A stretch of 27,543 nucleotides of DNA, from positions 1-27,543 of the IMG/VR virus record IMGVR_UViG_3300031631_000016; one strand, 5' to 3'. The position numbers and the translations under genes are program-made. Positions 1 through 27,543 of the stretch are shown in pieces. Below the pieces are notes generated by a model, which was not told where the DNA came from, ran no database searches, and saw only the letters and a list, made by a program, of their open reading frames with translations. Each line of letters begins with the position of its first letter. The stretch's first letter is position 1. This DNA comes from a virus.

Positions 1-60
1 GAGAGATTCACGTACGGATCTGAGAGAGCCTGAGGGGGAAGTTCCCTTGGGCTACTCAAC
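1..60 (+). mobile_element. 3' end of a group II intron (part of domain V plus domain VI)
   Basis: The first bases look like the 3' half of a domain V helix (ACGTACGG followed by ATCT). A domain VI hairpin follows: GCCTGAGGG (29-37) pairs with CCCTTGGGC (44-52). The basal stem continues with AGCC/GGCT and GAG/CUC, and a single A is bulged out of it. That A lies seven nucleotides before the terminal AC at position 60, the expected place for the branch-point adenosine. The rest of the intron, including any reverse transcriptase, lies left of the window. It is oriented opposite to the tail-fibre gene it interrupts, so it cannot splice from fibre mRNA. Canonical domain V ends GGTTC; here it reads GGATC, so the element may be diverged or compensated on the unseen strand of the helix. 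Confidence 0.75.
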
Positions 61-779
61 TGGGGGAGGCGCCGGGTAACCGGCGCTTCTACCCGGAAGC
101 GACGGGTATCAGTCAAGGTAACGCTTGCAAGATACGGGTCCGTGGTTTCATTATTGCCAGCAGGTACGCTTATACTGTAAATTTCAATGCCGTTTTCCGG
201 GACCGCTTCTCCCAGGCTTGTGCAATCACATTGAATATCACCGTTTCCATCGGTCCAGAGATATGCGTAACAGGTTGCAACCGCCGCACCGTTATTGGCC
301 GGAACAGCAGATGTGTTGAGCAATTCATTGACAGAATATACCCGACCGTGCGCGAATGGTTTCCCGGCCGCGAGGTTCAGGTTGCGGGTTGCATTGCTCG
401 ATTTTGTAATCGAGCAACCACTGACAAGACCCCTATTCAGGATCGTTACCTCGCCTTCCTGGATCAGCACATTCTTAAGCCGATCCATCTCACGGTTGGC
501 AAGCCCGGCAGAATCAACAGCCGCCATCACGGCCGCCACCAATGAATTCTGCATATCGGGGTCAAGGCCTTCGACGTTCGTTTCGATTTCATCCAGGCGC
601 GAATCAAGAGAGGGTTCGCCCCCACGGGCTGCGGTTATCTCGTTTTCTTTTAACAACAGCCGATTGTCTAAGTTCTCAAAGTTTTCGTCAATTTCATCGT
701 ACCGGAAATTCCACAAACTGGGCACGGCATCCGGATCATTTTCCGGAATCGGCGTGATGGGTTTGTTGGGTAATGTCAT
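61..779 (-). CDS. Tail fibre protein, N-terminal part, interrupted by a group II intron
   Basis: The start ATG (777-779) follows an AGGAGG site. The protein begins MTLPNKPITPIPENDPDAVP. It has a heptad-like stretch (LDNRLLLKENEI, then LDSRLDEIETNVEGLD) suggesting a trimeric fibre shaft. A beta-rich part follows, with Cys in TCYAYLWTDG and QCDCTS and the segment ASVTLTDTRR. The tail-fibre role comes from its place after the collar gene at the promoter-distal end of the tail operon and from this shaft-plus-head layout. I see no named domain. The frame stays open through the intron bases to the window edge, but residues encoded by positions 1-60 are intron sequence rather than fibre. The fibre is therefore truncated unless another copy exists. 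Confidence 0.6.
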
Positions 780-810
780 AACAGATCCTCCTTTTTACGT
801 GTGATCGTGG

Positions 811-1191
811 TTAAAATTTCAGTTTTATTGTAAAATCATATTCTTCGTCACCATCCTTGATCTTGGGCGAAAAATTTTTGAATGCCATAAGGCTCCCGGC
901 TTCATCCAGCAAACCCGCTTCGGACAGATTAATGCCGATCAGCTCGGACTTGGCAATCCTGCCGGTGCCGGTCACGCTATAATCATCTTCCTGGACAAGG
1001 TTGATCAGGTCCTTTCTTAAACATTCGTGGTTCAAAGCAACTTGATCTGGATCCGGACTTTGCGGTGTCCTGTCGTCTTTATGCCCGCCGTCACCAAACG
1101 CCATCTGGGTGATCGGCGGCAATGACTGGCCATTAAAAAAATGCCTGGCCAGGCGTTTCCGAAAACCATTGGTAGTTACAGCTTCCCCCAT
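811..1191 (-). CDS. Phage tail-collar/fibre N-terminal-like protein
   Basis: This 126-aa protein starts at ATG after AAGGAGGGG. It has the layout of tail-collar fibre N-terminal domains (DUF3751-like): RKRLARHFFNGQSLPPITQMAFGDGG, then a segment with VALNHECLRKDLINLV. The TxMAFGDGG motif typically lies where the fibre joins the baseplate. The family protein is usually the N-terminus of a longer fibre; here it stands alone, with the shaft and head in the next gene (61-779). It sits 3 bp after the gpI-like gene. It ends TAA, and the following bases resemble the short repeat seen at 15431-15506. Confidence 0.6.
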   Translation of the reverse strand: MGEAVTTNGFRKRLARHFFNGQSLPPITQMAFGDGGHKDDRTPQSPDPDQVALNHECLRKDLINLVQEDDYSVTGTGRIAKSELIGINLSEAGLLDEAGSLMAFKNFSPKIKDGDEEYDFTIKLKF

Positions 1192-1193
1192 AA

Positions 1194-2657
1194 TTATCCC
1201 CTCCTTATTATTTGCAATTCACTTTGTGGGCCTGGCTGAAAAGCAAAGGGCAATCTTTTACTGCACTCACCTATCCGCCATGATCCGTTTAATTTTTTAT
1301 AATGATGACAAAGTTTTGGACTGCTCAGCACCGCAGACCCGCTTAGAAACCACGACCCGTCAACCTTATGATGCGGTCCAACCCGCCAACCGCCGTTCAC
1401 CCGGGGGGTCCAATGCACACCAATATTGGGATAAGACCCGAGTTTAGCCGCTAAACCCGCCTGGATAGATATCAGAGCCCTGCAAGCACCTTCAGCCCGA
1501 AACCCTGGTTCCCTTCTCACTGGCCATGATCCGTCAATCTTCACATTTCTTGCACCTTGGGATAGGGACCAGCCACCATTGAGTTGATGCCAGGTGTTTA
1601 ATTTGGCGGCCGCATCAAGGTTCTGTGGGCTTGCCGGATAATCCACATCCATCTTCAATCTGGCGACAATATTGATTTGAGGTGCACTGTCTATCTCAAT
1701 GGCTTTTTTCATCCGGGTACTTGATAAGCCAAATATCCGGTTGAAACCAACCTGCCATCCGCCGTTCAGGTTCAAGCCGGGTTCGCCCAACCCGGCCGTA
1801 ATATATCGATCCGCCCGCACTGACTCATTTGTAACCAGTAATTGTGTGTCTATGTTGCACTGCCGTAATTTTTCCAGGGCGATGACAGGCTCATATCCCC
1901 CCACAGCCCAGGTCCCATCAACCGCAAGCTCACCACCCAAATCATACAACTGCCCGCCCGTGCCCAAGCTCCAGGAACCATCTAAGCGAGGAGTACACCA
2001 GGGATAAGAAATAACGGTGTCATTTTTCAAAAATGCGGCATACTCGGAACTCAAACGACAGATTGCGACTGCGCTTAACCCGTAAAAAACCACCATCACA
2101 GACCGGGCGGGCTTAAACTCATTTACAATATTTCGCCCCATGGCATCCCACTGATCATAAGTGGCAAGATCGACCTTTACCGCAAACTCAGCCCACGAAA
2201 CATACGGCAAGCCCTGAATACTGCGAAAATCCCGAAGAACAATACTGCCGTCCAAATCCCAGGAGCCGTCCAGTTTTTCACCACCGGCCGCAGCAGCAGC
2301 CTCAAAAATCTCATGGGCTTCAAATATCTGTGCTTCAATCCCGGCTATGGCAAATAACTGCTGAACGCAGGACCTTTGCCCGCCTGTTTTGTTAAACATA
2401 TAGGCGTTCACAACCCTGCCACGCCACAGATCATCCGGCTCCGCTGCCCACCGGGTGATACCCCGACCCGAGGCAATACGATCCAGATATTGAGAGTCAC
2501 ACGATCCAGGCATTGCCTGCCGTCTGTATTCAAGAATGTCGTCTCGGACCTGGTCCAAAACCTGTGCTCCGCCCTTAACCAGCAAAGACAAATATCCGTC
2601 CGGCCAGATCAGTGGAAATCGCAAGGTTTTCCTGAAATATTCCCAAAAAACAGACAT
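1194..2657 (-). CDS. Tail protein, P2 gpI/Mu gp48-position, with nine DGSW-type repeats
   Basis: I chose ATG 2657, which overlaps the stop of the gpJ-like gene (TGATG) and has GGAGG seven bases upstream; the protein is about 487 aa. The first ~125 residues resemble the N-terminal part of phage tail protein I/gp48-type baseplate proteins: YLSLLVKGGAQVLDQVRDDI, then YLDRIASGRGITRWAAEPDDLWRGRV. The rest (about residues 129-460) is unusual. It holds nine copies of [LIV][DN]G[STG]W, for example LDGSWDLDG, VDGTWAVGG, LNGGWQVG and LNGSWRIG, separated by short linkers. P2 gpI is about 176 aa and Mu gp48 is of similar size, so this protein is greatly extended. The repeats could form a beta-solenoid or carbohydrate-binding decoration; this is inference. 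Confidence 0.6.
   Translation of the reverse strand: MSVFWEYFRKTLRFPLIWPDGYLSLLVKGGAQVLDQVRDDILEYRRQAMPGSCDSQYLDRIASGRGITRWAAEPDDLWRGRVVNAYMFNKTGGQRSCVQQLFAIAGIEAQIFEAHEIFEAAAAAGGEKLDGSWDLDGSIVLRDFRSIQGLPYVSWAEFAVKVDLATYDQWDAMGRNIVNEFKPARSVMVVFYGLSAVAICRLSSEYAAFLKNDTVISYPWCTPRLDGSWSLGTGGQLYDLGGELAVDGTWAVGGYEPVIALEKLRQCNIDTQLLVTNESVRADRYITAGLGEPGLNLNGGWQVGFNRIFGLSSTRMKKAIEIDSAPQINIVARLKMDVDYPASPQNLDAAAKLNTWHQLNGGWSLSQGARNVKIDGSWPVRREPGFRAEGACRALISIQAGLAAKLGSYPNIGVHWTPRVNGGWRVGPHHKVDGSWFLSGSAVLSSPKLCHHYKKLNGSWRIGECSKRLPFAFQPGPQSELQIIRRG
1278..2273 (-). repeat. Protein-level repeat array: nine [DN]G[STG]W motifs
   Basis: Nine degenerate units of the form hydrophobic-Asp/Asn-Gly-Ser/Thr/Gly-Trp followed by hydrophobic-Gly occur across the C-terminal two thirds of the gpI-like tail protein. 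Spacing is irregular, from about 20 to 75 residues. The nucleotide sequences of the units differ, so this is an old repeat rather than a recent duplication. Confidence 0.8.
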
Positions 2658-3796
2658 CAAACTTCCTCCGCCCATGTGGTTGTCAAATTAAGGCTTTGCA
2701 AAATCGCCAGACCATTGTCCGGAACCTGTATATCCCCTGCCATACCCCAGTTGATTTTCTTGATCCCGGGAACAGCCATGGCCACGTGGGTGAGCCGGTC
2801 AATTGTCAGGTCTTCTGATATTTCAAGGGGATCCACTCCAGCCAGAACAGGCGGATCCTGAAACAAGGCTTGTATCCTGTTTTCCACACCGGCCAAGATT
2901 ATTTCAGGTGTCCCCGACACGAGAACAAGTTCACCGTCAATGGCCGCATTAACAGGAACGGGAGAGACAACTTTGACATCATCATTTATCGGTCGGTTTG
3001 ATTCGGTCACTTTAAAAACCGCATCAATTAACTCTTGTGACGGTATGCCGGCAGCTCCTTTCACAATGACATCCACCGTTCCCTGGCCCCTTGGGTGCTG
3101 GTCCATAACCTTCACAGACACAACCCCTGATACGCTTCTTGCCCAGCTTTCATAGGCATATTTAGTACTGCCATTAACATCCTTCCAAGCCAACACATAT
3201 CTTTCCCTCAACGGCTCATCCTCTTCCTTGTCCACCGCTTCCCGGGTAAGCCAGTCATCCCCATTGGAAACTGTGTCAATACCAGGGATGACGGTTGATA
3301 TCTCACAAATCATATGCGTTGTCACATTGGCCTGCCTGCCATAGTCTTCAGACTCAACATCCACCAAGATGGAATCCTGGCCCGCCGGAAGCACAACACT
3401 GCCCAGGACAACAAATCGATATATGATTCCGGCGGCGTCCGGTTTGGTCTTGATAATCGTGTTTTTCCGGATGGTGATATTCTCCGCCGTATTATCCCGG
3501 GCAAACAGTACCTGCCCCAATGCTTTGGTGGCCAGTTGTCTAATCACTCCCACCTGGGCGCAATGCAGATCCAGCCACATCCCTGTGGCCAGGGAGGGAA
3601 AAAGCTGCCCAAAAACTAATATTAAAAATTGATAAAGCTGGTATAGCCCCCAGGCCCAAAGCTCAATCAGCCCTCTGACAACCCCTTTGTTCAAATTTAA
3701 TTTTTGTGGCAGATTGCCAGACTCCTGGAGATCCGATATTTTTTGGAACAAATCGTTCCTGACTTCATCAAGGGTTTTACTGACCGGGATTGACAT
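2657..3796 (-). CDS. Baseplate assembly protein J (Mu gp47-like)
   Basis: This 379-aa protein has the typical J/gp47 plan. The N-terminus is helical (TLDEVRNDLFQKISDL). A segment LATGMWLDLHCAQVGVIRQLATKALGQVLF follows. Next is a beta-rich middle with LPAGQDSILVDVESEDYGRQANV, then the conserved stretch EEDEPLRERYVLAWKDVNGSTKYAYESWARSVSGVVSVKVMDQHPRGQGTVDVIVKG. J-type proteins form the baseplate wedge together with gpW and gpI. Length is close to Mu gp47 (381 aa). The gene overlaps gpW by 20 bp on one side and the next tail gene by a TGATG junction on the other, consistent with coupled translation in the order W-J-I. Confidence 0.85.
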   Translation of the reverse strand: MSIPVSKTLDEVRNDLFQKISDLQESGNLPQKLNLNKGVVRGLIELWAWGLYQLYQFLILVFGQLFPSLATGMWLDLHCAQVGVIRQLATKALGQVLFARDNTAENITIRKNTIIKTKPDAAGIIYRFVVLGSVVLPAGQDSILVDVESEDYGRQANVTTHMICEISTVIPGIDTVSNGDDWLTREAVDKEEDEPLRERYVLAWKDVNGSTKYAYESWARSVSGVVSVKVMDQHPRGQGTVDVIVKGAAGIPSQELIDAVFKVTESNRPINDDVKVVSPVPVNAAIDGELVLVSGTPEIILAGVENRIQALFQDPPVLAGVDPLEISEDLTIDRLTHVAMAVPGIKKINWGMAGDIQVPDNGLAILQSLNLTTTWAEEV

Positions 3797-4214
3797 CTTT
3801 AATCACCATTTCCATATTGGTTCCAACCTCAATAATCAGGTTGTAAATGTGGGATTCATTAATAAACCTCCAGGAGGCTGTAGACTTTATGCCTTTCTCA
3901 TCCCAGTATAAAATACTGCATGATTCACTGCCGGGAAGCACTCTCGGGTCCATCCGGATCCTTCTTACCACCTCGGAACAAAACCCCATTCTTGCAAAAA
4001 GACTGTTTTCATCCTTGATCCATTCATGAACGAGACTGCCGAATTCTTTGTCGTAAAAAAGTGTGCCCAGGGGAGTGAACAGCCGCAGTTTGATATCCTG
4101 GCTGCCTGTCCCCGGGCCATCCGTAAGCAGCAATTCGCCATTTGCCGCCACCATGGCCTGGCCTGTTTCATTAAGCTTGATATCTTGTCCAAATATTTTA
4201 TCCTGCAAAGACAT
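3777..4214 (-). CDS. Baseplate wedge protein W (gp46/GPW_gp25-like)
   Basis: The start MSLQDKIFGQDI (ATG 4212-4214) was chosen because GGGGAG lies five bases upstream and longer in-frame extensions run into the PAAR gene. The protein is about 145 aa. It carries the gp25/gpW lysozyme-like baseplate signature: DIKLRLFTPLGTLFYDKEFGS, then RRIRMDPRV and INESHIYNLIIEV. The family, related to T4 gp25, joins the baseplate wedge to the sheath. It overlaps the end of the PAAR gene and the start of gpJ, so V, PAAR, W and J form one tightly packed unit. Confidence 0.8.
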   Translation of the reverse strand: MSLQDKIFGQDIKLNETGQAMVAANGELLLTDGPGTGSQDIKLRLFTPLGTLFYDKEFGSLVHEWIKDENSLFARMGFCSEVVRRIRMDPRVLPGSESCSILYWDEKGIKSTASWRFINESHIYNLIIEVGTNMEMVIKDVNPGQ

Positions 4215-4482
4215 TATTACTCCCCGTTGCCATGTTGCTACCACAATCCACAGGATCACCTATCCTGCATACTGACTGTCCATTTACAAAAACCGTTGCG
4301 CTGCCTCCGGCAGCGATACCTCCGTGTCAAGGGGGGCCTCAACAGTGAATTTCCCAAGCATCCCCTTTCCGGTGCCACCCTTTGCTGTTAACAAAAACAT
4401 CATCGCTGGCCTTTGCGTTTGCCCGGGATGGAAAACATCCGTGTCCTGTACAAGTATCTTTATGTCTATGAGCCGCTGGCAT
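4198..4482 (-). CDS. PAAR spike-tip protein with two in-frame TGA codons: candidate selenoprotein
   Basis: Translation from ATG 4482 (AAGGAGG just upstream) to TAA 4198 gives 94 codons with the hallmarks of a phage/T6SS PAAR protein. These are MPAAHRHKDTCTGHGCFPSR, the duplicated VFVN, GWHRKGDAW, TVFVNGQSVCRIGDPVDCGS, and the ending ATGSNNVFAG. Two codons are TGA: residue 48 (4341-4339) and residue 52 (4329-4327), in HC-TGA-GPP-TGA-HGG. As I remember the family, the matching residues are cysteines (HCCGPxCH). There is no other lesion; ribosome site, stop and overlap with gpW are intact, and the V-PAAR-W order is that of P2-like baseplates. PAAR proteins cap the spike and bind a metal ion. I infer TGA is read as selenocysteine. 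A pseudogene with two nonsense mutations is the main alternative. Confidence 0.75.
4299..4315 (-). promoter_or_regulatory. SECIS-like hairpin in the PAAR coding sequence
   Basis: On the minus strand CGCUGCC-GGA-GGCAGCG forms a perfect 7-bp stem with a three-base loop that starts with G. The stem begins exactly 11 nt after the second TGA, and the loop G is 18 nt after it and 30 nt after the first TGA. Bacterial SECIS elements bind SelB, lie just downstream of the UGA inside the coding region, and need a G in the first loop positions. The E. coli fdhF element likewise has a short upper stem-loop about 11 nt after its UGA. One hairpin may serve both codons. No bulged U is present in the stem, unlike fdhF. 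Confidence 0.6.
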
Positions 4483-4491
4483 ATCGCCTCC

Positions 4492-4968
4492 TTATGGATT
4501 GAGATCAATCCGGGTACCCTTGAGGGTGATATTTCCCGAGGTAACGATTTCAATATTTTTTTGTGCATCAATTTTAAAATAGACTCCTGGAGCCTGCTGG
4601 ATGATCAATCCGCCGATTTCCACGGCAGGTGCTTTCATGCCATGCCAACGAAAATTCGATATTCTGGGATAATTGGGATCCCCATCATAATATGAGAGAT
4701 CACAAAAAGTTCCGATGGCAGGCGGACAGACAATTCCCCGCTCAGGCCCGCCCCACATCACCGGGATTTCCACCCGGGGGATGACAGGTTCCGATTCGTC
4801 CACGGATTCATCATTTTTTAGGGGCTGGACATCTGCCCAGTATTGGCCATCAGAAGCATAGGATTTGGTAACTTTGGCTTTCCGGACAATCCGGTAATAA
4901 GATCTCAGGTCCGGCATTACCAACTCCATTACCCTTTTTAATAACGCTTTAAGATCAATATTTTTCAT
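4492..4968 (-). CDS. Baseplate spike protein V (Mu gp45-like)
   Basis: I chose start MKNIDLKALLKR (ATG 4968), preceded by GGAG at good spacing; an upstream ATG at 4980 lacks room for a site. The protein is about 158 aa. It has an N-terminal helix, an OB-fold-like region (YYRIVRKAKVTKSYASDGQYWADVQPL ... VEIPVMWGGPERGIVCPPAIGTFCDLSYYDGDPNYPRI), and a C-terminal needle (GVYFKIDAQKNIEIVTSGNITLKGTRIDL). This is the plan of P2 gpV/Mu gp45, the membrane-piercing central spike. It ends TAA 8 bp before the start of the PAAR gene, which would cap its tip. Confidence 0.8.
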   Translation of the reverse strand: MKNIDLKALLKRVMELVMPDLRSYYRIVRKAKVTKSYASDGQYWADVQPLKNDESVDESEPVIPRVEIPVMWGGPERGIVCPPAIGTFCDLSYYDGDPNYPRISNFRWHGMKAPAVEIGGLIIQQAPGVYFKIDAQKNIEIVTSGNITLKGTRIDLNP

Positions 4969-5770
4969 ACATTTCTCCATACTTGATAAACGTTCTGACA
5001 GATGCCGGCTTGATTACATGCCGCACAGCCAGGCTGCTGAATATCTGATCAATCCCCCTGGCGTTATCCTTTAGCCTGAATTTCATGCAGCGTTTGAATC
5101 CGGGCATCAGGAATGTTTCAACCAGGCTCAGGCCCGTCTGCAATCCAGTTGCCGGCAAATGCCGGATCAAGGTGGATCCGGTTTCAATAACCGGTATGTC
5201 AACATCCTCATCAGATCTGCACCAGTTCACTATCCCGTCGCTGCCCATCCAAAGAGCCCAGCCTCTCATGTCCAGGGCAAATGCCTTACGGCAGGTATGT
5301 TCGCACTGCCTGGCCAATTGCCACACCGGAATGTTTGAAGCAATAAACCTTGGGAATATCACTCCTGGAGAATCAATTTTGCCAACATCAAGACCGGCCT
5401 GGCCAATTGCCCAGGTCACAATTGCCTCCGGAGTTTCATTCTCCCATGATTGGATAATGCGGGTGTCACTCAAAGGCCTTTCCATGCCCACTGCTTTAAC
5501 AAGGATTTGATCCCTTTTGTTTGGCGGAGCAATTTTTGAAATAGTGCCGGTCCATTCATCCGGTACCTGATCTCTGTATCCTATCCGGATGATTACAGGA
5601 TCACTGGCCTTAAATGTTTTGAAAAGATTCCCGCCAGGATCTGACAAAAGAATTTCAACGCAGGACAGGTGGGAATGTCTGGAATAATGAATACTGCATT
5701 CCGGGCACCTGAATATTTCAAGGTTGCCAATGAAAATATGGGTTCTTATGCCTGTGATTCTGGCCATCAT
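4955..5770 (-). CDS. Baseplate hub protein (late control gene D/Mu gp44-like)
   Basis: This 271-aa protein resembles the gpD/gp44 hub family. It has an N-terminal barrel with ECSIHYSRHSHLSCVEILLSDPGGNLF, then VIIRIGYRDQVPDEWTGTISKI, then a central part with the typical WQLARQCEHTCRKAFALDMRGWALWMGSDGIVNW. Hub trimers link the tail tube to the spike, in agreement with its place between the tape-measure region and the V gene. It overlaps the preceding gene by an ATGA junction and the V gene by 14 bp. Mu gp44 is longer (379 aa), so this is a compact version. Cysteines are fairly frequent (ECSIH, CEHTC, NWC). Confidence 0.7.
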   Translation of the reverse strand: MMARITGIRTHIFIGNLEIFRCPECSIHYSRHSHLSCVEILLSDPGGNLFKTFKASDPVIIRIGYRDQVPDEWTGTISKIAPPNKRDQILVKAVGMERPLSDTRIIQSWENETPEAIVTWAIGQAGLDVGKIDSPGVIFPRFIASNIPVWQLARQCEHTCRKAFALDMRGWALWMGSDGIVNWCRSDEDVDIPVIETGSTLIRHLPATGLQTGLSLVETFLMPGFKRCMKFRLKDNARGIDQIFSSLAVRHVIKPASVRTFIKYGEMYEKY

Positions 5771-6315
5771 GAAACATCCACCATAATTGATTCATCCGGG
5801 TCAGGATTCTGCTCATGGGGATTGTTGTCGCTTGCAAAAGCCTTGTCAGCTGTGGCAACCTGTTTCTCCGGAATCTGTTCAAAGGGCAGATGCTCAACAA
5901 AGTTCATATGAACTTCCAGCACATCATCTTCATCTGTTTCAGTCGACTGGAGACCGGAAAAAACTACCTGGTGAATATCCCTTGCATTGGCATGGGGATT
6001 GTTGACTTCGTATACATTTGGATTGGCACCGTTGTCTTTGCCCTTAAAAATCCGGTTGATCCGGGCAAGTTTTTCATAGCATGATCCGGATCCGGTATAA
6101 GGAGCTGTCTGCTCTCCGGATATCAGTTCAACCACCAGGGTGATGTCAGAATCTTCCCAGCCCAGGGGCGTCCTGACTGTGCCGGAATGGCCGTCCGGTT
6201 CCGCTGTATCAAACCGGACAGACCCTTTGATTGCCTGGTTTTTCATTATTCCCGGCATATCTACGCCGTTCAATGAGATAATCCCGTGGTCAAATTTTAA
6301 AAGGCCATCAGACAT
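5767..6315 (-). CDS. Tail protein between tape measure and hub (unassigned)
   Basis: I chose start MSDGLLKFDHG (ATG 6315), which has GGAGG upstream and overlaps the tape-measure stop by 8 bp. The protein is about 182 aa, soluble and beta-rich (IISLNGVDMPGIMKNQAIKGSVRFDTAEPDG ... SDITLVVELISGE). It ends with an acidic, proline-containing tail (NPDPDESIMVDVS). Its position is that of Mu gp43 or P2 gpU, which act at the tube end/baseplate junction. I do not see a convincing match to the DNA-circulation domain of Mu gp43, so the role is inferred from order only. Confidence 0.55.
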   Translation of the reverse strand: MSDGLLKFDHGIISLNGVDMPGIMKNQAIKGSVRFDTAEPDGHSGTVRTPLGWEDSDITLVVELISGEQTAPYTGSGSCYEKLARINRIFKGKDNGANPNVYEVNNPHANARDIHQVVFSGLQSTETDEDDVLEVHMNFVEHLPFEQIPEKQVATADKAFASDNNPHEQNPDPDESIMVDVS

Positions 6316-9157
6316 CGCATCCCTCCACAAGCTTCTGGAGTTCTTTTACGAATCCTTGGGCATCAGTTACACCTGGCAGGGTGATGTTGAAGGTATTATT
6401 CACCACTTTTTTATTTGAATTTTTTGTGGTCTTTGTCCGATTTTCCACGGCCGGAGACGGGGAGACTCGGTCATTGAGTCCCGGGATATTTTGATCCGGC
6501 TCGGGTATGGCCATGGATGCCGACAGCTCCGGTATCTTTGGCAGATCCAGGCCCTTTACGGCCATTGAGGTAACCAGAGGGTCAATACCCGCCAAGGGAT
6601 CAAGCTTGGGCGGCGCTACAGGGACGGCCTGCTCAATTATTGCTGCCTGGGGTTGATCGACCGCATCTAAAGCGTTTGCTGATATATTGGATTCACCGCC
6701 TATCCCGAAAAATGCGGCAACACCAACCATGATACCTGAAACAGTTTTCATCAGAGCCGGTGCCGCACCCTGGATGCCGCCCCCGATGGTTTCCATCATC
6801 TTTGCTCCGGAAAGCGTCAATGTTGAAAGAGGCCCCTCTTTGGCATCGGAAAAAGGCAGCAGGTTCCGGATTTTCGTCAAACTTGTTTTGACAAGGTCAA
6901 AAGGCCAACTTAAGGTTGATTTGATCCCTGCTGCCAATGTGCCCATCAATTTTGCACCAGCCTGTGAAAGATCAATGCCCTCAAGAAAACCTTTTACTCC
7001 TGAAAAAGCCTGAATCAGCCAGCCGACAGGGGTAAGATTCATGAACGCCCACTTGATGCCTGCTGACAAGGTACCTATCAATTTTGTTCCGATGCCTGAC
7101 CAGTCTATTGCGGATAAAAAATTGGCTATCCCTGTAATCTTTCCGGCTATCCAGCCAAATACCATACTAAAAGCCTTGGACATTGCGTCTGCAATACGTC
7201 CGAACATGGCAGGCAGAGCTTCAAGGCTGGTAACGATCCATCCCGCTGCCGTGCCGATGCCTTCGCCAAGCCACACAAAACCCGAAAGCAGCAAACCTAC
7301 GAGATCGAATAACCACTTGATTGGGGTTATCACCAGCCTGATTGCCCAGGCTAGCATCTGGAAGGCCCCGCCTACGATAATTCCCACAACCTCCCCGAAC
7401 GTTTTCCAGGAGGAAACATCGGTGGATGCTTGCACCCCCCATAACGCTGCACCCACCTGTGCAATAACAGACCCCACAGCCTTGAATATATCCCACAAGG
7501 GCCTTACCGCAGACATTATGCTGGCAAATACGGGCCGGAATATATCGGCAATGCCCAAAATGCTGAATTTTACAGCATCCCACATACCGGAAAAGAACAT
7601 TTTTATTCTGTAGACTACCTTTCCCACAGTGGTTACAAGGCCCACAAGGCCAGCCGCTTTGATATCCTTTGAAAGTTCACCTTCAATCATGCCGGTTGTG
7701 CCGGAAAGAGAGGAAAAAACAGCACGGACCCCTTGAAATACCAGCGAGATCTTGTTCCACCACCCAGATACGATATCTGCCATTCCACCAAGGTTTTTCC
7801 GCCAGGCAATATATAAAATACCGATGACTGCAACTATAGCCCACACAGGCCAGGATACTGCCACAAATGCGGCACCCACCGAGGCAAGCGCTCCTGTAAT
7901 AAAAGGAAGGGCCATAGTTGCCAAAGCGGATGCACCGGCAAAAGCTGTCATCGCAATCACACCAACTGCAATGGCCGCGCTTACACCGATGATCGCCTTC
8001 CCAACAGGTGTCTGAGCAAGCATAAACAGCCATCCCACTACAGTAGTTATTCCTTGAATAAGGGGGGTTAGAACGGGTAGGAAAATTTCCCCGATAGAGA
8101 TCTTTAAGCCTTCCCAGGCACTGCCAAGCATGACAACTGCGCCATTGAAATTGTCTAGCTGCATCTTTGCCACTGCAGCCGCCTTGCCTGTGGAATTGCC
8201 AAGAACTTGCGAATACTCTCGGATATTATCAATGCCGACACCCATGAGGGCTGTTACGCTGCCAACGGCCTCTTCTCCAAAAACCTTTTTTAATACACCG
8301 GCTCTGTCCGCAGAACCCATTGCGGCTGTCTGTGTTTCCAGGTTTTTGAGAATATCAAAGATCGGGAGCATATTGCCGGCAGAATCTTTTGTTGCAATCC
8401 CAAGATTTTTGAGCTGATTTGCGGCCGCACCTGCAGGAGCCTGTAGTCGTTGAAAAGCAATTTTAATCGCAGTACCTGCCACAGCCGCTGGGATACCTAC
8501 ATCACCTAGCTTGCCCGCCATGGCAGCCACCTCTGCAAGGGATGCCCCGGCAGCTGCAGCCACAGGACCAACAGTGGCTATGGTTGACCCAAGACCTGAC
8601 AAGGTTGTGTTGCTGGACGTAAATGCGGCCGTCAGAATATCTGCCACATCTCCGGTCTGTGACGCTTCAAGCTTAAATGCAGATAAAATATTTGAAGCGA
8701 CATCGGCTGTGCTTCCGAGATCCTCCTGGGCTGCAGATGCAAGATTTAATACTCCGGGCAATGCAGCAATGTTCTGTTGTGTGCTATAGCCGGCCATGGC
8801 GAGCTTTTGTTCAGCCTGGGCCACCTCCATGGCTGACCAGGCGGTTGAAGACCCCAGATCCAGGGCGGCACTTTCCAATGCCGCAAGCTCGCTGACACTG
8901 GCACCTGACACAGCCCCGACCCGGGAAATCGACGCCTCAAAATCAGCAGCAACCCCCACAGCCGGGGCAAGGGCGGCAAGAAAAACCCCGGCCGCAACGG
9001 CAAGAGGAAGCAATGTTCGTGTCAGCATGCCCATCCTGGAGGTTAACCTGCCAGCTCCGGCCTCAGTATCGTCCATGCCGCCACGAACAGCACGCAAGGG
9101 TCCTGTGATATTATCCACAAGACCCATAACCGCCTGCACCGCAAAAACCGTGTTCAT
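6308..9157 (-). CDS. Tail tape measure protein (Mu gp42-like)
   Basis: At 949 aa this is the largest gene here. The N-terminus has a hydrophobic helix (LLPLAVAAGVFLAALAP) and a Ser/Ala-rich TP901-type tape-measure core (SASVSELAALESAALDLGSSTAWSAMEVAQAEQKLAMAGYS and following). A cluster of hydrophobic segments lies at about residues 360-455, ahead of long amphipathic stretches. The C-terminal part holds repeated units (IGTKLIGTLSAGIKWAF, then AGAKLMGTLAAGIKSTL) and the familiar LLPFSDAKEGPLSTLTLSG. Tape measures set tail length and pass into the host envelope. The start overlaps the stop of the frameshifted chaperone product (TAATG). Confidence 0.85.
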   Translation of the reverse strand: MNTVFAVQAVMGLVDNITGPLRAVRGGMDDTEAGAGRLTSRMGMLTRTLLPLAVAAGVFLAALAPAVGVAADFEASISRVGAVSGASVSELAALESAALDLGSSTAWSAMEVAQAEQKLAMAGYSTQQNIAALPGVLNLASAAQEDLGSTADVASNILSAFKLEASQTGDVADILTAAFTSSNTTLSGLGSTIATVGPVAAAAGASLAEVAAMAGKLGDVGIPAAVAGTAIKIAFQRLQAPAGAAANQLKNLGIATKDSAGNMLPIFDILKNLETQTAAMGSADRAGVLKKVFGEEAVGSVTALMGVGIDNIREYSQVLGNSTGKAAAVAKMQLDNFNGAVVMLGSAWEGLKISIGEIFLPVLTPLIQGITTVVGWLFMLAQTPVGKAIIGVSAAIAVGVIAMTAFAGASALATMALPFITGALASVGAAFVAVSWPVWAIVAVIGILYIAWRKNLGGMADIVSGWWNKISLVFQGVRAVFSSLSGTTGMIEGELSKDIKAAGLVGLVTTVGKVVYRIKMFFSGMWDAVKFSILGIADIFRPVFASIMSAVRPLWDIFKAVGSVIAQVGAALWGVQASTDVSSWKTFGEVVGIIVGGAFQMLAWAIRLVITPIKWLFDLVGLLLSGFVWLGEGIGTAAGWIVTSLEALPAMFGRIADAMSKAFSMVFGWIAGKITGIANFLSAIDWSGIGTKLIGTLSAGIKWAFMNLTPVGWLIQAFSGVKGFLEGIDLSQAGAKLMGTLAAGIKSTLSWPFDLVKTSLTKIRNLLPFSDAKEGPLSTLTLSGAKMMETIGGGIQGAAPALMKTVSGIMVGVAAFFGIGGESNISANALDAVDQPQAAIIEQAVPVAPPKLDPLAGIDPLVTSMAVKGLDLPKIPELSASMAIPEPDQNIPGLNDRVSPSPAVENRTKTTKNSNKKVVNNTFNITLPGVTDAQGFVKELQKLVEGCDV

Positions 9158-9348
9158 TACTTTCCTCCCATTATTTTAGCCATGTTTTTAAAAAATCTTT
9201 CTTCAATCCAGAGAGCTGATGCCGATTGTTCAATCAAAGTATCCAGGCTTTCAGAGGGCGGCTCGTGAAGCCAGTGCCGAATTAAGATCTGCAACTGTGA
9301 TAAATCACTGTTCTCAAGCTGCCCCCTGGCCTGTTTAATTAGTTTCCC
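9157..9348 (-). CDS. Tail assembly chaperone, -1 frameshift extension (GT-type)
   Basis: This frame has no start of its own. A -1 slip on GGGAAAC (9348-9342) continues past the TAA of the short chaperone. It adds 61 residues, beginning LIKQARGQLENSD, with SLDTLIEQSASALWIEERFFKNMAKIMGGK at the end, and stops at TAA 9159-9157, which overlaps the tape-measure ATG. The fusion would be about 165 aa. Tail phages from lambda (G/GT) to Mu and P2 make such a fusion between the tube and tape-measure genes. The extension fills the otherwise unexplained 180-bp gap at that place. Confidence 0.8.
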   Translation of the reverse strand, partial: GKLIKQARGQLENSDLSQLQILIRHWLHEPPSESLDTLIEQSASALWIEERFFKNMAKIMGGK

Positions 9349-9653
9349 AGCTCACCAAATCCGCATGCTTTAAGAAGGGCACCCCCAAAGGTCGACGCAA
9401 GCCCGGAATACTCCTTAAAAATTTCCTGCATTTTTTCTTTATCGTCGGAATGAACTGCGCTTAAGCACAAGTTCTTCAGGGCCAGATTCGGCGATTTCAT
9501 CATTTGTTTTTGCGCTCTTTCGGTCGCCTGGGGTTTGGGTTTGGTAAATCTTACGGCAACCGATACGTCGTTGCCTTTAAATGTATCAAAAAACTCATGG
9601 CTGAACTCTTGATACCCTTCGTCTTTGCTGTCTTTTATTTGCACATCACTCAT
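9339..9653 (-). CDS. Tail assembly chaperone, short form (G-type, Mu gp41 position)
   Basis: This 104-aa protein starts at ATG 9653 after AAGGAA. It is small, charged and helical (KPKPQATERAQKQMMKSPNLALKNLCLSAVHSDDKEKMQEIFKEY) and lies between tail tube and tape measure, the invariant place of G-type chaperones. It stops directly after a GGGAAAC slip site, so a minority of ribosomes should make the longer GT-type product. The short and long forms are expected to coat the tape measure during tail assembly. Confidence 0.8.
   Translation of the reverse strand: MSDVQIKDSKDEGYQEFSHEFFDTFKGNDVSVAVRFTKPKPQATERAQKQMMKSPNLALKNLCLSAVHSDDKEKMQEIFKEYSGLASTFGGALLKACGFGELGN
9342..9348 (-). promoter_or_regulatory. 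Programmed -1 ribosomal frameshift slippery site
   Basis: On the minus strand the heptamer reads G GGA AAC in the chaperone frame and is followed at once by TAA (9341-9339). This is an ideal X XXY YYZ slip site. After slipping, GGG AAA CTA ATT AAA reads on in an open frame for 61 codons. A small hairpin (GTGAT-TT-ATCAC) lies about 45 nt downstream; whether it stimulates is unknown. Confidence 0.85.
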
Positions 9654-9698
9654 GATTGTTTCCTTTTTTATGGGGTGTAAGTCTGATTGTTCTTCATC

Positions 9699-10133
9699 CT
9701 ACTTGTATGCCGAGATACCATCCCACTCGATGGGGCTCAGGATAATAAAATCAAACTTTATAGTCCCTGTATTGTCGTCATCCTGTTTGGCGGATGTATC
9801 AACCTTGGTGATCATACAGTCGGGCAATGTGTCTGTGACGGTCGTCTGGTCCTTATGAGAATAGGATACAATAATGGGAAACGGCGTGTTGCTGTAAAAA
9901 GATCCGCCAAGGCCTTTTCTCAAGATCTCCGCCTCATCTTTGTCAAGGGTCATGGAGCCGGATGCTTTATAATTCTTCCTGCCATATCCCCTGGGCACTG
10001 CACCCTTGCCGTACCGGGCTTCAATGCCCCTTTCATCATTGTAGTTGATCTCCGTCACTCCAATGGCCACACCCGACGGTTGGAGCTGGATCTCAACACC
10101 TTCCCAGTCGTAATAATTTCCATTAATAGTCAT
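9699..10133 (-). CDS. Tail tube protein (Mu gp40/M-like)
   Basis: This 144-aa protein starts at ATG after AGGAGAAACCG. It is beta-rich: INGNYYDWEGVEIQLQPSGVAIGVTEINYNDERG, then the basic turn YGKGAVPRGYGRKNYKASGSMTLDKDEAEIL, and FDFIILSPIEWDG at the end. It follows the sheath gene and precedes the chaperone, the usual place of the tube subunit. Tube subunits polymerise into the inner channel on the hub. The length is near that of P2 FII (172 aa) and Mu gp40 (118 aa). Confidence 0.75.
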   Translation of the reverse strand: MTINGNYYDWEGVEIQLQPSGVAIGVTEINYNDERGIEARYGKGAVPRGYGRKNYKASGSMTLDKDEAEILRKGLGGSFYSNTPFPIIVSYSHKDQTTVTDTLPDCMITKVDTSAKQDDDNTGTIKFDFIILSPIEWDGISAYK

Positions 10134-10143
10134 CGGTTTCTCC

Positions 10144-11829
10144 TTAGCTTAATCTTGGATCAAATCCGCTGCCGGCATAAATATAGCTGGCAAAAAGCTT
10201 GATCTGTCTGATGATTGGTATTCCGATAAGCTGCATCTCCACAGCCACGCCGTTGTTGACAATGTCCTGGCCTTCCGGGATGGTGACCACATAATCGGCA
10301 AGCTCTGTCGGTACAGCAGCTTTCATGGTATTTAAGGCCATGCAGATATTGGCCTTAAGATAATTGAGCCCTGCAGCGCCACCCTCGGCCAGGGGATCGC
10401 CCGCCTCATCGTACATGCTCTTGAGCGCTGCAATCCTTGCCTTCCGGACAGCCTTAAAAACAGTCCTTAAGACCTCAATGTACTGGTAGTCACTGGTAAT
10501 ATCGGCAAGGGTTTTGGCATCTCCCCAATAAGCAGAATTCAACCCGGCATAATACTTTGCCGTTGCATATCCTTCGCTTTCAAGGGTTTGCTGCATGGCA
10601 CTTGTAAAATCGTCGGGCAGGCTTCCCTGGGATATTCCACTGTCCCTGACCCGGCCCGTTGCCCGCATGACCGGTATGGAAAGTATTTTACCCGCCATGA
10701 GTCCTGCCCAGTTGCGAAAAACCCGGCTTCCGGTTGTATCTGTCACCTCTCCAAAGGCCGCACATACAGAAACAAACCGATGGGCATACCCCTGTTTGTC
10801 CGCCACCATGGCAGCGGTCCATTCGTTGAGGTCTTCACCTGCCCAGGGGAGCCTTGCTTCAGCCACAAAGAAAGTGGGCCGGTGGGCGTTCCAGAGTTCA
10901 TCCGCCTTGACCCCCATTGCAGCCCAATCAACAGAATCCGATGACCCAACGACATAAACAAATTCCACATCGTAAAGGTTTAACGGCTGCTCAAGGGCTG
11001 TCATCACCGAGGTGATGGAAGGAACCGGAGCCAAAAGACGGCATTTAAAAATAACCCCTGCCACCAGATCATCACCGCCGGCAACCGTAATGGTCACACC
11101 GGTATCACCGGCTAGGATAACACCGTCCAGAGGAACCGTTTTTACAGGGCCGAAGGAATCACCATCCAGGCTGAGTTGATAGGTGGCTTCATTCAACGCA
11201 CCGGATGATATGACTTTCAGAATCAGTTCAGCCGCCGCCTTAACAGTACCGGCCAGTGCAATCTCCGGTCCCCCGGCACCTGTCTTTTGAACAGGCCCGA
11301 TGGAATTTCTGACGGCAAATTCATAGGTATCTCCGGACACATGGGTTCCCGAGGCCAGGGTAAGCGTTGCCCCGGTTGCCCCGATGGTGATTTGACCGTC
11401 AGCAGGAACAGCTTCAGCCGCATCAAAAGTTGATCCGCCGTCTGTGGATACCTTTGCCGTGGCAGTTCCAAGCTCCCCGCCTGTATCAATCTCAACCACA
11501 ACATCCGCATTCTCCGTGGCAACCCCTGTTGCAACGCCTTCAGGACCTGTGCCAGTATGCTCCACCCCGGCAATATAGCCGCCGGGTGTTCCTGTTACGG
11601 GTACGGCAATGGCTTTGGGATTCTGCCCGCCCGTGGCAAAAAGGTCCCTGAGTCGGTCAACAAGGGGGCCTGAGCCAAGCAGATCATCAAGGTCGCTTGA
11701 TTTGCCCAAAAGATATCCTTTACCAACATCTCCTTTGCTGCATACGCCGGCAACAATACAGGATCCTTCGACCCCACCTGGAGCCAGCCCGCTGGTTCCG
11801 TCGATTATATATTCAAGTACTTCACCCAT
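10144..11829 (-). CDS. Tail sheath protein (Mu gpL/DUF2586-like) with two inserted Ig-like domains
   Basis: At 561 aa, this starts at ATG 11829 after AAGGAG. The N-terminus resembles Mu-type sheaths (VAGVCSKGDVGKGYLLGKSSDLDDLLGSGPLVDRLRDLFATGGQNPKAIAVPV). The C-terminal half has the conserved sheath core: MALEQPLNLYDVEFVYVVGSSD, the long segment with AHRFVSVCAAFG, and the ending GVAVEMQLIGIPIIRQIKLFASYIYAGSGFDPRLS. Between them, at about residues 109-174 and 201-268, lie two related beta-sandwich-like repeats (ATAKVSTDGGSTF ... and ATYQLSLDGDSFG ...). Such surface insertions are common in sheaths. Sheath contraction drives the tube through the envelope. Confidence 0.8.
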   Translation of the reverse strand: MGEVLEYIIDGTSGLAPGGVEGSCIVAGVCSKGDVGKGYLLGKSSDLDDLLGSGPLVDRLRDLFATGGQNPKAIAVPVTGTPGGYIAGVEHTGTGPEGVATGVATENADVVVEIDTGGELGTATAKVSTDGGSTFDAAEAVPADGQITIGATGATLTLASGTHVSGDTYEFAVRNSIGPVQKTGAGGPEIALAGTVKAAAELILKVISSGALNEATYQLSLDGDSFGPVKTVPLDGVILAGDTGVTITVAGGDDLVAGVIFKCRLLAPVPSITSVMTALEQPLNLYDVEFVYVVGSSDSVDWAAMGVKADELWNAHRPTFFVAEARLPWAGEDLNEWTAAMVADKQGYAHRFVSVCAAFGEVTDTTGSRVFRNWAGLMAGKILSIPVMRATGRVRDSGISQGSLPDDFTSAMQQTLESEGYATAKYYAGLNSAYWGDAKTLADITSDYQYIEVLRTVFKAVRKARIAALKSMYDEAGDPLAEGGAAGLNYLKANICMALNTMKAAVPTELADYVVTIPEGQDIVNNGVAVEMQLIGIPIIRQIKLFASYIYAGSGFDPRLS

Positions 11830-11882
11830 GGTTTATTTCTCCTTTTTTTTATATGACTTCAGATTACACTGTAGCCTTCAGG

Positions 11883-12179
11883 TTAAATTTTGCCGGATCC
11901 CAGGTGTCTTTCCTGGAACCTCTTCAAGCCCTGGTCGAACGCTTTTTCCGTGACCTTTTTCCCGGGGGCCCAGCTGGCAGCTCTGAAAAATGCCGCCTTT
12001 TCCCACCACGGTAAATCCTTAACTTTTGCAAGTTCGTCAATATCGACAAGACCATTGTCCGGTTTTTTGTCTGGTTTGATTTTGGCGGGCTTTACAATGT
12101 TAGCGCTTTCTTTCACACCGGTATCGGTGGTCTGTTTGGTTGATCCCATCGTATCCGGTTTGATAGTTCCTTTAACCAT
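11883..12179 (-). CDS. Small protein upstream of the sheath (Mu gp38 position, unknown)
   Basis: This 98-aa protein starts at ATG after AAAGGAG. The first half is low-complexity and lysine-rich (KPAKIKPDKKPDNG). The second half is a compact helical region (VDIDELAKVKDLPWWEKAAFFRAASWAPGKKVTEKAFDQGLKRFQERHLG). It stands where Mu has gp38, just before the sheath, but I do not recognise the DUF2635 family in it. The ending TTTAACCTGAAGG at its stop codon is also found at the stop of the protease gene (15504). Confidence 0.5.
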   Translation of the reverse strand: MVKGTIKPDTMGSTKQTTDTGVKESANIVKPAKIKPDKKPDNGLVDIDELAKVKDLPWWEKAAFFRAASWAPGKKVTEKAFDQGLKRFQERHLGSGKI

Positions 12180-12205
12180 GATAACTCCTTTTTTTGTTTG
12201 ATCGT

Positions 12206-12736
12206 TTAGCCGGCTGATTCTTGGTACTCAGTGCCGTCTTTTATATTTACATCCGTGATTAAGGGCACTTCCCTGTCCTTGCAAATCATGCCCTTAAAGG
12301 TGATGTGCAAGGCATTGGAACGTTTTTTAAACACTTCCACCGTCCGTTTTCCAAACCCGCCCCTTACCGCCCTTGTGGCCTCAACGATCACAAGATCATT
12401 TTCCGGGGTGGCCACCTTGTGGGGCAATTCAACAAGGAACGTATTCACAAAGGTTTCAAGCCAGGCTTCATCGTTTGATTTGACCTCTGCACGGACAATC
12501 AAGTCTGTTTTATATATCCTTGCCCGGATGGTTCTGTGGGTGTTTGGACTTTGGGTGCTGGCAGCCCGGGCCACTCTTTTAAATTTTCTTTCAAGGCTCT
12601 GGGAAAGATATTCAAGCTGGATCCTTTTTTCCGGCAGCATCACGGTTTCCTTATTCGGTTTGTCCATGACACAAGCTTCATCAAGCCCGGCTATTACCGC
12701 TGCCTGGGTGATGATATCCTTTACAAATGATCTCAT
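12206..12736 (-). CDS. Gp37-position protein, probable tail completion/neck protein
   Basis: This 176-aa soluble protein starts ATG at 12736, immediately after the stop of the gpG-like gene. It has mixed helix and strand: LEYLSQSLERKFKRVARAASTQSPNTHRTIRARIYKTDLIVRAEVKSNDEAWLETFVNTFLVELPHKVATPENDLVIVEATRAVRGGFG. Its place between the gpG-like morphogenesis gene and the sheath corresponds to Mu gp37 or a tail terminator. The assignment is by order; I see no decisive motif. Confidence 0.5.
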   Translation of the reverse strand: MRSFVKDIITQAAVIAGLDEACVMDKPNKETVMLPEKRIQLEYLSQSLERKFKRVARAASTQSPNTHRTIRARIYKTDLIVRAEVKSNDEAWLETFVNTFLVELPHKVATPENDLVIVEATRAVRGGFGKRTVEVFKKRSNALHITFKGMICKDREVPLITDVNIKDGTEYQESAG

Positions 12737-13228
12737 TTAGCCCCCGAGCCCCTTTTGCATAAACAAACTGATGGTTTCCTTTGCCTCTTCAATATCCTCT
12801 TCATTGATGCCAAGGTAGGGCCGTGCCGGCATGGTGACTTTTTTCACCGTGACAAAGCCGGATCCTATCTTAAATTTGAGGGCATTGCCTTTTTTGGGCT
12901 TAATCTCTCCCCCATACTGGTGAATGGCACCCTTGACCTTATCTGTTGTGCCAACGGTCACGGCAGCAGGGGATGCTTCATAATTGATTGACCCCTTTAA
13001 ATGCCCTTTGTCGGACAAGGTTTGTCCCCCTTCATCTTCAGCCCGCCTGGATTTTTTCCAGTCCTCACCGTCCGGGCCTTTCTCATCTTCAAACCGTTCA
13101 ATAGTGGAGGAAACCAGTTGTTCCCCCAGGGTCTCGGATAGCACCTGCCGGTTGGAGATCTTTGTCACGGCATTACCCAGCACGTTGTTCACCCTTGAAA
13201 AATCCATTCTAAAAGAGGCACCAGCCAT
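12737..13228 (-). CDS. Virion morphogenesis protein (Mu gpG/P2 gpS-like)
   Basis: This 163-aa protein has the signature of the phage virion morphogenesis family (Phage_tail_S): ERFEDEKGPDGEDWKKSRRAEDEGGQTLSDKGHLKGSINYE, then VTVGTTDKVKGAIHQYGGEIKPKKGNAL, and MPARPYLGINEEDIEEA. The family acts in head completion and head-tail joining. The start overlaps the stop of gp36 (TAATG), suggesting coupled translation. In Mu itself gene G lies upstream of I; here the family member lies after gp36. Confidence 0.8.
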   Translation of the reverse strand: MAGASFRMDFSRVNNVLGNAVTKISNRQVLSETLGEQLVSSTIERFEDEKGPDGEDWKKSRRAEDEGGQTLSDKGHLKGSINYEASPAAVTVGTTDKVKGAIHQYGGEIKPKKGNALKFKIGSGFVTVKKVTMPARPYLGINEEDIEEAKETISLFMQKGLGG

Positions 13229-13662
13229 TAGAAGTTCTCCCAGGTCGATGGGCCGAATATTGCCGCAGGTGCGGACACGCTGATTCCCGTATCTCCGCTG
13301 ACAGATCCAGGATAGGGATCCAGCCTTCCTTCCCGGATTTTATCCAGGTCTTTTTCACTCTTTTCAAACATCCTTTGAAGGGGTATCCACTCGTTCCCGG
13401 AGCTTGCTTCAGTATCCATGAGGGTGGTAATATCGCCCACACACCGGTAGGCGGTCATAACTGCACAGATGCGTTTTAACATGGCGGATGATCCTGTTTC
13501 CGGGATAGAATGGCCTCCCTGCCAAATCGCCTCCAGGATCTCCGCCGAAACATTCTCAAGGGTCCGAGAGCATATCCCGGGATTGATCTCTTCAAGCTTG
13601 TCAAGATATCCCGTAAGGATGTAGTCTTTTAAATCCGCTTCTGTGCAGTATAGAACCGTCAT
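13228..13662 (-). CDS. Head-tail connector-type protein gp36 (DUF1320)
   Basis: This 144-aa protein starts at ATG after AAAGGAG. It shows the DUF1320/Mu gp36 pattern: a start TVLYCTEADLKDYILTGYLDKLEEI, then ISAEILEAIWQGG-type and LKRICAVMTAYRCVGD segments, and a short proline-rich end. Members are small helical proteins between the capsid and tail genes, thought to act as connector or completion proteins. A REP-like palindrome lies between this gene and the capsid gene just upstream. Confidence 0.75.
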   Translation of the reverse strand: MTVLYCTEADLKDYILTGYLDKLEEINPGICSRTLENVSAEILEAIWQGGHSIPETGSSAMLKRICAVMTAYRCVGDITTLMDTEASSGNEWIPLQRMFEKSEKDLDKIREGRLDPYPGSVSGDTGISVSAPAAIFGPSTWENF

Positions 13663-13686
13663 GGATACTTTCTCCTTTGTCTTTTT

Positions 13687-13734
13687 TGGGGTCAGGCTTG
13701 CGTAGTTGCGTAATTGCGCGCAAGCCTGACCCCA
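13687..13734. repeat. REP-like palindrome (16-bp perfect inverted repeat)
   Basis: TGGGGTCAGGCTTGCG (13687-13702) and its exact complement (13719-13734) flank a 16-bp loop. The GGGGTCAGG...CCTGACCCC ends are typical of chromosomal REP elements mobilised by RAYT (REP-associated tyrosine) transposases. It lies in the 76-bp space between the capsid stop and the gp36 ribosome site. As RNA it would form a very stable hairpin and may damp or stabilise the transcript, but no clear U-run makes it a classic terminator. Confidence 0.8.
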
Positions 13735-13738
13735 TTAT

Positions 13739-14731
13739 TTATTCAGCCGTCAATTCGGCCCAGCAGACGCCGTTGGGATTAATCACCGGCAAGGGTTTGC
13801 TCATGCCAAGGACATCGATGCCGGATGGATTTTGTTTGACAATGGGTTTGAGAAAGAACGGCAAAGGCTGCAGCCTTGCATCCAGATCGTCCAGGGCACA
13901 GTAATAACAGGAATGACCTGCATCCAATGCGATCATGACAAGCTTGTGGGCCGGGACCTTATCCACGGCGGTTTTGGTCTGGGGGTTCTGATAGGTTTCG
14001 TCCATGGGTTTAATAAGATACCCACCGACATCAATACCGGCTTCCACTCTTTCAATCCGGATATTCTGTTTGGCCGTGGATTTAACGCTGTCCACAAGTT
14101 TCAGAAGCGCAAGATAGACCTTGTCGCCGGCCCATATTTCGATCTTGCCGCCATACCCTTTTTTGCGCAGGGCTTTTCTCATTTTCATGAGGGTGTCGTA
14201 AACTTCGACAATGGTGGCAGTCTCTGCATCCCATAATTTTGGGGGTTCATATGAAAGCGGGGTGCCAAACTGGATCCGGTAGGTGTCCCAGGCACCGGAT
14301 TCAAGTTTTAACGGCCATTCAATAGCGCCGGTCAGGGAGGTTGCAGCAATCCCTTCGGTGGATCTGCGGACAATTTTTCTAAGCTTATCCTGTTTGGATT
14401 TCAGCCAGGCTTCCTTGGTGGCAATGCCCCAGGTTTTAAGGTCATTGAGTTCCGCAGCGCTTATAAAATCACTGGGATTAAGGGCCAAAGGTTCAATGAA
14501 GCTGTAACTTGTGCTGCCTTCTCCCACGGGAGTGGCAGGGGCAGAGCGGCTGATCACGGGAGCTGTCTGGGTGATATCAATGATATCTTTGACGCCGATC
14601 AATGCCATGGGGTGCTGGGGACGGGATTTAAAAACAATATCCATCACCGATGTTTCAAGGGGGTCAAGCTGTTTGAATGTCTTGACCTGGGTCGCCAGGG
14701 CAAACAGCGCCAGAACTTCTGAATGTAACAT
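13739..14731 (-). CDS. Major capsid protein (lambda gpE-like, HK97 fold)
   Basis: This 330-aa protein starts at ATG after GAAGGAG. It resembles the major capsid protein E family: an N-terminal arm (FKQLDPLETSVMDIVFKSRPQHPMALIGVKDIIDITQTAPVISRSAPATPVGEG), then TWGIATKEAWLKSKQDKLRKIVRRSTEGIAATSLTG, a WDTYRIQFG segment, the spine helix with YDTLMKMRKALRKKGYGGKIEIWAGDKVYLALLKLVD, and GGYLIKPMDETYQNP. HK97-fold subunits build the icosahedral shell. It sits directly after a gpD-like decoration gene, the lambda D-E order, in place of Mu gpT. Confidence 0.75.
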   Translation of the reverse strand: MLHSEVLALFALATQVKTFKQLDPLETSVMDIVFKSRPQHPMALIGVKDIIDITQTAPVISRSAPATPVGEGSTSYSFIEPLALNPSDFISAAELNDLKTWGIATKEAWLKSKQDKLRKIVRRSTEGIAATSLTGAIEWPLKLESGAWDTYRIQFGTPLSYEPPKLWDAETATIVEVYDTLMKMRKALRKKGYGGKIEIWAGDKVYLALLKLVDSVKSTAKQNIRIERVEAGIDVGGYLIKPMDETYQNPQTKTAVDKVPAHKLVMIALDAGHSCYYCALDDLDARLQPLPFFLKPIVKQNPSGIDVLGMSKPLPVINPNGVCWAELTAE

Positions 14732-14782
14732 AACTTACTCCTTCTAATTTAATTTAGAGGCTTAAACCGTTATTAAATCAGG

Positions 14783-14813
14783 CTTAGACCGGGTAAAGCC
14801 TAGACCGGGTAAA
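14783..14813. repeat. 16-bp period tandem microduplication across a stop codon
   Basis: CTAGACCGGGTAAA and CTTAGACCGGGTAAA-type units (14799-14813 and 14783-14797) repeat with a period of 16 bp. The first unit on the minus strand holds the last codons and TAG of the decoration gene; the second repeats them after the stop with TAA. It looks like a small tandem duplication. Confidence 0.75.
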
Positions 14814-15387
14814 CGCCTTTTTTCCTAAGCAGCTTGAAGTCAGCTGCAACACAGGCCACAGAAGCACTGCCTTTCAGCAGCTCATCTTCCTTGACCGTCC
14901 CGTGGGTTATTGTCACACCAGCAACCGATATTGTGGTGTCCACATCCCGGTCCAGGACACCGGCAACCTCGCTGCTTGATGTGACCGGGATCTCCGTGGC
15001 GTTTGTCACGGCCACATTGAAGGCCACACTCACAGATCCGTTTTTATAGATTACGGTACCGGTACCGCCGCCATCACCAATCAAGTTACCAATGGCATCA
15101 TCGGTGAATGTTTCAACACCGTCCGTGACCACGACACTGCCCGGCTCAAGTGGGGCTCCGGTAATAGTTCCAGAATAGTTCTTGGTGGATCCGTTCCCTG
15201 TTCCAAGAACTTGGGAAAGGCTTTCATAGGGGATACCTTCATCACTGGCATCCTTGGAAAGGATGAGGCCGGCTCTCAGGGTTCCCTGATCTGCGGCAAG
15301 CTTCACTGTGGAAAGAACCGGGTCATGTCCGGGAGCCCGGATGGTTTTTATCTGGACGTTTAAGGTTCCAATAACTGCATCATGCAT
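14800..15387 (-). CDS. Head decoration protein (lambda gpD-like) with inserted Ig-like segment
   Basis: I chose start MHDAVIGTLNVQIKT (ATG 15385-15387), with AGGAG nine bases upstream; about 195 aa. The ends resemble gpD-type decoration proteins: TLRAGLILSKDASDEGIPYES, and late AGVLDRDVDTTISVAGVTITHGTVKEDELLKG. Between them lies a module often seen in phage structural proteins, with YSGTITGAPLEPGSVVVTDGVETFTDD and GTGTVIYKNGSVSVAFN. Decoration trimers clamp the expanded shell. It lies between the protease/scaffold and major capsid genes, as expected. Confidence 0.65.
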   Translation of the reverse strand: MHDAVIGTLNVQIKTIRAPGHDPVLSTVKLAADQGTLRAGLILSKDASDEGIPYESLSQVLGTGNGSTKNYSGTITGAPLEPGSVVVTDGVETFTDDAIGNLIGDGGGTGTVIYKNGSVSVAFNVAVTNATEIPVTSSSEVAGVLDRDVDTTISVAGVTITHGTVKEDELLKGSASVACVAADFKLLRKKGVYPV

Positions 15388-15394
15388 AACATTT

Positions 15395-15506
15395 GTCTCC
15401 TGTAAAAATTGGGTTAAGCCCAAAAAAGGCTTTACGTGTGACCTTCAGGTTACGTGTGACCTTTAGTCTCCTGTAAAAATTGGGTTTACGTGTGACCTTC
15501 AGGTTA
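15395..15506. repeat. Short direct repeats between protease and decoration genes
   Basis: GTCTCCTGTAAAAATTGGGTT occurs at 15395-15415 and 15466-15486. TTTACGTGTGACCTTCAGGTTA occurs at 15431-15452 and 15485-15506, and a partial third copy TTACGTGTGACCTT occurs at 15450-15463. The repeats include one functional ribosome site and the stop codon of the protease gene, so the region has expanded by tandem duplication. A small hairpin (AAGCC-TTTTTTG-GGCTT, about 15412-15432) lies in the middle. Confidence 0.85.
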
Positions 15507-16400
15507 AACCCGGGTCATCATATCCGAGGTGTCAATGCTGGCATCCTGGCCAGAATTGCCGGGATCACTGAATTCCGTGGTCAAGCCCAGGTCCGGCAAG
15601 CCGGAAAGGAAATCAAACAGATGCTCATCCAGTCCCTTTTTCCCCTGGCCATCGGAGAACTCAATCTCTTCACCGGTGTCCCCCAGGGCAAGAGCAATCT
15701 TTTTAACCATGGGTTTGTCCTTGGCTAGGATTTTCTTGCCTACAAGCTTGTTAATCCGGGTTTCAAGCTCGCCTTCCCGGGCTTTGAGTTTTGATTCAGA
15801 AAGCTCTTTTTCCGCCGCTTCGGCTTTGAGTTTTGATTCAGAAAGCTCTTTTTCCGCCGCTTCGGCTTTATTCTTGGATTCTTTAGCTTCGGCCTCTGCC
15901 TTTTTTCTGGCGGTTTCTTCGGCTGCCAATTTTTGTTCCAGTTCCTTTTTTTCCACGTCATCCTCCTCCGGTTTTTTGTTTGGATCTGCTTGATTAGAAA
16001 ACTCTATTGTCAGACCATCCTCCCCATCCTCAAACCTCACGTCTTTGAGCCCGGGCACGGCAGGCTGCACCGCGCCCAAAAGCCCCACATGACGCAAGGT
16101 CTTTTTATCGGCCATAAGGGAAACGGACACTTTTTTGTAATGACCGGCATTCACAAGCTCTTTCACGGCCTCCGGAACCTTCTGAAATTGTGCCAGAAGA
16201 ATTTCTCCGGTTCTTTTCATCTTTTCCACCCAGCCAAACGCCGGGTGGTTGTCTTCAGGGTGTCCGAATACCAACGGGGCATCACGCTCCTTTGGATCGT
16301 AAGACGCCGCAATATTATCCAGATCACCTTTGGTCAGGGTAACCTTTTCTCCGTTCTTGGCCGTAAATGTGCCAGCCTTACAAATTTCAATCCATTCCAT
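15504..16400 (-). CDS. Prohead protease with scaffold-like C-terminus (Mu gpI-like)
   Basis: This 298-aa protein starts at ATG 16400 after AAGGAG. Residues 1-140 match the Mu-like prophage I protein/protease: EICKAGTFTAKNGEKVTLTKGDLDNIAASYDPKERDAPLVFGHPEDNHPAFGWVEKMKR, then VNAGHYKKVSVSLM and LRHVGLLGAVQPAVPGL. Residues about 145-225 form a long charged coiled coil rich in Lys, Glu and Ala, typical of an internal scaffold. It contains a perfect 14-residue tandem duplication. The C-terminus is acidic and ends DTSDMMTRV. Such proteins make an active protease and, by an internal start or cleavage, the scaffold; I cannot tell which applies here. Confidence 0.8.
   Translation of the reverse strand: MEWIEICKAGTFTAKNGEKVTLTKGDLDNIAASYDPKERDAPLVFGHPEDNHPAFGWVEKMKRTGEILLAQFQKVPEAVKELVNAGHYKKVSVSLMADKKTLRHVGLLGAVQPAVPGLKDVRFEDGEDGLTIEFSNQADPNKKPEEDDVEKKELEQKLAAEETARKKAEAEAKESKNKAEAAEKELSESKLKAEAAEKELSESKLKAREGELETRINKLVGKKILAKDKPMVKKIALALGDTGEEIEFSDGQGKKGLDEHLFDFLSGLPDLGLTTEFSDPGNSGQDASIDTSDMMTRV
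15781..15864. repeat. Perfect 42-bp tandem duplication in the scaffold coiled coil
   Basis: Two identical 42-bp units (15781-15822 and 15823-15864) encode KAEAAEKELSESKL twice. The length keeps frame and heptad register (14 residues, two heptads). Perfect identity implies a recent event. Confidence 0.9.
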
Positions 16401-16473
16401 CTTGACACTCCTTCAAATCTTTAATATTATTAGGGACGTAACTTGCGAGGAGGGCCACCTCATCGTGCCGCAT
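16387..16473 (-). CDS. Possible 28-residue peptide overlapping the protease start
   Basis: ATG 16473 opens a 28-codon frame (MRHDEVALLASYVPNNIKD and on) ending at TGA 16387, overlapping the protease start. The frame is also open upstream to the end of the MuF gene. Composition is protein-like, but there is no ribosome site before the ATG. It could be a remnant of a small gene in the 114-bp gap between MuF and protease, or chance. Confidence 0.2.
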   Translation of the reverse strand: MRHDEVALLASYVPNNIKDLKECQDGMD

Positions 16474-16480
16474 TTTACGA

Positions 16481-16503
16481 ACAGGATTGTGAGCCGATCC
16501 TGT
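16481..16503. other. Hairpin after the MuF gene
   Basis: ACAGGAT (16481-16487) and ATCCTGT (16497-16503) pair around a 9-nt loop. It lies about 10 bp after the MuF stop on the transcribed strand. No U-run follows, so it is more likely an mRNA-processing or stability hairpin than a terminator. Confidence 0.4.
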
Positions 16504-16513
16504 CTCCTTGCAA

Positions 16514-17788
16514 TCATTTTTTATAAACAAGAACCCCATTCCTTAATCCGTCCGCATAGGTTGTTTTGTCAGGCGGAAAAGCGGTTACTCCTTCCCATCC
16601 GTGTTTGGCGTAATCAAAGGCCACAAATCCTGTGATCTTGTTATCCGAGCCGTTGGAAAATGCAGCGATATACCGCCGCCGGATAATAATTCTTCCGTTA
16701 CCCTTCATTTTTTGGGGCACCAACCATATTTCATAGGGATCACGGATGGCCCGGGCCAATAATTTAAGATATTGTTCCCGGCCGTTTTTGGTGATTTTCA
16801 GCCTTCCGCCCACTGTTGTGAACAATGCATCACCAATTATGAGGTGCTCATTCATAACGTCTTTGTAAACGACTGTTTTGCCGGGTTTTATGCCGAATTC
16901 CGACAGGAATGTTGCAAGGTAATACCCTTCAGCTTCCTTGCTATTCTTGCCCGTTCGTTTAATATGAGCCTGTTTGGTCTCAAGCAGATCTTTATCTGTG
17001 TATCGCTGGTATGATTTGGCAGGAAGGTTATCCAGCTTACGCCGCCCATAGTCAGAAAAGCTTTTGGGGCCGATATCATCCATTCCCCCTGGGCCTTCTT
17101 TCGGCGTGATACCGCCAAAGGCACTCTTACCCGGGTGAAACATAAATCCGGGATCCGGCATCAAATTTCTTGCCGGCAATTTGTTCCCGGTCCTGGGGTC
17201 CACCGGTTCAACCAGCTTGCCGGTAATATCTTCTGTCTTAACTTCAATCCCTCTTTTTTTGACCTGGCGCTCGGACAGTGTCTTGACATTGCACCTGCAC
17301 CGGAACCCGTTAAGCGGCCACCAGGTATCCCAAAAGGGATGATTAAGGGGATATGTGACACCGTGCAAGGCCGTGTGGGTGGGTCTGGTTCGTTTATCAT
17401 TCACGGCAGAATATTGCCCGTAGGGTCTTAAGCTTGACGCCGCACTGGCCTGTTTCCATCGGCCTGCCATATACGCCTGCTGGACATTGGTTCTGAAAAT
17501 ATTATCCACCCGCCAGGAACTGATCCCGGTCCAGCCCCGTTTCTCAAAGATGGTGCTGCACTGGTTTTTGAAATCTTCAAAATTGATGTTGCCTTCAATG
17601 GCTTGGCCCAGGGCATTATAGACCGTTTCAAGTTCGTCACCCTTGGCAATGCCTGCCACGGCAAAGGCTTTCATTTTTGCCTCATCAGACAGTTTGCGGT
17701 ATCCAGACGGCGACAGCTTGACTTTGCTCTCCCAAAAATTAACCGCATCTTTGAATTTTAATGCCTGGGGTTTGACCTTAATCATCAT
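16514..17788 (-). CDS. MuF minor head protein fused to a C-terminal PBECR-type nuclease/toxin domain
   Basis: I chose ATG 17788 (MMIKVKPQALKF), with GAGGG upstream; about 424 aa. Residues ~94-172 hold the Phage_Mu_F head-morphogenesis signature: IFRTNVQQAYMAGRW, then RPYGQYSAVNDKRTRPTHTALHGVTYP and WPLNGFRCRCNVKTLS. Residues ~300-424 look like a separate domain: KTVVYKDVMNEHLIIGDALF, YLKLLARAIRDPYEIWLVP, IIIRRRYIAAF, and WEGVTAFPPDK ending GLRNGVLVYKK. This matches my memory of the PBECR family (phage Barnase-EndoU-ColicinE5/D-RelE-like nucleases), often joined to MuF proteins and predicted to enter the host with DNA. No immunity gene is evident nearby. Mu gp30/F itself is about 425 aa but lacks this domain as far as I know. 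Confidence 0.75.
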   Translation of the reverse strand: MMIKVKPQALKFKDAVNFWESKVKLSPSGYRKLSDEAKMKAFAVAGIAKGDELETVYNALGQAIEGNINFEDFKNQCSTIFEKRGWTGISSWRVDNIFRTNVQQAYMAGRWKQASAASSLRPYGQYSAVNDKRTRPTHTALHGVTYPLNHPFWDTWWPLNGFRCRCNVKTLSERQVKKRGIEVKTEDITGKLVEPVDPRTGNKLPARNLMPDPGFMFHPGKSAFGGITPKEGPGGMDDIGPKSFSDYGRRKLDNLPAKSYQRYTDKDLLETKQAHIKRTGKNSKEAEGYYLATFLSEFGIKPGKTVVYKDVMNEHLIIGDALFTTVGGRLKITKNGREQYLKLLARAIRDPYEIWLVPQKMKGNGRIIIRRRYIAAFSNGSDNKITGFVAFDYAKHGWEGVTAFPPDKTTYADGLRNGVLVYKK

Positions 17789-17993
17789 CGCCACCCTCAA
17801 GCTGTTCGATATGAATGCCGTACAAGGCAGAATTTAAAAGACCTTGTTCCAGGATTTCTTCCATATTTCCGACATCAAGATCGGGATATGATTCCAGAAG
17901 TTTGAGCATGGCCTCCTCAAAACTATCGGATTCCATAATTACGCCTAAAAGCGCTTTCTCGATCTTCCGGGTATCCTTTGAGGGCGGAATCTC
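17778..17993 (-). pseudogene. Portal protein C-terminus in the +1 frame (apparent frameshift)
   Basis: Downstream of codon ~445 of the portal gene, the +1 frame encodes KDTRKIEKALLGVIMESDS, then FEEAMLKLLESYPDLD, then NMEEILEQGLLNSALYGI and a DDD end. This is the helical C-terminal pattern of DUF935/Mu gp29 portals, which normally ends with (N)A.L.G. Its stop overlaps the MuF start, the usual junction. The frame is closed upstream by TAA 17996-17994, so the shift lies between there and the 0-frame stop at 17923. A missing or extra base in CCC (17982-17984) or AAA (17977-17979) would join the two parts. An internal ATG (17936) could express the last ~52 residues separately. Confidence 0.75.
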
Positions 17994-19323
17994 TTAAATC
18001 CGTGCTAAATTGCTCCAGAATGGCCTGCTCAGGGGTAAATTTGTCTTTATTTGAACTGAACTCTGAAGATAAGCTTTGGTTTTCATCAGGTTCGGGTGTA
18101 TCGCCACCCTCGGATGCCAGTTCAAATTCATCATCTTTCATACGATATTTACGTTTAAAATGATCTTTGGTGAACCTCACGCCCACGCCATGGAGTTTGA
18201 CATCGAGCTCAGCTAAAGCACTATAATCTTCAGGCTCCCTGTATCGGAATGAAGGGGCCAGAGCATGGGCAGAATTTACCCGGGTATAGATCTTTGCCAG
18301 GTCATTCATAAAAGAGACGATCAGGTGTTCGTCCGCTTCCTGGAAGTCACCCAACGCCTCTTTGCTGGTTTTTGACTCTGAATAGTTGCCACCGCCGCTG
18401 CCTTCGTTGGTCAGGTTCTGCCCCTGGAGCACCCGGGCAATGGCCGTATCACAATGGCGAATCAAGGCGGGATGGAGATCACCGCCTTTGCCTGTCACTG
18501 TATGGATATCCACCTCAGCGTCCCTTCCCACAACAGCCACAGCATTCTGGACCATGGATGTAAGCTGGGTAAGTGCAGCATCTCTTTCAGCCTTGTCTCC
18601 TCCGACTTTACCGATCACCCAGGGCATGCCGAACCGTTCACACAGAATGGTCCAAAATCGAATCCCGCCTTTTTTAATGGCCACGGGCCACAGGCACCGG
18701 GACAAAAGCCGCAATCCATAAGGATTTTTTGCATCAGGGAAATGCCTTGCAATCACAAGCTTTTCCGGGATGACAGGCTCATTTACAAGATCTCCGGAAA
18801 AAACCGCCTCATGCTTTTCGTTATAGGCGAACCACTCAACCGGCCTGGGTTTTAAATCCGAGATGTGCAGCACTCCGTCAATGGACTCCCAAATGATTTC
18901 AACAGGGGTTTGACCATAGTATGGTGCATCAAGGATCTGGGCGATGATGTTATAAAAATTGACTTTCCCGAGATCCTCCACAAGCTTTTTACAGATATCT
19001 TTGGAGTCATTGTCCGGCTCCTTATCCTCAAGCTTACCTGGCTCAAACAAGTAATCTTGCTTTTTAAGGGTGCCAAGTTTCCGGTTTTGTATACAAGAAA
19101 TGACCTTATCGTCTGCTGTCAGGGTTCTTAAAACATCGATACCGTCCCCGGTTTTTTGCAGAACCGGATCAGGATCAGGCATGAGCCCCATGAAAGAAAC
19201 CGGGTCAAAGCCCCCCAGAGTGGAAGATGAATATAGTTCGCCCAGAAGAGGGCTATGTTTTTGGTTTTCCAATTCAGACAAAGATAGAAAATTGTTTTCT
19301 GAAAGCCAGAGTCCTTTATCCAT
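17923..19323 (-). CDS. Portal protein (Mu gp29/DUF935-like), 0-frame part
   Basis: ATG 19323 overlaps the terminase stop (TGATG); 466 aa. Typical DUF935 features are present: LMPDPDPVLQKTGDGIDVLRTLTADDKVISCIQNRK, DAPYYGQTPVEIIWESIDGVLHISDLKPRPVEWFAYNE, the segment RLLSRCLWPVAIKKGGIRFWTILCERFGMPWVIGK, and CDTAIARVLQGQNLTNEGSGGGNYSESKTSKEALGDFQEADEHL. Portals form the dodecameric DNA gate of the head. The last ~23 residues (LKGYPEDRESAFRRNYGIR) do not look like the family, while the family C-terminus continues in the +1 frame. The gene is therefore frameshifted, programmed, or affected by a sequencing error. Confidence 0.85.
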   Translation of the reverse strand: MDKGLWLSENNFLSLSELENQKHSPLLGELYSSSTLGGFDPVSFMGLMPDPDPVLQKTGDGIDVLRTLTADDKVISCIQNRKLGTLKKQDYLFEPGKLEDKEPDNDSKDICKKLVEDLGKVNFYNIIAQILDAPYYGQTPVEIIWESIDGVLHISDLKPRPVEWFAYNEKHEAVFSGDLVNEPVIPEKLVIARHFPDAKNPYGLRLLSRCLWPVAIKKGGIRFWTILCERFGMPWVIGKVGGDKAERDAALTQLTSMVQNAVAVVGRDAEVDIHTVTGKGGDLHPALIRHCDTAIARVLQGQNLTNEGSGGGNYSESKTSKEALGDFQEADEHLIVSFMNDLAKIYTRVNSAHALAPSFRYREPEDYSALAELDVKLHGVGVRFTKDHFKRKYRMKDDEFELASEGGDTPEPDENQSLSSEFSSNKDKFTPEQAILEQFSTDLRDSALKGYPEDRESAFRRNYGIR

Positions 19324-20795
19324 CAATTGTACCCCCTGAACATTTGCTGTGATTGCATGGGAATGGCCGTGGTAACTTCCAGAGGACCTACCTCTCCGAC
19401 AATGGTCTTGATGGCAAACAATGCAAGTATGGCAGCCACAGCTGCGTCACAATGCCTCTGATTTGCGCCTGACTGACTTTTCCCTTCAGGGGGCATGGCA
19501 ATACCTTTCTTTATTTTCATAGCTCTCAAATCGTCCAAAATCGTGGTTTTTTTGGGAATAGTAAATGTCCGGTCTTCAAGGTTGGCTTTGAGCCGGGGAG
19601 AGTGTTCCCGGTACCAGCCCTGGGACAGCATAACCTCCGCCACTATCTCCGGCCCGTAATCCTGCCGGGCAAACTCAGCCGTGGCCTGTCCGTTGCCCCG
19701 GGCGTCCAGGGCCAGCCCGGACAGCCTTGGCAAACGGTCTGCAATGTAGTTGTAAATCTGAGACTGGGTCCTGAACGGGGCGTTGCGCAGTTCCAAAACA
19801 AAAGGCGTGTGGACGGATAGGTCAGGCAGTTCACACACCACCCAGTCCACGGTGAGATCCCCGGATCGGCCGAAGTCAGTGCCCATGCCATGCCGCAAAG
19901 AAGAGTTAAGCTCCTTGAGCAAAGGCTCCAGATGTTCCCGGCACCAGTCCATAGTCTCTCGCTCGGCCACACCAAGATCCCAGTCTACAAAATCATCCGC
20001 CGGTGGAGCCCATTCGATCACAAGACTTTCCGGTTTCATGCAGGCCTCAATGATGTTCCTGTTCAGCCATGCACCACCTCCCCGGCGGGGAATGCAGAAC
20101 AATTCTTCATCGGCATCCTCCCCAAAATCGGCCAGGGTTTCTTCGTACCACTGCTGTTCGCCTTCAGGCGTATATTCGATGTGCCGCTTTTCGCAGACCA
20201 CATGCCGATAGTAATCGTCGGACATGGCGTCATCCAGGGTGGTGCGATGCAAAGAGTATGGAAGTTTACCCGCTCGGATATCCAGGATAAGCTGGTTAAA
20301 AGGGTTGTCCTCACCGTTATGGGTGGATAGTATACCAATACTGCCACCCAACATGGTCAGGGCCTTGGCTGCAGCAAAAACATCCTCAAAATCTTCCATA
20401 AATGCCGCTTCATCAAGGATCACCCGACCCTGCTTGGATCGCAGAGCCAGGGCCTTGGAAGGCAAACCCACCACTTCGTGATTTGTGGAAAAGCGGATGC
20501 GATAAACCGTTACAGCCTGGTCATTCTCCAGGATTACGGTTTCTTCTTCCATCTCATCGGCCACCAGATTGTATTTTTTGGCCCACATGCCGGTATCCCC
20601 GATATATTGGCTGGTCATGTCCTTATTGGTGCCAATGTAGTAGGTGCTCATGCCGCCTGCCTCAGCTTGCGTAGAGGCTAAAAGAGCGGATCTTGCCGCA
20701 TCCCCAAAGGACGCACCGATACGGCGGGATTTTTCCCACGCTTTAATCCGGGCCTTATCCTTGTTCCACTTTGTCTGGTATGGCAGTAACGGCAT
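19323..20795 (-). CDS. Terminase large subunit (Mu gp28-like)
   Basis: At 490 aa this starts at ATG 20795 after GGAGAG. The ATPase domain has a Walker-A-like EKSRRIGASFG (residues 21-31), Walker B with catalytic Glu in GRVILDEAAF (123-132), and a coupling-type segment GILSTHNGEDNPFN (154-167). The nuclease domain starts near GTDFGRSGDLT (305-315), with LALDARGNG further on (361-369), acidic residues suited to metal binding. The motor packages DNA into proheads and, in Mu-like phages, cuts by headful from the integrated copy. It lies 2 bp after the small subunit gene and overlaps the portal gene. Confidence 0.9.
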   Translation of the reverse strand: MPLLPYQTKWNKDKARIKAWEKSRRIGASFGDAARSALLASTQAEAGGMSTYYIGTNKDMTSQYIGDTGMWAKKYNLVADEMEEETVILENDQAVTVYRIRFSTNHEVVGLPSKALALRSKQGRVILDEAAFMEDFEDVFAAAKALTMLGGSIGILSTHNGEDNPFNQLILDIRAGKLPYSLHRTTLDDAMSDDYYRHVVCEKRHIEYTPEGEQQWYEETLADFGEDADEELFCIPRRGGGAWLNRNIIEACMKPESLVIEWAPPADDFVDWDLGVAERETMDWCREHLEPLLKELNSSLRHGMGTDFGRSGDLTVDWVVCELPDLSVHTPFVLELRNAPFRTQSQIYNYIADRLPRLSGLALDARGNGQATAEFARQDYGPEIVAEVMLSQGWYREHSPRLKANLEDRTFTIPKKTTILDDLRAMKIKKGIAMPPEGKSQSGANQRHCDAAVAAILALFAIKTIVGEVGPLEVTTAIPMQSQQMFRGYN

Positions 20796-20797
20796 GA

Positions 20798-21373
20798 TTA
20801 AAATCTCTCCAGAAGCTGTTCGACAATGGCGAATTGGTCCGCGTCAAAGCCTTTTTGCTTTTGTCCGGAGGCTTTGCTCTTGTCCGCATACTGTCGTTTA
20901 AGATCGCACCAGGTCTTGATGCCGGCCTGGATCTGTTTAAGATCCATGGTCTCAGGTGTATTGATCATCTTGGTAGCCCGGGCCTCAATGGCTGACCACA
21001 GCCCGTCAATCATATCCTCCGGATTATCAAAGCGCATTGGAACATCTGGCATGCCCTGATCCGCTGGCCGGATTTTTTCCAGGACAATAGCGATCTTCTC
21101 CATGGCGGCCACGGCATAAACATCCTGGGCATCTTGTGTTTTCAGGGCATTCTTAAGGAGCCCTGCCCGGAGTAAAACCGTATTTTCTGTAATGGAAGCC
21201 TGGGCCTCCCGATATTCTTTTCGCCTGGCCACCCAGCCTTCATCCGATCCCCATTTTTTGAGCTGGGAAACCGAGATACCGGTAACCCCGGCCACATGTT
21301 CATAGGTCATGCCGTTGATGACATAGTGGCCCCGGGCGTCCAACCGGGTTTCATATGAATAGGCTTCAGCCAC
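20798..21373 (-). CDS. Terminase small subunit (Mu gp27-position, HTH)
   Basis: I favour the GTG start at 21373 (VAEAYSYETR..., 191 aa). It follows the stop of the previous gene by two bases with GGGGAT upstream; longer in-frame versions begin only at a TTG. The N-terminal helix-turn-helix (VINGMTYEHVAGVTGISVSQLKKWGSDEGWVARRKEY) is that of DUF1804-like small terminases, which bind the packaging site. The C-terminal half is helical, with IKTWCDLKRQYADKSKASGQKQKGFDADQFAIVEQLLERF. The large terminase follows 2 bp later. Confidence 0.75.
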   Translation of the reverse strand: MAEAYSYETRLDARGHYVINGMTYEHVAGVTGISVSQLKKWGSDEGWVARRKEYREAQASITENTVLLRAGLLKNALKTQDAQDVYAVAAMEKIAIVLEKIRPADQGMPDVPMRFDNPEDMIDGLWSAIEARATKMINTPETMDLKQIQAGIKTWCDLKRQYADKSKASGQKQKGFDADQFAIVEQLLERF

Positions 21374-21375
21374 GA

Positions 21376-21621
21376 TCAGATCCCCAAAGATTTGTTGATA
21401 TTTTTGATTTCTGCGCAAAGCTGTTTGTATCGGGTCAGCTTATCCGCCATTTCAAAAGCTTGTTCCCATACCAATTCCTGATTTATTTCTTCGATTGGGT
21501 TATGGGGATTAAGCTCTGTCCGGAGGCTGTGTACAAGCCCATCAATGGATATTTTAAGGTGTTTAGATTCAAGTTCTTTTTCCTGTTTTTGCCCCTGCCA
21601 TATCAGGCGTTCGCGGGTCAT
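21376..21621 (-). CDS. Small helical protein upstream of terminase (Mu gp26 position, unknown)
   Basis: ATG 21621 follows GGGAGG at seven bases and overlaps the previous stop (ATGA). The 81-aa product is charged and helical: MTRERLIWQGQKQEKELE, then NPIEEINQELVWEQAFEMADKLTRYKQLCAEIKNINKSLGI. The second half could form a coiled coil. Mu-like phages carry small helical proteins (gp25/gp26) at this site; the parallel is positional only. Confidence 0.45.
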   Translation of the reverse strand: MTRERLIWQGQKQEKELESKHLKISIDGLVHSLRTELNPHNPIEEINQELVWEQAFEMADKLTRYKQLCAEIKNINKSLGI

Positions 21622-21962
21622 TTGCACACCTCCCTGTCAATTCGGTCCACCAGGCGGGTCATGGTCTGGGTGCTCAGGGTGATGATCTCCTTCAAATCTC
21701 CGGCCATGTCTGCATACCGTTTTACCAAAGAGGCATTGGTAAGATACATTTGCCGCATCTCATGCATGTCTTGGGTATACTTGTCGAACATGGTCTGCAT
21801 ATTGGCTGAATAGATGCGAAGAACATCATCTGTCTTCTGTTTGTCGAAGTACCAAACCACCAGAACAAGGCCTATCGGGCCAAGATTCAGAACCATCTCC
21901 AGGATCTTCAAAAAATATGGTGCTGAAATAATTGTTGTTGCTGCTGCTGTTACCGGATCCAT
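21618..21962 (-). CDS. Small membrane-anchored protein (Mu gp25/DUF2730-like or holin/spanin-like)
   Basis: ATG 21962 follows AAGGGGG; 114 aa. The N-terminal third is hydrophobic, with a clear membrane helix (VLNLGPIGLVLVVWYF, about residues 25-40). It is followed by a long helix rich in charged and Met residues (MQTMFDKYTQDMHEMRQMYL and further to TRLVDRIDREVCK). One N-terminal membrane anchor plus a coiled coil fits DUF2730 proteins of Mu-like phages and also i-spanin-type lysis proteins. Next to the DUF5675 gene it could be part of a lysis set, but nothing decisive is visible. Confidence 0.5.
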   Translation of the reverse strand: MDPVTAAATTIISAPYFLKILEMVLNLGPIGLVLVVWYFDKQKTDDVLRIYSANMQTMFDKYTQDMHEMRQMYLTNASLVKRYADMAGDLKEIITLSTQTMTRLVDRIDREVCK

Positions 21963-22012
21963 CAAGCCCCCTTGTTTAACTTGCTATTCTGTTCCATTAC
22001 AGATGCTTTTTA

Positions 22013-22213
22013 TTATGTTTTTTCTGCTTTAGTTTCGCATGGTACGCACCGAGTACAACCGGACACCGCTTTACGCCTGGCCTCCGGGATTTCGTTTCCA
22101 CACTCAACACACTCGAATCGGGATTCCCCGGTCGGATACCTACTCCTGGCCCGTGCTATGGCCTGGCGTTGGAAACGGTCCGCATGGATGGAACTAAGGT
22201 CACAATCATCCAT
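22013..22213 (-). CDS. TraR/DksA-family C4 zinc-finger protein
   Basis: I chose ATG 22213 (MDDCDLSSIHADRFQRQAI), which has GAGAGG at six bases and overlaps the preceding stop by 8 bp; 66 aa. The motif CVECGNEIPEARRKAVSGCTRCVPC is the C4 zinc finger of TraR/DksA proteins (CxxC-17-CxxC). Short phage members act on RNA polymerase through the secondary channel without ppGpp. In a Mu-like phage this could adjust host transcription during lytic growth; the target is unknown. It lies in the module between the DUF5675 gene and the head genes. Confidence 0.85.
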   Translation of the reverse strand: MDDCDLSSIHADRFQRQAIARARSRYPTGESRFECVECGNEIPEARRKAVSGCTRCVPCETKAEKT

Positions 22214-22661
22214 TGCCATCCTCTCTGGGATCACGGATGATGACACGAGCCTCTTTGCCTTCTAAAAGCGCATTGAAACGCCTCACCATATTCCGGGATA
22301 CCAACACCGCTCGCTGGCCTTCCAAAAAACCCGCCCTTTGACCCAGGAGAACACATCCTTGCACATGGGTTTTAAATCCCTTGGTCACATCACCGGCAAA
22401 GTTACCGGAGTGAATGAGGATGTAAGATCTGTTGGGGACATTTTGGATATGAAAGGCTGAAAATCTTTTAGAGACTCTCCAGGCCACGGGATAAGTCCCG
22501 GCCAGAATACAGGAAATATTGGGAATATTATCCCGCCAGGGCAGCTCCAAGGCAAAGCACGAAAAAAAAAGTTCGGGCACAGAAAGAACCCCTTCCGTGC
22601 CCTGGTCGCTTCGGTGGTGCCTTGTGAGGTACACATCAATTGTTTTTACATTTTTTCCCAT
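22206..22661 (-). CDS. DUF5675 family protein
   Basis: This 151-aa protein matches the DUF5675 pattern: YLTRHHRSDQGTEGVLSV, CFALELPWRDNIPNISCILAGTYPVAWRVSKRFSAFHIQNVPNRSYILIHSGNFAGDVTKGFKTHVQGCVLLGQ. The core (TLELPW.N..N.SCIPAGTY, ..V..R..ILIH.GN, GC.L.G) is strongly conserved. His, Asn and Cys in it suggest an enzyme, possibly acting on cell wall as the family is frequent in phage lysis regions, but its function is not established. The ribosome site is weak (AGG before TTTGGG). It is the first gene after the terminator, so it probably opens the next transcript. Confidence 0.75.
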   Translation of the reverse strand: MGKNVKTIDVYLTRHHRSDQGTEGVLSVPELFFSCFALELPWRDNIPNISCILAGTYPVAWRVSKRFSAFHIQNVPNRSYILIHSGNFAGDVTKGFKTHVQGCVLLGQRAGFLEGQRAVLVSRNMVRRFNALLEGKEARVIIRDPREDGNG

Positions 22662-22764
22662 CCCAAAGCCTATTCTTTAATTAAAAGTTTATTTGCTCAA
22701 CAGGTTGGTTATTTCATAGATGGGCGGGGATAGCTGTCCGGTTTGTACTGTTTTGGCACAAGAC
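22662..22764 (-). promoter_or_regulatory. Probable promoter region for the late/middle transcript
   Basis: This non-coding stretch lies between the terminator and the DUF5675 gene. Everything to its left is one gap-poor operon, so a promoter is expected here. I see a weak TTGAGC followed by an AT-rich stretch (AAATAAACTTTTAATTAAAGAATA) but no good -35/-10 pair. Mu-type late and middle promoters need an activator and lack a -35 box, which would fit. Confidence 0.3.
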
Positions 22765-22801
22765 AAAAAACCCTTGATATGCGGAATATCAAGGGTTTTT
22801 T
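22765..22801. terminator. Bidirectional rho-independent terminator
   Basis: AAAAAACCCTTGATAT (22765-22780) pairs perfectly with ATATCAAGGGTTTTTT (22786-22801) around GCGGA. The stem ends in A-run/T-run on both strands, so it can stop transcription either way. On the minus strand it closes the early cassette after the HTH gene. Confidence 0.9.
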
Positions 22802-22821
22802 TGGGGGATCTGGGTTTTAAA

Positions 22822-23133
22822 TTAGTCGAAAATAAGCATTTGGCGGGGGTCTGGAGCGTTCCTGCGTTCGTACGTATTGTTGCGGTTCAGGTAGGCAAGG
22901 ATTTCATTATATCTTACCCGGCGATGGGACTGCAAAAGATATGAATCAAGACTGTTGGGGTTACGGGGTTCACTTGTAGCCGGATCAATCTCATAATGCT
23001 CAGTCAAACGCCAGAATGTTCTGGGGCTAATACCCAGGAGGCTGCAAACTTCACCAGGCCGGTAGCTTGCCCGGATGGGCAAACTGCTCTGGGTAAGCAT
23101 CTCCTTGAATTTTTCGTCTGATATGAGACTCAT
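22822..23133 (-). CDS. Small HTH DNA-binding protein, possible middle/late regulator
   Basis: I chose ATG 23133 (MSLISDEKFKEML), with AAGGAG six bases upstream, over a longer frame overlapping the previous gene; 103 aa. The core SYRPGEVCSLLGISPRTFWRLTEHYEIDP is a MerR/excisionase-like winged HTH, and HRRVRYNEILAYLNRNN would be the wing and recognition end. It is the last gene before the terminator, where Mu has mor, so it may control the next transcript. The fold differs from Mor/C as I know it; an excisionase or terminase-related role cannot be excluded. Confidence 0.65.
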   Translation of the reverse strand: MSLISDEKFKEMLTQSSLPIRASYRPGEVCSLLGISPRTFWRLTEHYEIDPATSEPRNPNSLDSYLLQSHRRVRYNEILAYLNRNNTYERRNAPDPRQMLIFD

Positions 23134-23164
23134 CAAATCTCCTTGTTTGGGTAATGATTGTATT

Positions 23165-23740
23165 CTATAATCCTGCTTTTTGAAGGGCCTCTTTAAGATG
23201 CTCACCACAGCATGCCACATGTTTCATTCGCAAACGAGATGATGGGATACCGCATATCTCACAAGGCCCCATAGGATCAGTCTTGTGAGCACAATAATAA
23301 AGGCTTGCATCATAAAACCATTTATCATTTTCGTCAGGCAAAGGCCCAGGCCCCCAAAGCTCATTATAAATCCATTTCAACCCGGCCTGATGCCCGTTGT
23401 GAGAGGCTTCTATTAACGCCGATTGCATAACAACAACTTGATCATGCACAAGTCTATCCAGGTCTTTCACGCACTCTCTCAAGCGGTTAATCTCCTCACA
23501 GAGAACCATTTCATTCCGACCCACGACAGACCCAATATCCGGGCAGTCTAATTTTTTCATTAAGTCAATTTTTTCCTGTCCGGTCATAAATTTCTTTTCC
23601 AATGTTTCATTGAGTGCGTTGCATTGTGGGCATGGCAATTCCTTTGCCTCGTTCTTAACAAGCTTGTATGTATTTGAATTATCAATTAACCAATCAATTG
23701 CTTCGCCCATATCCATTTCTAATAAATTTTTTATATTCAT
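23165..23740 (-). CDS. Unknown Cys-rich protein
   Basis: This 191-aa protein begins MNIKNLLEMDMGEAIDWLID; its start overlaps the preceding stop (ATGA). I do not recognise it. It has a CPQC pair near residue 37 and a C-terminal cluster (YYCAHKTDPMGPCEICGI, then HVACCGEH) that could bind one or two metal ions. Between these is a helical middle (CEEINRLRECVKDLDRLVHDQVVVMQSALIEASHNGHQAGLKWIYNEL). The pattern suggests a small zinc-binding regulator or nuclease accessory; this is a guess. Confidence 0.5.
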   Translation of the reverse strand: MNIKNLLEMDMGEAIDWLIDNSNTYKLVKNEAKELPCPQCNALNETLEKKFMTGQEKIDLMKKLDCPDIGSVVGRNEMVLCEEINRLRECVKDLDRLVHDQVVVMQSALIEASHNGHQAGLKWIYNELWGPGPLPDENDKWFYDASLYYCAHKTDPMGPCEICGIPSSRLRMKHVACCGEHLKEALQKAGL

Positions 23741-24033
23741 CTTTTCAGATCCTCCGTGGCCAGATTTTCCTTAGCCTGTTTGAGGTGATTTATAATCACA
23801 TCAATAGACCGTGAATCGCTAAAAGCAAACATGGTATAGGCGTCTGTCCTGACTACGGCTTTATCTCCATATTTTTCAGTCGCCTGCTTGGATATTTCAC
23901 CGATATCTTCAGGCATTTGGGGAGTGAATACAACACACGTATCATCCGTACCATTGATAAAACCATTTGCCACCTCAATATCCCCCTGCCCAAACTCTAA
24001 AATTCTTATTCCATCTACATTTTTATAAATCAT
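23737..24033 (-). CDS. Unknown small protein, early cassette
   Basis: ATG 24033 (MIYKNVDGIRILEFG) is preferred over 24039 because AGGA lies at seven bases from it; 98 aa. It is a mixed alpha/beta protein with EFGQGDIEVANGFINGTDDTCVVFTPQMPEDIGEISKQATEKYGDKAVVRT. It resembles no family I can name. It overlaps the following gene by ATGA. About 110 bp of non-coding sequence precede it. Confidence 0.45.
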   Translation of the reverse strand: MIYKNVDGIRILEFGQGDIEVANGFINGTDDTCVVFTPQMPEDIGEISKQATEKYGDKAVVRTDAYTMFAFSDSRSIDVIINHLKQAKENLATEDLKR

Positions 24034-24094
24034 TTCCATTTCCTATATCATTTAATTGACTCAAAACATTAGTAAAAACAGGCATTACAAAAGG

Positions 24095-24122
24095 CCATGG
24101 GCGCACTAAATTTTTGCCCTGG
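24095..24122 (+). terminator. Weak hairpin in a 107-bp gap
   Basis: CCATGGGC (24095-24102) and GCCCTGG (24116-24122) pair with one bulge, and a T-rich run follows about five bases later on the plus strand. It might terminate rightward transcripts, but no rightward gene is visible. The rest of the gap between the two early genes holds nothing I can name. Confidence 0.2.
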
Positions 24123-24145
24123 AAGCATTTTTTTATTGATTGCTA

Positions 24146-24484
24146 TTATTCCTCCTTTGCGGCCACGCGGCCTAAATAATCCCATAAATATACAGGGCAA
24201 TAATCAGCGTGCTCATGCGGAGCGGAGTTGTCTTCTTTTTCATCCGTACATAGACACTCCATCGAAATCGGGTCCATGCACCTTTGGATGTCCTTCGCAA
24301 ATTTTTGCAAAGAGGAGACTTGCTTCTCTCTTACGATCCCCACCCGTTTTTCCAGAATCGGAATCAAGGCAGTTTCGACCGCTCGCCTCATCTCATCGTC
24401 AAGCTCAATCTCTCCGTAATTTGTCCGGATGCCGGTTGCCGTGGGCAGTTGCTTTGCGAGCGTGTATAGTATTTCATTTGTCAT
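24146..24484 (-). CDS. Unknown small protein, early cassette
   Basis: This 112-aa protein starts at ATG 24484 with AAGGAGG upstream. The N-terminal half is helical (MTNEILYTLAKQLPTATG, then DDEMRRAVETALIPILEKRVG). The C-terminal part has CLCTDEKEDNSAPHEHADYCPVYLWDYL, with Cys and His spaced so that they could bind a metal. Not recognised. Confidence 0.45.
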   Translation of the reverse strand: MTNEILYTLAKQLPTATGIRTNYGEIELDDEMRRAVETALIPILEKRVGIVREKQVSSLQKFAKDIQRCMDPISMECLCTDEKEDNSAPHEHADYCPVYLWDYLGRVAAKEE

Positions 24485-24506
24485 GGCTATTCCTCCTTGA
24501 GTCGCT

Positions 24507-25055
24507 CTAATCTTTTATACTTCCAGATACCCGCTGACCAATTTTTGAAACCAGATTTTTTCTCAATTCATCTGCCAACCTGATCTCAATGAAGTGGTCA
24601 TATAAAAAATCAAGGCAACCAAACACCTCACTATTCAAGAACCATTTTTCAAGGATGGCACCTTCTATTTCATCCGAGGTGGGTGGTGGCATGGTGCCCG
24701 ATGTGCATCTAAGGTTTCTCACCGAGAAATCATCCCCTTTCAAATCAAAGCAGAATTCCAGATCATCAATTTTGAAAACCAAATTTATCTGAGCAATAAC
24801 CCCACCCTTTTTTATGAACAGGAAAGCCTCCTCGAATCCGGCATCTTCTCTTTTGATGATGACTTTTTCGGGATAGCCGGTGCCCTGGATTTCTATAGTG
24901 ATGCTATTGCCGACTGTAATCTCCACCGATCGATCGACATCGGCAAAGTAATTGATTGCCTTCGGTTCTTTCTCCGAAGCGTACCAAAGCCAGAGAAGGA
25001 ATTCATATCCAAGGAATTGATATTTGTTATACGCAGTAACAATGTCTAATTTCAT
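24507..25055 (-). CDS. RdgC C-terminal-like partner protein
   Basis: This 182-aa protein starts 5 bp after the RdgC-like gene. Its order of features resembles the C-terminal half of RdgC as I remember it from E. coli: FLGYEFLLWLWYASE, a strand-rich EITVGNSITIEI segment, then EKVIIKREDAGFEEAFLFIKKGGVIAQINLVFKIDDLEFCFDLKGDDFSVRNLRC, and a final helical part (LNSEVFGCLDFLYDHFIEIRL). In full-length RdgC (about 300 aa) that half follows a ~200-residue N-terminal half, the size of the neighbouring gene. I infer a two-gene RdgC. Without alignment it could also be an unrelated conserved phage protein. Confidence 0.5.
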   Translation of the reverse strand: MKLDIVTAYNKYQFLGYEFLLWLWYASEKEPKAINYFADVDRSVEITVGNSITIEIQGTGYPEKVIIKREDAGFEEAFLFIKKGGVIAQINLVFKIDDLEFCFDLKGDDFSVRNLRCTSGTMPPPTSDEIEGAILEKWFLNSEVFGCLDFLYDHFIEIRLADELRKNLVSKIGQRVSGSIKD

Positions 25056-25059
25056 ACTT

Positions 25060-25668
25060 CTAATCTCCTATTTTTATCGGAGTTAATGCTGCAAGGCGAT
25101 CCTCATCAGCTTCAGTCATACGGCATGCGGCCTGGGTGTATGGGATCGTGCGGACAAGTCTGCACTCAAATGATTTGTAAAACAGATTCTCAAGAACCTC
25201 TATGGCCGCTTTTTGAGCCGTATAGAAATAAGCAAGCCCAAGGTCATGGTCCCAGGCAAAATCAAACACAGAAGGTATACAAGAGGTTTTTTGAAGCAAA
25301 GAATCATAAAGCAATTCCCGAATTTCAGCCTTTTCATTTTTAGAAAGAAATTCTCTGCCGGTTTCAGTTTTTCTTTTTTCAAAGCTGATCGCCATTTGCT
25401 GCTGGAGAACTTTGGGCGGTACCGTCTTTTTGTCAATCCTTAAAGAAAACAAAGACACGCCATTGTACAGGAATGGATTCGCTACAAAGTCCGGTATATA
25501 TGGGCTTTCAAAGGGAACCCAACCTATTATTGTTTCTTTATACTCATCCGGGATCACCGGCATGGCATTGGCCTTTAATCCAGCCAGGACCATTGCCGGA
25601 ACAACGGCTTCATTTATGTTTTCAACTTGGTATCTTATGATTGTCTGGCTTGGTGATAATGCTCCCAT
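25060..25668 (-). CDS. rdgC: RdgC-like recombination-associated protein (N-terminal half)
   Basis: At 202 aa, this starts at ATG 25668 (GGAGG five bases upstream, overlapping the previous stop as TAATG). RdgC features are visible: IGWVPFESP near residue 49, LRIDKKTVPPKVLQQQM, EFLSKNEKAEIRELLYDSLLQK, and FDFAWDHDLGLAYFYTAQKAAIEVLENLFYKSFECRLVRTIPYTQA. RdgC forms a DNA-encircling dimer that limits RecA. E. coli RdgC is about 303 aa; the missing C-terminal half seems to be the next gene. In a phage it may protect ends or control recombination during replication. Confidence 0.75.
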   Translation of the reverse strand: MGALSPSQTIIRYQVENINEAVVPAMVLAGLKANAMPVIPDEYKETIIGWVPFESPYIPDFVANPFLYNGVSLFSLRIDKKTVPPKVLQQQMAISFEKRKTETGREFLSKNEKAEIRELLYDSLLQKTSCIPSVFDFAWDHDLGLAYFYTAQKAAIEVLENLFYKSFECRLVRTIPYTQAACRMTEADEDRLAALTPIKIGD

Positions 25669-26171
25669 TATGGCCTCCTCTTAATAAGAATCTCTTTGTA
25701 ATAGTCGCTATATTCGTCATAATCCTTCTGGGAAGGATAACCAACTTTTTTAGCTATAACACCTCGGCAAAGTAATTCCAGGTGGACCAGATTAGCTTTG
25801 TGAACCTCTAATGTTTGATACAATCTACGACTGATCCAAGTCCCGTTTTCATGGAACCCGGTAAAAGCCCAGAGAGTATGGCCCCCGGAATTTGTCCGGC
25901 TGGTTGATTCTTCATAGGACCAGTCCAAAGGATGGCCTTCCTTCAAAACCTTGATAACAGCTTTCGGCAGCCATCCATCATGTTCAAGTTTAGTAAGCTT
26001 GGAGGTGATCATTTTGAGCATAGAAGCTCTGTCCATGCCTGCTTTTTCATAAGCAAGACAATCCTGCAGTACATCAATGCGACGTTCCCTCCATATGGCC
26101 ATTCTGGCATCATCCACAGAGGTGCAGCATATGCTTTGAATTTCTTTAGTAAGCTCAGGTGGTTTATTCAT
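25668..26171 (-). CDS. Unknown protein, early cassette
   Basis: This 167-aa protein starts at ATG 26171 after AAGGAG. It is largely helical at first (EIQSICCTSVDDARMAIWRERRIDVLQDCLAYEKAG, MLKMITSKLTKLEHDGWLPKAVIKVLKEG). Then comes a strand-rich part with SGGHTLWAFTGFHENGTWISRRLYQTLEVH. No family is recognised. It lies between GemA-like and RdgC-like genes and is coupled to the latter by a TAATG overlap, so a role in phage DNA metabolism is plausible but unproven. Confidence 0.5.
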   Translation of the reverse strand: MNKPPELTKEIQSICCTSVDDARMAIWRERRIDVLQDCLAYEKAGMDRASMLKMITSKLTKLEHDGWLPKAVIKVLKEGHPLDWSYEESTSRTNSGGHTLWAFTGFHENGTWISRRLYQTLEVHKANLVHLELLCRGVIAKKVGYPSQKDYDEYSDYYKEILIKRRP

Positions 26172-26181
26172 TTCAAGCTCC

Positions 26182-26793
26182 TTAACCTGCCATACAAGCG
26201 GTTATATTACGCAGTTCTTCCAGATCCCGGACCCGGGCATATGCCGGGAGGGGATGCCCATTCACCATGGCCGGGAAATGCTCGGCAATGAAATAGCAGA
26301 TCTCAACATCCTCATAGGGTTCCTGATACCAGTCCGGGCCGTGTTCTTTCTTCATTTGATTTTTGAACATACCCTTAAGCCCTTCAATCACCCGAAAGGC
26401 CTCCCAGGCAGTTTTAACCTGGGTTATCTTGAACCGCTTTTTCATCCATTTCTGAAGACCGTTCTCAACCCGCCAGCTGATCAGCCCGGCCACTGCATCA
26501 ATTTTGGAAAGCTCGGCAGGAGACGCAAGAGCAACCAGCTGGCCGGACTTTTTCCCTGTAACGGTTGTTCGTCTCATATACTTTCTTTTGGTGGACCGGA
26601 TGACAAAACCCTTGCTTACAAAATCGTCAATCACCTCTTCGGCCTGTGCATAGTTCAGGCCCGTGGTGCTTTCCTCCTTGTAACGATCCATGAGCATGGC
26701 CTTTTTGTCCTCTTTGCTGAAATCGAAGTGGCCGCAAGCCATGGCAATGATCTGTCTTTGTTTTATACTTGAGTCTTGAGTCTTTTTATCCAT
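26182..26793 (-). CDS. GemA/Mu gp16-like regulator (DUF1018)
   Basis: At 203 aa, this starts at ATG 26793 after GGGAG. The N-terminal part has the DUF1018 layout: KQRQIIAMACGHFDFSKEDKKAMLMDRYKEESTTGLNYAQAEEVIDDFVSKGFVIR, where K+.I..A...L.....+...L...Y...S...L...A..VI..L...G resembles GemA. The C-terminal part has VENGLQKWMKKRFKITQVKTAWEAFRVIEGLKGM. In Mu, GemA alters host DNA gyrase-related gene expression and supercoiling. Mu gp16 is about 170 aa. Position in the early region agrees. Confidence 0.65.
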   Translation of the reverse strand: MDKKTQDSSIKQRQIIAMACGHFDFSKEDKKAMLMDRYKEESTTGLNYAQAEEVIDDFVSKGFVIRSTKRKYMRRTTVTGKKSGQLVALASPAELSKIDAVAGLISWRVENGLQKWMKKRFKITQVKTAWEAFRVIEGLKGMFKNQMKKEHGPDWYQEPYEDVEICYFIAEHFPAMVNGHPLPAYARVRDLEELRNITACMAG

Positions 26794-26806
26794 TTTCGAT
26801 GCTCCC

Positions 26807-27517
26807 TTATTGCCCTAATTTTAAAGGTGTTTGTCCGGTGTTGTTAACCCCATGATGAAGCGTGGCATCGCTACCTGCCTCAATACCTTTGACCACTGCA
26901 TCATAATCCCCACGGCCCTTGTATTTGATCTTTTTCGGTGTAGTATCCTGGAGATTCGAATATTCCAGGGCTTTCCATTTCTCAATAAGCTCTTTTTTAT
27001 TCTTGCTTAATGAAAGAGTAATTGCCTTTTTTGCAGCGGCTCTCACCCAGGCCTCAGCCCACAGATCCCCTCTCCTGGTTTTTGTGGACCTTTTCAACCG
27101 TTTCTGGAGAGTCGCAAGGTAAGTTTTCCTGCCCTTTACAATCTGTTTGTTCAACACATCAAAAGTGTAAGCGGCAAGTTCGGCACTGGGGCCAAAACCG
27201 ATAAAGGAAACATCGGTATAATATCCGGTTCTAAAACCGTAACCCGGTTTAAGCACTGTTTCGCAACCAAACACATCCCGAATCATGGCCGCCAGGGAAA
27301 ATTCAAAACGAGGGGGCGTTTTGGCCTTGCCCATGAACGCATCCACCCGGTTGATATCGGACAATTTTACGTCATCAACAGTAACCCCATATTTTTCCAT
27401 GAGTTCCTGAGCTCGTTTAATGGCCAAAGATGCCTCATGGGGCTCACAGCTTTTCCCCAGGGCGAGGCATTTCTTGATTTTTTGGATAGTCCGGTCTTTG
27501 TATTTTACACCCAACAT
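26807..27517 (-). CDS. DUF2786 domain protein
   Basis: ATG 27517 (MLGVKYKDRTIQKIKKCL) has GGAGG five bases upstream; 236 aa. The N-terminal ~45 residues are the DUF2786 helical motif: IQKIKKCLALGKSCEPHEASLAIKRAQELMEKYGV. A longer region follows with FSLAAMIRDVFGCETVL and the strand-like YTDVSFIGFGPSAELAAYTFDVLNKQIVKGR. DUF2786 proteins are frequent early genes in Mu-like phages; their function is unknown. It is the first gene seen at the right edge, so the transposase genes would be further right. Confidence 0.75.
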   Translation of the reverse strand: MLGVKYKDRTIQKIKKCLALGKSCEPHEASLAIKRAQELMEKYGVTVDDVKLSDINRVDAFMGKAKTPPRFEFSLAAMIRDVFGCETVLKPGYGFRTGYYTDVSFIGFGPSAELAAYTFDVLNKQIVKGRKTYLATLQKRLKRSTKTRRGDLWAEAWVRAAAKKAITLSLSKNKKELIEKWKALEYSNLQDTTPKKIKYKGRGDYDAVVKGIEAGSDATLHHGVNNTGQTPLKLGQ

Positions 27518-27543
27518 AGACACCTCCTTTAAAGTGCTGCAAA

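Follow-up and report, generated by a model that had tools for sequence, protein, structure and literature searches.

The closest described counterparts of the protein considered here are the PAAR tips VCA0105 (4jiv), c1882 (4jiw), T4 gp5.4 (4ku0/5iv5) and UpfC of phage P1 (9vyi), which it matches in profile searches with E-values from 4e-10 to 5e-14. PAAR proteins hold zinc with three histidines and one cysteine (PMC5014421), and none of these tips has been described as a selenoprotein. A second point of comparison is provided by bacterial selenoproteins: HesB-like (UxGP), UXX-star, rhodanese-like (UxxxxU) and other families have been predicted from Cys/TGA pairs combined with a bSECIS element. 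In the bSECIS model, the loop measures 3–9 nt with a G in the first two loop positions, the upper stem has 4–16 bp, and the element lies 16–37 nt from the UGA with a folding energy of at most -7.5 kcal/mol (PMC13188914).

The words phage, viral and PAAR are absent from that 2026 review of prokaryotic selenoproteins (PMC13188914), and text searches of deep-Sep and of a 2022 review found no mention of PAAR or phages. The open-access literature yielded no phage selenoprotein, and returned only papers on animal viruses and nutrition together with one tRNA-Sec call, in line with an earlier note on this DNA which knew of no described phage spike selenoprotein. Among animal viruses, poxviruses encode a selenoprotein glutathione peroxidase with a SECIS in the 3' UTR. 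Like the gene proposed here, it is encoded by a virus and depends on Sec machinery supplied by the host, but it is an antioxidant enzyme of a eukaryotic virus, whereas the present protein is a bacteriophage tail tip. An earlier hint of selenocysteine in phages is the tRNA-Sec gene reported in Basilisk-like (Bacillus) phages; unlike the present locus this is a tRNA call only, made in a passage that names no selenoprotein gene (PMC6145125).

An otherwise intact PAAR gene carries two in-frame TGA codons

The window (the whole stretch of DNA analysed) is a 27.5-kb IMG/VR virus record of which the host genome is not part. Within it, a PAAR spike-tip gene occupies positions 4198–4482 on the minus strand, to which all window features given below with coordinates also belong. 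Its translation runs to 95 codons and is interrupted by two internal stops only, both TGA, before a terminal TAA; the product has 94 residues when TGA is read at residues 48 (4339–4341) and 52 (4327–4329), both predicted to be selenocysteine (Sec, U). The two codons stand in the context HC-U-GPP-U-HGG, a turn opened by His46 and Cys47 (4342–4347). A ribosome-binding site, AAGGAGG (4487–4493), can be read directly 4 nt 5' of the ATG. The upstream neighbour is a baseplate protein gene (PHROG 4011; 4492–4980), a likely spike or hub partner, and the PAAR gene starts 9 nt past its end. Downstream lies a baseplate wedge gene of the gpW/gp25 type (3777–4214), whose start codon is within the PAAR gene and which overlaps it by 17 nt. 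On direct re-reading the ribosome site, frame, stop and overlap with the gpW gene proved to be as the earlier note had described them, with the two TGAs as the sole defects.

The identity of the gene is borne out by profiles, by the AlphaFold2 fold described below and by its setting. With Cys placed at both TGAs, the protein matches Pfam PF05488 (PAAR_motif) with E=3e-9 and 37.4 bits against a cut-off of 27, and PHROG 281 (PAAR) with E=3e-33 over residues 1–94; an NCBIfam T6SS PAAR model also matches, with a score below its cut-off. Like the described tips, the protein keeps H14, H46, H53 and C80, and its gene sits inside the tail/baseplate module beside hub/spike and wedge genes. It differs from them in the two in-frame TGAs at extra Cys positions of an HCCGPPCH turn.

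The remainder of the window belongs to a Mu-like myophage whose head-tail module is intact, with genes for terminase, portal, protease, major head protein, sheath, tape measure, wedge and GemA. The remaining module genes are open and overlapping, free of frameshifts and further stops. No second PAAR match was found in the window contig, and an Rfam search of positions 4000–4700 gave no meaningful match. In the early region, positions 25060–25668 match RdgC weakly (Pfam PF04381, E=2.5e-5, just under the cut-off).

The TGA codons stand at conserved cysteines

All 13 first-round homologues read HCCGPPCH, with Cys at both TGA positions. Identity to homologues is 49–76% over the full length and is conserved on either side of the TGAs. 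The proposal that both TGAs fall on conserved cysteines was thus upheld by the alignment, in which the close homologues all have Cys at 48 and 52. Across ~190 homologous PAAR loci collected by protein similarity, no in-frame stop was present except in the query.

Two scans of IMG/VR for the exact motif returned two real PAAR genes and about a dozen chance matches. The real genes, L025 (HCUGPACH) and L028 (HCUGPPCH), each have TGA at residue 48 and are otherwise intact. Independent relatives bearing an in-frame TGA, as the earlier note had asked for, were thereby found; their residue 52 is Cys. Since the scan demanded TGA at these positions, L025 and L028 are not an unbiased sample; the lack of other stops among the homologues is a fair counterweight to this TGA-seeking search. 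The three PAAR proteins are 55–60% identical pairwise. L025 and L028 both belong to T4-like phages and are accompanied by hub/lysozyme genes; a gp25-type wedge gene is present in one of these phages and rIIA/B genes in the other (L028), whereas the window phage is Mu-like. Grouping of the window protein with that of L025 had no support in a tree; the group label took in these two rows only, and the L028 protein (row L247_6460), which carried no label, stood on a separate open branch. A blind, frame-by-frame scan of the L028 contig, which looked for genes that fill a gap when TGA is read through, gave PAAR as the only convincing case, next to one frame that was not convincing.

Assuming neutral single substitutions, 17–27% of stop-gaining changes in the PAAR gene are Cys to TGA and 5–8% fall at residues 48 or 52. 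Taken alone, the probability that both stops would land on Cys by chance is ~3–7%, and chance becomes much less likely given TGA-48 in two other phages and no other stop in ~190 homologues. These figures bear on the possibility that the contig is prophage-like and its PAAR gene was killed by two nonsense mutations, with the function lost or supplied from another PAAR. Decay usually shows itself in nonsense codons, a Mu-like phage is temperate, and the chance of ~3–7% leaves some room for such an event. However, the open module genes, the single PAAR match in the contig, the same TGA codon in two phages of another kind and the stop-free homologues all argue against it. We consider loss of the gene unlikely, although decay or a sequence error is the chief competitor of the Sec reading.

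Searches for further examples were negative. TGA at residue 47 gave chance matches only. In 84,980 cellular species genomes, the pattern HCU-GPx-[CU]H followed by RR gave eight chance matches and no PAAR. No TGA-bearing PAAR appeared when three phyla were searched, two of them for PAAR genes (398 and 396 genomes) and the third by pattern (398 genomes). In another PAAR subtype (L052, L055–L058, L060–L062, L064, L076, L109, L110 and L114), HGC.VC.PH replaces HCCGPxCH, which amounts to a remodelled vertex loop with two Cys kept; no TGA form of this subtype was found in IMG/VR.

TGA is a stop codon elsewhere in the window

Nine other window genes terminate with TGA and no other window gene has an internal TGA; five genes of the L028 contig likewise end in TGA. 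Because normal genes there end in this codon, we can conclude that TGA is not globally recoded in the window or the L028 contig, as the earlier note had maintained for the window. For L025 recoding is less firmly excluded, since the contig is short (10 kb, 25% G+C) and no TGA terminator was seen in it. TGA could instead stand for Cys, Trp or Gly if a suppressor tRNA were at work or the host were recoded, and phages with recoded stops do exist (PMC9523058, code 15). Given the TGA-terminated genes in both contigs, the lack of other internal TGAs in the window, and the finding of no tRNA gene in the phage contigs scanned for one, this reading seems very unlikely.

No tRNA-Sec was present in the phage contigs examined, nor were selA, selB, selC or selD seen, and one candidate match (G004) was rejected as a tRNA-Ser by ARAGORN. 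At least eight tRNA genes are clustered in the phage contig L120 (the record of L054); a Ser tRNA among them scores just above the tRNA-Sec cut-off, a warning on tRNA-Sec calls in phages.

The window is a metagenomic contig represented by a single copy, and a sequencing or assembly error could in principle have turned two TGY codons into TGA. This would take two substitutions rather than homopolymer slips, both on Cys, while the same Cys is affected in two other assemblies and nothing of the kind occurs in ~190 other loci; an error is highly improbable. We give least credence to a selenium- or stress-sensitive UGA switch, in which termination at residue 48 would alter how the overlapping wedge gene is translated and hence how the baseplate is assembled: the wedge gene does start in the last PAAR codons and the 17-nt overlap makes translational coupling possible, but in L025 the next gene does not overlap and two neighbouring UGAs would be costly as a switch, which is in any case compatible with Sec insertion.

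A SECIS-like hairpin lies downstream of both TGA codons

A SECIS-like hairpin is found at 4295–4319, with a 7-bp stem (CGCUGCC/GGCAGCG, 4299–4315), a GGA loop (4306–4308) and a folding energy of -13.2 kcal/mol. It lies 18 nt past TGA-52 and 30 nt past TGA-48, spacings at which one hairpin could serve both codons. The L028 hairpin has a 6-bp stem and an AGUUG loop, 20 nt from the TGA (-11.5 kcal/mol). Both satisfy the bSECIS constraints of PMC13188914, a loose model which 71 of 131 Cys homologues pass too. The L025 hairpin, 18 nt from its TGA, is long and mismatched with a GGU tip, and it fails the strict 4-bp upper-stem rule.

When compared with synonymous shuffles, the window hairpin is stronger than 99.7% of them as measured from TGA-52 (P=0.003) and than 96.7% from TGA-48 (P=0.033), and the L028 hairpin is borderline (P=0.07). 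The L025 fold is unusual (z=-3.1, P=0.001), and the whole 54-nt region after TGA-48 in the window folds ordinarily. Since these statistics were chosen after the hairpins had been seen and the measures differ, they are support rather than proof. The locus resembles the selenoproteins of PMC13188914 in having TGA for a conserved Cys, conserved flanks, TGA homologues elsewhere and a downstream hairpin, but unlike them its product is a structural part of a virion, not a redox enzyme or transporter.

Predicted structure, zinc site and cysteine pairs

An AlphaFold2 model built from a 76-sequence alignment has a pLDDT of 98.4; an 11-sequence alignment gave a poor model. The model shows the conical beta PAAR fold, with Foldseek TM-scores of 0.87–0.92 (query-normalised) to 9vyi, 4ku0, 4jiw and 4jiv, and the HC-U-GPP-U-H segment forms a beta-hairpin turn. 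Alignment to the zinc-bound structures 4jiv and 4jiw predicts H14, H46, H53 and C80 as zinc ligands, all invariant in the 76 sequences. The Cys positions 48 and 52 are additional to this site and lie next to it, in the turn between H46 and H53. The suggestion that Sec might be a ligand of the known PAAR metal was accordingly set aside: the four aligned ligands lie elsewhere and are all still present, so Sec48 and Sec52 would not be canonical zinc ligands.

The extra cysteines vary in pairs. Positions 16 and 48 are both Cys in 127 sequences, neither is Cys in 3 true PAARs (two of them nearly identical) and none is mixed; two further rows in this count are non-PAAR. In ~130 PAARs, Cys16 and Cys48 are lost jointly (for example in L198, L241 and L233) and never singly, which points to a conserved pair separate from the known zinc site. 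Positions 47 and 52 are both Cys in 108 sequences, neither in 10 and mixed in 14. This covariation suggests two bonds beside the zinc, 16–48 and 47–52, and by extension Cys16-Sec48 and Cys47-Sec52 bonds stapling the tip of the window protein; Cys16 (4435–4437), which covaries perfectly with position 48, is the proposed partner of Sec48. Instead of staples, a second metal site may be present. Selenenylsulfides close at a lower potential than disulfides and can arise and persist in a more reducing environment.

Selenocysteine as the best reading, and a proposed role

Selenocysteine at both TGAs of the PAAR spike tip is the best reading and a likely one, with its decoding inferred from the Cys/TGA exchange in three phages, the use of TGA as a stop elsewhere and the SECIS-like hairpin. 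In the mechanism we propose, the product would cap the spike of a contractile phage as its PAAR protein, and UGA-48 and UGA-52 would be decoded as Sec by host SelB and tRNA-Sec, directed by the hairpin just downstream. Residues 48 and 52 would flank the turn between the zinc ligands His46 and His53 at the tip, where Cys16-Sec48 and Cys47-Sec52 selenenylsulfides could keep the puncturing tip locked inside an anaerobic host, whose cytoplasm is reducing.

More broadly, we suggest as a tentative idea, rated somewhat short of even, that Cys at the spike vertex has given way to Sec repeatedly in phages that infect Sec-using, probably anaerobic bacteria, giving rise to the first virion selenoproteins of bacterial viruses. 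The staples (or selenolate metal ligands) would hold the tip in strongly reducing surroundings, and infection would be tied to the host selenium supply. If true, PAAR would be a new selenoprotein family and, as judged from the open-access literature searched, the first selenoprotein known from bacterial viruses or from contractile injection machines. Sec would be used outside catalysis, in a structural virion part that can be made only with host Sec machinery and selenium, a possible determinant of host range. Ordinary gene callers would also be missing an essential tail gene.

The relatives of these phages were examined for clues to the host. For one of them, L041, similarity to Pseudomonas phages extends over just 3% of 20 kb. 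The L028 contig (L247/L248) encodes the large subunit of an anaerobic (NrdD-like) ribonucleotide reductase (L248:1950–3731), a hint of an anaerobic host for that phage which fits the proposal.
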